64,000 nt of DNA from an uncultured Armatimonadota bacterium (lineage in GTDB: Bacteria > Armatimonadota > Fimbriimonadia > Fimbriimonadales > Fimbriimonadaceae): assembly GCA_903927025.1 (NCBI GenBank), contig CAIYLG010000013.1, forward strand, positions 1-64,000, given 5' to 3'. How positions within the stretch are numbered: position 1 is the first letter of the stretch; each line of letters starts with the position of its first letter. Made by a program: the position numbers and the translations under genes. Under the pieces are notes generated by a model. That model saw nothing but the letters and a program-made list of their open reading frames with translations. It did not search any database and was not told the origin of the DNA. This document shows, in pieces, positions 1-64,000 of the stretch.

Positions 1-182
1 AGAGCGCGAAGCTCCTTGAGCTCGCTGCTCTCCATGCCGCCGTACTTCTCGCGCCAGCGGTAGATCGTCTGATCCGTGACTCCGTGAGCCCTTGCCACTG
101 ACGCTATCGCGCCGCCAGCTTCGATTTCCTTCAACACCTTTAGGATCTCGTCCTCGGTGTAGCGCTTGCCAGTTTTCTTCAT
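1..182 (-). mobile_element. IS3-family transposase OrfA, 3' part off window
   Basis: The minus strand reads from an ATG at 182 to the window edge without a stop, giving 60 codons. The product begins MKKTGKRYTEDEILKVLKEI and continues through GVTDQTIYRWREKYGG, the classic N-terminal helix-turn-helix of IS3/IS911-type OrfA (HTH_Tnp_1), which binds the terminal inverted repeats of the element. The rest of OrfA and the catalytic OrfB would lie left of base 1. The terminal repeat of the IS probably lies just upstream of this start, near 237, where the minus strand reads TGACGTGTCCCCC, fitting the TGA/TGT ends of the family. Whether the element is intact cannot be seen. Confidence 0.85.
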
Positions 183-237
183 GTGATTCCAGACGGATTT
201 CACACTTCAAGTGGGTCAAACTACGGGGGACACGTCA

Positions 238-427
238 CGACGTCATCCCTGACTATTCGACGCTGGAAGTAGCTGGCTTTCGATGGCGGACCTCCGCGCG
301 TCAGCTTCGTGCTGACGGCCATCTCCCCCAGCCCATCACGAGAGGAGCCCTGAAGTTCTATTCACGGGCTCAGATCCTATCAGTGCTTGAGAGCGACCAC
401 ATTCTCGCTCGTTTCAGGGAGTAGCTA
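238..427 (+). pseudogene. AlpA/excisionase-like HTH remnant next to the IS end
   Basis: One plus-strand frame ending in a TAG at 425-427 encodes EVAGFRWRTSARQLRADGHL followed by PQPITRGALKFYSRAQI. This matches the pattern of AlpA/excisionase (HTH_17, MerR-like) winged helices: EVA, a turn, RxLxxxGxLPxPI, then a basic strand and a FxRxxI/L helix. No native start is visible because the frame runs leftward into the antisense of the IS OrfA. I infer that IS insertion near 237 removed the start and first residues. Such proteins usually regulate or excise integrated elements, which fits the tRNA fragment at 1178. The family call rests on pattern alone. Confidence 0.45.
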
Positions 428-886
428 TTAGAACCTAAGGTTCTTCGCTTTCGCCTGCAAGTCATTGACCGATTTCAGCTCAGAAAGCGCGTTTTTCCGT
501 TCAAGTTCCAATTTCGGAAGCGCCTTATTATTCAGGTGGATTGCTGCCAATTGGTTGGCAGAGGAAATAATATCTTTGACAATATCTATCTGGAATTGAA
601 GATCGTCTCCACTCCCGATAATCACCTTAATGCAGTCTCCAAGTACATTGGACTCTCTCTGGCTTGCACTCCTCGGCACGTGGCACGCCTGTTGAAATAG
701 CTGAACCCAGTCGTTGGAAGGCACCCTATCCAAGTGGATGGTGAAGACCAATGCCCCTTGGAAATTCGTAGATTTCGGAAAGTCCGTAGAGTTCGCGCCG
801 ACTACCGAAATCGGAGTTAGCTGCTTGATGAGCGCTTCTCGCTTCTGGTCAAACTCTTTGTTGATATCTTCTGCAGTGGTTGTCAT
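428..886 (-). CDS. Hypothetical protein, 152 aa
   Basis: I do not recognise this protein. It is soluble, with no signal peptide or membrane segment. Residues 1-25 (TAEDINKEFDQKREALIKQL) and 125-150 (LELERKNALSELKSVNDLQA) look helical and possibly coiled, flanking a mixed middle part with VVGANSTDF and LVFTIHLDR. It stands alone between the HTH remnant and a gene-free stretch. The ATG at 886 has no clear Shine-Dalgarno sequence. Its place between the IS and the tRNA fragment suggests cargo of an integrated element; that is inference. Confidence 0.55.
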   Translation of the reverse strand: MTTTAEDINKEFDQKREALIKQLTPISVVGANSTDFPKSTNFQGALVFTIHLDRVPSNDWVQLFQQACHVPRSASQRESNVLGDCIKVIIGSGDDLQFQIDIVKDIISSANQLAAIHLNNKALPKLELERKNALSELKSVNDLQAKAKNLRF

Positions 887-1177
887 ATTGTTCTCGTAGG
901 TTCAGGATGAAATTGGGCCGACACACAATACAGTAGACGTCTGCCTACCTACTGCTCTAGCACTCAATTGCAATGAGTGTCAAATACTCCACTTGAATTT
1001 TTGGATTGTTTCTTCCCTTGCATAGAGGTGAGTTCGCCCATGGCCCACGAAATCGGAAGGAGTAACGGAAGCAGCTATCATTCCGCTCTGTGCCGATTCA
1101 ACTAAACACAGTGGCGATAATCGTGCTATATTTGAGTCTGTAGGAACGGGAATCGCCTTGTTCTCGGCTTCGGCAGA
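887..1177. other. Gene-free stretch left of the tRNA fragment
   Basis: No open frame with protein-like composition is seen on either strand. It is visibly more A/T-rich than the housekeeping regions, for example around 930-1020. It should hold the promoter of the minus-strand gene ending at 428, but I cannot point to convincing -35/-10 boxes. The bases just left of the tRNA half at 1178 do not fold into a D-arm or pair with the acceptor end. Confidence 0.4.
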
Positions 1178-1227
1178 AACGGTTCATACCCGTTAGATCA
1201 CCTGTTCAAGTCAGGTCGCCGCTACCA
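1178..1227 (+). other. 3' half of a tRNA(CAU) gene, probable attachment site
   Basis: The bases form a perfect anticodon arm (AACGG, loop TTCATAC with anticodon CAT at 1185-1187, CCGTT), a 5-nt variable loop, a perfect T arm (ACCTG, loop TTCAAGT, CAGGT), the acceptor strand CGCCGCT, discriminator A and an encoded CCA at 1225-1227. The matching 5' half is absent: the acceptor partner AGCGGCG and a D-arm cannot be found upstream. A 3' tRNA half on its own is what integration by a tyrosine recombinase into a tRNA gene leaves at the distal end of an island. The island then lies to the left, where the IS and the excisionase-like remnant sit. The complete tRNA gene should be outside the window. Confidence 0.7.
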
Positions 1228-1373
1228 CTTCTCCTTTGGAACGTAGATTCAGGCTCTACGCCATTCGTGGGGCAACTCTTCTTCACCCGGCCTACGAGCA
1301 CATTACCCTCACTCTTAGTCGGTAGTTTTCAAAGTTTCTAAATCCGTTGAACCGTGATCAACTAGGGTGACAG

Positions 1374-1858
1374 TCACTGGTTGATTTTGATAGCGTCAGC
1401 GGCGAGCCGCTCCGCGATCATGTATTCCGTCAACGAGATCCGGCTGTACTTCGGAAAGCCGTCGCTTCCCCGTCCGCGTAAAAAGACTTGGGCATTGACA
1501 ACCACGAGGCCCTGGCCGCTTCGATCTGGAATACCCCACCGTCGGGTTGTTTCTGCGATTGAGGACCGAAGAAATAGTCGGCGACCTTTGCACCAGATAG
1601 ACTGCGTCCGGCCTTCTCGTCGGGGCGGTGAGCCCGCGAGCGAGTCTGCACCGGACGATTGGACCACCTGAGGAGATCACTGTCAACCTCGCTTGGAGAC
1701 TTATGAATTGAGACTCTCAACTGAATCTGGAGGTTCGCGTGACGAACAATTAGCAGTGCTGGTTCGCCTGGTTCCCAATGTCTGGAGGACTGCCAACTTC
1801 GAAGGCGTGCAGTTGATGGAAGCCTTGGTGTCTGCGCCAGTGCTTTGGAGAGCGACAA
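1374..1858 (-). pseudogene. Possible frameshifted or decayed gene
   Basis: Two minus-strand frames look protein-like only in complementary parts. One gives AKVADYFFGPQSQKQPDGGV then FQIEAARA up to about 1525. A second, shifted by one base, continues GLVVVNAQVFLRGRGSDGFP and SLTEYMIAERLAADAI to a TGA at 1374. Joined at about 1520-1530 they make a plausible C-terminal region. Upstream of about 1620 no frame is convincing. I do not recognise the family. It may be a pseudogene at the chromosome side of the attachment site; a sequencing indel would look the same. Confidence 0.3.
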
Positions 1859-2057
1859 TGCGAAAGCTTAAGGGATCAAGCTAATCTGGGTTGATATCAT
1901 CGCTAACCTTCTGTGTTCTATTTTGCGGTTGGGATGCAGTGGTGGCACGTTTGAAATTCACGACGGGAAAAGTAAGGCATCTTTCGTGATCGCGGTGCGG
2001 ACTTCTGCGTAAGGCTGCATGGTTTGTTGGCCCCCTCCCATACATTCTAATCTGACG

Positions 2058-2969
2058 TCACTTTTCTCTTAGTTCAAAAGCAGATATCGTAGTGGACTTG
2101 CCGTCCCCGTCAGGCAGTAAGAAGATGAAGTGGCCGTGAAGGTCTGAAACCACACCTTCCTCCCAGGTTAGCGGTCTGACATGCGGAATGTCCGGGATCA
2201 CAACTCGACCGGAGCGACCGTCAAGAACAGCCCAGCGCATGCTGTCATCCGAGTGAGCGAGAACCCAGCGTGGCGTCATCCAGCGTCCATATTTAAAGCC
2301 TATGCGCCGCCAATAAACTTGGCCCGTGTATGCGTTCCCGCAGGCGAGGGGCGCGTCGGGTGTTTGCCTTTGAAGATCATAGTTCGTCTTGTCCCCCTTG
2401 CGCTGCACCACACCAAGGCAACGTGAGAGCTGCCGAGCGTCGTAAAACCGAAAATAGCTCAGAGGCGAAACTCGAAGCGGAGACAAGAAGAATAGGCGCG
2501 ACAACACATAGTTCCTGTCGGGCAACCCGCCAGAAACGACCAAATAACCCGTTGACAGATCACCACTCACCATTCGGCTTGACATCCCAAACGGGTACGG
2601 AATGGACACGGGTCGATCTGGCGAGTGCCTCTCTACCTCGATTAGCCGCTGATAGCCATCGTCATATCCAATCACCATTCGACCGGTGTCTTTGATGACG
2701 TGAAGTTCCGTCTTGCCCACCCGCAAAACTGCATCACGGACCTGCTCAATAAAATGCAGGGGGATCTCGTTGACAGGAGGAGCGGAAGGTCTTCCATCGA
2801 TGTGATTGCCCGACGCCAGCGAATAGCACTCGTTGCCAACTACAAATTGCCCTCCATCAATTCGGCAGTCGAGTGGTCCTAGATATCGGTGAACTCTGAT
2901 GGTCCACATCGGATGCACCGCCGGTATGGCTCGAGTCGATAACCCTAGCAAAAGATATGCAAGCACCAT
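2058..2969 (-). CDS. Hypothetical exported protein, 303 aa
   Basis: I chose the ATG at 2969 because GAGGGGG lies 4 nt before it and because the product then starts with a signal-peptide-like stretch, MVLAYLLLGLSTRAIPAVHP. The mature part is rich in beta-type segments with repeating phrases such as GYQRLIEVERHSPDRPVSIP, WVLAHSDDSMRWAVLDGRSG and VVSDLHGHFIFLLPDGDGKS. This recalls beta-propeller-like or PQQ-like repeats, but no family motif is certain. An in-frame ATG at 2999 would add ten basic residues and is less likely. It stands alone, with gene-free sequence on both sides. Confidence 0.6.
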   Translation of the reverse strand: MVLAYLLLGLSTRAIPAVHPMWTIRVHRYLGPLDCRIDGGQFVVGNECYSLASGNHIDGRPSAPPVNEIPLHFIEQVRDAVLRVGKTELHVIKDTGRMVIGYDDGYQRLIEVERHSPDRPVSIPYPFGMSSRMVSGDLSTGYLVVSGGLPDRNYVLSRLFFLSPLRVSPLSYFRFYDARQLSRCLGVVQRKGDKTNYDLQRQTPDAPLACGNAYTGQVYWRRIGFKYGRWMTPRWVLAHSDDSMRWAVLDGRSGRVVIPDIPHVRPLTWEEGVVSDLHGHFIFLLPDGDGKSTTISAFELREK

Positions 2970-3322
2970 CTTGCCCCCTCGAAGTCTCCTTGCCGACACG
3001 CGTTGGTGCCCCTGGCGGAATGCATCCAGTGAAATCTTCTACCCAGAAAGACGTTCTTGCAAAGAGAACGATACGACTGAGTTATGCTTGACTGTCACCA
3101 ACAAACCTGACACCGGTTTGAATTGCCTGGAAAAGTCCGAACCTACTTACGCTCGTCTCTATTCGTGTCCGGGAGTCACAACCAAGCGAAAGTTGTTCCA
3201 GGCAAGGCGACGCCAGTTGGCACACTGCCCTGTCGCTCAACGAGTCCAAAGATCTTGCGAACGGCGATGCCGCGAATGGAACGGTAGGTCCGACATGTTC
3301 CAGGTGTCGCTGACTCTATCCT
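2970..3322. other. Gene-free stretch
   Basis: Only frames of poor composition cross this stretch on either strand. Near its left end it carries the ribosome-binding site of the minus-strand gene starting at 2969. I see no RNA gene, repeat or terminator here. Confidence 0.4.
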
Positions 3323-3736
3323 CTAAGGCTGGATGCGGACATAGGAAAAGATCCGCTTTCTCGGAGAAGTGCCGTCCCACCACGTCATTAAATGATCTTT
3401 GAATGAGTAGGTCATCTCGGTGTCGTTCACCGTTCCTGGCTTTCTCGCCTGGATGTAGTCCAACGCATGGCCTCTGTTCAATACCGTGACTGTCACACTG
3501 CTTCCCTGAACTCTCCACCGCCCCTTTAGACCTTCTCCTATAAAGACGCCATTCTCAAAAAACGTCAGAGCGCAGGTCTTCTTCTTGAGAAAGTGTGAGC
3601 CGAATTGGCCATGCATTGCCTTTAAGGGAGCATTGATATTTCTCAACGTGATCGAGTCGTACCCCCACTTCCCAACAGGGGAAAACACCTGACTGTGTTG
3701 AAGGCATAAACCCCATAGGACGAGAGGAACTGGCAT
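3323..3736 (-). CDS. Hypothetical small exported protein, about 137 aa
   Basis: From the ATG at 3736 the product begins MPVPLVLWGLCLQHSQVFSP, a short hydrophobic leader. It is followed by a compact beta-rich domain: GKWGYDSI, a KKKTCALTFFENGVFIGEG stretch, GRWRVQGSSVTVTVL and a C-terminal KRIFSYVRI strand. The G-x-W opening and the alternating strands resemble small lipocalin-like domains, but I cannot assign a family. A start 51 nt further upstream (3787) would overlap the preceding gene by 41 nt; the 3736 start follows that gene's stop by 10 nt. The pair is probably co-transcribed. Confidence 0.5.
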   Translation of the reverse strand: MPVPLVLWGLCLQHSQVFSPVGKWGYDSITLRNINAPLKAMHGQFGSHFLKKKTCALTFFENGVFIGEGLKGRWRVQGSSVTVTVLNRGHALDYIQARKPGTVNDTEMTYSFKDHLMTWWDGTSPRKRIFSYVRIQP

Positions 3737-3746
3737 CGCAAAGGCA

Positions 3747-4256
3747 CTAGGCGGAAGAAACTGACTCCGATTCTTCAGAGTTCGCACCGGAGGTCAGAGG
3801 CGTCGAATCGGGCAAAGTTCGAATGAGACCCTCCATTACTGCGCGAACTCCCTTGAATTCATCCGGCACCGCTAACTTCCTCTCTCCGATTGTCAGCACC
3901 CAGAGGCTCTGGTTGTTTCGGTGGTAGTTGAACTCAATATCCAACACGTCCGCCCTTGTAAAGGAGGCAGTCTTGTTTCCCAACCAGTTGAAGAAAGTGA
4001 AGGAGTCTCCGTTCACTTCCAAGCGGTTGAATTTCTGCTGAAGAAGTCCTAGAGCCATGAGCGCAGTGGCAACCGCAAAGGGTGGAAGAAAACCGCTTGC
4101 TGTGTCGGCACTATCGGCTCGCGTCGCAAATAGCAATGCGATCAAAGCTGGGAACAGGACTACCCCTCCCCACAGAACGGCAAGTGCAACCGGGTCATGT
4201 CGTCGATAGACTTGAACCGTATTTTTCGTGGCGAGATCTTCTTTGGGCTCGTTCAT
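3747..4256 (-). CDS. Hypothetical two-TM protein with PH-like domain, 169 aa
   Basis: After a charged N-terminus come two membrane segments, about residues 24-44 (VALAVLWGGVVLFPALIALL) and 55-73 (GFLPPFAVATALMALGLL). A cytoplasmic-type domain follows (KFNRLEVNGDSFTFFNWLGN, ADVLDIEFNYHRNNQSLWVL). This layout, a membrane hairpin followed by a PH-like strand domain, is common among small bacterial membrane proteins of unknown role (bacterial PH or YcxB-like), but no signature proves it. It ends in a Ser/Glu-rich tail. It is followed closely by the small exported protein at 3323. Confidence 0.5.
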   Translation of the reverse strand: MNEPKEDLATKNTVQVYRRHDPVALAVLWGGVVLFPALIALLFATRADSADTASGFLPPFAVATALMALGLLQQKFNRLEVNGDSFTFFNWLGNKTASFTRADVLDIEFNYHRNNQSLWVLTIGERKLAVPDEFKGVRAVMEGLIRTLPDSTPLTSGANSEESESVSSA

Positions 4257-4443
4257 GTGGCAGGTCCTGTGCCTGAAGCCAGCGTTGAATAGATTCCCCG
4301 CGGCTGTGGGCCAGACAATTCAGATCGGCATAGCCGATAAATAACAGTGGCAACACCATAAGCAATAGCGGAGCAATTGTCAACCAGTTAGCATGGTGGA
4401 CGGCTTGTGAGCACAGGAAAAGCGCAAAGACGACAAAGTTCTG
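4195..4443 (-). CDS. Possible small membrane protein directly after holA
   Basis: Directly after the holA stop the minus strand stays open. It encodes NFVVFALFLCS, then LTIAPLLLMVLPLLFIGYAD and a basic tail, ending at 4195 inside the next gene. A TTG at 4383 is the likeliest start, giving 62 aa with one strong membrane segment. The upstream part has a second hydrophobic segment but no good start codon. It could be a real small protein coupled to holA, or the frameshifted front of the downstream membrane gene. Neither can be decided from the sequence alone. Confidence 0.25.
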   Translation of the reverse strand, partial: QNFVVFALFLCSQAVHHANWLTIAPLLLMVLPLLFIGYADLNCLAHSRGESIQRWLQAQDLPHERAQRRSRHEKYGSSLSTT

Positions 4444-5514
4444 CTAGCGCTTGGAAGCAACAACCGTAGACATCTCCAAGAGCATCCGCTCTAGCGAGTC
4501 CAGTGCGCTAAAACCTTCGAGCGAACCCTTTAACCGAGCATCCGTGTCCGCCAATATGCCGAAGCACAACTCCAATTGCTTAAAAGTAAGCTTCTTCGCC
4601 GTCGCCATTACTGGAGCGATTCGGTACGGCTGTTCCTTGGAGAGACTGTTCTTGCTCGGCAGAACTTTGACTCCTCCAACGACTGCGGAAGGCACGGTTA
4701 CATTTGCCTCGACACACGCTCTCGCCTGCCAAAGCAGACGCAGGTGACGCCCAATTGTGGGCAGAATTCGGGAAAAGGCTGCGTCTTCTGCTTTGTTGAC
4801 CGAGCCGGTGAGGATGCGGAGCTGGCGCAGCGCTTCTGGCACATTCCCCTGAAACACGCTGTCCACCATCTTGAACACGTTCCACTCTCTGGACGGCATG
4901 ACAACGTCCCGGACGTCGCTGTCGCGGATCTGCTTTTGATCGCCGACGTACAGTTCCAGCTTCGCAAGCTCACCGACGCCTCGACTGAAGCTGCCGCCGG
5001 TCATCTCCACCAAGTTGGACAGCGCTTGGTCAGACATCGTCTTCCCCATCCGTGCCACTTCAAGCTTAAGTTCTTCTTTTGCGGCTTTGGGATCCGATTC
5101 AAAGCTGTAATGTTGCCCACCGGCGGATTCGACTATCTTCACCCATTTTCCGGCAGCAGTTTGAAGACGCCGTTGCTTATCATCGTCCCCATTCTCTTCG
5201 TCAGCAACCAGGATGAGGCGAGAGAACTCCGGCAACTGGGAAAAGTCAGTTTTGCCAAGTTTCTCAATATCAAAGCGAAGCACCTGTCGGACGACGACGG
5301 TCCTTCGCTCAGAGAGAAATGGAGATGTCCCTGCGGCATGGAACCAATCCAACGGTGACGACTCATCTCCAATGAAGGTGGAAAGGTCAAAATCGTCCTT
5401 CTCTATTCCTGCTGCCTTGATCAGTTCATGAAACGCCTGCTGGCGCAGCGCCTCTTCCCCTTTCCCTAGCAGCACCAGTCGACCAGCCGCGGCGGCTTCG
5501 GCGGGAAACCTCAC
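4444..5514 (-). CDS. holA: DNA polymerase III subunit delta (HolA)
   Basis: This is the clamp-loader delta subunit, which opens the beta sliding clamp for loading onto DNA. The N-terminus has the family pattern VLLGKGEEALRQQAF followed by FHAAGTSPFLSERRTVVVRQ (residues 60-80), and the C-terminal collar part includes AFSRILPTIGRHLRLLWQAR and LEGFSALDSLERMLL. Its 356 residues are normal for the family. It is the last gene of a minus-strand operon. The start is GTG, and GTGA overlaps the stop of the transglutaminase gene by 4 nt, so translation is probably coupled. Placement of holA behind a MoxR/DUF58/transglutaminase set is unusual. Confidence 0.85.
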   Translation of the reverse strand: MRFPAEAAAAGRLVLLGKGEEALRQQAFHELIKAAGIEKDDFDLSTFIGDESSPLDWFHAAGTSPFLSERRTVVVRQVLRFDIEKLGKTDFSQLPEFSRLILVADEENGDDDKQRRLQTAAGKWVKIVESAGGQHYSFESDPKAAKEELKLEVARMGKTMSDQALSNLVEMTGGSFSRGVGELAKLELYVGDQKQIRDSDVRDVVMPSREWNVFKMVDSVFQGNVPEALRQLRILTGSVNKAEDAAFSRILPTIGRHLRLLWQARACVEANVTVPSAVVGGVKVLPSKNSLSKEQPYRIAPVMATAKKLTFKQLELCFGILADTDARLKGSLEGFSALDSLERMLLEMSTVVASKR

Positions 5515-7607
5515 TTTGTGGCCTCAAGAGTCACCGGTCGAATCGACTTAACCCTCTTTCTGAACGCCCGAACATCTTGTTGGAGCAGGGCCGCTTCAGA
5601 CGCTGATAGGGGTTCTTGACTGAAAAGAGCCTTGGTGAATCGGCTATCGATAGAAGTCGCTGCAGCATATTCAGCTCCGAGATGACCTTCGAGACCGACC
5701 AGAAACTCGGAAAGGGTTTGTCCCACTAATCTTCTCTTGCCAGCGATGCGTTCCAACGACCTATTAAAGCCGATGATCTGTCCATCCAGGTCTGACTTTC
5801 CAGTCGCTGAACGATAAATTCCAGGAAGGCGCCTACTTGCGGAGCCGATCAAGAGTGCGGACAACACCGCTAGAAAAATCCCGGCAATCACTAAGACTGG
5901 CGTTCGCAGATACCAAGGCTTCGTCTCTCCTGTGTCTCCTAAACCGTAACCCTCCTTGGAGACTGCGTCGATCGTCGGGTCAAACTTGACCCAGCCTGCA
6001 CCTTCGAATGACAGCTCAGCCCAGGCATGGTAGTCGGCATCCGTAATCGTGTAGAGTCCAGACTTCTCTTGCCTTCGAGAATCGGGAAGATAGCCTTGGA
6101 CATACCTTGCCGGGATTCCGACACTTCTCGCCATCACGACCATGGCGCTGGCAAATGCGGTGCAGTAACCCTCTTTGAGCTCAAACAGACTGTACTCAAC
6201 GGGATCCTTCTCAATCGGCGTTTCCGCGGCATCGAGGTTGTAAACGATCTGGCGCGAGATGTAGCCTTGGATGGCAAGTGCCTTTTCGTAGTCGGTCTTC
6301 TTGCCCTTGCTCACCTCTTCGGCCATCTGCCGAACTCGAGCAGATACGCTCGCGAGGTCTACATACGGCTCCAGTTCAGGAGGACTGAACTTATGGGTCG
6401 GCGGAGTTCCGGGTGGAACTTCCGTGCTGGTGCCCTTTATAGTCGTCCCTTCCACCGCCGCCGTGCTGAGCTCAAAAGTGCCGTCAGTATGTTCAGTAGC
6501 CGTCGCGTTCTCAACGTCCAGATTCGTCACTTCTGTTGGCACAGGAAGTAGGTGCAGGCTACGAAGAGTCCTCAACTCAAAGGTGTACGGTTTTGCAACC
6601 TTCATTTGGCCCTGTACCATCAGTTGAATCGTGTTGGGATCGCTGGGGACCGACGGCAAGCCAACGCTGTTCTGCCAGCCGTGGCCGGTATAGCTGTTGT
6701 ATGTCTCGGCGCGCAAATATCGGAGATGGTCGAGCTTTGCTTCAATAAGGGGCCGGGAAAGAACGTGGTTGTACGGACGCCCGATTCGAACGCTCTGCCC
6801 GCTGACATCACCCGCGTTCTGCGCAGGATTTGTGGGCCTTGGACGCGTCGTAGGCGGATTAATATGCACAAAGCCGGCGACGCCCGACACAGAACGCCGG
6901 ATGACCGGAGCGCCGAGGAGGCTCACCAGCACAACCGCCAGGGCCGAAAAGAGAGCCCATTCTGGCCCGGCCAGCCAGCGCCAAGGCCCCTGCTTAAGCT
7001 TTAGAGCCAATCCGGGAGTCGTGTCGACACTGGGGATGGGCGAACCTGGCGCGAGCCCCCGAGTGAAATAGCCTGACTCAGCCGCTTTTCGCAACATCTC
7101 CCGCCCGTGGGCTCTGGCAAACAGCGTTGCCAAACAGATCACGAACGCGAAGAACTCTATCGTCGCGCCACGGTAGGTGTCGTAGCAGCCAACGAGTCCA
7201 AAGAGCGCCAACGCGGGAATTGCCTGGAACAAGAGTGTGGAGTCCTGCCACGTCGCAAAGCTTCCGAGGATGATCATCCAGGATAGCCAGCCTGCAGCTG
7301 CAATCTCCCTTGGAAAGCCATCCTCGGGCATCATCGTTCTCAGCTCGTTTGAAAAGACGATGGAACAGACAACGCCAACCCCATAGAAGAGCGCATCAAA
7401 CTTGATGAAGGGTGATCGGATGCTGGCGACCCGAATGCCGTAACTGACGCACGTCCCAAGAATGACCAGCACGACACAGTAGTAGCTGATCGCAGGCTGT
7501 TGAATACTGAGACCCGCAGAATGCACCGCCAGACAGCTTCCCAGCGACATGAGGACGTAGTCCAGAATGCCGATCCTGCTTAAGTCACGTTCAGCGCGAA
7601 TCTTCAT
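5511..7607 (-). CDS. TgpA-like membrane transglutaminase
   Basis: This is a large inner-membrane protein with an external transglutaminase-like domain. The first 180 residues form about six membrane segments, another lies near 220-240, and one more near 560 separates the catalytic domain from a cytoplasmic tail resembling DUF4129. The papain-like triad is visible: Cys about 481 in EGYCTAFASAMVVMARSVGI, His about 527 in DYHAWAEL and Asp about 544 in WVKFDPT. Length (698) fits the DUF3488/TgpA family. GGAGG lies 6 nt before the ATG, which overlaps the DUF58 gene by 17 nt. In this gene order MoxR and DUF58 are the standard partners; the substrate is unknown. Confidence 0.85.
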   Translation of the reverse strand: MKIRAERDLSRIGILDYVLMSLGSCLAVHSAGLSIQQPAISYYCVVLVILGTCVSYGIRVASIRSPFIKFDALFYGVGVVCSIVFSNELRTMMPEDGFPREIAAAGWLSWMIILGSFATWQDSTLLFQAIPALALFGLVGCYDTYRGATIEFFAFVICLATLFARAHGREMLRKAAESGYFTRGLAPGSPIPSVDTTPGLALKLKQGPWRWLAGPEWALFSALAVVLVSLLGAPVIRRSVSGVAGFVHINPPTTRPRPTNPAQNAGDVSGQSVRIGRPYNHVLSRPLIEAKLDHLRYLRAETYNSYTGHGWQNSVGLPSVPSDPNTIQLMVQGQMKVAKPYTFELRTLRSLHLLPVPTEVTNLDVENATATEHTDGTFELSTAAVEGTTIKGTSTEVPPGTPPTHKFSPPELEPYVDLASVSARVRQMAEEVSKGKKTDYEKALAIQGYISRQIVYNLDAAETPIEKDPVEYSLFELKEGYCTAFASAMVVMARSVGIPARYVQGYLPDSRRQEKSGLYTITDADYHAWAELSFEGAGWVKFDPTIDAVSKEGYGLGDTGETKPWYLRTPVLVIAGIFLAVLSALLIGSASRRLPGIYRSATGKSDLDGQIIGFNRSLERIAGKRRLVGQTLSEFLVGLEGHLGAEYAAATSIDSRFTKALFSQEPLSASEAALLQQDVRAFRKRVKSIRPVTLEATK

Positions 7608-8793
7608 TGGCTGCCTCCGATGGCATCATGGTTGGAGCAGCTCCAGCATCCCGAATTGACCCCAAAAAGGCTGGATCAGTCGCGGACAGCACTCGCGAGC
7701 GAGGATCAAAAGCAGCTGCATCGTAAACCAGAGGAACCACACTCGTGCCAGTGGCGCCCAACCGCTGAATAGCATCTACAAGAGTTGCGTCTGCCACTGC
7801 CAGCATCACAAAGAGCACACTTCCGGGAGGAAACTGACCCGCCAAAGCCATCGCCTGCTCTCCGATCGACTCCTTTGCGTCCGCCTGAATGGAAGCAATC
7901 TCCTCGTAGATTTCGTGAGTTCGCTCCTGCACGGAACCATGCGAAGGATTATTGTCCAGCCCTGGAAACTCAACTTTCGCGCCCATCCTCAGAAAAGTCT
8001 CTGCCAGAAAAACGGCGTGGCCACAGATGAGTTCCAGTGAAGTCTTAGCCCCAAATCCTATCTCAGTCCCAGCGGTGTTTTGGATGAGAAATGCGGCGGC
8101 TGAGTGGGTCCCTGCCTCAAATTCCTTGACGAGGAGCTGTCCGGTCTTCGCGGTGGAACGCCAATGGACATGGCGAAGTGAGTCTCCCTGGACGTACTGC
8201 CGAACTCCTCTTGGCTCTAGGCCAGCGCCCCGCGTTTGTCCGCTCTCCGCCTCGCTGATTCCCCAACCCGCTGCCGCGGGAAGTTCTACGGAGACGGGAA
8301 TAGGTCTAGGAAGCACCGTCATCTCTGCCGGAGTGGTTTCGTAGCGCCTGCGCTGAACGTAGAGGCCAAGCGCATCCGTCCCCTCTACCGTGAGGCCGCT
8401 CCAACGGTACCGGCCACGTTTGAGCGGCCGAAACTGATACTGAGTTTGGATGGGCAAGTCATAAGCTGCCGCAATCGGCAGACTCGGCGACAGATCCGAG
8501 ATGAGCAGCCTGGGTGGTCGATTGTCTCGAACATCAATGAGCGGCCTTCGGATCTTCTTTTCGCTCCAAACGGTGATCTCCACCGTAACAAGATCACCCA
8601 CCCGAACGCTTGCCGGTGTGATCCGCTCGAAGCGAAGCCCAAGCACGGACAAACGTGCCTGGATGCGACAAGCGATGATCGTGGCGACGAGAGCCGTGCC
8701 CATATAAAACAGGGCCGGAGAATCCAGCATCAGGGCAACGACCGCCAAAAAGGCGGACGCCAACGTCAGGGTAAAGCCAGCAACGTTTCTCAA
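7591..8793 (-). CDS. DUF58 domain protein
   Basis: Two hydrophobic segments at residues 4-40 anchor the protein. A beta-rich linker follows, then the DUF58 core with RGVRQYVQGDSLRHVHWRST (about 194-214) and the conserved KTGQLLVKEFE. The C-terminal part resembles a vWA-like fold (GSVLFVMLAVADATLVDAIQ) but shows no clear MIDAS DxSxS. DUF58 proteins work with MoxR ATPases, probably in assembling or activating envelope complexes. Here the gene starts 6 nt downstream of the MoxR gene and overlaps the transglutaminase gene, giving one operon. The biochemical role is not known. Confidence 0.85.
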   Translation of the reverse strand: MRNVAGFTLTLASAFLAVVALMLDSPALFYMGTALVATIIACRIQARLSVLGLRFERITPASVRVGDLVTVEITVWSEKKIRRPLIDVRDNRPPRLLISDLSPSLPIAAAYDLPIQTQYQFRPLKRGRYRWSGLTVEGTDALGLYVQRRRYETTPAEMTVLPRPIPVSVELPAAAGWGISEAESGQTRGAGLEPRGVRQYVQGDSLRHVHWRSTAKTGQLLVKEFEAGTHSAAAFLIQNTAGTEIGFGAKTSLELICGHAVFLAETFLRMGAKVEFPGLDNNPSHGSVQERTHEIYEEIASIQADAKESIGEQAMALAGQFPPGSVLFVMLAVADATLVDAIQRLGATGTSVVPLVYDAAAFDPRSRVLSATDPAFLGSIRDAGAAPTMMPSEAANEDSR

Positions 8794-8799
8794 TGGAAT

Positions 8800-9750
8800 T
8801 TAGCCGACGGGGATAGGCGTCTTGACTGCATCAAGAATTCCGTCGATAACCTGCTCGGTTGTGAGCCCCTTCGCCCGGACTTCCGCACGTGGGATCACTC
8901 GGTGAGCAAGAACCGGGCCAGCCATTTCCTTGACATCTTCTGGCCGCACGAAATCGTATCCATTTACTGCCGCCGTGGCCTGGGCCGCTCTCATGAGGTG
9001 CAGCGAGCCTCTTGGTGAGGCACCCACTAAGAACTGATTGCTCTCACGGGTTGCGCGAACCACGTCAACGATGTACTCCCGGATGGATGCGTGCACAAAA
9101 ATATCTCGCACCAGACTCTGCATCTCGGAGAGAACATCCAGGCTGATCACGTTCTGAACAAGCTCGAGGGGGTGTGAAACTTGCTGCTGGCTCAGAATCG
9201 CCGCCTCAGAGTCACGGTCTGGATATCCAAGTGAGATTCGGGCGAAAAAGCGATCCATCTGCGCTTCTGGCAACGGGTAGGTACCCGTCATTTCGATGGC
9301 ATTCTGTGTCGCAATGACAAAGAATGGCTGTGGCAAGCGGCGAGTTTCTCCATCCGTTGTCGTTTGGCTCTCTTCCATCGCTTCCAAGAGGGCAGATTGC
9401 GTTTTGGGAGTTGCGCGGTTGATTTCGTCGGCAAGGACGACATTTCCGAAAATTGGGCCCGGACGAAATTCAAACTGTCCGTTCTTTTGGTTGTAAACCG
9501 AACTTCCGGTGATGTCTGACGGCAGAAGGTCAGGTGTGAACTGAATCCGGCGGAATTCACCCCCAATGCTCTTGGCAAGCGACTTCGCAAGGGTTGTCTT
9601 TCCTACCCCCGGAATGTCCTCAATGAGCAGATGCCCCTTACAGAGCATGGCGATGACAGCCTTCTTGACCGTGTTTGGTTTACCAACGATGACGCGCTCG
9701 ACTTCCTGAATAATGGACTCTGCGCTGGATACGATGCTTGACGTTATCAA
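8800..9750 (-). CDS. MoxR-family AAA+ ATPase
   Basis: Walker A EDIPGVGKTTLAKSLA lies near residue 44 and Walker B VVLADEINRATPKTQSALLE near 105. Sensor-1 FFVIATQNAIEMTGTYPLPE follows, then the lid domain with GASPRGSLHLMRAAQA. This is the standard MoxR (AAA_3) architecture, and the length is normal. MoxR ATPases act as chaperones for vWA/DUF58 partners, here encoded immediately downstream. I take the TTG at 9750 as the start because AGGGAG lies about 8 nt before it; a TTG at 9756 is possible. It heads the operon and is divergent from the ROK kinase gene. Confidence 0.88.
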   Translation of the reverse strand: MITSSIVSSAESIIQEVERVIVGKPNTVKKAVIAMLCKGHLLIEDIPGVGKTTLAKSLAKSIGGEFRRIQFTPDLLPSDITGSSVYNQKNGQFEFRPGPIFGNVVLADEINRATPKTQSALLEAMEESQTTTDGETRRLPQPFFVIATQNAIEMTGTYPLPEAQMDRFFARISLGYPDRDSEAAILSQQQVSHPLELVQNVISLDVLSEMQSLVRDIFVHASIREYIVDVVRATRESNQFLVGASPRGSLHLMRAAQATAAVNGYDFVRPEDVKEMAGPVLAHRVIPRAEVRAKGLTTEQVIDGILDAVKTPIPVG

Positions 9751-9872
9751 ATACAACTCTCCCTGAACTACGAAGCCAATCTATTAGATCGCACCATCGG
9801 TTATCTCTAGTTGACAACTTTACAGATTTTCTTAATTCCATGACGCCCAAGCGTGCGAGAAAGTCACCCTGC

Positions 9873-9888
9873 TACAATTCCGCCCGTG
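9873..9888 (+). promoter_or_regulatory. TACAAT -10 box, likely leaderless promoter of the ROK kinase
   Basis: TACAAT is followed by 7 nt and then the GTG start codon, placing the expected transcription start at or next to the first codon. No Shine-Dalgarno sequence is present. A TTGACA at 9811 is too far away to pair with it; it could serve a second promoter. Confidence 0.5.
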
Positions 9889-10905
9889 GACAGGAAGTGT
9901 GTCATTGGCGTCGATCTGGGTGGGACAAATGTCCGTGCCGGCGCGTTCTACGAAGACGGCAGCGAAGCGGGGGAAAGTTTCAGCAATCCCTCAAATGCTC
10001 AACATGGTGTTTCTGCGGTTCTTGAAGCAGTCGCGAAGACCGTTTTAGAAGCTGAAGCGGCTGCAAAAACGAAGCCCACCAGCGTTGGACTTGCCATTCC
10101 CGGACATATCGACGATGTGGCGGGATCTGTCGTTTGGGCACCCAACTTTGGCGAAGAAATCAACGGCGTATTCTCCTACTGGAAGAATGTGTCTATTCGA
10201 GAACCACTCTCCAAGCTGATCACCTTGCCGTTACACATGGGAAATGACGCCAACTTGGCAGCTTTGGGTGAATACAAGTTTGGAAGTGGAAAAAACAGTG
10301 CGAACTGCCTGGTCATGATCACCCTCGGTACCGGCGTGGGAGGCGGCGTTGTCCTCGCTCCAGCCTCGGTCCAGGGCCAATCCAGAGGTCCCCTTGTCCT
10401 GCTCGGCGGCAACAAGGGTGGGGTTGAGCTGGGTCACACCATCGTGAGCTATCAGGGTCCAGACTGCAACGCCGGAGAATACGGAAGTCTGGAAGGCTAT
10501 ATAGGACGCGATGCCATCATTCGCAGGGCTCAGCACCGGCTCAACAGGGGCCGCAAGAGCCTTCTGAGTGACCTAGTCGGCGGCGATTTTTCCAAACTCA
10601 CACCCCTCCATCTCTCGGAAGCGGCAGAGAAGGGTGATGAGGTTTCGATTGAAATCTTCGAAGAGGTTGGCACCATGCTCGGCGTAGGCATTGCCAACTT
10701 CATCACGACATTCGCGCCCGATATTGTTGCTGTTGGCGGACAGATCGCAAAGGCGGGTGAACTCATCTTGGGTCCAGCGCGCAAAACGGCTCGAAATATT
10801 GCGATTCCGTCCCTGTTTGATGACGCTCGCATCATCCTTGCAGAGCAGATCGGTGAAGCAGGAATGTTGGGTGGCGCAGCGCTCGCTCTGGAATCTGGTG
10901 AGTAG
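9886..10905 (+). CDS. ROK-family sugar kinase (glucokinase-like)
   Basis: The N-terminal phosphate loop CVIGVDLGGTNVRAGAF, the substrate-side segment GNDANLAALGEYKFGSGK and the ATP-binding LVMITLGTGVGGGVV identify a ROK kinase, which phosphorylates glucose or a related hexose with ATP. The usual zinc-binding CxCGxxGCxE is degenerate here (CNAGEYGSLE), keeping only the first Cys. I chose GTG at 9886: a TACAAT box at 9873-9878 lies 7 nt before it, as for a leaderless transcript, and the protein then starts at MDRKCVIGVD. A GTG at 9853 would add 11 unconserved residues. It is followed by the E2 gene 55 nt downstream. Confidence 0.85.
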   Translation: MDRKCVIGVDLGGTNVRAGAFYEDGSEAGESFSNPSNAQHGVSAVLEAVAKTVLEAEAAAKTKPTSVGLAIPGHIDDVAGSVVWAPNFGEEINGVFSYWKNVSIREPLSKLITLPLHMGNDANLAALGEYKFGSGKNSANCLVMITLGTGVGGGVVLAPASVQGQSRGPLVLLGGNKGGVELGHTIVSYQGPDCNAGEYGSLEGYIGRDAIIRRAQHRLNRGRKSLLSDLVGGDFSKLTPLHLSEAAEKGDEVSIEIFEEVGTMLGVGIANFITTFAPDIVAVGGQIAKAGELILGPARKTARNIAIPSLFDDARIILAEQIGEAGMLGGAALALESGE

Positions 10906-10960
10906 GCTTGGGATGGGCGGGTAATCTGTGGCCCGTGTTTATCGGAGGATCGATTAGCGG

Positions 10961-12223
10961 ATGACCGAAGTGATCATGCCCAAAATGGGCGACGGAATGG
11001 AAGAAGGCACTCTCGTCGAGTGGCTGAAGAAGGACGGCGAGAAGGTCAAGTCGGGAGAAATCATCGGCACCATTCAAACCGACAAGGCAACTCTTGAATT
11101 GGAGTCGCCTGGTAGCGGAACTCTCTCCGGCCTCCTGCTGAAAGGCGGCGAGACGGTACCGGTAGGTGTGCCAATTGCGCTCATCCTGAAGGATGGAGAA
11201 TCTCTCCCTGCAGGTTGGGGAAGCAAGGACTACGTCCCCTCAGCAAACGGCTCTGCCGCCGTCGCTGAAAGTCCAGCATCTCCTGCAGCAGCACCCGCTG
11301 AGGCAACAACGACTCCGGTGACAGCCGAAGTCCCCGTCTCAGAAGGACGCATCAAGGCAAGCCCCCTTGCAAAGAAGATTGCAGCAGAAAAAGGAATCAG
11401 CCTAAGCGGAGTGACCGGTTCCGGTCCTGGAGGCAGAATTGTCGAGAAGGACGTTCTCGCTGCTGGCCCAGCGCCATCCGCTCCAGTAGCGGCTCCGACT
11501 GCTCCAACGCCGGCCCCCGTACCTGTCGTTACGGCAACTGAATCGGACGTCGTTGTCCCCCTCGGCAGGCTCCGGCAAATCACCGCGAAGCGAACTCAGG
11601 AGAGCAAGCAGCAGGTCCCCCATTTCTACGTCACGGTAGAAGTCGATGTCGAGAAGATTCTCGCCCTTCGAAGCATGTTTGAAGAGGAAGGAAGCGGCAA
11701 AGTCAGCATCAACGACTTTGTGGTGAAGGCCTCTGCATTGGCGCTAAAGGATATGCCTGAGATCAACTCGGTATTCCAAGGCACAACCCTTCTTCAGATT
11801 GGCGGTGTGCACGTTGGTATCGCCGTTGCAATCGCAGACGGTCTAACGGTCCCTGTGATTAAGAACGCGCAGAACCTCAGCCTCAGACAGCTGTCGGTTA
11901 AGGCGAAGGAACTCGCTAAGAAAGCCAAAGAGAACAAGCTCAGCATGGATGAGCTCACGGGCTCGACCTTCGCAATTTCCAACATGGGAATGTTGGACGT
12001 GGACAACTTCATCGCCATCGTCAATCAGCCAAACAGCGCCATTCTCGCCATTGCTTCAGTTCGCAAGAAGGTCGTTGCTACCGATGATGATCAGATCGAA
12101 ATTCGAAGTCGAATGAACATCACCTGCTCATTCGATCACCGAGTGGTGGATGGAGCGATCGGAGCCAAGTTCATCAACGTCGTCAAGGGATACCTTGAGA
12201 ATCCAACGCGACTCTTAAGCTAA
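10961..12223 (+). CDS. 2-oxoacid dehydrogenase E2 (dihydrolipoamide acyltransferase)
   Basis: This is the core subunit that transfers the acyl group from E1 to CoA in a pyruvate- or branched-chain-type complex. The lipoyl domain spans residues 1-80, with the modified Lys42 in QTDKATLELES. An Ala/Pro/Thr-rich hinge runs to about 125, and the E3-binding domain has ASPLAKKIAAEKGISLSGVT and GSGPGGRIVEKDV. A second hinge leads to the catalytic domain with the HxxxDG motif at His393 in CSFDHRVVDG. Only one lipoyl domain is present. E1 and E3 genes are not in the window. It follows the ROK kinase by 55 nt and ends before a strong terminator. Acyl specificity cannot be read from the sequence. Confidence 0.88.
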   Translation: MTEVIMPKMGDGMEEGTLVEWLKKDGEKVKSGEIIGTIQTDKATLELESPGSGTLSGLLLKGGETVPVGVPIALILKDGESLPAGWGSKDYVPSANGSAAVAESPASPAAAPAEATTTPVTAEVPVSEGRIKASPLAKKIAAEKGISLSGVTGSGPGGRIVEKDVLAAGPAPSAPVAAPTAPTPAPVPVVTATESDVVVPLGRLRQITAKRTQESKQQVPHFYVTVEVDVEKILALRSMFEEEGSGKVSINDFVVKASALALKDMPEINSVFQGTTLLQIGGVHVGIAVAIADGLTVPVIKNAQNLSLRQLSVKAKELAKKAKENKLSMDELTGSTFAISNMGMLDVDNFIAIVNQPNSAILAIASVRKKVVATDDDQIEIRSRMNITCSFDHRVVDGAIGAKFINVVKGYLENPTRLLS

Positions 12224-12238
12224 AGTAGCTGGGGTGAA

Positions 12239-12276
12239 AAGGGTCTAGGGCGACAGCGTCCTAGACCCTTTTTTTT
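12239..12276 (+). terminator. Intrinsic terminator after the E2 gene
   Basis: An 11-bp perfect stem (AAGGGTCTAGG / CCTAGACCCTT) with a 10-nt loop is followed by eight T residues. It closes the plus-strand E2 transcript and separates it from the convergent O-methyltransferase gene that ends at 12279. Confidence 0.9.
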
Positions 12277-12278
12277 GC

Positions 12279-12941
12279 CTAACGCTTTCTGGCGAAAGTG
12301 AGGCCGTCTCCAATTGGAATCAGGCAGGACTCCACGCGGGGGTCGTTGTGAATGTGGCTGTTGACCGTTCGGAGCGCCACCGTGTCATCGCTATTGTCGT
12401 CCGGATTGGCAACTTGCCCGCTCCACAGAACGTTGTCAATGAGCAGTAGGCCGTTAGGACGCAGAAGTTCAATGACGCGCTGGTAATAGTGGAGGTAGTT
12501 CGGCTTATCCGCGTCAATGAACGCCAGGTCAAAAGTGCCGGCTTCTCCCGCTGCCAACAACGCATCAAGAGTTTCCACGGCCGGAGCGATATGAAGCTTC
12601 ACCTTGTGGGAGATGCCCGTCTCCTCCCAGTATCGCCGTGCCATCGAAGTGAACTCTTCGCTAACATCACACGCTACAATCTCGCCATCTTCCGGAAGCG
12701 CCAGACCCACCGAAGTTGAACTGTATCCGGTGAACACTCCAACCTCCAAGTACCTCTTTGCCCCGATTAGCTTGACCAGGATGCTCATCAGGATCCCTTG
12801 ATCGGGACCAATCTGCATACCTGCGTTTTTCATCTGACTCGTCTCGAGCCTCAATCGGCTAAGAGCATCCGGCTCGTGGACCCAATTGTCCGCAACGTAT
12901 GACTTGAGAGCGTCGGGGAGAAGAAACGACTTGACCAGCAT
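12279..12941 (-). CDS. Class I SAM-dependent O-methyltransferase
   Basis: The protein resembles the caffeoyl-CoA/catechol O-methyltransferase family (Methyltransf_3). SAM-binding motif I is LEVGVFTGYSSTSVGLALPE (about residues 65-84), followed by VACDVSEEFTSMARRYWEE. The metal and substrate region LAFIDADKPNYLHYY and LLLIDNVLWSGQVANP supply the conserved Asp and Asp/Asn ligands. At 220 residues it has normal length. These enzymes methylate catechol-type hydroxyls in a divalent-cation-dependent way; the substrate here is unknown. A CATACT box 7 nt before the ATG suggests its own leaderless promoter, although smc lies 41 nt upstream in the same direction. Confidence 0.85.
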   Translation of the reverse strand: MLVKSFLLPDALKSYVADNWVHEPDALSRLRLETSQMKNAGMQIGPDQGILMSILVKLIGAKRYLEVGVFTGYSSTSVGLALPEDGEIVACDVSEEFTSMARRYWEETGISHKVKLHIAPAVETLDALLAAGEAGTFDLAFIDADKPNYLHYYQRVIELLRPNGLLLIDNVLWSGQVANPDDNSDDTVALRTVNSHIHNDPRVESCLIPIGDGLTFARKR

Positions 12942-12982
12942 GAAGCCAAGTATGTCCGAACAGCAGCTGCCGGAATGCGGAT

Positions 12983-15900
12983 CTAAACCGCGACGGGTTC
13001 AAGCTGCGGTTCGGCAGTTGGAATAGGCGGCAGCTTTGTAGGAAGCAGAGTTGATATCCCAGGTTCCTGCATCGTTACCCCAAGCCAAACCAGCGCAGAC
13101 TGAATCGTCGTGGGATTGTGGGTGATCACGATGAACTGCGAGCGATCCGTAAACTCATGGAGGAGCTTGGCAAATCTCTCGACGTTGGTTCCGTCCATGG
13201 GCGCATCTACCTCGTCCAATACGACGAGCGGACTCGGCTTTACGGAGAGCAGCGCGAAAAGGAATGCAGAGGCGCAGAGCGCCCTTTCGCCGCCACTTAG
13301 TAGAGCAAGCGGCTGTCTCTTCTTTCCTGGAAGCGTGATCTCAAGGTCAATGCCACTCTCGAGCACATGTTGCTCATCGGTGAGGACGATGCGACCTTCT
13401 CCTCCGCTGAACAGTTTGAGGAACATTTGGGAGAAGCTCTCCTGAACCGCAGTGAAGGTGTTGACGAACCGATCTCTCGTCAACTTGTCGAGTTCCCCGA
13501 TACTTCCCTGCACCTGTTCGATACCGGCGAGCACGTCGTCACGCTGTGCGGTGAGCTCCTCTAAGCGGGTCGTGAGCCGCATGTATGCGTCAATCGCGCC
13601 AACGTTCACGTCACCCATGGATCTGATTTCCCGGCGGAGACGATTGACTACCGTTTGAGCATCTGGCGGAATCTCATGGGTTCCCTCCTGCTCAAGTGCA
13701 TCCTCTTCCGAGATGCCGTACTCTTCCATCAATCTTTGCAGCGAGGCCACGCGCCGGGTTTCGGCACGCGATCGATTGAGTTCGGCTTGGTGAGTTGCAT
13801 CTCCAATCGCGGTCGCATTGGAGCGCGCAGCTTTGGCATCCTCGCTAAGTTCCAAACTGCGCTCCAGTAACCCCCTCTTTGTTGTCTGCGACTCCTGAAG
13901 CTTGGTCTCCGCCGCCAATTTCGCCAATTCCGATTCGGCTCGGTGCTGCTCAACCGTCACCATCTCAGCCCGAATCTTGGCGCGCTCGGGTTCAAGGTTG
14001 AGGAGGCGGTTTTTGCGCTGGAGTTCTGTTTCTTTAGCTATCTGAAGTCTGCGCTTGCCAGCGTAGCTGCGAGCTTGGGCTTGCGCAAGTCGTTGCTCCG
14101 CCTCACGAAGGCGCGCTTCTGCCTGCTCGGCGTCTGCCGATTTCGCAGCGAGTGCTTTGATGGCAACGTCCCGCTTTGCCTCCACTTCCTCAAGATTGAC
14201 CGGCTCCAGATCCGCAGACGCTGGCTTATTGAGCTGTTCTAGCTCATGGAGGAGACGATCTCGCGAGCGCTCCGTGGTCTTGAGCTCATCGCTGAGAGTT
14301 TGCAGATAGGCCCGGGATTCTTTCAGCTCAGTCAGGTCGCCCTGAATGCGCTGACGCTGATCTGCGATTCCCGCTTCCGCCTCTTGGCTCAAACGTCTAC
14401 GGGTCGCCGAACGCTTATCGTATTCGTTGATGACCTTGTCCAGACGGTCTAGCTCACGAGCAATGTCCCCAAGGTCAGCCTTGCGCTGCACCATGCCATA
14501 GCCCTGTTTGGACTGCTGGCCACCGGTTACCGCACCGCTGCTGTGGACCACTTCCCCTTCCAAGGTGACCATTCTTGCCCAACCCTGAGTTCGCGCAAGC
14601 TTGAGGGCAACGTCGATGTCTTCGACGATCACGACGCGGCCGAGGAGACTATCAATGACGGGACGATGCTTCCCGCGACACTGAATCAGCTCGCTTGCAC
14701 GTCCGACCACTCCACGCTCACCCAAAATGCGCCTGAGCTCGTGGTGAACCTCAGAGGGGCGCATCAGCGGAATCGGCTGGAAAGTCGCTCGCCCCGCTCG
14801 GTGCTGTTTCAGCCATTCAATTGCAGTTTTGGCGTCCTGCTGGTCATCCACGATTAGGTCATTGATGGAGCCGCCCAAGGCTGTTTCAATGGCGAGGGCA
14901 AAGTCTCGATCCACCTCAATCGCACTGCCGACCGGGGTGTACTCCGCGGATAGAATCCCTCGTTCTGCCGCCTCGACAACTGCCCTCGAGCCCTGAGTGA
15001 GGCCCTCGTGGGCTTCGATCGTCGCCTCAATGCCCCGGCGCCTGCCCTCAAGCGAAGCTTTTTCGGACATGGACTTGCGCACCGATTGCGCATCGGCTTC
15101 TTCCTCGCGCCGAACTTCGAGGAGCTTCGCTTCAAATTGCCGGATGGATTCGGTGAGCGAGTTGTTGACTTCAGAGAGTTCGTCGTAAGACTTCTGTGCC
15201 TCTGCGATCGCTTCACGTAAATCCGGAAGGGACGCTTCGATGCCTGCAAGTTCACGATCGGCGAGCTTCTTGCGCTCCAGCCGATGGGTGTTCTCCGCTT
15301 CGGCACGCAGCAGCTGAGAATTGCGCCTGCGTGCTTCATCCAACTCCCGCTCAACTTGGATGAGGGTCTTCCTAAGAGAGTCGGCCTCGGAACCTGCACC
15401 AGAAAGTTCCTTTCGAAGTGCGTCAAGGTCCTTGCTTTCCCTCTCCTCCTCCTCCAAGATTCCAGCGAGTTCTGCCTCAGTGTCTGAAATGTGGCTGGCA
15501 GTCTCTTCGGTATCCTCCGCAAGCGACTTCTCCTGCTCATCGAGATTGAGGAGTCGCTGTTGGAGCAGCTTAAGATTGCTGTCTGCCCGCTCTAGGGACG
15601 TGAGGCTCGCCTGCTGGCGGTCCCGGATGTCGTCCATCTCCTGCTCAAGTTCAGAAATTTTGGATCCTGTTCGCTTGGACTCCGCCTCTAGATTGTCTGC
15701 CCGAGCGAGTTCATCTCTCATCAGCTTCGCGGATTCTTCTAGGTGCTTTTCAAGTTGGCCAACCTCGCGGACCGCTTTCGCAACTTCATCGACAAGGAGT
15801 CCAATTTCGACTTCGCGGAGAGAGCCAATGATGTTCTTGTATCGAATGGCGACTTCCGCCTCATCGGCCAGTGGCTCCCGTTGAGCCTCCAGTTCGGTGA

Positions 15901-16483
15901 GGATATCGGTGACTCGACTCAGATGCTCTTGTGCCTGAGCCAAGCGGCGCTGACTCTCTACTTTTCGGACGCGGTATCGCTGGACTCCAGCCGCCTCATC
16001 GATCCAGCCTCGCCGATCTTCAGCCGATGCGGATAGGGCCGCGTCGATCTCTTTCTGGCCCACAATCGCGTAACCGGCTCGGCCGAGTCCCGAGTCCGCA
16101 AGGAGGTCGTAGATGTCCCTCAACCGGCAAGACTGTCGATTGATCGAATACTCCGTGTCTCCGCCTCGCGTGAGGCGCCTTGTGATGGAAACTTCTGGAG
16201 TGTCGATAGGCAACGATCCATCTTCGTTGTCGAACAGAAGGTTGACTTCGGCAAATCCTACGCCCTTTCTGCGGGGTGTACCGCTGAAGATGACATCCTG
16301 GCTGGTTTGCGCTCGCAAATGGCGAGAATTGCCTTCCCCGAGACCCCACAAGATCGCGTCGACAAGGTTGGACTTGCCGCAGCCGTTGGGCCCGACGACA
16401 GCGATTACCCCACCGTCGAGGTTGAACTCCGTACGGTCGGCGAAGGTCTTAAACCCAAAGATCTTTACCCGTTTCAGACGCAT
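12983..16483 (-). CDS. smc: Chromosome segregation ATPase SMC
   Basis: This is the full-length SMC of the condensin-like complex that compacts and segregates chromosomes. Walker A VVGPNGCGKSNLVDAI lies at about 29-44, a long coiled coil runs to about 500, and the hinge around 505-640 includes GSAIEVDRDFALAIETALGG. A second coiled coil follows, then the signature LSGGERALCASAFLFALLS (about 1064) and Walker B PLVVLDEVDAPMD. At 1166 residues it has the usual length. Partner genes scpA and scpB are not in the window. The ATG at 16483 fits the usual N-terminus MRLKRVKIFGFKTFADRTE. Confidence 0.95.
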   Translation of the reverse strand: MRLKRVKIFGFKTFADRTEFNLDGGVIAVVGPNGCGKSNLVDAILWGLGEGNSRHLRAQTSQDVIFSGTPRRKGVGFAEVNLLFDNEDGSLPIDTPEVSITRRLTRGGDTEYSINRQSCRLRDIYDLLADSGLGRAGYAIVGQKEIDAALSASAEDRRGWIDEAAGVQRYRVRKVESQRRLAQAQEHLSRVTDILTELEAQREPLADEAEVAIRYKNIIGSLREVEIGLLVDEVAKAVREVGQLEKHLEESAKLMRDELARADNLEAESKRTGSKISELEQEMDDIRDRQQASLTSLERADSNLKLLQQRLLNLDEQEKSLAEDTEETASHISDTEAELAGILEEEERESKDLDALRKELSGAGSEADSLRKTLIQVERELDEARRRNSQLLRAEAENTHRLERKKLADRELAGIEASLPDLREAIAEAQKSYDELSEVNNSLTESIRQFEAKLLEVRREEEADAQSVRKSMSEKASLEGRRRGIEATIEAHEGLTQGSRAVVEAAERGILSAEYTPVGSAIEVDRDFALAIETALGGSINDLIVDDQQDAKTAIEWLKQHRAGRATFQPIPLMRPSEVHHELRRILGERGVVGRASELIQCRGKHRPVIDSLLGRVVIVEDIDVALKLARTQGWARMVTLEGEVVHSSGAVTGGQQSKQGYGMVQRKADLGDIARELDRLDKVINEYDKRSATRRRLSQEAEAGIADQRQRIQGDLTELKESRAYLQTLSDELKTTERSRDRLLHELEQLNKPASADLEPVNLEEVEAKRDVAIKALAAKSADAEQAEARLREAEQRLAQAQARSYAGKRRLQIAKETELQRKNRLLNLEPERAKIRAEMVTVEQHRAESELAKLAAETKLQESQTTKRGLLERSLELSEDAKAARSNATAIGDATHQAELNRSRAETRRVASLQRLMEEYGISEEDALEQEGTHEIPPDAQTVVNRLRREIRSMGDVNVGAIDAYMRLTTRLEELTAQRDDVLAGIEQVQGSIGELDKLTRDRFVNTFTAVQESFSQMFLKLFSGGEGRIVLTDEQHVLESGIDLEITLPGKKRQPLALLSGGERALCASAFLFALLSVKPSPLVVLDEVDAPMDGTNVERFAKLLHEFTDRSQFIVITHNPTTIQSALVWLGVTMQEPGISTLLPTKLPPIPTAEPQLEPVAV

Positions 16484-16605
16484 TGGCAGGATGGATGTAG
16501 TCAGGCGAAGTTAGGCTGTCTACGGGTTAACGGACGTTGGGCCCAACCCCGTTTGATGCAGAACATTCAATTAGTTTTCCACCGTCCATCGTGCCAAAAT
16601 GAGGC

Positions 16606-17094
16606 ATGAAGCCATTGGCCACGGCGGCGATGATCCTGCTGCCACTGACCGTGCTCTCGGCAACCCCTGAGCAGACCCTCACCAAACGATACAAAGAGTT
16701 CAATCGGTGCATCCTCAAAGGTGATAGTCGAAGCATTACCACTTGGGTCACCGGCTATTGCACGAAGGGGTTTAACTACACCTCCTATCAAAAGAACAAG
16801 TTCAATCGGGACACGTTCCTTTCAGGGCTCCTCCAGCAAATCGACAAGACTGCTAAGGTTCTGAAGTCAGATCTGGTGATTCGCGGCTTCGAAAAGCACG
16901 GTTCCACCATCGTCGCCACCGTCTCGATGGAATTCAAAGGCATCGTAAACTACGACTCTCGTCGCCTCACTTTAACGGACCTTAGCGTAACTCAAGAAAC
17001 CTGGGCATACGTCGGAAAGGATTGGAAGCTCCAAAAGGTGGTCCAAGTCAATGCGGACACCCAAATGCAGCAGGAAGAAGGAAGCAAACTTTGA
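16606..17094 (+). CDS. Exported NTF2/SnoaL-like protein, first of a pair
   Basis: A signal peptide (MKPLATAAMILLPLTVLSAT) is followed by an NTF2-like domain: an amphipathic opening helix QTLTKRYKEFNRCILKGDSR, strands around STIVATVSMEFKGIVNY and the closing LTDLSVTQETWAYVGKDWKL. Proteins with this fold (DUF4440/SnoaL-like) often bind small ligands, but no catalytic residues can be assigned. The stop overlaps the TTG start of the next gene, which encodes a similar protein, so the two look like a coupled tandem pair. It is divergent from smc. Confidence 0.6.
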   Translation: MKPLATAAMILLPLTVLSATPEQTLTKRYKEFNRCILKGDSRSITTWVTGYCTKGFNYTSYQKNKFNRDTFLSGLLQQIDKTAKVLKSDLVIRGFEKHGSTIVATVSMEFKGIVNYDSRRLTLTDLSVTQETWAYVGKDWKLQKVVQVNADTQMQQEEGSKL

Positions 17095-17585
17095 TTACCG
17101 TTCTATGCTGCGCAACGGCTCTCGGCTCAGCTGTTCAAACCCGGCCGACTGACGCATCGGCAATCGCCACGATTCAAGGATTCTATGACCAGGCGAACGC
17201 ATTCAAACTCAAGAAAGACTCGGTTGGCCTAGAAAAATTCTTCCGCGAGCACTATTCTTCTGACTATCTGTTCTATGGACGAAGCGGAAAGAGCAACCTT
17301 GATCAGGCTATTCAGGGGATGAAGTCGTTCATGCAGCACATCTCAAGTGCGAGCAAGGCCACGACCAAGTTGGAGAAGCTCACACGAACCTCAGAGGGAG
17401 CCGTCACCAATGTTCACACTGTGTTTGTGTTTCTCACCAAACCGATGGATGATGGCCACGCCCATGTTCTGTCCGAACAAATCGAGGGGCAAGACAGATG
17501 GATTTGGCACGGCGGAAAGTGGTCGCTGTTGATGTCTCGGACCACCTCTGAAAAATTCCTCAGAGATGGCCGTCCCATCAGATAG
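17091..17585 (+). CDS. Exported NTF2/SnoaL-like protein, second of a pair
   Basis: I chose the TTG at 17091, which overlaps the stop of the preceding gene (TTGA). The product then starts with a plausible signal peptide, ITVLCCATALGSAVQ. An upstream start at 17022 would lie deep within the previous gene. The mature part has the NTF2-like layout: TIQGFYDQANAFKLKKDSVG, SSDYLFYGRSGKSNLDQAIQ and the C-terminal WIWHGGKWSLLMSRTT. Like its neighbour it is of unknown function. Similar length and fold suggest an old tandem duplication, but sequence identity between the two looks low by eye. Confidence 0.6.
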   Translation: MITVLCCATALGSAVQTRPTDASAIATIQGFYDQANAFKLKKDSVGLEKFFREHYSSDYLFYGRSGKSNLDQAIQGMKSFMQHISSASKATTKLEKLTRTSEGAVTNVHTVFVFLTKPMDDGHAHVLSEQIEGQDRWIWHGGKWSLLMSRTTSEKFLRDGRPIR

Positions 17586-17588
17586 CCG

Positions 17589-18269
17589 TTAGGCGAGTTC
17601 TCTTCTAAAGAACTCTAACACTCGCGTCCACGCGTCTTTCGCCGCCTCTTCATTGTAGGCTGGGCGCGCATCGTTGAAGAAAGCGTGGGTGGTGCCTGGA
17701 TACGTAATGAACTGATGCTGCTTTCCAAGCAGAGTCAGTTCCTCCGTTAGGGCGTGAACTTGGTCAGGGCCAGCATAAGCATCTGTCTCCGCAAAGATGC
17801 CCAAGACAGGACCGTTGAGCGCCCTTAGTGCGGGCTGCACGCTGGGATGGATGCCGTAAAAATCGACACACGCTCCGATGGTTGGATTGCAGCAAGCGGC
17901 AAACAAGGACAGTTGACCGCCCATGCAGAAGCCGATGACTCCAACTTTGCCGCCTTCAACCGCTTCGTTTGCAAGAAGAGCCTCGATTGCCTTGGCAAGA
18001 AGAGCTTCTGTGTCCCCGATGTGAAGCGCCATCATCAGCGATCCTGCATCGTCTGGCTCATCGGCGGTCTTTCCACGATAAAGGTCTGGGGCCAGCGCTG
18101 TAAAACCAGCTTGTGCAAATCGGTCTGCGACATCCTTGATGTGCGGGACTAACCCCCACCACTCCTGCAGAACGATGATTCCCGGTCCCTTCCCATTCAC
18201 TGACGGTGCTAGGTAGCCCTCGTAGGTTTCGCTACCGTCAGCAAACTGAATCATTTGGCCATTTGACAT
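17589..18269 (-). CDS. Dienelactone hydrolase family protein
   Basis: This is an alpha/beta hydrolase of the carboxymethylenebutenolidase type. The Cys nucleophile sits in VGVIGFCMGGQLSLFAAC (about residue 115), an Asp in FAETDAYAGPDQV and the His in YPGTTHAFFNDARPAYN. The N-terminal GIIVLQEWWGLVPHIKDVAD is also typical of the family. Its 226 residues are normal. It hydrolyses cyclic enol-lactones or other small esters; no aromatic degradation genes lie nearby, so a general hydrolase role is as likely. AAGGGA lies 7-8 nt before the ATG. It is convergent with the NTF2-like pair, separated by 3 nt. Confidence 0.87.
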   Translation of the reverse strand: MSNGQMIQFADGSETYEGYLAPSVNGKGPGIIVLQEWWGLVPHIKDVADRFAQAGFTALAPDLYRGKTADEPDDAGSLMMALHIGDTEALLAKAIEALLANEAVEGGKVGVIGFCMGGQLSLFAACCNPTIGACVDFYGIHPSVQPALRALNGPVLGIFAETDAYAGPDQVHALTEELTLLGKQHQFITYPGTTHAFFNDARPAYNEEAAKDAWTRVLEFFRRELA

Positions 18270-18350
18270 CTATTTATCCCTTGAGCCAACACCAAATGTG
18301 GCTTCATCGTTACATACGAAGCCTACTCCATCCTCCTCATCAGCCAGCGT

Positions 18351-19025
18351 CTATGGTTTCGCGCTTATTGTGAGGTCAAATTGAAATCTCAGCGGCCGAT
18401 AGCCAGGAGGCGTCGCTTCTCGCCTCTGATTTGCCGTGCCATCCCGAGGCTGTACCGACGGATCTGTTGGTGGCCGTCGACCAAACCGCATACCGTGAAA
18501 GTTCTCGGGCGAAAATTCAAGCATCGTGGGTCTTGCCTTTGGAGCGATGCTGAATGCTAACGCTACCTTCATGGTCGCTCCAGATCCGATCTCACACGGT
18601 GAGCCTTCGCTCCACTTTCGACCTCTTCCTGAGTCGGCAATAAAGGAGCTTTGTCTTGCGTCCAAAGACCACTCGGTCGTCCGAGCACCTTCTGTATCTG
18701 TTAACGCGGCCATAAAAACTGGCGGAAGAATCGGATGATCGGTCACGTTCTTAATCTCGATCTCTACGACTGCCATTCGATCCTTGGAGAAGCCCGGGTG
18801 AATCACTCGACCGCTTTGGTTGTACTTTTGCCGGTAATCCTTCAATCCGCTTTCGTGGCTCACAACCTTATAGAGCGCTTCCCCACCGCCAACCCACTGA
18901 CCCATCGTTCCCTTTAGCAGAACGGGTGGGGGCGCAGAGGCGCCAGGCTGCTGGGCAAACGCGCCGCCCATCCATCCGATCGCGATGAACCCCGTCAAGC
19001 TGCCAGCACCAATAAGCTTTCTCAT
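18351..19025 (-). CDS. Exported protein with DUF4352-like domain
   Basis: A signal peptide (GFIAIGWMGGAFAQQP) precedes a single Ig-like beta domain. Its MAVVEIEIKNVTDHPILPPV, FMAALTDTEGAR, SSFIADSGRG and SGATMKVALAFSIA match the layout of DUF4352-like extracytoplasmic domains, in which the N-terminal strand is followed by a spoken-for loss of order and a closing strand. Family membership is by pattern only and the role is unknown. A TACGCT box lies 7 nt before the ATG with no Shine-Dalgarno sequence, so a leaderless transcript is likely. Confidence 0.55.
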   Translation of the reverse strand: MRKLIGAGSLTGFIAIGWMGGAFAQQPGASAPPPVLLKGTMGQWVGGGEALYKVVSHESGLKDYRQKYNQSGRVIHPGFSKDRMAVVEIEIKNVTDHPILPPVFMAALTDTEGARTTEWSLDARQSSFIADSGRGRKWSEGSPCEIGSGATMKVALAFSIAPKARPTMLEFSPENFHGMRFGRRPPTDPSVQPRDGTANQRREATPPGYRPLRFQFDLTISAKP

Positions 19026-19060
19026 AAGCTCTAGCGTACAACGAAAGAAAACCCTTGGAG

Positions 19061-19963
19061 CTAAAAGTCTTCTAAGTGTTCCTTTTTGGTAAAGGCTCGA
19101 CCGATGAACTGGTCGTCTGGTTCCGCGTACACCGCGATTCTCTCACCGGAAGTCGGATGATCAATCGCAAGGTAGGCCGCGTGGAGCTGCATGGGTCCGC
19201 TTGAGAATTCACGGGGTGCGTACAGGCGATCTCCCAGGACCGGATGCCCCACGGCCCTTAAGTGGACGCGAATCTGGTGAGTTCTTCCCGTTTCCAGTCG
19301 GCAGCCGATGAGCATTCCCGCCTGCATTCTGGCAATACGCTTGATGTGGGTGACAGCGTGTTTCCCCGCCGCATCGACCGTCATCAGCAATCGATTGTGC
19401 TTGTCTCGCGCCATCGGGCCATCCACCTTGAAGCGCTCCTGCTCAATATCCCCTGCAACCACGGCAAAATATCTGCGCTCGGCGGTCTTCGTCTCCATCT
19501 GCTTCGCGAGTGCGATATGGCTCTTATCGTTCTTAGCCACCACCATGAGTCCCGTCGTCTCTTTATCCAATCGGTGAACAATGCCCGGCCGAAAGTCTCC
19601 GGCTGCGGTACTGAGCTGGATATTTCGGGAGAGCAGCGCGTTGACTAAGGATGGTTCCTTAAGCGAAGCTGCAGGGTGTGCGGCGAGCCCTCGCGGTTTG
19701 TTCACGATCAGAAGGTCTTCGTCCTCGTAGAGAACCTCTAGCGGGATGTTGGCGGGGGTGAGGTCGTGAGGTTCGCTCTCTCCGGGCTGCTCCAGGGAAA
19801 CGAGCATCCCTGGCAACAAAACGAACGCAGGTTTTTGGATCGCTCCATCGACGAGCACCTCACCTGCCTCTACGATCTTGGTCAGTCTCGTTCGGCTGTG
19901 ATCCGGGAGAACTTTGGCCAAATATTTGTCCAACCGGAGCTTTTCATCGACAATGAATTCCAC
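19061..19963 (-). CDS. rluD: RluA-family pseudouridine synthase (RluD type)
   Basis: The enzyme converts uridines of 23S rRNA to pseudouridine. An S4 RNA-binding domain occupies residues 1-60 (LDKYLAKVLPDHSRTRLTKI). The catalytic motif HRLDKETTGLMVVAKN lies near 131-146 with the active Asp, and GRTHQIRVHLRAVGHPVLGD near 225-245 is the family C-terminal signature. The layout and 300-residue length match RluD rather than RluA. The start is a GTG, with TAAAAT 5 nt before it, another leaderless-style start. The exact target uridine is inferred from family only. Confidence 0.88.
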   Translation of the reverse strand: MEFIVDEKLRLDKYLAKVLPDHSRTRLTKIVEAGEVLVDGAIQKPAFVLLPGMLVSLEQPGESEPHDLTPANIPLEVLYEDEDLLIVNKPRGLAAHPAASLKEPSLVNALLSRNIQLSTAAGDFRPGIVHRLDKETTGLMVVAKNDKSHIALAKQMETKTAERRYFAVVAGDIEQERFKVDGPMARDKHNRLLMTVDAAGKHAVTHIKRIARMQAGMLIGCRLETGRTHQIRVHLRAVGHPVLGDRLYAPREFSSGPMQLHAAYLAIDHPTSGERIAVYAEPDDQFIGRAFTKKEHLEDF

Positions 19964-20014
19964 TGTCTATTTTAGCGGCTAATTTATGGGGTTCCGGGCC
20001 GTCTAGAATCAACT

Positions 20015-20464
20015 GTGCTTCATTGCCGCTACATATTCCTCGCTTCAGCCGGACTATTCCTTGCCGGATGCTCTGCCGCCCCTGAAAAGGCTGCTGTCAA
20101 TAAGCCGAAAACTGAGGACGCTGCTCCTGCCAACTCAGTGGCGATGTCCAAGCAAGAGATCTCAGAAGAGGCGGGCATCCCGATTTATCCTGGCTCATCT
20201 CTGCCTGAAGGTAAAAGCAGCGTTACCGCAGACGGTCCAGAAACGCAGCTCCTCCTCGTCATGATTACAACCGATCCCGTGAAGAAGGTCGTTGACTTCT
20301 ATTCGAAGAAGCTACCAAAGGTCGATGCTCGCCAGGGTGCCACTTCTGCTGACATCATCGGCCCGACGCCCAAAGGAACTCTTGCCCACCTCAAGATATC
20401 AACCGACGGCAAAAAGACCACGATTCAGGCAACTGCCGTCGTTGAGAAAGATTCCAAGTCCTGA
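20015..20464 (+). CDS. Putative lipoprotein, 149 aa
   Basis: The N-terminus IFLASAGLFLAGCSAAPEKA carries a lipobox LAGC with the lipidated Cys at residue 19, so the product should be anchored to a membrane outside the cytoplasm. The rest is a small mixed domain (AGIPIYPGSSLPEG, LLLVMITTDPVKKVVDFYSK, AHLKISTDGKKTTIQATAVV). The phrase PIYPGS and the DFYSKKLP helix recur in small secreted proteins of unknown function. A TAGAAT box lies 5 nt before the GTG start, indicating a leaderless transcript. It is divergent from rluD. Confidence 0.7.
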   Translation: MLHCRYIFLASAGLFLAGCSAAPEKAAVNKPKTEDAAPANSVAMSKQEISEEAGIPIYPGSSLPEGKSSVTADGPETQLLLVMITTDPVKKVVDFYSKKLPKVDARQGATSADIIGPTPKGTLAHLKISTDGKKTTIQATAVVEKDSKS

Positions 20465-20913
20465 CTAACCATACTCCGCAATCCAGTAACGTTTCTACCA
20501 TCCCTTGTTCAGGTGCATTCTGGATATCTGAAATGCGAAGTCCCGAGACTTCATTGCTTGAGATCCAGGTAAAGAAGGTACGCAGAGAGGCTGCAACCGG
20601 TGACGTCCCGCTACCGGGCCGAATTCGCAGAAACTTCTGCAAGCTTGTTCAACGACAAGGTTGTTCTGCAACATCCTCTGCACTCAGCCACTCGCAACGA
20701 AAACCTGGCGCAATTTGCATCACCAAACAACAAAGCAAATTGGGCCTCCAGTCCCTTCGGATCTATGTGCAAGAAATGCTCCTTAACAAGTATTCTTACT
20801 GGTGTTTTCGCCACGCTCTTGTATCCTGGAGCGAGTCATCGTATCCTCAAGTGATGAGGTACTGGATACTCCTGGCGTCACCTGGAGGAATGTTGTTCAC
20901 CGTATGAGTACTT
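20465..20913. other. Gene-poor stretch before the cysteine-rich cassette
   Basis: No convincing gene is present. A plus-strand frame at 20600-20854 ends with a CKKC motif followed by SLTSILTGVFATLLYPG, a membrane-like segment. It could be a displaced first transmembrane segment of the protein starting at 20914, but no start signal or clean junction supports this. The stretch should contain the promoter of the cassette. I see no terminator after the lipoprotein gene. Confidence 0.35.
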
Positions 20914-21999
20914 GTGGACCGCCAAGCATCATACAAAGACTATTCGCGCGGCGCTATATTCAGATTTGATCCCGCATCGCACCTAAGCGCTGGTATGGCA
21001 ACAACATTTGGTTCGTTTGGAGCGCATGCGATACCAGAAGTAGGAAACTCGTCATTGGCGCTTCGTTCTGGTGAGAAAGTTGACCAATTGAATGACCTTT
21101 ATGGCATTGAGTCTGCGTTAAAAAGTCGCGCGGCGCCTTATTACCAGGGGATCAGCGTGGCAATTATTCTCGCATCCGCAGGGCTAGCGGGGTTTCTACT
21201 CCGGGATCTTTGTTGCAAGTTCTGCCTACTGTTTACTGTTCCTGCAACAATTGGATTCGTTGCAGTGGGATCGCGGTGCATTATTTGTGGAACGTCCCAG
21301 ACTGTTCTGAGTTCTATTGTGCCCGTGGTTGGTTTGTTTCTGATGGCAGCGCTACTAGCCCTGATGTCGAATGGTTTTGCGGCGAAGTGGAAGACTCCCG
21401 TTGTCCTCTTTTTATCCGTGTCGCCACTGGTTCAAGCAGCGTTGCTAATGGCCGAGCCAAAGTTTTGCTGGGCTTGCATAACGTCAGGCACCTGCCTAAT
21501 GTGTATGGCATACGGACTTGACGCGTCGCGGGATCCGGGTGCAGATCAAATCCTTCTATTGCCCGGCTACAAGCCGTTGACGATCCTTTGCCTCGCCACG
21601 GCTCTGCGTAGTGGCTTAGCTGCCGGTGGCGTTTGGGCCTACCCGACTTCAAATCATGATCGTCCGGGAAACTTGATCGGGCTACCGCTACACCAATTTG
21701 TTTCAGGTACCAGACAAGCAGCGGGACTATACATGATATCTGGTGCACAGTGTTCGGCATGTGCGGCAGCGAGAGCCGGCATGCCTGCCGCAAAAATCCA
21801 TGCGAAGGAGATACCGGTCTGCACCTCATTCTCTCAGCAACCTTGTTTTGATCCAAGAACTTTTAGTGTTGGCACTCCAACTTTCATCGGAGTTGGAAAA
21901 ACCGACCGAATACTATGGCCATTTGTAGGCTGGCCGCCAGACCAAAAGGCGCTCGCCGAATGGGAGGCCCTTGAGGCCAAGGAGAAGGATAATAAATGA
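20914..21999 (+). CDS. Multi-CxxC membrane protein with thioredoxin-like C-terminal domain
   Basis: Numbering is from the GTG at 20914. Membrane segments lie at about 80-97, 105-120, 131-151, 161-180 and 220-242. Cysteine pairs flank them: CCKFC (100-104), CIIC (122-125), CWAC (185-188) and CLMC (194-197). The last 90 residues resemble a thioredoxin fold: CSAC at 280-283, two further Cys at 303 and 311, a cis-Pro loop GTPTFIGV near 320 and a closing LWPFVGW. This layout recalls VKOR- or MauE-type thiol oxidoreductases fused to thioredoxin, but I cannot assign the membrane part to either. ATG at 20995 is an alternative start. ATGA couples it to the cysteine-rich peptide gene. It probably moves disulfides across the membrane (inference). 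Confidence 0.6.
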   Translation: MDRQASYKDYSRGAIFRFDPASHLSAGMATTFGSFGAHAIPEVGNSSLALRSGEKVDQLNDLYGIESALKSRAAPYYQGISVAIILASAGLAGFLLRDLCCKFCLLFTVPATIGFVAVGSRCIICGTSQTVLSSIVPVVGLFLMAALLALMSNGFAAKWKTPVVLFLSVSPLVQAALLMAEPKFCWACITSGTCLMCMAYGLDASRDPGADQILLLPGYKPLTILCLATALRSGLAAGGVWAYPTSNHDRPGNLIGLPLHQFVSGTRQAAGLYMISGAQCSACAAARAGMPAAKIHAKEIPVCTSFSQQPCFDPRTFSVGTPTFIGVGKTDRILWPFVGWPPDQKALAEWEALEAKEKDNK

Positions 22000-22322
22000 T
22001 TAGACGACTGTCCGCCCTAGTTACGATTATTGTTGGACTAGCGTGCGCATTCAAAATAGCACCGGCAGGGGGAGGGGCTCCTCCGCCACTGCCGGCCTGC
22101 ACGTATACGAGCCCGACCTGGTGCCGCTACTATCGGCCGGCATGCACGCTCTCCAATCCAAACTATCTAGACTCTGATTTGCTAGTTTGGTACTGCAATG
22201 GAACCACGGTCGTCCACCCTGGAACCTGCCAAATATCTCAATCTGGAGCCCCAGACAGTTGTTGTTTAACACCGGAAAAAGATCCAGGCTGTGCTGGCCC
22301 AAGTTGCCCGTGTCCCTACTAG
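21996..22322 (+). CDS. Exported cysteine-rich peptide, 108 aa
   Basis: A hydrophobic leader (LSALVTIIVGLACAFKIAPA) is followed by about 85 residues rich in Cys, Pro, Tyr and Trp. Ten Cys lie after the leader, at 35, 43, 50, 67, 78, 89, 90, 99, 104 and 106, with CxxxxxxxC spacings, an adjacent CC pair and a C-terminal CPCPY. No metal-binding or toxin family is recognised. An even number of exported Cys suggests a disulfide-locked fold. Its ATG overlaps the stop of the multi-CxxC membrane protein (ATGA), which points to joint production with a folding catalyst. Confidence 0.6.
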   Translation: MIRRLSALVTIIVGLACAFKIAPAGGGAPPPLPACTYTSPTWCRYYRPACTLSNPNYLDSDLLVWYCNGTTVVHPGTCQISQSGAPDSCCLTPEKDPGCAGPSCPCPY

Positions 22323-22368
22323 GCTGATTATCAAGGTTGCACTGGAAATAGTTCGTGCGAGGATTAGT

Positions 22369-22995
22369 TTGACAATACGTAAGCGAGTTTGGCCGAAAGG
22401 AGGATTCTCCCTTGTGGAACTATTGGTCGTGGTTGGCATTGTTTTGCTCCTCGTAGGGCTCCTGTTTCCAGTTGCGGCATTGGTTAAAAAATCGTCTCAC
22501 CGGTCAACCTGCCTTTCCAACTTGCATCAGTGCACAACCGCTTTGCTTCTCTACGCAGACCCATACGATGGGCTACAATCCATGCCAGTCTATTCTGTTG
22601 CGAACAGGATACTGGCCAGAGCACCAACATGCGACGCCGAAGACTCTTTCAGGACGTCTTGTGCGGTCCAAACCCAAGCCCCACTTATCGGATCCTATGC
22701 TTACGTCAGAGGAGTCGAAGGTTACGACACGCAGAAAGGATGGACCGACAAGATGACATCGAACAATGCGCCCTATCTTTTGGCGTGCACATTCTACGGG
22801 ACAGCGAAAGTAAAACCTTTTAATGGCATCGATACCGATCCATGTGTTGTTGACTCCAGCTGCTGGATGCCCTCCGTCCTTCTGAGGAGCCTTCCAGATG
22901 GAAGTGTACAAGCAAGAAGCGTAATTAATCCGTCAAAGCACGGTTCAGGGACGTTTCCACTTTTTTCATGGGAGGCAGTATTTGAAATACCCTAA
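22369..22995 (+). CDS. Type II secretion/type IV pilus-like pseudopilin
   Basis: I place the start at TTG 22369, giving a short basic leader TIRKRVWPKG before GFSLVELLVVVGIVLLLVGL. This is a class III prepilin peptidase site (G^FSLVE) with the hydrophobic stem helix. A GTG at 22291 would overlap the preceding gene and give an unusually long leader. After the stem, CLSNLHQCTTALLLYADPYD matches the CLSNLKQ...Y.QDYDG pattern typical of Armatimonadota and Planctomycetota pseudopilins. Unlike common relatives it holds eight Cys in the exported part, including FRTSCAV and DSSCWM. It probably assembles into a pseudopilus or sits on the cell surface. Confidence 0.75.
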   Translation: MTIRKRVWPKGGFSLVELLVVVGIVLLLVGLLFPVAALVKKSSHRSTCLSNLHQCTTALLLYADPYDGLQSMPVYSVANRILARAPTCDAEDSFRTSCAVQTQAPLIGSYAYVRGVEGYDTQKGWTDKMTSNNAPYLLACTFYGTAKVKPFNGIDTDPCVVDSSCWMPSVLLRSLPDGSVQARSVINPSKHGSGTFPLFSWEAVFEIP

Positions 22996-23410
22996 CAAAG
23001 CCGCAAGCGAACGCAATATTTTGGACGAGATTGGAAGTTGGCCCATCTGGGCTCGAATCGGAGTAGGGTTACTCGTAATACCGCTGTTGGCCTATTACGT
23101 TTCAACTACACCAATTGCTCTATTTTGGGGCAGAGTAGGGGAATTCACAGCGAAGTCGGACATCCTTCTGATAGCCTCAGGCGCCCTCGCGGGAAATCTC
23201 GCTAAATACATTTGGCCCGGGTCATGGCTCCCATTTGCGGTACCACCAATAATTCTTGCGATTGTGGTCGTGTGGAGATGGTCTGATGCCGGACCTCTTA
23301 GCGACTTGGTACAAATCCTGCCCTTCTTATTCCAAATCATTGGGGCGCCAGTTTTGTCGGTCTACATGTTCGCCAAGTATCAGCGTAGAGTTGGCTTGAA
23401 ACCCATCTGA
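22982..23410 (+). CDS. Hypothetical membrane protein, 142 aa
   Basis: The TTG at 22982 overlaps the pseudopilin gene by 14 nt. About four membrane segments are visible: ARIGVGLLVIPLLAYYVST, a weaker one at SDILLIASGALAGNLAKYI, FAVPPIILAIVVVWRWS and ILPFLFQIIGAPVLSVYMFA. No motif is recognised and it has no cysteines, in contrast to its three upstream partners. The overlap places it in the same operon; it could be a membrane partner or accessory of the cassette. Confidence 0.55.
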   Translation: MKYPNKAASERNILDEIGSWPIWARIGVGLLVIPLLAYYVSTTPIALFWGRVGEFTAKSDILLIASGALAGNLAKYIWPGSWLPFAVPPIILAIVVVWRWSDAGPLSDLVQILPFLFQIIGAPVLSVYMFAKYQRRVGLKPI

Positions 23411-23540
23411 ATGCTGACCCCGCACATAACCTGTAAAGATTTACACTCAGCTCACCCGCACCAGCCCTTAGAACCACAACCCTCTCTTCAAATATGACCG
23501 GGTGGGCAAGAGTTAACCCATTCTTGACATGGCAAACCGA

Positions 23541-23572
23541 AAGTGTCCCGCTGCCTTCGCAGCGGGACACAG
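23541..23572 (-). terminator. Strong hairpin after the RND operon
   Basis: A perfect 12-bp stem (GTGTCCCGCTGC / GCAGCGGGACAC, 23543-23554 and 23559-23570) with a 4-nt loop lies just beyond the end of the RND permease gene. On the minus strand it is followed by TTTCGGTTT, a weak T tract. It also lies downstream of the plus-strand cassette ending at 23410 and may serve both. Confidence 0.65.
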
Positions 23573-23590
23573 GAAGACTCTGAGCTGAGC

Positions 23591-26500
23591 CTAGTTATTC
23601 ACGGGCTCGTGAGACCCAGCCGACTCCATTGTTAGGTCGTCGCCCTCCATCAAATGCGGTGCCTTCACGCCGCGCAGCTTGCTGAACCCGATGAGGATGT
23701 CGTCGAAGATCGTGTAGGAACACGGGATAACGACGAGGGTCAGAATGGTGGAGAGCGAGATGCCGCCGATAATCGTGATACCAATCGTCTCTCGGAACTC
23801 GGAACCTCGTCCGAGCGCAAGTGCGATCGGCAACATTCCCAGGATGAGGGCAAGCGTGGTCATCATGATGGGGCGCAGTCGAATGGGACCTGCTTCCACC
23901 AGCGCGTCGTGCCTGGTTCTTCCTCGATCCCGAAGCGTATTGGTGTAGTCCACCAACAGAATCGCGTTCTTACCCACCAATCCTATCAGTGAGATAATTC
24001 CGATGAAGCCGACAAGGTTTAGGGACTTGTCGGTGAGCACGAGCGCGAGAATAGCGCCGACCATGGCCTGAGGCTGAGCCATTTGGATGATCGCCGGATA
24101 CAGCAGGTTGTCGTACAGGGACGCCAGCAGCATGTAGACCAGCACAAATCCAATTCCGAGCGCGGCAAACAGGTAGCCAGACTCACGAGCCTGGGAATCT
24201 GCCTGACCAAGTGGCTTATAGCTCACTTGCGCGGGGACCAACTTATTCTGAGTAAGCCAGCTCGTAATTTCAGCTGTCACCGATCCGTTTGCGTAGCCTG
24301 GCAAGAGATCCGCCGTAACCTGAATCTCTTCTATTCGTTGGCGGCGAGTGATCTTGTCGATACCCGGCGCCTCAGATATCGTCGCGACTGATGGAATGGT
24401 TACAGGACTGCCATTTGAGAACGCGAACGGAACTTCGCTCAGGATATTGGGATCATTTCGATCGGCAAGATCCATCATCACCCGAATCGGGAATTCCCGA
24501 CCGTTGACTCGCATCTTCGTATCGTCATTTCCTTGGTAAAGGGTCTGTACCGACTTTCCAAGATCCGAAACGGATCGCCCTCGATCTGCAAGTGATTGCC
24601 GGTCTGGCTTGACTTGAAGCTCTGGCTTTCCTTCCTTCGAGCTGATATCTGGGTTGATAACACCCTTAATTTCGCCCATCGCTAGCCGATCTCGAACCGT
24701 CTGGACTGTTTTGAGGAGCAGATCCCGATTATCCGAAGTGAATGACAGCTGGATGGCAGATCCAAAGCTAAAGCCGCTGACCGCCGAGATCTTCACGGAA
24801 GCACCTGGAACGTGATCGACCTGTTTGGTGAACTGCGCCGCGACGCTGGTGCTGTTTCGATGTCTGAATTTAGCTTGAGAACGCGCCCACGGAAGATGAT
24901 CCGTGAAGGACTCCCGATCATACAGTGTCGCGGATACCTGAGCATAGTTCGAACCTGCGTTCGAGCCGCCCATATTTCCAACACCCTGTGAGCCAATGTT
25001 CGAAACGACGTACTTAACGTCAGGCTCTGCCAGCATGACCTTTTCAACCTGCTGAACCACTTTGAGAGAGTCAGCAAGGTTGGCGCTTGGGCTTAGCTGA
25101 ATATTCGCCTGGACCTGTCCCGCGTCGCTATCAGGCAAGAAGCCGAACTTGAACACAGATTCGCCTTTGTACTGCCGATATTCGTAGCCAACCACGGAAG
25201 CCGCTGGGAAGATCAGACCGAACAGAACAGCGCTAAGGATGTACCGCAGTGTGAACTTCTTAAATCGAATCGCATTCACCACCGTGGTGATAATTCCGAT
25301 GATGATTACAAGCGGGAACAAAGCCATTCCCGACTTAATCGCAGCCGGAATTCCAACTGCAGCCTTCGCTGCCGCACCTGTCGCTCCAGGAGGAACGGCA
25401 GAGGGGACGAAGGAACCTGCGATAAAGAAGATCACCGCAAACAGGGCAAGGTTGCCTGAGATAAACACGAACCAGCGGTGATGAAGCGCCCACTCCAGCA
25501 CATTTCGATAAGCGTGCTGAAGCTTCTCAAACAGCTTTTCGAACGCCACCGCAAACCACCCTGTGGCATGCTCCATGTCCTCGCCTGTCTTGTACCATCG
25601 AGCCGCCAGAAGCGGGGTCAGGGTGAAGGAGACGAAGAGGGAGAACAGTGTGGCGCAGACAAATCCCAGCGCCATCGGCTTGAAGAACTGCCCAACGATT
25701 CCACCCATGAAGGCAATGGGAAGAAAGACGACAACGTCAGCAAAGGTGATGGCAAGAGCAGCCATACCGATTTCTGCACGTCCGTTGATGGCAGCTTCTC
25801 TTGGATCTTCGCCTAGTTTAAGGTGACGATAGATGTTCTCGAGAACAACAATCGCATCGTCAACAAGAACGCCAATCGCCAATGACAGCGACAGCATCGT
25901 CATGTTGTTGATCGTGAATCCTAGAACGTTCATCGCGATGAACGTCGCGAAGATCGAAGTGGGAATCGCAAGCGCAACAATGATCGTGCCGCGCATGTTG
26001 TGCAGGAACACAAACACGATGACCGCGACCAGGAAGATGCCAAACCCTAAGGCAAAATCGAGGTCGTTGATCGAGTCCTTGATCTGAGTTGCCTCGTTGA
26101 AGGTCTCGAGAATCTTCAGGTTAACGCCCGAATATTCCTTTTGGATCTGTTGAATAACCAGCTCGGCCGATTTCGCGATTTCGACCGAATTGCCGTCTCT
26201 AGCCTTTTGAATGGCAAGGACGATGGAATCGCTTCCATTTAGGCGCGAGAATGCTGTTCTCTCGACAGTGGCATCCTCAACCGTCGCTATGTCAGACAGC
26301 CGAACTGAACGAGCTTTTGCCTGTGGATTCTTCGGATCAGTAATCGTGATGATCATGTCCGCGATCTGCTTAGGATCTGAAAAGTCGGCCTTAACACGAA
26401 CAGAAAGCTCTTGGTCAGCAGTGACAACACGACCGCTAGGGGCATTCAGAGAGGCACCTGAAACTGCCTGCAGAATGTCACTGATCCCGATACCGTAAGC

Positions 26501-27082
26501 AAGGAGCCGATCTTTCTTGACTCGAACTTGAATTTCGCGCTGATCTCCACCCTGAACAGAAGCACTGGCAACTCCGTTGATCTGTGAGAAGCGGTCTGCA
26601 AGCTTGTCATCAATGAGGTCGCGAAGAGCTTTGCTGCTCATGGTGCTGCTGAAGGCTAACGTAAGGTTCGGGGCCGACGTGGAGTCGAACTTTTGAACCT
26701 CAGGCTTCAGCACGTCCTTTGGCAGGCTGTTGACAACCGCATCGACCTTCGACCGAACGTCGCTCAGAGCGCTGTCTAAATTGCGATCTAGCTCAAGCGT
26801 GACAACAACCGAAGAGATGCCTTCCTGCGACGTACTCGTGATCTCACGGATACCGTTAACACCTGAGACAGCCTCTTCAACCTTTCGAGAAACGAGCTCG
26901 TTGATATCATCGGGACCCGCTCCAGGATATTGCGTAGTGATGGTGATCGTGCCGAAGCTGACTTCGGGATTCAGCTCCAGGCGCATTCCCCTGTACGCGA
27001 GCGTTCCCATAAGGAACGCTCCGATCATCAACATAAAGATGAAGATCGGCCGAGTGATCGCGGTTTTGGTTATTCCGTTCAA
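23591..27082 (-). CDS. RND efflux transporter permease (AcrB/HAE1-like)
   Basis: This is the inner-membrane, proton-driven pump of a tripartite efflux system. The N-terminus (ITRPIFIFMLMIGAFLMGTL), LEVGVLVDDAIVVLENIYRH-like segment near 405-425 and FIGIISLIGLVGKNAILLVDY near the end are RND hallmarks, with two large periplasmic loops. The TM4 Asp pair is seen in IGVLVDDAIVV, as in HAE1 drug exporters. At 1163 residues it is about 100 longer than AcrB; the excess is an extra hydrophobic hairpin at about 584-630 before FLPDSDAGQ. ATGA couples it to the adaptor gene. Substrates are not predictable. Confidence 0.9.
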   Translation of the reverse strand: MNGITKTAITRPIFIFMLMIGAFLMGTLAYRGMRLELNPEVSFGTITITTQYPGAGPDDINELVSRKVEEAVSGVNGIREITSTSQEGISSVVVTLELDRNLDSALSDVRSKVDAVVNSLPKDVLKPEVQKFDSTSAPNLTLAFSSTMSSKALRDLIDDKLADRFSQINGVASASVQGGDQREIQVRVKKDRLLAYGIGISDILQAVSGASLNAPSGRVVTADQELSVRVKADFSDPKQIADMIITITDPKNPQAKARSVRLSDIATVEDATVERTAFSRLNGSDSIVLAIQKARDGNSVEIAKSAELVIQQIQKEYSGVNLKILETFNEATQIKDSINDLDFALGFGIFLVAVIVFVFLHNMRGTIIVALAIPTSIFATFIAMNVLGFTINNMTMLSLSLAIGVLVDDAIVVLENIYRHLKLGEDPREAAINGRAEIGMAALAITFADVVVFLPIAFMGGIVGQFFKPMALGFVCATLFSLFVSFTLTPLLAARWYKTGEDMEHATGWFAVAFEKLFEKLQHAYRNVLEWALHHRWFVFISGNLALFAVIFFIAGSFVPSAVPPGATGAAAKAAVGIPAAIKSGMALFPLVIIIGIITTVVNAIRFKKFTLRYILSAVLFGLIFPAASVVGYEYRQYKGESVFKFGFLPDSDAGQVQANIQLSPSANLADSLKVVQQVEKVMLAEPDVKYVVSNIGSQGVGNMGGSNAGSNYAQVSATLYDRESFTDHLPWARSQAKFRHRNSTSVAAQFTKQVDHVPGASVKISAVSGFSFGSAIQLSFTSDNRDLLLKTVQTVRDRLAMGEIKGVINPDISSKEGKPELQVKPDRQSLADRGRSVSDLGKSVQTLYQGNDDTKMRVNGREFPIRVMMDLADRNDPNILSEVPFAFSNGSPVTIPSVATISEAPGIDKITRRQRIEEIQVTADLLPGYANGSVTAEITSWLTQNKLVPAQVSYKPLGQADSQARESGYLFAALGIGFVLVYMLLASLYDNLLYPAIIQMAQPQAMVGAILALVLTDKSLNLVGFIGIISLIGLVGKNAILLVDYTNTLRDRGRTRHDALVEAGPIRLRPIMMTTLALILGMLPIALALGRGSEFRETIGITIIGGISLSTILTLVVIPCSYTIFDDILIGFSKLRGVKAPHLMEGDDLTMESAGSHEPVNN

Positions 27083-28608
27083 CTCTTGTCCTCACTGGAG
27101 AGAAGTGACTTTCCGTTGTAGGCTGTAGTGACTTCCTTGACTGATACCTGGACACCGTCAACGAGGGTGTCCTGACCGGCAGTCACCACTTTCGCTCCAA
27201 TTGGCACTCCGCTAACTTGCGTGAAATCGCCTTTTGTAAGGCCGGTGGTAACCTTGAACTGCTTGGCCTTTCCTGACTCGACGACGAAGACTGATTTATC
27301 GGTGCCGCGAGCAAGGATCGCTACAGTTGGGACAATAGTTGCTGCTGGCACGGTTCGAACCGTGATGGCTCCGTGGGCAAACATCCCAGGCCGAATAATT
27401 CCAGCCGCACCAATCATCTGCACGCGCACTGAGAACAGGCGAGCAACGCTATCAGCTAGAGGGTTGAGTCCAACAATGTTGCCATCGAACGTCTTGTCCG
27501 GTAAGCCGTCTACGTGGATCTTCACACCCTGCCCAACCTTCAGCTTGTCAATATAGGCACTGGGAACCTGCCCATTGAAGTAGACGCCTGCGTCGCTGAC
27601 TACGCGAACAATCGCGGTGTTGGCACCTGCTACGGTTCCCGCTTGGATGGGCCTTCCAGACACATGACCATTGAAAGGTGCGATCACTTTCGTGTCAGCC
27701 ACGGTTTGTGATGCAATTTGTATTTGGGCTCTTGCCGAAGAAAGCTGAGCGCGAGCGCTCTCCAACTGAGCGTTTGCAGCGTCGACCTGGTCCTTGAGGA
27801 GCGGATCCAGCTTCTTCTGATCTTCTGCATTGCGAAGACTTTCGATCTGCTGCTTTACCTCGGCCCGGGCCGCATCAATATCTTCCTGGCGACTGCCGTT
27901 GGTGTTGATGTTGACAGCTTCCTGAGCGCTTTGATATTGCGCCTTTGCCTGATCGTAGGTGGCCTTTTGCTGGTCGAGAGTTTGACCAGACAGGGCACCC
28001 TCATCAACAAGCTTCTTGGTTCGCTCTAGCTGCTTGATCTGCAGGTCCAGATTCGCCTTCGCGGAGTCGAGATTTGCCTGAGCCTGTCGTCTTTCTTCAG
28101 GTCGGGCTCCGTTGACAAGCTTATCGAGGTTGCGTTGAGAGCCTTGGACGGCAGCTCTAGAAAGCGCGACTTGAATGGAGCTCTTATGCGGTCCGATCAC
28201 GTAATTTCTGTTTGCCTGATCCACCTGAGCTCTTGCAGAGGCCATCGCCGCAAGTGCGGTTGAAACCTGCGCCTGAGCCTGCTTCAGCTGAGCCTGCGCT
28301 CCTGAATCGTCGAGAACGGCAAGAAGCTGACCCGCCTTCACTGGATCTCCATCCTTCACGTAGACAGCAACAACTCTATTTGTTTGCTTTGAGCCGATTG
28401 TCGTGTCGTCGCTGGCGGTGACATCTCCCGTGACGGCTACATCCTCGGTGAGGTCGGCTGTGCCCACTGTTGCAACCGTTACGGCCTTAATTGGATTATT
28501 GACCACCAGTTCGGTGGCTTTGGATTCCTTTTGTGCCTGCCGGTCGACACAACCGGTTGCGCCGAGGGCAAGCACGCCCGCGGCGATGAATATACTTGGA
28601 CGCTTCAT
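27079..28608 (-). CDS. RND periplasmic adaptor (membrane fusion) lipoprotein
   Basis: The N-terminus IFIAAGVLALGATGCVDRQA carries a lipobox with the Cys at about residue 20, so the adaptor is probably lipid-anchored. A biotinyl-lipoyl-like half (VVAVYVKDGDPVKAGQLLAV) leads into a long alpha-helical hairpin (about 100-310, Gln/Ala-rich) and then the second lipoyl half with VIAPFNGHVSGRPIQAGTVA. The beta-barrel and membrane-proximal domains complete the chain. The helical hairpin is long for the family, consistent with docking to a TolC-type tunnel. It lies directly between the TolC-like gene (first codon to last codon adjacent) and the pump gene. Confidence 0.88.
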   Translation of the reverse strand: MKRPSIFIAAGVLALGATGCVDRQAQKESKATELVVNNPIKAVTVATVGTADLTEDVAVTGDVTASDDTTIGSKQTNRVVAVYVKDGDPVKAGQLLAVLDDSGAQAQLKQAQAQVSTALAAMASARAQVDQANRNYVIGPHKSSIQVALSRAAVQGSQRNLDKLVNGARPEERRQAQANLDSAKANLDLQIKQLERTKKLVDEGALSGQTLDQQKATYDQAKAQYQSAQEAVNINTNGSRQEDIDAARAEVKQQIESLRNAEDQKKLDPLLKDQVDAANAQLESARAQLSSARAQIQIASQTVADTKVIAPFNGHVSGRPIQAGTVAGANTAIVRVVSDAGVYFNGQVPSAYIDKLKVGQGVKIHVDGLPDKTFDGNIVGLNPLADSVARLFSVRVQMIGAAGIIRPGMFAHGAITVRTVPAATIVPTVAILARGTDKSVFVVESGKAKQFKVTTGLTKGDFTQVSGVPIGAKVVTAGQDTLVDGVQVSVKEVTTAYNGKSLLSSEDKS

Positions 28609-29952
28609 CTATTTTCCTCCCATTGGAGCCCTGGAAACCTTTGCAGCCGCCGTTGCCACATCGTCTGCACCGACGGCGCGCTGAAGCTGCGAATAGCTGG
28701 TGAGATAGTCGTATCGCGCGCTCACTTCCCCGTTGCGCGCGAGCGTCAATTGACTCTCCGAGTCAATGACTTCGTAGTAGGTGCCTGCACCGGCATCTTG
28801 CCGAACCTTAGCAAGGCGAAAAACCTCTTCTGCGAGCCTGACCTGCTCAATTGCATTGTCAAGGCGAGCCTTTGCGCTGCTCAAATTTGCAACAGCGTTT
28901 CGAACCTCTTGCGAGATCTGCAGCTTGGTTTGTTCCAGCGTGATCTTTGCCTGAGTTTGATCTTGCCGAGCTTCCTTCACTCGAGTGCGCGTCACTCCGG
29001 AATCGAAGATGGGAACGCTGAGGATCAGCGAACCGGTCGTCGTTTCCGAGGAAGACGTCAGCCCCTGAGGGTCGATCGTCCGATTCTGATTTAACTGGAA
29101 GGTAAGGCTAGGATTCATTCCAGATTCCGTTGCCCGGGTGATCAGGGCGAGTGCCCTCAAGTTTTGATTGGCAGCCAAAACTTCAGGGCGCATCGACTGT
29201 CCAGCCGCAACAAGCGCCTCTTCAGGTGTATCGAGCGCAGGAAGCTCCGTCACGTCGACGAGGTTCACCGAACTCTCGATTGGCCGAGCCAACGCAAGAT
29301 TGAACGCGTAGTTGGCGAGTGTCAAAGCATCCTTAGCCGAGATCAAGTCTGCGTTCGACTGAGCGACCTGAGCCTGATACCGGGTGACATCGAGCTTGGC
29401 AACCTGTTGCTGTGCAAACTGCTTTTGTCCCTGGTCCAATCGACCCTTCGCATCGGCTAGGGCTTTTTCGTCCACAGCTATCTGCGCTTTGGATCGCAGG
29501 ACGCTGAAGTAAGCCTGGCGCACAGAAAGGCGCGTGTCGTTGTAGGAGCCCTTCAGCGTGAACTCTGAAGCAAGCTTTGTCGCCTTGCTTGCGTTCACCA
29601 GCCGAGTCTTGTTTCCGGAAATATCTATCGGCAAGGTTACGGTTCCAGTGACTGTCTTGGTGTCGATCGGCTGAATGACGATTGGAGCCGCACCCTTACC
29701 AAAAGACGTCGTGATTTCCTGGTCATACCGCGTGTAGTTCGCACCGAGCGTGATCATCGGCCCAAGGCTCGCACGCGCTTCGTTTAATTTCTGTCTGTTC
29801 TTTTCGACAACTGTGCTTTGAATCCTCACGACAAATGCGTTTGCCTCTGCCGCTGAGATTGCCTGATCGATGGTCATCGGTCCGTCTTGCGGAACCGCGG
29901 TTCCATCCAAGAGGGTTAGGACCGTGCTGATGGCCTTAATGAGTTGAATCAT
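28609..29952 (-). CDS. TolC-family outer-membrane efflux protein
   Basis: Two repeats of the OEP domain are visible, with long amphipathic helices (DARLSVRQAYFSVLRSKAQI; LEQTKLQISQEVRNAVANLS) separated by beta strands that would form the barrel (ITLGANYTRYDQEI; PSLTFQLNQNRTI). Length of 447 is normal. The N-terminal leader (MIQLIKAISTVLTLLDGTAV) is short and weakly hydrophobic, so the export signal is not clear-cut. The start overlaps the stop of the AbrB gene by ATGA, and the adaptor gene starts right at its stop. It forms the outer-membrane channel for the pump. Confidence 0.88.
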   Translation of the reverse strand: MIQLIKAISTVLTLLDGTAVPQDGPMTIDQAISAAEANAFVVRIQSTVVEKNRQKLNEARASLGPMITLGANYTRYDQEITTSFGKGAAPIVIQPIDTKTVTGTVTLPIDISGNKTRLVNASKATKLASEFTLKGSYNDTRLSVRQAYFSVLRSKAQIAVDEKALADAKGRLDQGQKQFAQQQVAKLDVTRYQAQVAQSNADLISAKDALTLANYAFNLALARPIESSVNLVDVTELPALDTPEEALVAAGQSMRPEVLAANQNLRALALITRATESGMNPSLTFQLNQNRTIDPQGLTSSSETTTGSLILSVPIFDSGVTRTRVKEARQDQTQAKITLEQTKLQISQEVRNAVANLSSAKARLDNAIEQVRLAEEVFRLAKVRQDAGAGTYYEVIDSESQLTLARNGEVSARYDYLTSYSQLQRAVGADDVATAAAKVSRAPMGGK

Positions 29953-30209
29953 TTGTCATTCACCTGATCCTCTATCTGAGCCAACCCGGCTGAGAATTCA
30001 TCCAAAAACTCGCGCATCGCATCCAACTTGAAGACCATAAGGCCCTTGTGGATCGGGTGGCGCATGATGACGACCTTTTCCCCGGGTTGAATGCCCATCT
30101 CGGATCTGGCTTCGACCGGAATCACGATTTGGCCTCGTTCCCCCACCGTACACGTCCCGTAGAACGCGTCAGAGAAGCTCGCACATTTCATTCCCTCATG
30201 AGATTTCAT
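29949..30209 (-). CDS. AbrB/SpoVT-type transcription regulator
   Basis: A single swapped-hairpin AbrB domain is visible: GTCTVGERGQIVIPVEARSE then GIQPGEKVVIMRHP and GLMVFKLDAMREFL. The C-terminal tail is acidic and helical. AbrB-type proteins bind DNA as dimers or tetramers. It is the first gene of the efflux operon, coupled by ATGA to the TolC gene, so it probably controls the operon. I prefer the ATG at 30209 (TAGTAT box 7 nt upstream, leaderless style) over the ATG at 30218. Antitoxins of the MazE type share the domain, but no toxin gene is adjacent. Confidence 0.82.
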   Translation of the reverse strand: MKSHEGMKCASFSDAFYGTCTVGERGQIVIPVEARSEMGIQPGEKVVIMRHPIHKGLMVFKLDAMREFLDEFSAGLAQIEDQVNDK

Positions 30210-30339
30210 ACTTTTCATACTAATTGAACACGGAGTATTACATCCAATACGAGTGAGAAGTCGGAGAAGTTGAGAGTTCCATCGACTTTTTCAAGAATTC
30301 TCTAAGCAACGATCGGAGAGGGAGAGGTACCGTTTTACC

Positions 30340-31332
30340 GTGTTGAAGGCCTCCCTCCTCCCGGCTTCTCTGCTTCTGACTTTTTCGATCTGCACATTGG
30401 CATCTGGCCAGGACAAGAACGAATGGACTCCAGTGGAGACTCGGAACTACCGTGATCTCTCACTTCCCTTTCTTAGGCTAGACCCGCGACCATGGGTGTT
30501 GGATCGAGGTGAAAAGTCGATCTCAGTTAGCTTCGTGGCAGCCAACGACGTCCGAAAAATGTTCGTCGGAAACACCCTCAAGGTTTATGAAGACTACGAG
30601 AACGATGTTCTCAACGTCCGCTACCGTAAGGGCTTGGGCAACGGCGTCGATGTCACGTTCAATGGCAGTCTCATCTCCCGCGGGGGTGGGTTCCTCGATC
30701 CGATCGTCGATGGCTGGCACCACATCTTGGGACTCGTGAACAACCTCCGCACCGGCATCCCGTACGGACAGTGCGTCATCGACATCCCAGGCTCCGGTCC
30801 CTATCATGATGCCATTGGTATTGGCGACATCTCCGCAGAGATCACTAAAGCTTTCAACACTCGCCTCATGGGAACGGTTGGGGTGAAGATTCCAACCGGA
30901 AACGCTCACCAAATTCTAGGCAGCGGCAATTTTGACGGAGCGATCGACGTTCAATATCGACTTCCTATCTCTAGTCGGTGGATGATGCAGTTCCAAGGTG
31001 GAGTTGTGGCCCAAGGCACCTCGACCGAACTACAGGGCACGCGAGGTCTCAACCCTCAGGCCGCAATCGTTGTGATGCATCGTGCGAACAAATTCGACAA
31101 CTATGTTTTTCAATGGCAATCTGAAGAGTCGGGCATCGTGACCGGCGTGGGGGGATCCGATTCACCCCATAGAGTGCTCACCGCAAGCTACCAGCGACAT
31201 TTTTCCGGTGGCCGGATGGCTGAGGTGTACATCACGGACAACGGCGACTTCGTGAACACATTCCACACTCCGGAAGTGGCCAATATTGGCCCTGAGCCAA
31301 CCATCGGAGTTCGCTGGGTCACTCACTTCTAG
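30340..31332 (+). CDS. DUF3187 family protein, probable outer-membrane beta-barrel
   Basis: A signal peptide (SLLPASLLLTFSICTLASGQ) is followed by the DUF3187 pattern: ETRNYRDLSLPFLRLDPRP, GEKSISVSFVAANDVRK, the GNGVDVTFNGSLISRGGGFL stretch and GDISAEITKAFNTRL, GVKIPTGN. Alternating strands and a C-terminal aromatic (THF) suit an outer-membrane barrel. Its function is unknown. The start is a GTG, with TACCGT 6 nt upstream. It is divergent from the AbrB-led efflux operon and convergent with the KimA-like gene. Confidence 0.75.
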   Translation: MLKASLLPASLLLTFSICTLASGQDKNEWTPVETRNYRDLSLPFLRLDPRPWVLDRGEKSISVSFVAANDVRKMFVGNTLKVYEDYENDVLNVRYRKGLGNGVDVTFNGSLISRGGGFLDPIVDGWHHILGLVNNLRTGIPYGQCVIDIPGSGPYHDAIGIGDISAEITKAFNTRLMGTVGVKIPTGNAHQILGSGNFDGAIDVQYRLPISSRWMMQFQGGVVAQGTSTELQGTRGLNPQAAIVVMHRANKFDNYVFQWQSEESGIVTGVGGSDSPHRVLTASYQRHFSGGRMAEVYITDNGDFVNTFHTPEVANIGPEPTIGVRWVTHF

Positions 31333-31338
31333 CAGTCC

Positions 31339-33210
31339 CTACTTGTCCATGTACCATGGAACGTTGATGACGACAACGCGCCGGTCCCCTTTGAGAAGCA
31401 GAGCCCCCTTCAGCCAAGTGGCTCTCTGGTTGTGCAGGAGGTAGTGGTACCACTTGGCCTCCACCAGTTCGGGCAGTGTCACCGCAACAAAGCGGTCTGG
31501 GTGTTCTATCCGAAGCTCATCAATATATTGGAGAAGGGGATGGAAAAGCCGCCGATACGGGGACGGCACCACCACAAACTGCGGAATCGTGATGCCAGAT
31601 TCCTTACAGGGCGCCGACACCAGCGACTCAAATTGCCTTTGAAGCTCGGGGAGGCTCGTTGGATCTGAGCTGATGTGAAGGACGATCACATCAGGCGAAA
31701 TCCTCAGCGCGAACCGAAGCGCCTTTGCGGAAATAGTGGACCAGCGGCCAATCGGTACCACGACAATTGGCGGATCCAACTGAGTGAGCTGCATCACCCC
31801 AGGAACCTGCGTTTCCGCGATGACCTTGGAGTAGTGGTTCTTCACGCTCCTAAACAGGATGAAGAGGCTTGGAATCAGCAAAAGCGTGATCCAAGCTCCA
31901 TCTGCAAACTTCGCCACCAGCACGACGACGATGGCAATACCTGTCGATATCGCACCGAGGCCGTTGATAAAGGCAGCGGTAGGATTTGGCTTTTCAACCT
32001 GACGTCGCCAGTGTTGAACCATGCCCGCCTGAGAAAGCGTGAAAGCCAGAAAAGCTCCAATCGCAAACAACGGAATGAGGCGATCAGTGATTCCGCCAAA
32101 CGCAATGAGCAAGAGTCCCGTCAGAGTGGCAAGAATGCAGATGCCCCACGTGTAGACAAGCCTTCGCCCCCGCGTGCCGAAGGCGTGCGGCAGAAAATCA
32201 TCTTCAGCGAGCAGGCGACAAAGCCGGGGAAAGTCCGCAAAGCCAGTGTTGGCAGAGAGGGCGAGAACACATAAGGTGCTGCCGACGGTTGCGTAGTAGG
32301 CAAATCCTCTTCCAACAACAGCGGCGGTCAGCTGCGAGAGGACGCTCTGGTAGTTCGCGCCGTTAGGATCAGTCGCGCCAATGTGGTAGGCAACGGAAAG
32401 GTACGCGATGCCAGCAAGCATCAGTCCCAACAGAGCGACGATGACGCTTAGAGTCTGTTGCGCATGCTTCACGGCAGGCTTTGCAAACACCGAGATGCCG
32501 TTGCTAACCGCCTCGACACCAGTCATCGCGGTGCAGCCGCTGGCAAAAGCCTTCGCCAAGAGCCATAGATTGACCGACGCGGCAGCAACCGGCAAAGCGG
32601 GAGGGACGGCGACGGGATGTGGGTGACCACCGGAGGAAATCGACCTAAAGACCCCCACGGCAATCACGCCAAGAAGGCTCACGATGAACAGGTAAGTCGG
32701 TAGCGCGAACACAACACCAGACTCTTTGATTCCTCTCAGATTCACGAGTGTGATCAACGCGAGCACCGCAAGACATATCGGGAGGATGTGTGGCAGCCAA
32801 CCAGGAACCGCAGAAACAAGGGCCCCGACGCCGGCTGAAATACCGACCGCAGCAGTCAGGATGTAGTCCACCAGCAGCGCTGCTGCGGCAAACAGTCCCG
32901 CAGTTGTCCCTAGATTCTCCTTCGCGACGGTATAGGACCCGCCGCCACCGGGATAGGCCTGCATCGTCTGCCGGTAGGACAGATACAAGATGACGAGCAG
33001 AGCGATGATGATCGCACTGATCGGCCCAACAAAATGCAGCCCCATTGCCCCAAGTGGCAACAACAGGGTTAGCGCAGCTTCCGGACCATACGCAGCAGAG
33101 CCGAGGGCGTCCAGTCCCAACATGGGGATGGCTGCCCAGACTCCAACTTTATGGTCTTCCTCGTGAGCCGAAGCAATCGGCTTGCCTAAAATCCGATCTA
33201 ACAGGCCCAT
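31339..33210 (-). CDS. kimA: KimA-like APC-superfamily potassium transporter
   Basis: Twelve membrane segments fill the first 450 residues, followed by a cytoplasmic domain of about 170 residues. The N-terminus (ILGKPIASAHEEDHKVGVWA, LGLDALGSAAYGPEAAL, LSYRQTMQAYPGGGGSYTVA and KENLGTTAGLFAAAALLVDY) closely follows the pattern of Bacillus KimA/YdaO, a high-affinity K+/H+ symporter controlled by c-di-AMP. Unassigned APC amino-acid permeases share parts of this pattern, but the position 13 nt downstream of kdpC supports potassium as substrate. It is the last gene of the kdp operon. Confidence 0.8.
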   Translation of the reverse strand: MGLLDRILGKPIASAHEEDHKVGVWAAIPMLGLDALGSAAYGPEAALTLLLPLGAMGLHFVGPISAIIIALLVILYLSYRQTMQAYPGGGGSYTVAKENLGTTAGLFAAAALLVDYILTAAVGISAGVGALVSAVPGWLPHILPICLAVLALITLVNLRGIKESGVVFALPTYLFIVSLLGVIAVGVFRSISSGGHPHPVAVPPALPVAAASVNLWLLAKAFASGCTAMTGVEAVSNGISVFAKPAVKHAQQTLSVIVALLGLMLAGIAYLSVAYHIGATDPNGANYQSVLSQLTAAVVGRGFAYYATVGSTLCVLALSANTGFADFPRLCRLLAEDDFLPHAFGTRGRRLVYTWGICILATLTGLLLIAFGGITDRLIPLFAIGAFLAFTLSQAGMVQHWRRQVEKPNPTAAFINGLGAISTGIAIVVVLVAKFADGAWITLLLIPSLFILFRSVKNHYSKVIAETQVPGVMQLTQLDPPIVVVPIGRWSTISAKALRFALRISPDVIVLHISSDPTSLPELQRQFESLVSAPCKESGITIPQFVVVPSPYRRLFHPLLQYIDELRIEHPDRFVAVTLPELVEAKWYHYLLHNQRATWLKGALLLKGDRRVVVINVPWYMDK

Positions 33211-33223
33211 ACGGTTTGTGAAA

Positions 33224-33874
33224 TCACTGCTTCTTAGACTGATCCAGGGCTATGTTTAGCTTCAACACATTCACGGCAGGGTCCCCAAAAACTCCTAAGA
33301 ATCGCTCCTCAGTGTTAGCGTTAATCAGCTTCTTGACTTCATCCACAGGCATCTTACGTGCCTCAGCGACACGCTTGGACTGCAGAATGGCGTTCTCAGG
33401 GCTGATGTGCGGATCGATTCCACTTGCGGACCTTGTGACCGCATCGGCAGGAACGAGATCGGTAGCGCCCATTCCGTTTTCTTTGCGGTAAGCGATAGCC
33501 AAATCCTTGATGCCGTCGAAATTACCAGGATCGTCCTTGCCGTCGGCAGTCTTCTTATGGATTCCGTTGATCAGTTTGTCGCTGGTGGGCCCCAGATTGG
33601 TGGCGGCAGAGCCAGCGTAAGCATGGTCCTTGTCAAACGTTCCGTAACCCAAATCTCCAGTTGCGGAAGGACGAGGGTGGAAGTACTCAGGCCGTGAGAA
33701 AGGCTGAGCAATCAGTTCTGATCCGATAAGTTCCCCTTTGGCGTTTTTGATCAGACTCCCGTTTGCCTGCTTGGGCATCGTGAGTCCAATCGCGTAGAGC
33801 GCGTAGGGAAACACAATGCCGGCAAACACCGCAAAGAATAGAGTCAATAGGATGGCGGGTCGAAGTTGTTTCAT
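33224..33874 (-). CDS. kdpC: Potassium-transporting ATPase subunit KdpC
   Basis: KdpC is the single-span subunit that stabilises the KdpFABC complex and raises ATP affinity. The membrane segment is at residues 7-28 (AILLTLFFAVFAGIVFPYAL), followed by the family pattern GSELIAQPFSRPEYFHPRPS (about 50-70) and DLVPADAVTRSASGIDPHIS. Length (216) is slightly above the usual 190-200. It starts 3 nt after the kdpB stop and precedes the KimA-like gene by 13 nt. Confidence 0.95.
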   Translation of the reverse strand: MKQLRPAILLTLFFAVFAGIVFPYALYAIGLTMPKQANGSLIKNAKGELIGSELIAQPFSRPEYFHPRPSATGDLGYGTFDKDHAYAGSAATNLGPTSDKLINGIHKKTADGKDDPGNFDGIKDLAIAYRKENGMGATDLVPADAVTRSASGIDPHISPENAILQSKRVAEARKMPVDEVKKLINANTEERFLGVFGDPAVNVLKLNIALDQSKKQ

Positions 33875-33877
33875 GGG

Positions 33878-35959
33878 TTATGCCAAATGGAGCAGCACAA
33901 GAAGCTGATCGATGATCCAGATGCCTGGGAACGGGGCGATGATTCCTCCGACACCGTAGATCAGCAGGTTTCGGCGAAGGATCTGAGCTGCGCTTGCCGG
34001 TTTGTACTGAACTCCCCGAAGCGCTAGCGGAATGAGAAGCACGATGATAATCGCGTTGAAAATCACTGCGGCCAAAATTGCAGAGTGCGAGTTGTGCAGA
34101 CCGATTATGTTTAGGGACTTCAACTCCGGATAGGTCACAACAAACATAGCGGGAATGATTGCGAAGTACTTCGCCACGTCATTCGCAATGCTGAAGGTGG
34201 TCAACGAACCGCGAGTCATCAGCATCTGCTTGCCGATCTCAACAATCTCGATGAGCTTGGTGGGGTTGGAGTCCAAATCCACCATGTTCCCTGCTTCCTT
34301 GGCGGCCTGGGTTCCGGTGTTCATGGCAACACCCACATCTGCCTGAGCGAGGGCAGGAGCATCGTTGGTGCCGTCCCCCGTCATCGCAACCAGTCGTCCA
34401 CCCTGCTGCTCTTGACGGATATAAGCAAGCTTCATTTCTGGTGTCGCCTCGGCCAGGAAGTCATCAACGCCTGCCTCGGCAGCGATGGCAGCCGCGGTCA
34501 GCGGATTGTCACCGGTGATCATAACCGTCTTAATGCCCATCGCGCGCATCTGGTCGAAGCGAGCCTTCATGCCGCCCTTAACGATGTCCTTGAGCTGAAT
34601 TACACCCAGCACTCGCTCGTTCTCGGCGACGGCAAGGGGCGTACCGCCTTCCTTAGAGATTCGCTCAATGGTCTCTTGAACTTGCGGCGACATCTTGCCG
34701 CCCTGCTCCTCGATAAAGCGCTGAATCGATTGACCAGCCCCCTTACGAATCATTCGACCGTCAATGTTGACTCCGCTCATTCGGGTCTGAGCTGTGAAGG
34801 GGACGAACTCCGCATTCAGCGACTCCATGTCCCGTTCTCTGAGGCCGTACTTGTCCTTAGCGAGGACCACCACGCTTCGGCCCTCAGGGGTCTCATCCGC
34901 TAGCGATGCAAGCTGAGCAACGTCCGCCACTTCCTGCTCGGTGACGCCAGGTGCCGGGTGAAACGCGGTTGCCTCGCGGTTGCCGAGAGTAATTGTTCCC
35001 GTCTTGTCGAGCAACAGAGTGTTCACGTCGCCGGCCGCCTCAACCGCCTTGCCGCTCATGGCGAGGACGTTGTGCTGCATGACGCGATCCATACCGGCAA
35101 TTCCAATGGCACTGAGCAGACCGCCAATCGTTGTTGGGATCAGACAGACCAACAAAGCGACCATGACCGTAATGCTCGGGACTTCTCCTGAATTTGCCGC
35201 CCGCACGCTGTAGTGCGCATACGGAAGGAGCGTCACCGTCGCGAAGAGGAAGACGACGGTAAGCCCGGATAGCAGAATAGACAGCGCGATTTCGTTCGGA
35301 GTCTTCTGTCTCTGAGCGCCTTCAACGAGAGCGATCATTCGATCCAGGAAGGATTCACCCGGGTTGCTGGTGACACGGACAACGATTCGATCTGAAAGCA
35401 CCTTTGTGCCCCCTGTGACGGCGGACCGGTCTCCACCGCTTTCTCGGATAACCGGCGCTGATTCTCCGGTGATCGCAGATTCGTCGACGCTTGCAATCCC
35501 TTCGATGACTTCCCCATCCGCCGCGATCTGATCTCCCGCTTCGCAGACGTACAGGTCGTTCTTTCTCAGTTCTGGCGCAGCGACTCTGACTTCCGAACCG
35601 TCCACAAGCTTTCTTGCCATGGTGTCGGTGCGTGCCTTTCGCAGAGAGTCTGCTTGAGCCTTCCCTCTGCCTTCTGCCATCGCTTCCGCGAAGTTGGCAA
35701 ACAGGACGGTGAACCAAAGCCAAATACAAACTTGGGTGACAAACAGCGTGTCCGGCGAATGGTTGATCGCTCCTCGAATGGAGAAGTACGTGGTGACCAC
35801 GCTTCCAACTTCGACGACGAACATGACGGGGTTCTTGGCGACCACTCGCGGATCGAGCTTTATAAAGGCTTCGCGAGTCGCCCTCCGCACGATTGTCGGT
35901 TCGAAGAGCTTGGTAGGCGCGTTGCGCGGCCGGGTCAAATTCTCTTGAGTCTGGTTCAT
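33878..35959 (-). CDS. kdpB: Potassium-transporting P-type ATPase subunit KdpB
   Basis: This is the ATP-hydrolysing subunit. The actuator motif [13 protein letters not shown] lies near residue 168, the phosphorylated Asp at about 319 in [22 protein letters not shown] near 398, and the hinge [20 protein letters not shown] near 525. The selectivity-linked [12 protein letters not shown] segment is at about 277. Length (693) is normal. It lies 52 nt downstream of kdpA. Confidence 0.97.
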
Positions 35960-36011
35960 CTCTTAAAGCGTTCTGCTGGGTTTATCTGTATCTATGAGGA
36001 AGCAAGGCTCC

Positions 36012-37877
36012 TTAGATTGGAGCCTTGAGCGAAGACATCTGGTAGTGCTCTACGATCGGCCCCAGCGCCAATGCCGGGAAGAACGTGAGGACGTTGATCA
36101 GGAAGACCACACCAACCAGGAGGGCCACGAACGTCCCGGAGTCTGTGGCAAAGGTGCCCGACGATTCGGGGACCCGCTTCTTTGCCGCCAGGCTGCCGGC
36201 GATAGCCAGCAAGGGGATGATCATGAGGAACCTGCCGATCAGCATCGCCAACATTCCTGTCACGTTGTAGTGCGGAGTATTGGAAGTGATGCCGCCAAAG
36301 GCGGATCCGTTGTTGCCAGTTGTGGATGCATACATATAAAGGATTTCAGAGAATCCATGTGCTCCACCGTTGTTGGTGTTGTTCGTTGTTGCCCCGAGGT
36401 AGTTGCTCGGAGTGCTGCCGTTAACGTGGTTCCAGCTTGCCAGGGGAGGGAGCTTTGCTTCGTCTGCGGCGTGCTTGTCATCAAACGTTTGAGCGGTCGT
36501 TCCTGGTGGATAAGTCGTATTGGCGCTCAGCGCAGTGAAGCCAAGAATGCTTGCAGCTAATATCAGGATCACAAGCATCGACATCTGAACTTCGAACTTC
36601 TCGATTTTCTTGCCAATGTACTCCGGCGTCCTGCCGACCATCAGTCCAGCGATAAAGACGCCAATGATGGCGAACATCAGCATTCCGTAGAGACCAGCGC
36701 CGACTCCACCAAAGATCACCTCACCCGTCAGGATATTGAACATCGGGATTAGGCCACCAATTGGCGTGAAGCTGTCGTGCATGCCATTTACAGCACCGCA
36801 CGAAGCATCTGTCGTGATGGTTGCGAAGAGTGTGGAAGCCCCGATTCCAAATCGCGTTTCCTTCCCTTCCATGTTCCCACCAGGTTGAGTGGCAGTCGCC
36901 TGAGTTGCGACTCCCAACTTAGCTACATGCGGGTTTCCAGCCTGTTCAGCGGTATTGCACACGATGGCTCCAACCAGGAACATCGAGGACATCGCTCCAA
37001 AAATGGCCCAACCCTGGCGTGTGTTCCCAACGAGCTTGCCGAAGGTGTAGGTGAGACCGGCTGGTATTGCGAAGATCGCGAGGATCTGTAGGAGGTTTAT
37101 GAAGTTGGATGGATTTTCAAATGGGTGGGCGGAGTTGGCATTGAAGAAGCCACCTCCGTTCGTCCCAAGCATCTTAATGATCTCCTGAGAGGCGACGGGT
37201 CCCTGAGCGATCGTCTGCTTCGCGCCTTCGAGCGTGGTTACGATTTGATAAGGAAGGAAGTTCTGCGGCACTCCGCCTGCAATGAATACGGTTCCACCGA
37301 TCAAGCAGAGAGGCAGCAAAACGTAAAGTGTTCCCCGAACCGTATCGACCCAGAAGTTACCAATACCTTTTGCCGATCGTCGAGTGAACCCTCGAATCAT
37401 CGCCACGGCGATCGCCATACCGGTCGCGGCTGACATCCAGTTATGGATGGCGAGCGAAACCATGTTCGAAAAATAGCTAACCGTAGTTTCAGGTGTGTAG
37501 GCCTGCCAGTTCGTATTCGTCGCAAACGACGTCGCTGTATTGGCAGCGAGGTCTGGGCCCATGTCCTTACCGGAGAAGCCTTGTGGATTCCAGCCGAACA
37601 TGTTGAACATGCCCTGAGCCCGAAGCAAGCCGTACGTGAGCAATGCGCCGACGAGGCTAAAGAGAAGAACTGAAATGGCATAGCTGGTCCACTTCATGTC
37701 CTCCTTTTCATCAATCCCACAAAGTCGGTAGGTCAGGCGCTCAAAGCCACCCAAAACCGGAGTTAGGAAAGTTCGCTCTCCTTCGAAAACCTTGGCCATG
37801 AATAGACCCATAGGTTTGGTGATCGCAAGAATCAACCCGAAGAAGAGCAGAATCTGCAGCGTGCCGTTAAGAGTCAT
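36012..37877 (-). CDS. kdpA: Potassium-transporting ATPase subunit KdpA
   Basis: KdpA is the K+-selective channel-like subunit of the high-affinity pump. About ten membrane segments are present, with the family segments TNWQAYTPETTVSYFSNMV (near 121), GTNGGGFFNANSAHPFENPS (about 240) that forms one selectivity loop, and DSFTPIGGLIPMFNILTGEV (about 370). At 621 residues it is longer than the common 560-600; the surplus includes an Asn/Thr-rich stretch near 495-515. The ATG follows the kdpF stop by 3 nt. Confidence 0.96.
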   Translation of the reverse strand: MTLNGTLQILLFFGLILAITKPMGLFMAKVFEGERTFLTPVLGGFERLTYRLCGIDEKEDMKWTSYAISVLLFSLVGALLTYGLLRAQGMFNMFGWNPQGFSGKDMGPDLAANTATSFATNTNWQAYTPETTVSYFSNMVSLAIHNWMSAATGMAIAVAMIRGFTRRSAKGIGNFWVDTVRGTLYVLLPLCLIGGTVFIAGGVPQNFLPYQIVTTLEGAKQTIAQGPVASQEIIKMLGTNGGGFFNANSAHPFENPSNFINLLQILAIFAIPAGLTYTFGKLVGNTRQGWAIFGAMSSMFLVGAIVCNTAEQAGNPHVAKLGVATQATATQPGGNMEGKETRFGIGASTLFATITTDASCGAVNGMHDSFTPIGGLIPMFNILTGEVIFGGVGAGLYGMLMFAIIGVFIAGLMVGRTPEYIGKKIEKFEVQMSMLVILILAASILGFTALSANTTYPPGTTAQTFDDKHAADEAKLPPLASWNHVNGSTPSNYLGATTNNTNNGGAHGFSEILYMYASTTGNNGSAFGGITSNTPHYNVTGMLAMLIGRFLMIIPLLAIAGSLAAKKRVPESSGTFATDSGTFVALLVGVVFLINVLTFFPALALGPIVEHYQMSSLKAPI

Positions 37878-37880
37878 GAC

Positions 37881-37967
37881 TTAAAACTTCTCCGGCTTGA
37901 TGAGCGAGTAAATGAGATAGATCAGAAGCAGCAGGCAGACAATGGATGTCCAGATGTAGTCACTCAT
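37881..37967 (-). CDS. kdpF: KdpF, 28-aa subunit of the K+ ATPase
   Basis: Reading directly upstream of kdpA, an ATG at 37967 opens a 28-codon frame, MSDYIWTSIVCLLLLIYLIY then SLIKPEKF. It is a single membrane span ending in a Pro-Glu-Lys-Phe tail, the hallmark of KdpF, which stabilises the Kdp complex. The start overlaps the end of the preceding 34-aa gene (GATGAGTGA), implying coupled translation. Position, length and tail all fit the family. Confidence 0.93.
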   Translation of the reverse strand: MSDYIWTSIVCLLLLIYLIYSLIKPEKF

Positions 37968-38064
37968 CGGTTCCCGCTCCCCTTAACTTCTCGCACGCGA
38001 AAACATAGGCTCCGGCAACGCCGAAGAACAGTAAAAACATTGCAATGTACAGGATGTCCTGCAT
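37960..38064 (-). CDS. 34-aa small membrane protein upstream of kdpF
   Basis: An ATG at 38064, preceded by AGAGG at suitable spacing, opens a 34-codon frame: MQDILYIAMFLLFFGVAGAY then VFACEKLRGAGTDE. It is one membrane span followed by a cytoplasmic Cys-Glu-Lys-Leu motif. Its stop overlaps the kdpF start by 8 nt. From memory, small single-span proteins with a YxxxCExL-like end are found before kdpF in several phyla, but they are seldom named. It is too conserved in layout to be chance and is likely an extra accessory of the pump. Confidence 0.7.
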   Translation of the reverse strand: MQDILYIAMFLLFFGVAGAYVFACEKLRGAGTDE

Positions 38065-38096
38065 TCTCTATCCTCTTTGCCCACAATCCAAGCAAC

Positions 38097-38170
38097 GATC
38101 TAGTGTGGGGTGAGGGACGGTCAAGACCGTGTCAGCTAAGGTTGCGGGAAGATAAAGAAAGGGTAAAGAT
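38097..38170 (-). promoter_or_regulatory. Operator-like repeats and candidate promoter of the kdp operon
   Basis: On the minus strand TTGACC (38119-38124) and TAGATC (38097-38102) are spaced by 16 nt, a plausible -35/-10 pair. The -35 lies in a perfect palindrome ACGGTCAAGACCGT (38117-38130). Further upstream CTTTACC and CTTTATC form a T-rich direct repeat 11 nt apart (38151-38168), resembling the T-rich KdpE site of E. coli. No kdpDE genes are in the window. I see no ydaO-type c-di-AMP riboswitch here. Confidence 0.35.
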
Positions 38171-38189
38171 CAGAAGCCGGATCTGGGCA

Positions 38190-38229
38190 ACAAAAAAGCG
38201 GGGCACCCCTTTGAGAGGCGCCCCGCTTT
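38190..38229 (-). terminator. Intrinsic terminator after rpmA
   Basis: The stem AAAGCGGGGC / GCCCCGCTTT (38195-38204 and 38220-38229), extended by an inner CCT/AGG, is followed on the minus strand by six T residues. It ends the rplU-rpmA transcript before the kdp promoter region. Confidence 0.9.
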
Positions 38230-38248
38230 GACTTTGAAATCGCTTAAC

Positions 38249-38536
38249 TTAAGCTACTTCGGAAACTTCAGCTACTTCAACAACTTGCTTTTCGTAGACT
38301 GCCACTCGCCGCTTTGCGGTTGGGCCCTCGAAGGTGACCTGGCCTGCAATCAGAGCAAAGAGCGTGAAGTCTCGTCCAATTCCAACGCCTGGGCCTGGAT
38401 AGAATTTGGTTCCACACTGGCGAACGATGATTTCTCCAGCCTTGACAACCTGACCGCCGTATCGCTTTACGCCACGATACTTAGGCTTGGAATCTCGACC
38501 GTTTCTAGAAGAACCTTGACCTTTCTTATGTGCCAT
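38249..38536 (-). CDS. rpmA: Ribosomal protein bL27
   Basis: The product starts [20 protein letters not shown], the invariant L27 N-terminus, and continues with [20 protein letters not shown] and [17 protein letters not shown]27 reaches the peptidyl transferase centre of the 50S subunit. There is no processed Firmicute-type N-terminal extension. The C-terminus ends in a Val/Glu-rich tail. GGAGG lies 8 nt before the ATG. It follows rplU by 4 nt in the usual rplU-rpmA order; obg is not next to it. Confidence 0.97.
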
Positions 38537-38540
38537 TTAA

Positions 38541-38858
38541 TTAACCTCCGACCTTTACTTCGAGGATTCGCACATGGGTCTGTGGCTGTCGGTGCCCCCA
38601 TCGCTTTCTCTCGTTCTTCTTAGGCTTGTAGTTGAAAGCTTCGATCTTTTTGCTCTTGGACTGTCGCACGATTTCACCTGAAACCGATGCACCCTTGATG
38701 AAAGGGGAGCCAATCGTGCTTTTGTCGCCATCCACTAGCAACAGAACTTCGCTGAATTCGATCGGCGTGCCGGGTTCGCCCTCGAGCTTTTCGATAATCA
38801 GGACGTCATCCTTGGCAGCTTTGAACTGCTTTCCGCCGGTCTTTACAATCGCGTACAT
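38541..38858 (-). CDS. rplU: Ribosomal protein bL21
   Basis: From the ATG at 38858 the product begins MYAIVKTGGKQFKAAKDDVL, the standard L21 start, and contains KSKKIEAFNYKPKKNERKRW and GHRQPQTHVRILEV, the family C-terminal signature. Its 105 residues are normal. An in-frame ATG at 38921 would add 21 unconserved residues and is rejected. GGAGAAG lies 7 nt before the start, inside a hairpin. Confidence 0.96.
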   Translation of the reverse strand: MYAIVKTGGKQFKAAKDDVLIIEKLEGEPGTPIEFSEVLLLVDGDKSTIGSPFIKGASVSGEIVRQSKSKKIEAFNYKPKKNERKRWGHRQPQTHVRILEVKVGG

Positions 38859-38864
38859 AAAACT

Positions 38865-38890
38865 TCTCCGCGCACTAGGGCGCAAGGAGA
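38865..38890 (-). promoter_or_regulatory. Leader hairpin that sequesters the rplU ribosome-binding site
   Basis: On the minus strand TCTCC-TT-GCGC pairs with GCGC-GGAGA around a short loop, and the right arm is the Shine-Dalgarno sequence of rplU. Closing it would block initiation, as in autoregulated ribosomal-protein leaders. The match to a known L21 leader class was not established. Confidence 0.4.
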
Positions 38891-38984
38891 GATGATGGCA
38901 CATCCACCCTCCCCACGTCAACCGAAGACGACCTCCTCCAGCCCAGAATGTGAGTTTGATTGGGCTTAAACAATAGATGATGGG

Positions 38985-39197
38985 ATGATTCTTAAATCCA
39001 TTGGATCTTCGGATTCATATTCAACGCCACCGCTGAACGAAGAAGATACCGGTGACTTCAACCCTTACGGGTGGAGCCCCCTCCAACCCAAACAAGCATC
39101 CTATCAAATCTCATGCCCTGGAATGGTGAAATCCTGGAGCCGTGCCGAGGTTGCAGCGAAGGTTGGCAATCTTCCCGATGGGCGCCATTCAAGGTAA
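38985..39197 (+). CDS. Possible small protein, 70 aa, before the ABC-2 permease gene
   Basis: The frame is MILKSIGSSDSYSTPPLNEE, then a GDFNPYGWSPLQPKQASYQI stretch, ending in a basic tail. It is soluble with no motif that I recognise. It ends 9 nt before the permease start, which lacks its own Shine-Dalgarno sequence, so coupling is possible. Its composition looks protein-like, but part of another frame here also does. The 348-nt gap between rplU and the permease holds nothing else visible. Confidence 0.35.
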   Translation: MILKSIGSSDSYSTPPLNEEDTGDFNPYGWSPLQPKQASYQISCPGMVKSWSRAEVAAKVGNLPDGRHSR

Positions 39198-39206
39198 AAC
39201 TTCACG

Positions 39207-39992
39207 GTGAGGCGCTACTGGAAAGTCTATCGAACCTTCTTTGCCAGTTCCCTTTCCAGAGAGTTGGAGTTCAAAGCCAACTTCATAGCCAAACTCGCCC
39301 AGAACGCAATGTGGATCGGCTTCTTCTTAATGATCCTCTTCGTCGTGTACAGCCGCACCGCAAGCGTGGCGGGATGGAGCAGAGGCATGGCTTTTGTGCT
39401 TGCGGCAACTGTCTTCCTAATGAACGCCGCGTTCAACGCTCTCTTTTTCTCACTCCAGGAAATACCCACCCAGATTCGGATGGGAACGATGGACTTCGTT
39501 GTCACTAAGCCAATTGACTCGCAGTTCTGGGTGAGCATGCGGCGGTTCAACTTTGATCAGATTGGGACGATCATTGCCGGAATCGCGATGCTTGTTGCAG
39601 GCATTATCACCTCTGGGGTCACGCCTTCCGTCACCCAATGGCTCGCATATCTGCTGTTGCTCCCGGCGGCAATTGCGATCTTCTATGCGTTCAACCTGGC
39701 ACTCATGACAAGTGCTATCTGGCTTATTCGCGTCGACAACCTTTGGGTCCTCGGAGAGTCGGTCATTGGCGTTGTCCGATATCCGATTGACATCTATGGC
39801 CCTGGGCTTCGTCAGATTCTGACATTTGTCGTTCCCCTAGCCTTCCTGGCAACCGTGCCCGCACAACAGCTTGTTCGCGGGTTCAGCCCCGTCAATCTAG
39901 TTATTGGCATCGGATGGGCAGTACTTGCCGTGCTTGCGTCGCGAGCCTTTTGGCGATTTGCACTGCGATCCTACACAAGCGCCAGCAGCTAG
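39207..39992 (+). CDS. ABC-2 family transporter permease
   Basis: Six membrane segments are visible, with the ABC-2 (DUF990-type) N-terminus RRYWKVYRTFFASSLSRELE and FKANFIAKLAQNAMWIGFFL, then the cytoplasmic-side LQEIPTQIRMGTMDFVVTKP and IDSQFWVSMRRF. Such permeases normally occur in triplets with a second permease and an ATPase. Neither is adjacent: the neighbours are rplU and the convergent lptD. It must borrow an ATPase encoded elsewhere or be a remnant of a split cluster. The start is GTG at 39207. Confidence 0.75.
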   Translation: MRRYWKVYRTFFASSLSRELEFKANFIAKLAQNAMWIGFFLMILFVVYSRTASVAGWSRGMAFVLAATVFLMNAAFNALFFSLQEIPTQIRMGTMDFVVTKPIDSQFWVSMRRFNFDQIGTIIAGIAMLVAGIITSGVTPSVTQWLAYLLLLPAAIAIFYAFNLALMTSAIWLIRVDNLWVLGESVIGVVRYPIDIYGPGLRQILTFVVPLAFLATVPAQQLVRGFSPVNLVIGIGWAVLAVLASRAFWRFALRSYTSASS

Positions 39993-42325
39993 AGGCTTGT
40001 GCCTGTGCCGGTTCCGAGAGGTGCGCCACGTGATCCGCTTCCAAATGGCGAACTGAACGGCAGCGCCTTGAGTCGAAGCATGAAGGTCACTGTTCGTCCT
40101 GCCGCAAAGCCGGTTTGCTGGAGCTGGTACGTCAGCACGGCTTCCCAGCAGTGAAGATCGTAGGTGAAAGCATACTGCTGGTTGTCGAACTGCTTCGTGT
40201 AGCCATCATAGGTTAGGATGGCGCTCACCTTGGTCTTGCCCCATGTAAGATTGTCCACAAACGCGTTGACGTTGCTCCACGTATGCGCAATGCCATCGTA
40301 GTAGGAGCCGACTGACACAAAAGTTGCCCCAGGCTTGTAGCTCGTATCAATTCTGATGTTGCTCCAGGCGCCTTGAAAGGTGTCGTACGTCGCCTGAGTC
40401 CGCATCAGCAGATAGTCTTTGGGCTGCCACTCCATTCGTACGCCCACTGGCTGCCAAGCGACCTCGCTCTGCTGGAGCCGGAGCATGTCAAATCCAGACT
40501 GGGCTCCCACAGACAGCGTCTTGATCGGCTTCACGCTCAGATCGGCTGTGGCAATGTTCTGCTGACCGGTCTGGTCGATGGACAACGGGGTGTATCCGTA
40601 CGGGCGAAGGTAATTGTAATGAAAATTGAACGACGTATCCTTGGTCAGCTTGTAGCTGTCGTTGTCGGTCAAGTTCAGCAGGTACTGGGCGGTTCCATCT
40701 GAGTACATGCCCTGGCGAAACTCCCCGGTGAAATCAGAGTGAAAGAGCCCGGTGCTGTGGTCGGGATGCTGGAACTTGAAGTCAAAGCTGTCGCGAGTAA
40801 TGTGCCCATTTCCAAATTCGTCCGAGAACTCTCCGATGGACATCGAAGTCTTGAAGGGCCAATTCGCATTAACGGCACTGCTCGCAAGTCGCTTTGAGTC
40901 GGAAGTGAGGGAGACCTCAGGCGTCATGTCGTTGGAGCCGTAGAGTGCGAGCGTGGACCCAATCGGAATTTGCCGCTGATATTGAATCTCGGCAACCGCC
41001 TTCGTGAGGTCATCCTGCCCATCAAACTTCACATTGAGGTTCTGCTGTGAGTTCGAGATCGTGCTTCCTGCCCCCAGGAACTTGGAGTCGCTCTGCTGAT
41101 AGTTCACATCGACTGCGGTGGTGATGTTTGATCCGAACTTACGGGTATCCGACACGCCAACGTTTTCGGTCGTGCTGCTGGTGCCCTGGGACGAGGACCC
41201 CGTATAGCTCATGCTCAACCGTGTGAGCGCATTCCCTTTCTGGGGGAAAGTGAGCAGGGCCTTTTCAGTCTCCAACACGGAGCCTGGCTGGACAAGATAG
41301 TTGTTGTTCTCGTAGTCGGTATCCAGCGCCAGCGTTCCCCACGCAAACTTTTGCTGATGCTGGTCGGCAATCTTCACCATCTGTCCAGGTCCGACAATCG
41401 AATACACCTGCAGGTTGCCGTTTGACACAGTGTTCTTGTAGAGGTAGTCCGCACCGACCCCCACGCCGAGCTTCGACATGTAGTCCAACCGCCAGAATAG
41501 GTCGGTGTTCGTCGGCATTGGTACGCCGAAACGAGTCTTGATGAAATAACCCTCCTGCTCGCTTTGACCTATCTGAGGCTGGTTTCGCTGGCTCTTATCG
41601 TCAAGCGGGATCACCAGGTAGGGCACTCGTAAAATGGTTCTGCCAAACAGCTTGATCCGTGCCTTGCGGAAGATTGCACGCCGTCCCGGACGCACGTTGA
41701 TGCTCTCCCCATCGATCTCATAGTGTGGGTGCAGCAGATCACAGCTGGTGATCCCACCGTAAAGCGTCTGTTGCTCGGTGGAACTCCCGTAGGACTCCTG
41801 TCCGTGCGTGTACAAGTCTCGAATGAAGGTGCCTTGGGTAAGGCCCGGCTTCATGTCCGCTTTGGAGGAAAAGGCGTGATAGAGCTTCTTGTCAAAGTCC
41901 ACCGTAATCTGCTCACCGGAGACAAGTGCATCCTTTCCAATCAGCTTCACGTCGCCAATCAAGCTGAAAATGTTCGACTTCAGGTCTCCAGACGCGCTGT
42001 CTGCAAACACGTGGTAGCCCTTGTACATGAACTCCACACCACCGCTCATCTCCACCTGGTTATCCTTTTGATGGGATGTGCCAGTCCGCATGATTTGGAA
42101 GGAAGTGTCTTCGGACTCCGGCTCCGGAATTGAAGCAGTCTTCCCTTTTTCCTCGTCTGCAAACCTGGTTGGCTCAAGAGGAGACCCAGGATCAGCCATC
42201 GGGATCAGATTCCTGATCTGCAGATCCCGAATGACAGTCGCCGCGCTTCGGTAGGCAAGAAACTGTGCCTCGGCTGAAGCAGCGCCCCCGAGCAGCGCGA
42301 TAACACCGATTGCTTTAGCCTTCAC
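39989..42325 (-). CDS. lptD: LptD-like LPS-assembly protein
   Basis: A signal peptide (IGVIALLGGAASAEAQ) is followed by an OstA-type N-terminal domain at about 85-170: VEMSGGVEFMYKGYHVFADS, FSLIGDVKLIGKDALVSGE. The LptD core pattern comes next (TSCDLLHPHYEIDGESINVR, LRVPYLVIPLDDKSQRNQPQ) and a long beta-strand-rich barrel. At 778 residues it has typical length. It inserts lipopolysaccharide or a similar glycolipid into the outer leaflet. Its ATG overlaps the LptF/G-type gene by 4 nt. Presence of the pair argues for a diderm with LPS-like transport. Confidence 0.85.
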   Translation of the reverse strand: MKAKAIGVIALLGGAASAEAQFLAYRSAATVIRDLQIRNLIPMADPGSPLEPTRFADEEKGKTASIPEPESEDTSFQIMRTGTSHQKDNQVEMSGGVEFMYKGYHVFADSASGDLKSNIFSLIGDVKLIGKDALVSGEQITVDFDKKLYHAFSSKADMKPGLTQGTFIRDLYTHGQESYGSSTEQQTLYGGITSCDLLHPHYEIDGESINVRPGRRAIFRKARIKLFGRTILRVPYLVIPLDDKSQRNQPQIGQSEQEGYFIKTRFGVPMPTNTDLFWRLDYMSKLGVGVGADYLYKNTVSNGNLQVYSIVGPGQMVKIADQHQQKFAWGTLALDTDYENNNYLVQPGSVLETEKALLTFPQKGNALTRLSMSYTGSSSQGTSSTTENVGVSDTRKFGSNITTAVDVNYQQSDSKFLGAGSTISNSQQNLNVKFDGQDDLTKAVAEIQYQRQIPIGSTLALYGSNDMTPEVSLTSDSKRLASSAVNANWPFKTSMSIGEFSDEFGNGHITRDSFDFKFQHPDHSTGLFHSDFTGEFRQGMYSDGTAQYLLNLTDNDSYKLTKDTSFNFHYNYLRPYGYTPLSIDQTGQQNIATADLSVKPIKTLSVGAQSGFDMLRLQQSEVAWQPVGVRMEWQPKDYLLMRTQATYDTFQGAWSNIRIDTSYKPGATFVSVGSYYDGIAHTWSNVNAFVDNLTWGKTKVSAILTYDGYTKQFDNQQYAFTYDLHCWEAVLTYQLQQTGFAAGRTVTFMLRLKALPFSSPFGSGSRGAPLGTGTGTSL

Positions 42326-43392
42326 TCAAGCCTCCGCACGGCAAAGATGCCCAAGACGATGAACAGAATGTTCGGGAGCCAAGCGGCCAGCCAGCCCGGC
42401 ACTTGAGAAATCTTCGAGAAGATCTCCGTCGAGATGACAAACGCGTTGTAGTACAGCAGAACGATCACGATGCTTAGGAATACACCGACAAACCCGCCGC
42501 TACGCGAGAAGTAGATCGCAAAGACCGGGCCAATGAGTGCGAAGATGATGCAGGCTGCTGGCACACTGAACTTAATGTGGAGCTTCACTTCGAGGTCCTT
42601 GGTATTTGATCCGACCTTCTGACCTGCTTTGATCGAATCCACAAGTTCTTTCAGCGTCATCTCTTCAACCATGGGAGGCGCAAAGATGTCGCCGGCAACG
42701 ATGGATTCGTTGATTTCGAAGTCAGTCTTGGGATGGTAAACCTGGACTTCTAACCCTTTGAAGACACGATAGAAGGCGTCGTGGAAGGACCACAAACCTT
42801 TGTGGTACGTCGCCGTTTTCGCGGTTGTAATTGCCGTAACTTCCGGTTGCGGATGTTCGATGAGCATCACTCCACGGATTTTCAGGTCATCTCCCATCCG
42901 CTCGACTGATTCGAAATTCGCCGCGTACTGTCGAAGGTTCAGGAATGCATTGGTTTTGACGTTGGGCGCCATACCGAGGATGCCGAGCGTGTAGCCGATC
43001 TGGTTTGCAGCTTTGGTCGCTGGAGGAATTACCCTCTCCACCAGAAAGAAATTTCCGACCGCAACCACACAGCCAAAGGCGATCACCGGCGCAATCACCC
43101 GCATGATTTTTGCCCCGGCTGCCCGAAAGGCAGTCAGCTCAGATTCCCTTGCCAGCCTAGATATGGCTAGGCTCGACGCGAGCGCCATTCCGACCGGCAA
43201 CGTCATGTTGAGATAGGCTGGCGTTTGGTAGAGGATGAACTGGAGAACCGCCCGTTTTGGAACGTTGTCTAAGTTGAACGTTTTAGCTAGGCCAATGTAG
43301 GTGTTGGCCTGGAACATCAAAACGACCGCGACAGTGCCAATGAGAAACGGCACGATCAGTTCCCTGATCATGTAAATGTCCAGTTTCTTCAT
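42322..43392 (-). CDS. LptF/LptG-family permease (YjgP/YjgQ)
   Basis: The layout is three membrane segments, a periplasmic jellyroll-like domain (about 100-260) and three C-terminal segments, as in LptF/G. Characteristic parts are MIRELIVPFLIGTVAVVLMF, LTAFRAAGAKIMRVIAPVI near residue 80 and VHLKIH-like KLHIKFSVPAACIIFALIGP near 270. It extracts LPS from the inner membrane with the LptB ATPase. Only one LptF/G gene is present here; it may act as a homodimer or pair with a gene elsewhere. ATGA couples it to the lptD gene on one side and to the zinc-ribbon gene on the other. Confidence 0.88.
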   Translation of the reverse strand: MKKLDIYMIRELIVPFLIGTVAVVLMFQANTYIGLAKTFNLDNVPKRAVLQFILYQTPAYLNMTLPVGMALASSLAISRLARESELTAFRAAGAKIMRVIAPVIAFGCVVAVGNFFLVERVIPPATKAANQIGYTLGILGMAPNVKTNAFLNLRQYAANFESVERMGDDLKIRGVMLIEHPQPEVTAITTAKTATYHKGLWSFHDAFYRVFKGLEVQVYHPKTDFEINESIVAGDIFAPPMVEEMTLKELVDSIKAGQKVGSNTKDLEVKLHIKFSVPAACIIFALIGPVFAIYFSRSGGFVGVFLSIVIVLLYYNAFVISTEIFSKISQVPGWLAAWLPNILFIVLGIFAVRRLE

Positions 43393-44189
43393 TTAGCCAC
43401 GCCGCCCGTCGTATCTCGGAAGGCCATGAACGTCATTCCGATAGCCACTCCCATCATTAACAGGATCGAGAGGACACTTAGTGCGGGCGGAAGCGCTTTT
43501 GCGGCGGGAATTCCAATAAGGATGGCGATAAACGAGATCCATGTCGCCACAAGCTTCTTTCCGAGCCTGCCTCCAACAACACGTCCCTTTGCGAAGTAGA
43601 TCAGATAGGGTGCTCCGCAGTGGCTGCAGAAAATATTTCCGGGAGCATTCATTCCATGACAGTCCGAGCAAGGAATCGGCGAAAACAACCTCGCTTCAAG
43701 GTGGGTCATCTGCCACCGTCGAAGCATTCGATGCTCGTCTAGGAAGAATCGCTGTGGCATTTGGGGCATCAGGCTCTCTGCGATTCGAACGGCGTGCCCG
43801 CAAACTCCAAGATCGAACAAAACCTTGGCGATACGGAACTTCGCCATGACATTGTCGGGACGCAGCCCAAGGGACTGATAGGCCTTTTCGAGATGTTCAA
43901 TATCAATATTCTTCAGCTGCTTTTTCTCCATCGCCATCCTGACGAAGGGAAACATCAGCACTGTGACAAATACAGCTACAACTGTCAGCGGGGCAAGTTG
44001 CGGAACCGGAGGGTTAATCGCCTCGTAGCCCAGACCGAGAGCTACCGCAATTCCGGCTATCCCGGTGACAACATCAATGTCTCCCGTGATTGTCCAATTG
44101 ACGCAAGAAAGGATCCATACAGCCAAGGGTATCCATGCCAAGCAGCCAATAAGCGCAGCCGAATTATTGGAAAGGCGTTCAAACTGCAT
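43389..44189 (-). CDS. Zinc-ribbon membrane protein, 266 aa
   Basis: Two pairs of membrane segments flank a central domain. The first pair lies at about 12-55 and 66-85 (PLTVVAVFVTVLMFPFVRM), the second at about 205-260. Between them a helical region (LEKAYQSLGLRPDNVMAKFR) resembles a TPR-like repeat, and CSDCHGMNAPGNIFCSHCGA (about 180) is a CxxC-CxxC zinc ribbon. I cannot name a family. Its stop overlaps the start of the lptF/G gene, so it belongs to the envelope operon, but its role is unknown. Confidence 0.6.
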   Translation of the reverse strand: MQFERLSNNSAALIGCLAWIPLAVWILSCVNWTITGDIDVVTGIAGIAVALGLGYEAINPPVPQLAPLTVVAVFVTVLMFPFVRMAMEKKQLKNIDIEHLEKAYQSLGLRPDNVMAKFRIAKVLFDLGVCGHAVRIAESLMPQMPQRFFLDEHRMLRRWQMTHLEARLFSPIPCSDCHGMNAPGNIFCSHCGAPYLIYFAKGRVVGGRLGKKLVATWISFIAILIGIPAAKALPPALSVLSILLMMGVAIGMTFMAFRDTTGGVAK

Positions 44190-44215
44190 AGCTTGCTCAA
44201 GTGGTTGTGGTCTCC

Positions 44216-44899
44216 TTACGCCCCATCGCGTGGATCTCCATTCGGTTCTGGTTCAGCGGAATCAGACTGATCAGTTGACTTTGACTCTCTAAACGAGAAC
44301 TTGGGTTCAGTTCCATTCAAAAGACGAACAATATTCTGTCTATGACGATACGTTACAAACACGGACAACAGCACATATAGCGGAACCAGTTCCCTTGCCT
44401 GATCTGGAAGCACCCATCCGAAGACAATAGCGGACGAAACGCCTATTAGGCTGGCTATGCTCATATACCGGGTCGTGAAAAGAAGCACCAAGAATAATCC
44501 GAAGCAGCAACCTGCAACGGCTGGGGCGGCGCCTACTACCATGCCGAGTGCAGTTGAAACTCCCTTTCCTCCCTTGAACCCAAGGAACGGAGAAACGCAA
44601 TGTCCAAACACTGCAATGAGTCCGGCCAGGAACCAATAGACCTGCGCAGGAACCCCGTGCAGACTGTGTCCCACAACCAGGCGCGCCGCCAGTGCCGGCC
44701 CAGTTGCTTTGAAGACATCTAAAACAAAGACAAGCAAGGCAAATTTCGTGCCGAGGGCTCGTTTAACATTGGTTGCGCCAATGTTTCCGCTGCCAACGCT
44801 GAGGAGGTCAACCCCCTTTAACTTGGCAATCACCACACCGAACGGAATTCCACCGCACAGATAGGATCCGAGATAGAGAAGAATCAACTGAAGCTTCAT
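44216..44899 (-). CDS. plsY: Glycerol-3-phosphate acyltransferase PlsY
   Basis: PlsY transfers an acyl group from acyl-phosphate to glycerol-3-phosphate, the first step of phospholipid synthesis. About six membrane segments are present. The three conserved PlsY loops are visible: GSYLCGGIPFGVVIAKLKGV (near 11), the GSGNIGATNVKRALG motif (near 36) and FGHCVSPFLGFKGGKGVSTA (near 98). Length of 227 with a charged tail is slightly long. It overlaps glnE by ATGA. Confidence 0.92.
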   Translation of the reverse strand: MKLQLILLYLGSYLCGGIPFGVVIAKLKGVDLLSVGSGNIGATNVKRALGTKFALLVFVLDVFKATGPALAARLVVGHSLHGVPAQVYWFLAGLIAVFGHCVSPFLGFKGGKGVSTALGMVVGAAPAVAGCCFGLFLVLLFTTRYMSIASLIGVSSAIVFGWVLPDQARELVPLYVLLSVFVTYRHRQNIVRLLNGTEPKFSFRESKSTDQSDSAEPEPNGDPRDGA

Positions 44900-47541
44900 A
44901 GTTTCAGACGCTCAAGGCCTTCGATATACAAACGACGGACGGGTTCAACGGTCGATTGGTGTCGCGCCAATAGGGAGTTACCGCTATCAAAGCCGCAGGC
45001 TGCAGCCAATCGATCCAATTTGTCGGGGTTTTCTGGCAATAGATCCTCCTCAAGGCCAAGTAGATAGATCCTCGCCCTCAAATCCCGCAGAAAGCGATGA
45101 GCGTTGATCAATATGTCTGACTCGACCGCATTGAGTAGGTGCGCCCTTCCGAGCGCCAATATGCGATCGGTCATGCCAATGTGCGTGCCCGACTTCAGCG
45201 CCGTCGGATATCGCATTTCATTAAGGTGCACCAGCCATTCAATATCGCTGATGCCTCCGTAGCCAAGCTTGACATCACGGTGAACATGTTGGGGCTTGAC
45301 CCTCTCTGTTTCAACTCTGCGTTTCATCTTGGCGAGTTCCACCACCCGTTCCGGGGTTAAAGGCAAGCCGTAGGCGCAATGTGAGACAACGCTGGCAGCC
45401 CCTTGGTCCCCGTAAACCAATCTTGCGTGCCCCAGGGCGAAACGCTCCCACATTTGCATTCCATCCAAGTCGTAGGCTCGCAGCCCGTCATACGTTCGCA
45501 CCAGCAAACCCTTGCCACCCTCTGGCCGCAGCCTCAAATCGAAGTGGATGGGGGCTCCGAGGCGCTTCAATTGGCTAAACAGCGCTAAAAGGTCCTGCGC
45601 CTGCTTCTCTGCCTTAGGCTGTTCACTGGGTTCCTCAATGAGAAACAGGAGATCTCCGTCTGAATTTGGATTGAGTTCCGCTGCACCAAAACTGCCAAGT
45701 CCAAGGATATCGAAACAAATCCCTAGACGGACGCAGCACCGCTCAACCAGTGCATCCAACAATTCTACGAGGCGTGCACTAAGGGTAAACGCCGGCTCAA
45801 GAGTCCATTGCGCCAAAACAACGGTGTAGGCATACAGATATGCTTCCGCTAAACTTTGCGCAGGGGAATCTTGGGCTGTCCGACGAATCCCAGCCGCCGG
45901 ATCCTCAATGTCTAGGATCTCCCCACTGAGCAACATCTCTGTGAGGGCAAGAGATCCTTTGAAGTTTCCAACTAGCCGAGGAGACGCCGAGATGATCTGC
46001 CTCACCCTATCCAGCCCGCCTTCATCCTCCACCAAAGTCTGATAGAAAGCACCGGATTCCGGAAATCCATCGAACCAGTGAAGAACCGAGGTGGCCATCG
46101 GTCCAAACCGCCCCATGATCTGAGCCCGATGCCCGTCCCCAGGGGACTCAAGATTCAGCGTGGATCGATACAAGGTCTGGATTGTACGTCGGTGACTCTC
46201 GAGAGTACTGCTCAGCTTGTTCCAGCTGCTAAATCCCATCAGCCTTGCCAGGCCCAAGCGGGCCGAATCTCCCAACGGAATGCTATGAGTCTGCTGGTCG
46301 TCAACAAGCTGAGTTCGGTGCTCTAGCTTCCTTAAAAAGGTGTAACCCCTTGCCAGCGAGCCCGCCGAACTGTGCTCAAGCCAACTATCGGTCTCCAAAG
46401 CTGAAATGGCATCCAACGTCGGACGCACCTGCAGATCCGGCTTCTCATATCCATGAATCATCTGCAGCGCTTGAGTGAGGAACTCGACGTCGCGAATGCC
46501 ACCCTCTCCGCGCTTGATATCCCCCTCTGAAGCGCCTTCTTCAATCCTCGCCTTCATGCTGAGCATGTGCTCAAGGCTGATCTCACTAAACTTCGGGCGG
46601 AAGCAGTGTGCGGTCCTCATCGCCTCCCAACGTGACCATAGGCTGTCTGGTCCACATATTGGACGCGACCGCAAAAGCGCTTGGACCTCCCATGGCTCTG
46701 CGTAAAGCTGATAGTACGCCTCATAGGAACGCATACTTCGCGAAATTGGCCCTGCCCCGCCATACGGCCGCAGTCGGAGATCGACTCGATAAAGCGAACC
46801 TCTGCCCATTCGATCGCTTAGTGCCCGTCCAAGTGCCTCAAAAAACCGTACACAGTCACGGTCGGCCTTGTCATCAAGTCCATCCTCGACGACGTAAACC
46901 AAGTCGATGTCCGAGGAATAGTTGAGTTCGTGACCGCCTAGCTTTCCGAAGGCGATGATCATCCAGCCGGGCCGTACGCTCACTTCTTTCTGCCGGGCGT
47001 ACTCTGCCCAAGCGACATCTTGAGCCAATTCGATCATTACGTCGGCCAAATCCGACAGCCCACGCCAAATCGTGGGCTGATCGACCGTTCCCGCCAGATC
47101 GTTCATAACAAGCGACAGATTCCAGCGTTGCCTCAGGAACCGAAGACGGTCCAGAGAATGCAGATACGATGAAGACGCCGCTAGCAGCCTTCGACCCTCA
47201 ATCAGAATCGAATCCCGATCTACCCGTCTTCCAAGTTCTGTAGGGTCTAGAACAAGCGCCCCGAGTTCTGGGTTCTGAATGATGGCGTCCGCGATTGGCT
47301 GGCTTGAACCCAACACCTTCACCAGCAGCCTCGAGCAAGGCGAAGGAGCAAGAACCTGCTCCATGTACATATTGGGACTCGCAGTCGCCCGGAGCCATCG
47401 CTCAAGGTTTGCCAAAGCGAGATCGGGGGCAGGGTTCTCCTCAAAGGCTGTATCGATGAAATGTTCGAGCGAAAATCCCGTGAGGGCTTCTAGTCGCTCC
47501 CTTGCGCGGTCCGCCCCGTCAGGACTCTCGAATGCACTCAT
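44896..47541 (-). CDS. glnE: Glutamine synthetase adenylyltransferase-like protein (GlnE)
   Basis: The protein has two nucleotidyltransferase halves, as in GlnE: the first with AFGKLGGHELNYSSDIDLVY (about 205) and the second with SFGAAELNPNSDGDLLFLI (about 620), each with its paired Asp. The bridging IRDVEFLTQALQMIHGYEKP region and a second GYGGISDIEWLVHL are also typical. I place the start at 47541, where ATGA overlaps the nth stop; the ATG at 47637 would overlap nth by 100 nt. It would adjust glutamine synthetase activity by AMP transfer. It lies between nth and plsY, with no nitrogen genes nearby. Confidence 0.87.
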   Translation of the reverse strand: MSAFESPDGADRARERLEALTGFSLEHFIDTAFEENPAPDLALANLERWLRATASPNMYMEQVLAPSPCSRLLVKVLGSSQPIADAIIQNPELGALVLDPTELGRRVDRDSILIEGRRLLAASSSYLHSLDRLRFLRQRWNLSLVMNDLAGTVDQPTIWRGLSDLADVMIELAQDVAWAEYARQKEVSVRPGWMIIAFGKLGGHELNYSSDIDLVYVVEDGLDDKADRDCVRFFEALGRALSDRMGRGSLYRVDLRLRPYGGAGPISRSMRSYEAYYQLYAEPWEVQALLRSRPICGPDSLWSRWEAMRTAHCFRPKFSEISLEHMLSMKARIEEGASEGDIKRGEGGIRDVEFLTQALQMIHGYEKPDLQVRPTLDAISALETDSWLEHSSAGSLARGYTFLRKLEHRTQLVDDQQTHSIPLGDSARLGLARLMGFSSWNKLSSTLESHRRTIQTLYRSTLNLESPGDGHRAQIMGRFGPMATSVLHWFDGFPESGAFYQTLVEDEGGLDRVRQIISASPRLVGNFKGSLALTEMLLSGEILDIEDPAAGIRRTAQDSPAQSLAEAYLYAYTVVLAQWTLEPAFTLSARLVELLDALVERCCVRLGICFDILGLGSFGAAELNPNSDGDLLFLIEEPSEQPKAEKQAQDLLALFSQLKRLGAPIHFDLRLRPEGGKGLLVRTYDGLRAYDLDGMQMWERFALGHARLVYGDQGAASVVSHCAYGLPLTPERVVELAKMKRRVETERVKPQHVHRDVKLGYGGISDIEWLVHLNEMRYPTALKSGTHIGMTDRILALGRAHLLNAVESDILINAHRFLRDLRARIYLLGLEEDLLPENPDKLDRLAAACGFDSGNSLLARHQSTVEPVRRLYIEGLERLKL

Positions 47542-48275
47542 GCCGTTACTCCTGATAATCTCATGCGAGTTCTCACAATGGGTGTTTCTGAGCGTACTGG
47601 AGTTCGATTCTCTGCTCCTTCTTTGCACGAGGGGCAAATGTCAACCAGGCAACAGGAAACGCAGCGGGGAGACGAGGCGCGGCAGGTGACTCTACCGTGC
47701 TGAATGAGATCAACATGAAATCGAAAGGAGAGATCATTTGGAACGATCTCCATGAGCGCATCATGCGCCCTGACTTCCCCGATGGCGCTTTCGATCAGGC
47801 CTAATCGGCACGAAACCCTGAAGACGTGGGTGTCAACGGGGATCGTCTCCCTACCCATTGAAAAACAGAGGACAATCGATGCTGTTTTGGGTCCCACACC
47901 AGGAAGCTTGAGAAGCCAGGCCCGTGCCTCCATGGTAGGCATTGAGCGCAGACTGTCCAACGAGTACACGCCAGTCTCCTTGTAGATCAATCTTAGGCAG
48001 GCTTGGATGTTTTTCGCCTTCTGATTTGCCAACCCAGCCGTGCGAATCACGTCTGCAAGTTCCGCACAATCCACTTCAACCACATCAGTCCAAACCGGAA
48101 ACCTTTCCTTAAGACGCGTAAATGCGGGGAATGAGCGAGCATCGCTGCTGTGTTGACTCAATATGCAGCTGACCAGCTCATCCATCGGGTCAAAGCGAGC
48201 AATTCTACGCGGTCTGCCATGCACGGATTCAAGGCGCTGAAGGATTGTCTGCACCCGGCCTAACTCATGACTCAT
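47538..48275 (-). CDS. nth: Endonuclease III-like DNA glycosylase
   Basis: This is a base-excision-repair glycosylase/AP lyase. The helix-hairpin-helix motif LLKLPGVGPKTASIVL lies near 120-136, with the catalytic Asp in PVDTHVFRV (about 148). A [4Fe-4S] cluster motif of the form C-x6-C-x2-C-x5-C is visible in CRASSPRCVSCCLVDIC (about 199-215). The HhH turn lacks the Lys of E. coli Nth (GVGPKTA: the Lys is displaced), so substrate scope may differ. A C-terminal 27-residue tail follows the cluster. It overlaps glnE by ATGA. Confidence 0.85.
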   Translation of the reverse strand: MSHELGRVQTILQRLESVHGRPRRIARFDPMDELVSCILSQHSSDARSFPAFTRLKERFPVWTDVVEVDCAELADVIRTAGLANQKAKNIQACLRLIYKETGVYSLDSLRSMPTMEARAWLLKLPGVGPKTASIVLCFSMGRETIPVDTHVFRVSCRLGLIESAIGEVRAHDALMEIVPNDLSFRFHVDLIQHGRVTCRASSPRCVSCCLVDICPSCKEGAENRTPVRSETPIVRTRMRLSGVTA

Positions 48276-48294
48276 TGCTTCGCCAATGGACTCC

Positions 48295-49239
48295 CTAAAG
48301 AGTCACCTGCCCCAGCTTCGCCTTAAAGTAGCTGATCGTGAGGTTCAACCCGTCGATAAGCTCAACTTTCGGTTCCCAGCCCAGTTCCGTTTGCGCTCGG
48401 GTGATATCTGGCTTTCTCTGCCTTGGATCGTCTACCAGCCCTGGTAGAAAAGAAACTTCGCTCTTTGACCCCGTAATCCGAATAATCTCGTGGGCAAATT
48501 CGAGCACGGTCATTTCAACCTGGGTTCCAAGATTTACCGGTTGTTGATAGCTCGAGTTGGCAAGTCTGACAACCCCTTCGACAAGATCCGAGACGTATCC
48601 GAAGGACCTCGTCTGGCTGCCGTCTCCGTACACGGTCAACGGCTCTCCCAAGAGTGCCTGTTTGATGAAGTTGGGGACTACTCGGCCATCATTCAGCCTC
48701 ATGCGAGGGCCAAAGGTGTTGAAGAAGCGGGCTATTCGAGTGTCCAGTCCATGCCAGTTGCGATAGGCCATCGTGAGTGCCTCGCTATAGCGCTTCGCTT
48801 CATCGTAAACAGCCCGCGGACCAATCGGATTGACGTTGCCCCAATAGGTCTCCGGCTGAGGACTGACGGTTGGATCTCCGTAAACTTCGCTTGTCGAAGC
48901 CATCATGAATTTGGCTCCCTTGGCTTTTGCCAGGCCAAGCGCATGGAGCGTGCCAACGCCTCCTACTTTCATCACTGGAATAGGGAAATTCCGAAAGTCG
49001 TCTGGACTGGCTGGACTCGCGAAATTGAATACGAAATCGACCGGTCCATCCACTGAGATAGGTTCGGAAATATCTGCCTTGATGAACTCGACTCGAGAAT
49101 CGTTTTTAACATGTTCAAGATTCTCTAGGCTTCCTGTGATAAGGTTGTCCACGATGACGACACTGTAATCTTCTAACAGCAGTCGGTCCATGAGATGAGA
49201 GCCCAAAAAGCCCGCTCCACCAGTGACTACGGCACGCAT
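48295..49239 (-). CDS. UDP-glucuronate decarboxylase-like SDR epimerase
   Basis: An extended SDR enzyme: [16 protein letters not shown] is the NAD site, [20 protein letters not shown] supplies the catalytic Ser/Thr, and [15 protein letters not shown] the Tyr-x-x-x-Lys pair. [20 protein letters not shown] and [20 protein letters not shown] match the UXS pattern (UDP-xylose synthase). dTDP-glucose dehydratases share most of these motifs, but PYDEAKR with RMRLNDGRV favours UXS. It supplies sugars for surface polysaccharides. TATCCT lies 5 nt before the ATG. It heads the minus-strand envelope operon. Confidence 0.85.
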
Positions 49240-49331
49240 ATCTTAGGATAGCTTAGGCTCACGCGAACGAACTTTTAAGGCAGCAACTCAAACTCAGATT
49301 AGAGTCGCCTGCAGAGGTACCCTTTAAGAAC

Positions 49332-49844
49332 ATGTCCCTGTTGAACGCAAAAATTGGTCCCAATGCGCCCTTCACTTTCAATACCGTCATTGAGATTCCG
49401 CGCGGAAGCACCAACAAGTACGAGGTCAATCAGGAGACGGGCCTGATCCACCTAGATCGAGTTCTCTATTCCCCACTTTTCTACCCATTTGACTACGGCT
49501 ACATTCCTGAGACGCTTTACGTTGACGGCGACCCGCTCGACGTGTTGGTCCTGATTACTCACCCGACCTTCCCAGGGTGTGTTATTGAGGCCAGCGCCAT
49601 TGGAGTCCTAGAAATGGCAGACGAAAAGGGCCCGGACGAGAAGTTGCTGTGCGTGGCAACGAAGGATCCGAGATACGGTTATCGCAAAGACATCTCTGAG
49701 GTGAATGAACACACCACCAAGGAAGTCACCCACTTCTTCCAGATCTACAAGGAACTGGAGCAAAAAGATGTCCAGGTGCTTGGCTGGAAGGGACCAGAGC
49801 TCGCCATTGAGCTGATCCAAAAGTACAGAACCGATCGGAGCTAG
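49332..49844 (+). CDS. ppa: Inorganic pyrophosphatase (family I)
   Basis: The Mg2+-binding signature DGDPLDVLVL (about residue 62) and the substrate-binding EIPRGSTNKYEVNQETG and DYGYIPETL identify a family I pyrophosphatase, which hydrolyses PPi from biosynthesis. Length of 170 is normal. TACCCT lies 8 nt before the ATG, consistent with a leaderless transcript. It is divergent from the UXS-like gene and convergent with topA. Confidence 0.96.
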   Translation: MSLLNAKIGPNAPFTFNTVIEIPRGSTNKYEVNQETGLIHLDRVLYSPLFYPFDYGYIPETLYVDGDPLDVLVLITHPTFPGCVIEASAIGVLEMADEKGPDEKLLCVATKDPRYGYRKDISEVNEHTTKEVTHFFQIYKELEQKDVQVLGWKGPELAIELIQKYRTDRS

Positions 49845-49860
49845 CCGGTCTGGCTAGCTC
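49838..49860. terminator. Shared hairpin at the ppa/topA convergent end
   Basis: A perfect 9-bp stem (GAGCTAGCC / GGCTAGCTC) with a 5-nt loop holds the TAG stop codons of both genes, one in each arm. On the plus strand TTCTT follows. It probably acts as a short bidirectional terminator, although neither strand has a long T tract. Confidence 0.4.
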
Positions 49861-52535
49861 TTCTTAGCTTTGGGCTTCGCTTTTGGCTTTACGGCGGCCT
49901 TCTTGGTCACCTTTTTAAATTTAGGTCTGGTTGAGGGCCCCGCTTCTCGCTTTGCAGTCAAAAGAGACGTTGCCTGCTCCGCGCTCAGGTCCTCCGGATT
50001 GGTTCCTTTCGGCAGCGTCGCATTGGTCTCACCGTCGGTAATGTAAGGGCCATATCTGCCGGACAGCACTTTCACTGGGCCGGCGGCTCCGGGCAGTTCT
50101 CCAAACTCTTTAAGGGCTGCAACAGCGGCGCGCTTGCCACCGAACCGTGGCTGAGCAAGAATTTCGAGCGCCTTCTCAACACTCAGGGTCTCTGCAGACT
50201 TCCATTCCTCAACGGTTCTGCGGTCTTCACCAGATTCAATGTAAGGTCCGAATTTGCCCATTTTGAAGACAATTGGTTTGCCTGTTTCAGGGTGAACTCC
50301 AACTGAAATCGGCATGGCGCAGAGAAGATTCAGCTCTTCCTGAGATAGCGTCTTTGGGTCAACACCAGGCGGAACACTGACCCAGGTTGGTCGAACCTTC
50401 TCTTCAATCTCCTCGGGCGTTCGCTCAACTTCAAGGTAGAAGCCTTGGCGGTTCTTGATTAGGAGGCGGCGACCCGTTTTTGGATCGATCCCAGCAGACT
50501 CCGCAACCGCGGCCTTTTGACTGAGGAGCTCAATTGCTTTCTCAATCGTAAGATCTGCGGGCGCCAAATCCTCGGGGACGTTGGCGTATTTCTTCGCATC
50601 CCCGTCACCAACCTGAAGAAACGGGGTTCCGTCTTTTCCATTCCGAACAATGACAGCTTCTCCCGTATCCGGCAGATTGCCGACTTGGAAAACGGGATAC
50701 GGAATCTCCTTCTTGCGCGAGTCGACAAGAAGTTTGAGCCCTGGCTTTTCAGGCTGTCCAAGGAAGAAGTCTCGAAGGTACGCCTTTGAATCTTCCTTGC
50801 CTTCTGATATCTCATCCAGCGCTTCGTCCATCCGCGCGGTAAAGCCTAAGTCCATCAACTCCTCGAAGTTGTTCTCCAGGACTTCCATGGTCATGAACGC
50901 TTTGAACGATGGAATGAGCTGCTTGCCCTGCTTTCGAACATAACCTCGATCCACGATCACGGAAATGATCGATGCGTAGGTGCTGGGACGGCCTATTCCC
51001 TGCTCTTCCAAGCGCTTGATCAGCGTCGCATCTGTGTATCGAGCAGGAGGCTTCGTCTGGTGCCCCAGAGCGTGGACGTCAACTTGGTTCACCACTAACC
51101 CTTCACTCAATTTAGGAAGCTTCCGCTCGCTTGGATCACCATCTTCATCTCTGCCCTCCAAATAGACTCGGAGGAAACCTTCAAAAGTGATCTGCTTGCC
51201 AGTCGCCAGGAATGTAAGCGCTTTGCCATCTGCATGCACGGTGATATCCGCTTCAGTCCTTAGGACGCGCGCAGGCTTCATTTGCGACGCGACGGTTCGC
51301 TGCCATATCAGGTTATAGATCTTTCTCTGATCCTCATTGAGGAATCTTTCGACTCGTTCCGGACGACGCTCGACGTCTGTTGGGCGAATCGCCTCGTGTG
51401 CTTCCTGAGCGTTTCGGACCTTGTTCGTGTACTGCTGTGGTTTATCGGGAAGACAGTCAGGATATTCCTTGCCAATAAATCCACGAATCTTGGACAGCGC
51501 TTCTCCACTGAGAACAAGACTGTCCGTTCTCATGTAAGTAATGAGACCTACCTGCTCACCCCCAAGATCGATACCTTCGTAAAGTCCCTGGGCGATGCGC
51601 ATCGTTCGATCCGCGCTGAAACCAAATTTGCGATTGGCATCTTGCTGGAGCGTGGTCGTCATAAAAGGCGCCGCTGGCCGCTCAAATCCTTCAGTGGTCT
51701 CTAGCCTGGTGATCGTGTAAGGCTTTGAATTCTTGGCCGAAACAGCCAATTCTTCGGCGGCTTTTTGATCTAGCTGGGTGACCTTCTGATCTTTGCCAGC
51801 CTTCAGGACACCGGTGGAATCGTCATAGTCGCTGCCCGTTGCCACACGTACGCCATCGACCGACTTCAGGTCCGCAGTGAACCGCTGCTTATCACTTTCG
51901 AGCTCAACCCGAAGATCCCAATAGTTGGCGCCTCGGAAGTTCCTCCGGGCAATCTCTCGCTCCACGATCAGCTTGACGGCCGGACTTTGCACTCGCCCCG
52001 CGCTAAGGTTCTTGGTGACTCGCGACCACAGCACCGGCGAAAGGGTGTAGCCGTAAAGGCGGTCAAGGATTCGGCGAGTCTCTTGGGCTTCTACCAGACA
52101 GGTATCCACGCTCCGGGGAGACTCCATCGCCTTGAGGATTGCGTCCTTAGTGATTTCGTGGAACGCAATTCGCTTGACTTCCACATTCTTTCCTGGCTTC
52201 AAAACTTCGAGAAGGTGCCATGAAATGGCTTCACCTTCTCGGTCTTCGTCAGTCGCGAGTACCAGGGTGTCTTTCCCCTTCATCGCATCCTTCAGTCGTT
52301 TAACCTGACTTACCTTTTCAGGCGGAACTTCATAGAACGGCTCAAAGTTGTTGTCGACATCAACGGCATAATCCGACCACCACATCTTCCGCAATTCAGC
52401 TGGCAAGCCCTTTGCGTTGGGCATGAGGTCCCGAATGTGACCCACGCTGGCCTGAACTTCATAATCGCCACCGAGATAGCTGCCGATGGTTTTCGCCTTT
52501 GCGGGCGATTCTACGATGACGAGTTTCTTTGCCAT
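49854..52535 (-). CDS. topA: DNA topoisomerase I
   Basis: The type IA enzyme relaxes negative supercoils. The TOPRIM domain includes KKLVIVESPAKAKTIGSYLG and LATDEDREGEAISWHL, and the catalytic Tyr sits at about 331 in GLITYMRTDSLVLS. The C-terminus has four short TopoI_C repeats (GRRLLIKN, GKPIVFKMGKFGPYIESGED, GGKRAAVAAL, LSGRYGPYITDGE) and ends in a Lys-rich tail. No Cys4 zinc fingers of the E. coli type are seen, as in actinobacterial TopA. Length of 893 is normal. Confidence 0.95.
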   Translation of the reverse strand: MAKKLVIVESPAKAKTIGSYLGGDYEVQASVGHIRDLMPNAKGLPAELRKMWWSDYAVDVDNNFEPFYEVPPEKVSQVKRLKDAMKGKDTLVLATDEDREGEAISWHLLEVLKPGKNVEVKRIAFHEITKDAILKAMESPRSVDTCLVEAQETRRILDRLYGYTLSPVLWSRVTKNLSAGRVQSPAVKLIVEREIARRNFRGANYWDLRVELESDKQRFTADLKSVDGVRVATGSDYDDSTGVLKAGKDQKVTQLDQKAAEELAVSAKNSKPYTITRLETTEGFERPAAPFMTTTLQQDANRKFGFSADRTMRIAQGLYEGIDLGGEQVGLITYMRTDSLVLSGEALSKIRGFIGKEYPDCLPDKPQQYTNKVRNAQEAHEAIRPTDVERRPERVERFLNEDQRKIYNLIWQRTVASQMKPARVLRTEADITVHADGKALTFLATGKQITFEGFLRVYLEGRDEDGDPSERKLPKLSEGLVVNQVDVHALGHQTKPPARYTDATLIKRLEEQGIGRPSTYASIISVIVDRGYVRKQGKQLIPSFKAFMTMEVLENNFEELMDLGFTARMDEALDEISEGKEDSKAYLRDFFLGQPEKPGLKLLVDSRKKEIPYPVFQVGNLPDTGEAVIVRNGKDGTPFLQVGDGDAKKYANVPEDLAPADLTIEKAIELLSQKAAVAESAGIDPKTGRRLLIKNRQGFYLEVERTPEEIEEKVRPTWVSVPPGVDPKTLSQEELNLLCAMPISVGVHPETGKPIVFKMGKFGPYIESGEDRRTVEEWKSAETLSVEKALEILAQPRFGGKRAAVAALKEFGELPGAAGPVKVLSGRYGPYITDGETNATLPKGTNPEDLSAEQATSLLTAKREAGPSTRPKFKKVTKKAAVKPKAKPKAKKS

Positions 52536-52814
52536 TTGTTCTTTGAAAGCAACCGCTGGGTCGCCACATCCTGTCTATCTACGTTGGACCGCCGTTTTCC
52601 GGGAAACGGTTTGCCCGTGCCTTTTAATTAGGGCCTTGGCACTCTACTTTCGCGCTGAACCACGTGTCAAGCGGCGATTTCTGTGGACAAAGTCAAACCT
52701 AGCCCCCCACTCTGGCACACATGAGCCGGTCCGTGAGTTACCGAGAGCGGGTAAAACGAGTGGAGGGACGCGAACCGTCGGGTTTGTTGGAACAGCTCCC
52801 CAGTTGTTATTTTC

Positions 52815-54227
52815 ATGAAATGCCTTGGAGTCTGCGCCGCAATTTCTATCGCCGGCTCAGCCTCGGCGGAACCCACTTACCTGGCGCTCTATCTCAAGGG
52901 CTCCAAGATTGGCTACTCATCCTACGAAACAGCGAATGTCAGAAGAGGCGGCCATCTCGTCTCAAAAAGCACATCGCTGACGGTGCTTAACACCGCACTT
53001 CTGGGAAGCAACATGGAAGTGTCAATGAACTCAACGTCTTGGGCCACCCCGTCCGGTGCCCCGTTGAGAATGACTTTCTTAACAAAAAGTTCGGGCAGGT
53101 CAAACGAGGTCGAGGCAACTTTCGGAGCCCACGTGGCTACTGTGACCGTTCGGAGCTCAGGTTCCACGTCATCTCGGAAGATTCCGCTTCCTCTTGGTGG
53201 AGACGTCGTTGACGACCCGCTAACTGATACCCTCAAGCGCAAGCTGCAAAAGGGTCAATCGAGAGTGGTTTACGTTTTTGACTCCGCAACCATTTCATTC
53301 CTCAAAAATCGCGTTACTGCTCAGGGAGACTCTATTGCAGACGTGAATGGCAGGAAAATCAGGGCACGCCTGATCACCATTGAAGACCCGACGTCAAAAA
53401 TGGAGGTCTTTTTAGACAACCATGACGATGTGGTCCGAGTGAACGCCGCCATGGGAATTACGATGCTTCCTGTATCCAAAAAGGTCGCCCTAGCCCCAAA
53501 TCGGTCGGGCGAGGGACCAGCTGATTTGGCAGTCGAAACCAGTATTCATACGGACAAGGCAATCGAAAACCCAGACTCACTGAAGGAACTCAAGATTCGA
53601 ATTACCTGTCCAAGCATCTCTTCGATTCCAAGTGACGCCTACCAGCAAGTCTCTCGAAGCGGAAAGTCGTGGATCGTCGACATATGTCCAGCTCGATATA
53701 CCGCCGAAGGCGGTTCGACAAACCTCCATTCAACAACCCAAAAGAAGGAATGGCTACAACCTTCTCTCTACATGCCATCGGACTCGCCGCACATTCGGAA
53801 ACTCGCGTTATCGATAATTGGTTCAAACAAGGACGTCGATGCGGCATCCCACGCGATTCAGCTGTTCGTATACCGAAACATGAAGTTCAATTCGGGAATT
53901 GGTGTCCTGAGGGACGCGAATGAAATCCTAAAAACTCGTGAAGGAGTATGTCGGGATTTCGCTGTGCTCACGGTGACACTACTTCGCGCCGCGGGCATCC
54001 CGGCGAAACTTGCGAGCGGGCTCGTGAACGGAGATGGCGCGTTTTTTTACCATGCATGGGCACAAGCATGGGATGGAAAGAGATGGATTGGAGTCGATTC
54101 AACAACTGACCGCGCACAATTGAGTGCTTCCCACGTCAAGTTAGGTGAAGGAAACATAGACACAGCTTTTACGTTTTCCTTTTTGGACTCAGCCAAGATC
54201 GAAGTCCTAAACGTACAAAAGGATTAA
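52815..54227 (+). CDS. Exported transglutaminase-like protein
   Basis: A signal peptide (KCLGVCAAISIAGSASAEP) is followed by a beta-rich N-terminal half and a C-terminal transglutaminase-like domain. The triad is visible: Cys about 379 in TREGVCRDFAVLTVTLLRAA, His about 412 in AFFYHAWAQAWDGKRW and Asp about 428 in WIGVDSTTDRAQL. No membrane anchor is present, so the mature protein is likely periplasmic. It is unrelated in layout to the TgpA-like protein at 5511. It lies 4 nt upstream of the PIN-TRAM gene, so the two are probably co-transcribed. Confidence 0.8.
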   Translation: MKCLGVCAAISIAGSASAEPTYLALYLKGSKIGYSSYETANVRRGGHLVSKSTSLTVLNTALLGSNMEVSMNSTSWATPSGAPLRMTFLTKSSGRSNEVEATFGAHVATVTVRSSGSTSSRKIPLPLGGDVVDDPLTDTLKRKLQKGQSRVVYVFDSATISFLKNRVTAQGDSIADVNGRKIRARLITIEDPTSKMEVFLDNHDDVVRVNAAMGITMLPVSKKVALAPNRSGEGPADLAVETSIHTDKAIENPDSLKELKIRITCPSISSIPSDAYQQVSRSGKSWIVDICPARYTAEGGSTNLHSTTQKKEWLQPSLYMPSDSPHIRKLALSIIGSNKDVDAASHAIQLFVYRNMKFNSGIGVLRDANEILKTREGVCRDFAVLTVTLLRAAGIPAKLASGLVNGDGAFFYHAWAQAWDGKRWIGVDSTTDRAQLSASHVKLGEGNIDTAFTFSFLDSAKIEVLNVQKD

Positions 54228-54231
54228 TGCC

Positions 54232-55431
54232 ATGAATCGCTTAGCGAAAAGAGTCCGAAAAATGTACAGCCTTGTAAGGCCTGGCGCAGCCCTGCGGTCG
54301 GGTCTCGTGCTGGTATGCGCCCTTTTGGGAGGAGCGCTGCTGGGGTCATTCGCCCCTACCGCTCTCAGCTACCTATTCGTCTGGATCGGAAGCCACTTCC
54401 GCCAACTCGGCGAAGTCCCCACAAAACAGTTTCCGGTTTCCGTATCCTTAGCGATCCTCTCGTTTATCCTCCTGGGCGCCATCTTTGGTGGGTTCATCGC
54501 CACACGCTTCTTTACCGGACTTGAAGCGCTTGCCCGTCGATGGGAGAAGATGGAGATTGGCAACAAGGTCAACGTCTTCGTTGGAATATTTGCTGGCCTC
54601 ATCGCCGCAGTGCCTCTCCTGATCATGTTTCAGGCACTTGAGCTGCCTGGGCCCTACCGAGTGCTCCTCGTATTTGGGATCACGCTTGGCTTGGGTGCAC
54701 TTGCTGTGTACGCACTTCAGTCAATGGAGGAAGTCCTCCCATGGACCAAAACTGGCGTTCGTCAGCGACGCAGCGGTATCAAGCTTCTCGACACAAATGT
54801 GATCATCGACGGAAGAATCTACGACGTCGCTAAAACCGGATTCCTCTCCGGAGAAATGTACGTTCCCGGATTTGTCCTGGACGAACTTCAGTACATTGCA
54901 GACAGCCATGACGCGCTCCGCAGACAGCGCGGTCGCCGTGGGCTGGAGGTTTTGAGGCACATGCAGGCTGAGTTCGAAATGGAAGTCCGCGTCCATGACA
55001 AACTCGCGCCCGACACAGGTGACGGAGTAGATGCCCGGCTCGTACGGCTAGCAAAGGCAATCGGTGCGGATATTGTCACAAACGACTTCAACTTGAGACG
55101 TGTGGCAGAGCTACAGGATGTCCACGTACTCAGCCTCAACGACCTTGCTTTGGCACTTCGCCCGAACGTGCTGCCTCAGGAAACATTCGAGCTTAAGATT
55201 ATTCGTGAAGGTAATCAGGATGGACAGGGAGTAGGATATCTGGAAGACGGCACGATGGTGGTCGTTGAAAACGGAAAAAACCACGTGGGTGAAACGATGG
55301 AAGTGGTGGTCACCCAGGTCATTCAGACAGAACGAGGCAAGATGATCTTCGGAGAAGTCGACACGGAAGAAGAGGCACGTTACGAGACCCGGCCGAGGCG
55401 TAAGACCTCCGCCCCCCGGATCCATCCTTGA
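54232..55431 (+). CDS. PIN-TRAM domain membrane protein (YacL-like)
   Basis: Four membrane segments fill residues 20-165. A PIN nuclease domain follows with acidic residues in IKLLDTNVIIDGRIYDV, FVLDELQYIAD, GDGVDARLVRLAKAI and DIVTNDFNLRRVAE. A TRAM domain ends the chain (about 335-385, GQGVGYLEDGTMVVVENGK). This is the architecture of YacL-type proteins of Firmicutes and other phyla, probably membrane-bound RNA nucleases or regulators. In Bacillus yacL precedes ispD, and the same order is seen here. Confidence 0.85.
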   Translation: MNRLAKRVRKMYSLVRPGAALRSGLVLVCALLGGALLGSFAPTALSYLFVWIGSHFRQLGEVPTKQFPVSVSLAILSFILLGAIFGGFIATRFFTGLEALARRWEKMEIGNKVNVFVGIFAGLIAAVPLLIMFQALELPGPYRVLLVFGITLGLGALAVYALQSMEEVLPWTKTGVRQRRSGIKLLDTNVIIDGRIYDVAKTGFLSGEMYVPGFVLDELQYIADSHDALRRQRGRRGLEVLRHMQAEFEMEVRVHDKLAPDTGDGVDARLVRLAKAIGADIVTNDFNLRRVAELQDVHVLSLNDLALALRPNVLPQETFELKIIREGNQDGQGVGYLEDGTMVVVENGKNHVGETMEVVVTQVIQTERGKMIFGEVDTEEEARYETRPRRKTSAPRIHP

Positions 55432-56582
55432 AAGTAGTCGCAGCAATATTGGCTGCCGGACGTGGCCAGCGCTTCGGAGCGGACAAAACTGAGGCCGTAC
55501 TTGGAAACAGACCCGTCTGGCGATGGTCCGTCGACACGTACCTCGCCCATCCACTTGTTGACTCGATCATCCTTGTAACGGCGGCGGAGAAGGTTTCGGC
55601 TCTGCAGCACCTAGTGTCCTCAAAGGTCCAGGTCATTGTCGGTGGAGAGACGAGACAAGAGAGCTCAAGAGCAGCCCTAGCCGCTGCTGGGGATGCGGAC
55701 GTACTGCTCGTGCACGATGCGGCCCGTCCATTTGTTTCAGCAGAAGCAATCACTCGAGTGATTGAGGCGGTTAAGATCACGGGTGCGGCGGCCCTTGCCA
55801 CCCCTGTCAGGGACACTATCAAAGAGGTCACTGAAACTGCGGTACGAACCTTGAATCGCACGCATCTGGTGGCAATGCAAACTCCCCAAGGAGCCACCGT
55901 CGACATCCTTCAATCTGCACATGAGTCCGCGACTTCAGAGTACACAGATGAAATGGCGATGATTGAAGCCCTAGGAATTCGGCCTGAGATTGTCGCCGGT
56001 GAGCCAGATAACTTCAAGATCACGACTCCGGAAGATTTGACCAGAGCTCAGGCACTTTTGGGCTTGCCGGAGAACCGAGTCGGAATTGGATATGACATCC
56101 ATCCTTTCTCAGATGATCCGGGGCGCGTGCTTGTTCTTGGAGGAGTTTCATTTCCAGATCACAAAGCGCTTGATGGCCACAGCGACGCAGACGTCATCCT
56201 CCACGCCGCGACAGATGCCCTCCTCGGGGCTGCTGGGCTAGGTGACATTGGTGTCCACTTCCCCAACACAGACCTCAGATGGAAAGGGGCTCCATCCACT
56301 ACATTCTTGGATCATGCGGCAACCCTCATTTACCAAGCGGGCTGGAAAATCGTCAATCTGGATCTGACCGCAATCGCCGAGACTCCCAAGATCATGAAAC
56401 GGGCCACGGATATACGGGCGTGCATTGCGGACTGTCTTGGAATCGATATCTCACGGGTCAGCATAAAGGCCACGACCAACGAGCGTCTGGGATCTATCGG
56501 AAGAAGTGAGGGCATCGCGGCGTTTGCGACCGCAAGCCTCTCCGGGTACCCATCAACTCTCCCTGCCTTGATAGCAGACTAG
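55428..56582 (+). CDS. ispDF: Bifunctional IspD/IspF enzyme
   Basis: Two MEP-pathway steps for isoprenoid precursors are fused in one chain. IspD (1-215): AAILAAGRGQRFGADKTEAV binds CTP, VLLVHDAARPFVSAEAITRV and TPQGATVDIL are typical. IspF (217-384): GIGYDIHPFSDDPGRVLVLG carries the Asp-x-His metal site, then DGHSDADVILHAATDALLGA and ERLGSIGRSEGIAAFATASL. The middle enzyme IspE is separate. The TTG at 55428 overlaps the stop of the PIN-TRAM gene by 4 nt. Its stop shares a CTAG with the convergent comF gene. Confidence 0.95.
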   Translation: MKVVAAILAAGRGQRFGADKTEAVLGNRPVWRWSVDTYLAHPLVDSIILVTAAEKVSALQHLVSSKVQVIVGGETRQESSRAALAAAGDADVLLVHDAARPFVSAEAITRVIEAVKITGAAALATPVRDTIKEVTETAVRTLNRTHLVAMQTPQGATVDILQSAHESATSEYTDEMAMIEALGIRPEIVAGEPDNFKITTPEDLTRAQALLGLPENRVGIGYDIHPFSDDPGRVLVLGGVSFPDHKALDGHSDADVILHAATDALLGAAGLGDIGVHFPNTDLRWKGAPSTTFLDHAATLIYQAGWKIVNLDLTAIAETPKIMKRATDIRACIADCLGIDISRVSIKATTNERLGSIGRSEGIAAFATASLSGYPSTLPALIAD

Positions 56583-57229
56583 ACATCTCCACAGAAGGCA
56601 AAACCGCCAACTTCCGTGGCACCCGCTTCTCGCAGTGCCTTTGCACACTCACCAAAGGTTTGGCCGCTCGTGACGACGTCGTCAATGAGAAGCACGCTCA
56701 TCCCTTTCACCGATTCAAGCACCTGAAAAGCTCCAGTAAGGTTCTTCAGTCTTTCCGAACTGTTCAGACCCGCTTGAGACTGCGTCGCGCGCGTCCGACG
56801 CAGCACATGCGGCTGGAAAGGAAGCAGACCTGAAATGAGTTCTGCCTGGTTGAAGCCACGCGTCATCAAACGGGTCCAATGAATGGGAACTGGAACGACG
56901 AGGTCCGATTCGATGCCTGCATTTTCAATCGCTTCCTTGATCGACCTCGACATAAAATCAGCGAGGCTGGTGCGCCGAGCGTACTTTAGCAGTCTGACAG
57001 CCTGACCTGGACGACCCGTGTAGCGATATACAGATCCGGTAAAGGCCAAAGGCGAGTCAAAGTGAACTTCGATTGAAGGATCGCTTAGGTCCATCTCGCC
57101 CTGACACTGCACACATGGATTATCTGATCCGAAAGTGCCGCAGAGGGCACAGGATCGGCAATAAGCCAAGTCGAGCGCCGACTTAAAGAAGTTGGTCCAA
57201 GAGTCTCTGACTTCGCTCATTGAGCTCAT
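56579..57229 (-). CDS. comF: ComF-family phosphoribosyltransferase
   Basis: An N-terminal zinc finger (CRSCALCGTF and CVQCQGEMD) is followed by a PRTase domain with VVPVPIHWTRLMTRGFNQAE, and the PRPP-binding LLIDDVVTSGQTFGECAKAL. ComF proteins take part in DNA uptake in competent bacteria; in others the role is unclear. Start choice among ATGs at 57256, 57229 and 57220 is uncertain; I use 57229. In all cases it overlaps the DUF1854 gene. Its stop overlaps the ispDF stop on the opposite strand. Confidence 0.82.
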   Translation of the reverse strand: MSSMSEVRDSWTNFFKSALDLAYCRSCALCGTFGSDNPCVQCQGEMDLSDPSIEVHFDSPLAFTGSVYRYTGRPGQAVRLLKYARRTSLADFMSRSIKEAIENAGIESDLVVPVPIHWTRLMTRGFNQAELISGLLPFQPHVLRRTRATQSQAGLNSSERLKNLTGAFQVLESVKGMSVLLIDDVVTSGQTFGECAKALREAGATEVGGFAFCGDV

Positions 57230-57683
57230 CAATCGCAAGAATTTCAAATCTTGCACCGTCTACGCTAAATATCTGCCAACGGCCCGGAGAAGTTTCGTGG
57301 GCATTGTCCCGCCAGTTTCTAACGAAAAACTCGGTATCGCCTCGTTGAGTGGCCACGTTAAATCGCCACATACCTGCCTCAGATTTGAGGCTGTCAATCC
57401 TAAGAATTCGCGGCGTAAAGTAGCGCCGGTCCAATTCCTCATCGATGACTCCTCGAGAGTGTTCATCAACCCCATCCAGGGTCTTCAGGATTCCAATCTC
57501 CTTTCCCTTGGACTCAAGGATAGAGATGTACTTCCGCGGGTGCGATTGAGGAAAAACTCGCTTCACAACCGCAGACAGAACAACAAATTCATCCACAACT
57601 TCAATGCGTGGATGCACCGAACCCTCATGGCGAAAGGCACGAATTTGGCTCGGCTCAAGATACCGAACGGGTGAGTTGCTCAT
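57183..57683 (-). CDS. DUF1854 domain protein
   Basis: The family pattern is clear: ISILESKGKEIGILKTLDGV, the RRYFTPRILRIDSLKSEAG stretch, GMWRFNVATQRGDTEFFVRN and WRDNAHETSPGRWQIFSVDG. DUF1854 proteins are usually encoded next to a cyanophycin- or peptide-related ABC transporter. Here there is none and comF follows instead, overlapping by about 47 nt. Function is unknown. Its ATG at 57683 has TAAGCT about 10 nt upstream and no good Shine-Dalgarno sequence. Confidence 0.75.
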   Translation of the reverse strand: MSNSPVRYLEPSQIRAFRHEGSVHPRIEVVDEFVVLSAVVKRVFPQSHPRKYISILESKGKEIGILKTLDGVDEHSRGVIDEELDRRYFTPRILRIDSLKSEAGMWRFNVATQRGDTEFFVRNWRDNAHETSPGRWQIFSVDGARFEILAIDELNERSQRLLDQLL

Positions 57684-57708
57684 ACCGTTCGGTAGCTTAA
57701 CCTATAAA

Positions 57709-57981
57709 CTAGATTTCCCGGTGCTGACCAAACGATGGCTCGAAAGGAATAAGACCCAATCGTGTGGCGGCCCTGAACGCCTGGACTCGGTTGTTGACCT
57801 GAAGCTTATCGTAAATGTTGGCTAGGTGGAAATCTACAGTTCGCTTGGAAACCACCAAAGCGTCTGCAGCCTCCTTGCTGCTGCATCCCTGTGCAATAAG
57901 TCCTAAGACTTCAATTTCGCGCTTGGTCAAACGAATTGTCCGCTGCGCGCGCTCCATCGTAAAAGCTGAATAACCTGACAT
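57709..57981 (-). CDS. Solo LuxR-type HTH regulator, 90 aa
   Basis: Nearly the whole protein is one GerE/LuxR DNA-binding domain: LTKREIEVLGLIAQGCSSKE and SKRTVDFHLANIYDKLQVNN include the conserved TxRExEVL and the recognition helix. No receiver or ligand-binding domain is present, so it resembles the GerE class. AGGGG lies upstream of the ATG. A near-perfect 23-nt inverted repeat lies 120 nt upstream and may be its operator. Targets are unknown. Confidence 0.8.
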   Translation of the reverse strand: MSGYSAFTMERAQRTIRLTKREIEVLGLIAQGCSSKEAADALVVSKRTVDFHLANIYDKLQVNNRVQAFRAATRLGLIPFEPSFGQHREI

Positions 57982-58248
57982 AAACCACCCCTATGAAAAT
58001 GATCGACCCGTGTCTCCTTCCAAGAAACAGGTCCCCCAAACATTAGACGGAACCCAAACTTCGGGGATCGCCCAACGACGATCAAAAAACCAAAGCATGT
58101 GCTGAATTCTATATAGAATCAGCCGTCTTATCGAACTCAAGCTGGGCAATCATCCCACTCGAATTGCTGGTTTCATTTTCCGCTATAGGTTATGCCAGAG
58201 TGACTATGCTTAATCCTTTTTGCGAAACACACCGCACACGTACACCTA
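57982..58248 (-). promoter_or_regulatory. Upstream region of the LuxR-type gene with an inverted repeat
   Basis: This 267-nt gap holds ATTCTATATAGAAT (58106-58119), a perfect 14-bp palindrome, extended by GCTG/CAGC arms with one unpaired A (58101-58123). Operator-like palindromes of about this size are bound by LuxR/GerE dimers. The TATATA core could also serve as a -10. No gene or terminator is seen otherwise. Confidence 0.35.
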
Positions 58249-59391
58249 CTAGGCTTCAAGAAGCCTAGCTCCATCAACAATAATGCAAGACATTGCATCT
58301 CCCTCACGACCTGTCGCGAGTTCATAAACGCTCAAAGTGGCCGTGATGAATGGATTCAGCAAATCTTTCTGTACGAGGGCCACGCAAGCACCCCCAAAGC
58401 CAGCGCCAGTCATCCTTGCGCCAACGCATCCGGGTGCGGCCCAAGCGGATTCAGCCATGGCGTCAAGTTCCGCACAGCTAACCTCGTAATCGTCGCGAAG
58501 GCTGACATGACTTTCTTTCATGAGGCGACCGATCGCCTCGTAGTCTCGGCCTCGCAGCGCTTCCTTGAAATCAACACACCGCTGGTTCTCGGTAATCACG
58601 TGCTTGGCTCGACGATAGACAACTTCCGGGAGATGTCGCTTCGTGCTGTCGAGCAACTTCATGTCTGCGTCTCTCAACTTCCTCACACCCAAATACTGGG
58701 CTGCGGTTTCGCATTGAGTTCGTCGCTCATTGTATGCAGAAGTTGTGAGAGCCCGTTCTTTTTTAGTGTCACAGAGCACCACCGCAAGATCAGACGGGAC
58801 TTTGACGTATTCCATCTGAAGGGTGCGAGTGTCTAAGAACATCGCATGGCCGTTTCGGCCCATAGCGCTGGCCATCTGATCCATGATGCCGCTGTTCACT
58901 CCGACGAATCTGTTTTCACAGATCTGACCCAACCGAGCCAGCTCTCTGTTGTCGAGAGTAAGTTTTTCAACGTAATTCCATACCACGCCGAAAGCTAATT
59001 CTAGAGCCGCACTGCTGCTGACACCGCTCCCAATGGGGATCTCGCTATCCACCACAACGTTAAGATTGGGAAGCTTGGACTCAATCAGATCTGAGATTGC
59101 CCAACCCATCCCCGCGCCGTACTTCGACCAGGTCTCGGTAAAGCCTGGTTTCACGTCTGCAACGTCAAACTCCTCGGCATTACCCAACTGTACGGAATAG
59201 GTCTTCGAAGGTCCATCTGAGACGCAGGCAGCAATCGCCAGCCCTCGGTCGATGGCGGCGGGAAAGACAAAACCGTCGTTGTAGTCGGTATGTTCGCCGA
59301 TTAGGTTGATCCGACCAGGGGCAATCCCGACCACCTCTGGATCGCGACCATAAATCTCTCTAAATACATCTCGAATTTCACCGACTGGCAT
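58249..59391 (-). CDS. galK: Galactokinase
   Basis: GalK phosphorylates galactose at C1. The three GHMP kinase motifs are present: GRINLIGEHTDYNDGFVFPA near residue 27, PIGSGVSSSAALELAFG near 110 and MTGAGFGGACVALVQ near 330. I use the ATG at 59391 because AAAGGAG precedes it and because the product then starts just before the conserved FREIYG; the upstream ATG at 59502 would add 37 unconserved residues and overlap the divergent gene. 380 residues are normal. No galT or galE is next to it. Confidence 0.93.
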   Translation of the reverse strand: MPVGEIRDVFREIYGRDPEVVGIAPGRINLIGEHTDYNDGFVFPAAIDRGLAIAACVSDGPSKTYSVQLGNAEEFDVADVKPGFTETWSKYGAGMGWAISDLIESKLPNLNVVVDSEIPIGSGVSSSAALELAFGVVWNYVEKLTLDNRELARLGQICENRFVGVNSGIMDQMASAMGRNGHAMFLDTRTLQMEYVKVPSDLAVVLCDTKKERALTTSAYNERRTQCETAAQYLGVRKLRDADMKLLDSTKRHLPEVVYRRAKHVITENQRCVDFKEALRGRDYEAIGRLMKESHVSLRDDYEVSCAELDAMAESAWAAPGCVGARMTGAGFGGACVALVQKDLLNPFITATLSVYELATGREGDAMSCIIVDGARLLEA

Positions 59392-59454
59392 GTGCTCCTT
59401 TGATACCCGGAATCTGACCGCAGCCTGGGCAGATGGCCCAGGTAAAGTCGGTTT

Positions 59455-60852
59455 ATGTCCGACCCGATGATCGCAAAGCTTCAAGATTGGCTCCGAGAGC
59501 ATGAGCAGGAACTATTAAATGACACCGTCGCGATGTTGAAAATTCCCTCGATCGAAGGAGAACCAGAGGAAAACGCTCCATTTGGTGTCGAAAACCGAAG
59601 AGCCCTCGATCTCGCCTTGAGCCTCAGCGAAAAGTACGGATTCACGACAAAGGATGTCGAGGGCTACATCGGTTATGGAGAATTCGGCTCCGGGGATCGG
59701 CTCGTGATGTCGTTGGGCCACCTTGACGTTGTTCCTGTTGGCCCAGGTTGGAAGCACGATCCATTTGGGGCGGAAATTGAAAATGGCTACATCTATTGTC
59801 GCGGCGCCGTCGATGACAAGGGTCCAACCCTCGCCTCCCTGTACGCGATGAGAGCCATCAAGGAGTGCTGCCCGGATATTCCGGCACGAATGCGACAGGT
59901 ATTCGGATGCAATGAAGAGTCAGGATTCGCATGCGTTGCGCGGTACATGGAGACTGAGGAGCCTCCGACCTTTGGAATTGCCCCCGATTCCGGATGGCCA
60001 TTGTACAACTGCGAAAAAGGCATCGCAAACTTAGAGGTCTCAGTTCCCCTCTGCGCGGGCGAACTTCAGCTTCTATCGGTAGATGGGGGTCAGCGTCCCA
60101 ATATTGTCATTGACTCTTGCTCTGCCCGCGTAAAGGTTGCCCCATCGATCCGCCCTCTAATTGAAGAGCGACTCGCAGATAGCTGGGACCGCAACATCAC
60201 TTTCGCTTGGGAGGGAGATGAACTTGGCATTTACGCCATCGGTAAGGCTGCCCATGGAAGTCAGCCGTTCCTAGGTGATTCAGCTGCCATTCGGATTTTC
60301 CGCCTCTTGGATGACCTGTCTCCCCTCAGCACTTCGCGGTATTACCACGAGCTGTTGGAACTCACTCATCTTGGAGGCGCTGGCCTAGGCATCGCAGGCG
60401 TGGATGAGCCTAGCGGAGACCTAACCTGCAACCTGGGCATCGCAAAGTCAGACGGTTCAGATTTGAACCTACTCTTCAATATTCGATATCCCGCCACGTG
60501 GACAGGTTCCCAACTCGAAGCTAAGTGTCGAACCCACCTTGCGACTCTAACCAGTGGCTTCAGCCTCAAGGTCACTCGCGACAGCCCTTCCCTGTACTTC
60601 CCTCTCGATCATCCTCTCGTAAAGACGATCGTCGATGTTTACCATCAGGAAACTGGCGAACTCAAACAGCCGGGCTCGATGGGTGGAGGCACTTATGCTC
60701 GTGCAATCCCTAATACAGTCAGCGTAGGAACCTGCTGGGATGGCGACGGAAGAGCCCACGAAACGGATGAGCTGTACAAGGTCGAGCACCTGTTCAAGGC
60801 CAGTCGAATCTATGCGCACATCCTCTATCGCCTAGCTACCATGGATGCTTAG
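59455..60852 (+). CDS. M20-family dipeptidase
   Basis: This is a zinc peptidase of the M20/M25/M40 family, PepV or CNDP-like. Metal ligands and catalytic residues are visible: SLGHLDVVPVGPGWKHDPF (about 86), CRGAVDDKGPTLASLYAM (about 119), GCNEESGFACVARY (about 153) and GGTYARAIPNTVSVG near the end. A dimerisation domain with the conserved GKAAHGSQPFLG His (about 265) lies in between. Length of 465 is normal. TAAAGT lies 6 nt before the ATG, another leaderless-style start. Confidence 0.88.
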   Translation: MSDPMIAKLQDWLREHEQELLNDTVAMLKIPSIEGEPEENAPFGVENRRALDLALSLSEKYGFTTKDVEGYIGYGEFGSGDRLVMSLGHLDVVPVGPGWKHDPFGAEIENGYIYCRGAVDDKGPTLASLYAMRAIKECCPDIPARMRQVFGCNEESGFACVARYMETEEPPTFGIAPDSGWPLYNCEKGIANLEVSVPLCAGELQLLSVDGGQRPNIVIDSCSARVKVAPSIRPLIEERLADSWDRNITFAWEGDELGIYAIGKAAHGSQPFLGDSAAIRIFRLLDDLSPLSTSRYYHELLELTHLGGAGLGIAGVDEPSGDLTCNLGIAKSDGSDLNLLFNIRYPATWTGSQLEAKCRTHLATLTSGFSLKVTRDSPSLYFPLDHPLVKTIVDVYHQETGELKQPGSMGGGTYARAIPNTVSVGTCWDGDGRAHETDELYKVEHLFKASRIYAHILYRLATMDA

Positions 60853-60936
60853 GCGCCACGAAATAGCTTGTTCTCACAGATCTTAAAGCTTTCAAATGAA
60901 ACACAGCTCTCAAAGGCATCGTACAATCCGATAATC

Positions 60937-61509
60937 ATGAAACTGCCACTCGCTCTCACCCTCCTCGCTGCCGCGGCCGGTTGTCTGTCAATCGCAGTGG
61001 CGGCATCCACGAAGGCCCACCACGATCCGTCGTTTTACGACTTCAAGATGAACAACATCGATGGAAAGTCGGTGCCACTGTCCAAGTACAAGGGCAAGGT
61101 CGTTCTCGTGGTCAACGTCGCAAGCCACTGTGGCTATACACCTCAGTACGAGGCACTTGAAGCCCTCTATAAATCAAAGAAAGGGAAAGGGTTTGCTATC
61201 CTCGGCTTCCCTGCCAATAACTTTGGCGCCCAGGAGCCAGGTTCGGACACGGAGATCAAGCAGTTCTGCACCTCTAAGTACAGCGTCACCTTCCCGATGT
61301 TCTCCAAGATTTCCGTCAAGGGCGAAGATGAGCATCCGCTGTACAAGTGGCTCATCGGCAACAGTGACCGACCCAACGACGATATTGAATGGAACTTCAG
61401 CAAGTTCGTCATCGGAAAAGATGGAAAGGTCGTCGCCAGATTCCGCTCGAAGTCCACGCCAGATAGCCCAGAAGTGATTGCGGCAATCGAAGCCGCCCTC
61501 GCAAAGTAG
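60937..61509 (+). CDS. Exported glutathione peroxidase
   Basis: A signal peptide ([19 protein letters not shown]) is followed by the GPx domain. The peroxidatic Cys65 sits in [17 protein letters not shown], Trp152 and Asn153 of the tetrad in EWNFSKF. The usual FPCNQFG is [12 protein letters not shown] here, with Ala for Cys and Asn95 for the catalytic Gln. Cys111 lies in [14 protein letters not shown] chose the ATG at 60937 because the longer frame from 60868 lacks an export signal. TACAAT ends 9 nt before the ATG. It reduces peroxides, probably in the periplasm. Confidence 0.87.
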
Positions 61510-61523
61510 CAATATCACATTGA

Positions 61524-61558
61524 GGGCCCGCGAGCAGACCGATCGCGGGCCCTTTTTT
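61524..61558 (+). terminator. Intrinsic terminator after the peroxidase gene
   Basis: A 10-bp perfect stem (GGGCCCGCGA / TCGCGGGCCC) with a 9-nt loop is followed by six T residues. It lies 14 nt after the stop and just before the convergent rhodanese gene. Confidence 0.92.
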
Positions 61559-61559
61559 G

Positions 61560-61892
61560 TCAGTATTGTTTAAGTGTCGGATCCACTGTGGACGACCATC
61601 TGTTGATCCCTCCATCGATATTTCTCACTGTGGAGAAACCATGCTGGAGAAGGTATTGGGTCACTTGTCCGCTTCTGCCACCTACTCGGCACAGCACGAC
61701 TAAATTAGAGGCTGGATCAAGCTCTCCAAGTCGAAATGCCAATTCACCCATCGGGATGTGAACAACTTCGTATGGCAGGCGACTGATTTCCAGCTCGTGT
61801 GCTTCTCGCACATCGAGCACTACAGGAGGGTTCGGTCCCTCTAGTTCAATTTTAAGTTGTTTCGGAGTGATTGATGGAAACATCACGCACAT
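61560..61892 (-). CDS. Rhodanese-like single-domain protein
   Basis: A single rhodanese domain: NPPVVLDVREAHELEISRLP and HIPMGELAFRLGEL are typical, and the active-site Cys sits in VVLCRVGGRSGQVTQYL (about residue 67). It transfers sulfane sulfur in many roles. It starts at the base next to the recG stop, so they are probably co-transcribed. An alternative ATG three codons later (61883) is possible. Confidence 0.87.
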   Translation of the reverse strand: MCVMFPSITPKQLKIELEGPNPPVVLDVREAHELEISRLPYEVVHIPMGELAFRLGELDPASNLVVLCRVGGRSGQVTQYLLQHGFSTVRNIDGGINRWSSTVDPTLKQY

Positions 61893-64000
61893 CTACGAAA
61901 TGGTGACGACGGCAGCGTCAGATCGCTTCTGCTTAACCTTGGCCAAGATCCCAGAATGCTCCGGTTGACTCAGAGTCGGATCAGAATCGACGAGTCTCAT
62001 CGCCGCCTGCCTGGCCACCTCAAGCATTCTGCCATCCAAGACCAAATCAGCAATCTTGTAGTCAAGATTGCCAGACTGCTGAGTTCCCATCATGCTTCCA
62101 GGCCCCCTAAGTTCAAGATCGATTTCTGCGATCTTGAATCCATCATTGGTGTTGCACATTGCCTCAACCCGGGCTCGTGAGTCTTCACTCTTCGTGTCCG
62201 CAATCAGCACGCAATAGCTCTGCTGATCCCCACGTCCTACTCGGCCCCGGAGCTGGTGAAGCTGTGACAATCCAAACCGGTTCGCGTCTTCGATCACCAT
62301 TACCGAGCTGTTGGGGACGTCCACACCAACCTCGATAACGGTCGTGCTCACCAGGATATCGAGTTCATTGCGACGGAACTGCTCCATCACTTCCTCTTTC
62401 TCTTTTGGCTTCATTTGACCATGAAGCAACCCGACACGCTGATTCAGAAACACTCCGTTCGATAGGCGATAGTGAAGGTCAGTCGCCGCCTGCGCCATCA
62501 TCTTCTCGCTCTCGCTTACCATTGGACAAACGAAGTAAGCCTGCCTCCCCCCCTCAATAAGCTTCAGAACACCCTGATAAACAGACTCACGCTCCATCGG
62601 CGATTTGGAATGGGTCTTCACGGGCTTTCTGCCGGGCGGCAACTCATCGATCACGGAGACATCCAAGTCTCCATACAAGGTCATTGTCAAAGTCCTTGGG
62701 ATTGGAGTCGCAGTCATGACCAGGACATCCGGGTTCCCCAGACCCTTGTCGCGCAGCGCTTTTCGCTGAAGCACTCCGAAGCGATGCTGCTCATCGACGA
62801 TCACCAGACCAAGATTGGAAAACTCGACCGATTCCTGAATCAGCGCATGGGTACCTATAGCCAAATTGACCTGTCCCGATCGAGTCCTTTCTGCTGCTCG
62901 CTTCTTTTGGGATGCGGTTAATTTTCCAACTATCAAATCCACTTCAACTCCCAACGGTTCGAAGAGTCGATGAAGGTTGTTATAGTGCTGCTCCGCCAGA
63001 ATCTCAGTGGGTGCCATCAGTGCGGCCTGGTATCCACTCCGAATTGCGGCCAAGATGCAGCACGCAGCTACGGCAGTTTTTCCGGACCCTACGTCGCCCT
63101 GCACCAGTCGATTCATGGGACTGGCTAGTTCCATATCGCTCCAAATCTCTTGGATGACACGCTTCTGAGCACCTGTAAGCTCAAATGGGAGCATCCGATG
63201 GATCTGGTCCCAGAGCTTTTCTCCCTGATACTTCGCCTTCTGTTCTTCTACAAACAGGTGTGCCTGGTGCAGAGGAGCATCGACGACGACCGGACGCGAG
63301 GTCACTCCATTTAGGGCGGCGTCGTTCCCATCTCCCATCTGCTGTTTCGCGGCAGCTAGAGCGCCGGAAGACTTGATGCGCTTTGACTTCGGCGGTTCCG
63401 AGGGAGCTATTCCAGGATCAATTCCCTGAAGAAGCTTCGAAATGGGGAAAGATATTCCAAGTTCTTGCTGGGTCTCAGCGCGCCGCACCGCCATCGTCGT
63501 CTGCAGGTAGAAGAACTCCTCAAAGACCAATCGCTTTCGAGCTTGAAGCCGTAGCTCATCGGTGTCAGGGAGGTGAGTCTGTTTCAGAGCCCATTGAATA
63601 TCCCGCAGTCCCTCCTGCTTAAGAAGATAGCTCGGAAGGGGGTCTTCCACAAGATCCAAGTAGCCTTCAACTGCCGCCCTGGCAGCTCTTCTCACCGTCT
63701 TCTGCTGCAATCCCTCCGTGAGAGGGTAGACCGGAATAATCCTTGCAAAGTCATCTGGATCATCTTCCTCAGACAGCCACTCCCACTCGGGTGCAGCAAT
63801 CTCGTAGTTCCAGTTGCTCTCTTTGACTTGACCATAGGCAATGACGTCCCCCTGGACCTTTTCAAGCATTGCTTTTAGCCAAGGTTGGTTGAACCATGTA
63901 AGAGAAACGGCACCGCTGGCATCCTTGAGCGTTGCCTTCAGAATTACCATGCCTGCACGAGTTGGTCGAGCGTCTATGTGCGTAATTCGGCCGCGAACGG
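61893..64000 (-). CDS. recG: ATP-dependent DNA helicase RecG, N-terminal part off window
   Basis: RecG remodels stalled replication forks. The helicase motifs are clear: Walker A RLVQGDVGSGKTAVAACC, DEQHRFGVLQRKAL, VMTATPIPRTLTMTLYGDLD and RFGLSQLHQLRGRVGRGDQQ. The frame stays open to the right edge through GRITHIDARPTRAGMVILKA, which is the wedge (OB-fold) part of RecG, so the ATG at 63950 is internal and not the start. Roughly the first 100 residues lie beyond base 64000. The rhodanese gene follows directly. Confidence 0.95.
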   Translation of the reverse strand, partial: VRGRITHIDARPTRAGMVILKATLKDASGAVSLTWFNQPWLKAMLEKVQGDVIAYGQVKESNWNYEIAAPEWEWLSEEDDPDDFARIIPVYPLTEGLQQKTVRRAARAAVEGYLDLVEDPLPSYLLKQEGLRDIQWALKQTHLPDTDELRLQARKRLVFEEFFYLQTTMAVRRAETQQELGISFPISKLLQGIDPGIAPSEPPKSKRIKSSGALAAAKQQMGDGNDAALNGVTSRPVVVDAPLHQAHLFVEEQKAKYQGEKLWDQIHRMLPFELTGAQKRVIQEIWSDMELASPMNRLVQGDVGSGKTAVAACCILAAIRSGYQAALMAPTEILAEQHYNNLHRLFEPLGVEVDLIVGKLTASQKKRAAERTRSGQVNLAIGTHALIQESVEFSNLGLVIVDEQHRFGVLQRKALRDKGLGNPDVLVMTATPIPRTLTMTLYGDLDVSVIDELPPGRKPVKTHSKSPMERESVYQGVLKLIEGGRQAYFVCPMVSESEKMMAQAATDLHYRLSNGVFLNQRVGLLHGQMKPKEKEEVMEQFRRNELDILVSTTVIEVGVDVPNSSVMVIEDANRFGLSQLHQLRGRVGRGDQQSYCVLIADTKSEDSRARVEAMCNTNDGFKIAEIDLELRGPGSMMGTQQSGNLDYKIADLVLDGRMLEVARQAAMRLVDSDPTLSQPEHSGILAKVKQKRSDAAVVTIS

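Follow-up and report, generated by a model that had tools for sequence, protein, structure and literature searches.

The 50 nt at positions 1178–1227 of the window come from a methionine tRNA gene, whose 3′ half was displaced when a small, now broken mobile element inserted into that gene. By the window we mean the whole stretch of DNA analysed (64,000 nucleotides), which is bases 1–64000 of contig C13 in a 66-contig genome; nothing to the left of base 1 is assembled. The displaced half illustrates a known process clearly: it is the standard tRNA-gene island end (attR), here of a decayed element. Next to it, an ISL3-family insertion sequence (IS) has left a stump; the IS belongs to a widespread clade that we consider likely to target the 3′ ends of tRNA genes. 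This association is a more surprising result than the island end itself. The features are collected in Table 1.

Table 1. Features of the window around the displaced tRNA half, and sites with tandem ISL3 right ends. Positions are those of the window unless a contig or locus is named.
Feature	Position	Strand	Remarks
IS3-family IS end (terminal repeat; OrfA start at 203, reading left)	1–237	−	PF01527, 1.2e-15; multi-copy; cut by contig start
Remaining right-hand part of integrated element	238–1177		Between IS3 end and tRNA half
Displaced 3′ half of tRNA-Met(CAU), attR-type site	1178–1227	+	49/50 against 3′ end of intact tRNA
Original downstream flank (trailer) of tRNA-Met gene	1228–1251	+	CTTCTCCT; resembles TTCTCCT of G004
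ISL3-family right-end remnant (terminal repeat and transposase C-terminal coding stretch), tRNA-facing clade	1252–1345	−	Continues into transposase in G031
Conserved chromosomal 356-aa ORF, synteny anchor right of insertion	4447–5514	−	62% identical in G004
Tandem ISL3 right-end sites	C57:26675–26730, C53:140202–140350, L218, L250, L266		

The displaced half and the intact tRNA-Met gene

The sequence of the displaced half (AACGGTTCATACCCGTTAGATCACCTGTTCAAGTCAGGTCGCCGCTACCA) includes a CAT anticodon arm, the variable region, the T arm, the acceptor 3′ strand, a discriminator A and CCA, and its 3′ arms fold correctly. The 50-mer occurs once in the window, with no occurrence expected by chance. 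The same genome has an intact tRNA-Met(CAU) gene at C17:65234–65310, in direct orientation; contig C17 ends ~1.3 kb further on. We aligned the two sequences from their 3′ ends and found that the last 50 bases, C17:65261–65310 in the intact gene, are identical at 49 positions (98%), whereas only 8 of the first 27 bases, corresponding to the 5′ part, match. The single substitution is carried by the displaced half, as expected of a copy that has ceased to serve as a gene. A genome-wide search found no other site that matches tRNA-Met(CAU) comparably, leaving one intact copy of that sequence. The 5′ half is absent from the whole window with up to three mismatches allowed; ARAGORN called no tRNA in the window, and Rfam found no family at gathering score there, and no intron.

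The preliminary description, made from the window alone, had claimed a 3′ tRNA(CAU) half with all parts from the anticodon arm to CCA, a missing 5′ half, and integration into a tRNA gene as the origin of both. The composition of the half, the 49/50 versus 8/27 identity and the integrase-like gene behind the intact tRNA (see below) agree with it on all three points. By its own account it would have fallen had the 50 nt had no copy elsewhere in the genome, or had a full tRNA fold with an unusual D-arm been found here; C17 carries the copy, and the window holds neither a called tRNA nor the 5′ half.

The decayed element and the two contigs

A series of tyrosine-integrase-like ORFs at C17 ~65431–66501 starts ~120 nt behind the intact tRNA-Met. 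Two separate frames gave PHROG “integrase” matches (0.0011 and 0.0091). Pfam matched the frames weakly, to PF22022 and PF00589, with scores below the curated cut-offs, and PF00589 was matched at 0.0015 over residues 220–355 when two apparent frameshifts were read through. The integrase contains an R-box-like stretch (RDAGVRIGEACGVRI) and stops at an IS3-family end, before the HxLRH region. The complete catalytic set (R, HxxR, Y) is reduced to the R-box-like stretch, the rest having been removed by the IS3 element, indicating that the integrated element is a dead remnant of a tyrosine-integrase tRNA-gene island and not a mobile member. Peptide-pattern searches found no close relatives of this integrase in other genomes or in viral contigs; within the genus there are weak relatives only, none of them adjoining a tRNA. 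On the other side of the tRNA-Met, a divergent peptidase-like gene lies upstream that is kept beside tRNA-Met in the loci of 14 relatives; the two are adjacent in relatives and separated here by ~2.9 kb (C17:62337–65233) that includes a 373-aa ORF.

With the IS3 copy left out, the element remains as ~1.2 kb on the left, on C17, and 0.94 kb on the right, in the window. The right-hand part contains a 152-aa ORF (431–886, minus strand) of no known family, with no Pfam match, no relative in viral contigs and a marginal PHROG match to a family of unknown function (E 0.038). To its left is the IS3-family end, at window position ~237; the genome has ~20 near-identical copies of this element, mostly at contig ends. 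Many contig ends of the genome, including the first base of the window, are broken at IS3-family copies. The same OrfA/OrfB ends and terminal repeats of the IS3 family (PF01527 OrfA) occur at both contig ends, and we found no difference from that family; this is an ordinary multi-copy IS. The preliminary description had placed an IS and an excisionase-like remnant to the left of the tRNA half. The latter is not supported: the helix-turn-helix ORF at 3–203 (minus strand) is the IS3 OrfA (PF01527, 1.2e-15), and the 152-aa ORF has the marginal PHROG match only.

We compared the facing ends of the two contigs. The end of C17 shows the C-terminal side of the IS3 OrfB, and the start of the window shows the OrfA side, in orientations compatible with one bridging copy. 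Contig C102 of the closest relative, G004, holds in this order the genes of C17 (15–25 kb), a tRNA-Met (24995) that is the only one of its type in G004, and the genes of the window (from 44185). The 356-aa anchor ORF, which was present in 31 of 31 genomes searched, is on this contig of the G004 tRNA-Met. From the IS orientation and the synteny with G004, both observed directly, we infer that C17 and C13 are joined through one IS3 copy; the two contigs probably adjoin. The flanks of the IS3 junction (...CAAG on C17, CGAC... on C13) show no target duplication, so additional sequence may separate C17 from C13, or a deletion may have taken place between two IS copies. Between the tRNA-Met of G004 and its 356-aa ORF are ~19 kb of ordinary genes of metabolism, including by inspection methylmalonyl-CoA mutase-like and pyruvate carboxylase-like ORFs, which indicates that this region was rearranged as well. 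Behind the displaced half, the trailer is similar to the TTCTCCT that follows the intact tRNA-Met of G004, and unlike the TCTTTTGA that follows the intact tRNA-Met of C17. The preliminary description had expected the complete tRNA, with the same 3′ end in direct orientation, and a tyrosine integrase next to it to lie beyond base 1. Such a tRNA and a tyrosine-integrase-like gene lie side by side, but on C17, which is probably linked to the window, to judge from the IS orientation and the G004 synteny.

Origin of the displaced half

We consider it highly likely that an integrase-bearing element inserted into the tRNA-Met gene and then decayed, with the ISL3 stump alongside. In this model, a small element would have had a tyrosine integrase and its own copy of the last 50 nt of tRNA-Met. 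The integrase would have recombined that copy with the chromosomal gene, between anticodon and CCA, and in this way inserted the element. The insertion would have rebuilt a complete tRNA-Met at the left end of the element, now on C17, and moved the gene's own 3′ half to the right end, now at 1178–1227. During the subsequent decay, the integrase would have acquired its two apparent frameshifts and been truncated by the IS3-family element. An ISL3-family element, of which a 94-bp right end is left, would have landed 24 nt past the 3′ end of tRNA-Met; the simpler order is the ISL3 element first and the island later. The order of events and the past activity of the integrase are what we infer here, starting from a direct repeat, and an integrase-like gene beside the intact tRNA, that are observed as such.

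The arrangement is that of Islander-type islands, in which an intact tRNA lies beside the integrase at one end and a displaced 3′ fragment, in direct orientation, at the other (PMC4383910). Unlike such islands, the element described here is decayed, with a broken integrase and a gap between C17 and C13. The tRNA half could instead be a fragment of a gene duplication, or a scar of replication or recombination, with no integrase involved. Such an origin would suit the very small size of the element and the weak recognition of its integrase, and the genome contains a second tRNA half with no integrase at all. This is a 3′ 55-nt piece of tRNA-Leu(CAG) at C17:1037–1091, identical at 54 of 55 positions to the intact gene at C17:187–273 and lying 0.76 kb behind it; the segment between them holds only an ORF for a DUF6036 nucleotidyltransferase. 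However, the tRNA-Met repeat is in direct orientation and extends exactly from the anticodon stem to CCA, an integrase lies directly behind the intact copy, and the Islander description (PMC4383910) fits point for point, so that we regard an integrase-free origin as improbable. We count the tRNA-Leu half as a second case in this genome, supporting the island model.

The half might also have been made by the ISL3-family element, if insertion or one-ended events behind tRNAs copied their 3′ ends. Both tRNA halves in the genome precede ISL3 ends, with gaps of 24 nt and 36 nt, and several ISL3 loci of other phyla sit behind tRNA 3′ fragments. Against this, most ISL3 ends (47 of 61; see below) lie behind complete tRNAs that are not duplicated, and complete copies show an 8-bp target duplication only; we therefore judge an ISL3 origin of the half to be very improbable. 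The proper folding of the 3′ arms might still speak for a functional tRNA gene at this place, interrupted by a group I intron or degenerate in its D arm. We rejected this reading, whose probability is negligible, given that no 5′ half lies anywhere in the window, that ARAGORN and Rfam found no tRNA and Rfam no intron, and that C17 carries an intact tRNA-Met(CAU) gene.

An ISL3 clade facing tRNA 3′ ends

Starting 24 nt behind the tRNA-Met half, the window has a repeat whose first bases are GGCTCTACGCCATTCGTGG. The same repeat lies behind tRNA-Leu, two tRNA-Val and tRNA-Gln in the same genome, and five other genomes of the genus have it behind many tRNAs. Copies at contig edges show an ISL3-family IS of which the repeat forms the right end, where the C-terminus of the transposase also lies. 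The identity of the stump at 1252–1345 was observed directly in genome G031, where the same sequence runs into an ISL3 transposase (PF01610, DDE_Tnp_ISL3, 9.6e-56); the window keeps its C-terminal coding end only. We had also considered the 79-nt repeat as a terminator-like hairpin or a conserved trailer RNA, and dropped both since the G031 contig-edge copies enter the ISL3 transposase. The preliminary description had not mentioned this ISL3 end. At the tRNA-Leu locus (C17:187–1177), each tRNA copy has an ISL3 end behind it, in the case of the half at a distance of 36 nt. Elsewhere, tandem shortened ISL3 right ends of 7–80 nt each often pile up between the tRNA and the newest copy (sites in Table 1), resembling a log of one insertion after another at the same place.

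We scanned genome contigs with the G031-type transposase and obtained 80 loci (L195–L274) from many phyla, which are close relatives of one query with several copies per genome, so that counts among them are not counts of independent events. Facing tRNAs were scored within 350 nt, among the 61 loci in which 450 nt or more of sequence follow the transposase stop. A tRNA 3′ end faces the IS at 47 of these 61 loci, with a local background expectation of ~0.0023 per locus. None of the 61 has only a reversed tRNA within 350 nt of the IS, and none of 65 loci has a tRNA within 350 nt on its other side. The facing tRNAs represent sixteen amino-acid types, and one locus that lacks a facing tRNA has a tmRNA instead. 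Complete copies are 1.24–1.32 kb long with 25-bp inverted repeats, and ten related complete loci have exact 8-bp target duplications with no evident common sequence. As a control in the same genus, we scored another ISL3 clade (30% identical), which faces a tRNA at 0 of ~16 loci, versus 7 of 8 for the tRNA-facing clade. Some ISL3 copies with no full tRNA lie behind tRNA 3′ fragments (L232, L238, L255 and L263, also L233 and L251; judged by eye), and these fragments look like distal island ends in other bacteria.

Based on these counts, it is likely that a widespread ISL3 clade targets tRNA (and tmRNA) genes at their 3′ ends, inserting 0 to ~100 nt behind them, and that the window holds the stump of one such insertion. 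Insertion in one orientation and with no apparent motif would mean that the transposase, or something it contacts, reads the identity and polarity of the tRNA gene. The clade shares with the ISL3 family (PF01610; IS204/IS1001/IS1096/IS1165 group) its transposase family and Zn ribbon, ~25-bp inverted repeats starting GGCTCT, the 8-bp target duplication and a length of ~1.3 kb; unlike the other ISL3 clade of the genus, it lies behind tRNA or tmRNA genes in a single orientation. Tn7-like and CRISPR-associated transposons use tRNA-flanking sites, and yeast Ty1 and Ty3 and Dictyostelium TRE insert at a distance from tRNA genes, where the host tolerates them. The ISL3 clade likewise inserts at a distance from tRNA genes. 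Unlike those elements, it consists of ordinary small ISs with a single DDE transposase; neither a separate targeting protein nor a guide RNA or Pol III factor was seen, the distance is variable and the orientation is fixed. A literature search, mostly outside subscription journals, found no report of ISL3 elements targeting tRNA genes, and a large survey of IS neighbours does not mention tRNA (PMC9208149).

The displaced tRNA half fixes the right end of the island and points to two probably adjoining contigs. If the ISL3 clade does target tRNA genes, a one-gene transposon reliably finds a safe zone behind them, in one orientation, in a clade that spans Acidobacteriota, Armatimonadota, Verrucomicrobiota, Gammaproteobacteria and others. 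It would then be a bacterial counterpart of the eukaryotic tRNA-targeting retroelements, with a targeting rule that is testable with one protein and one tRNA gene.
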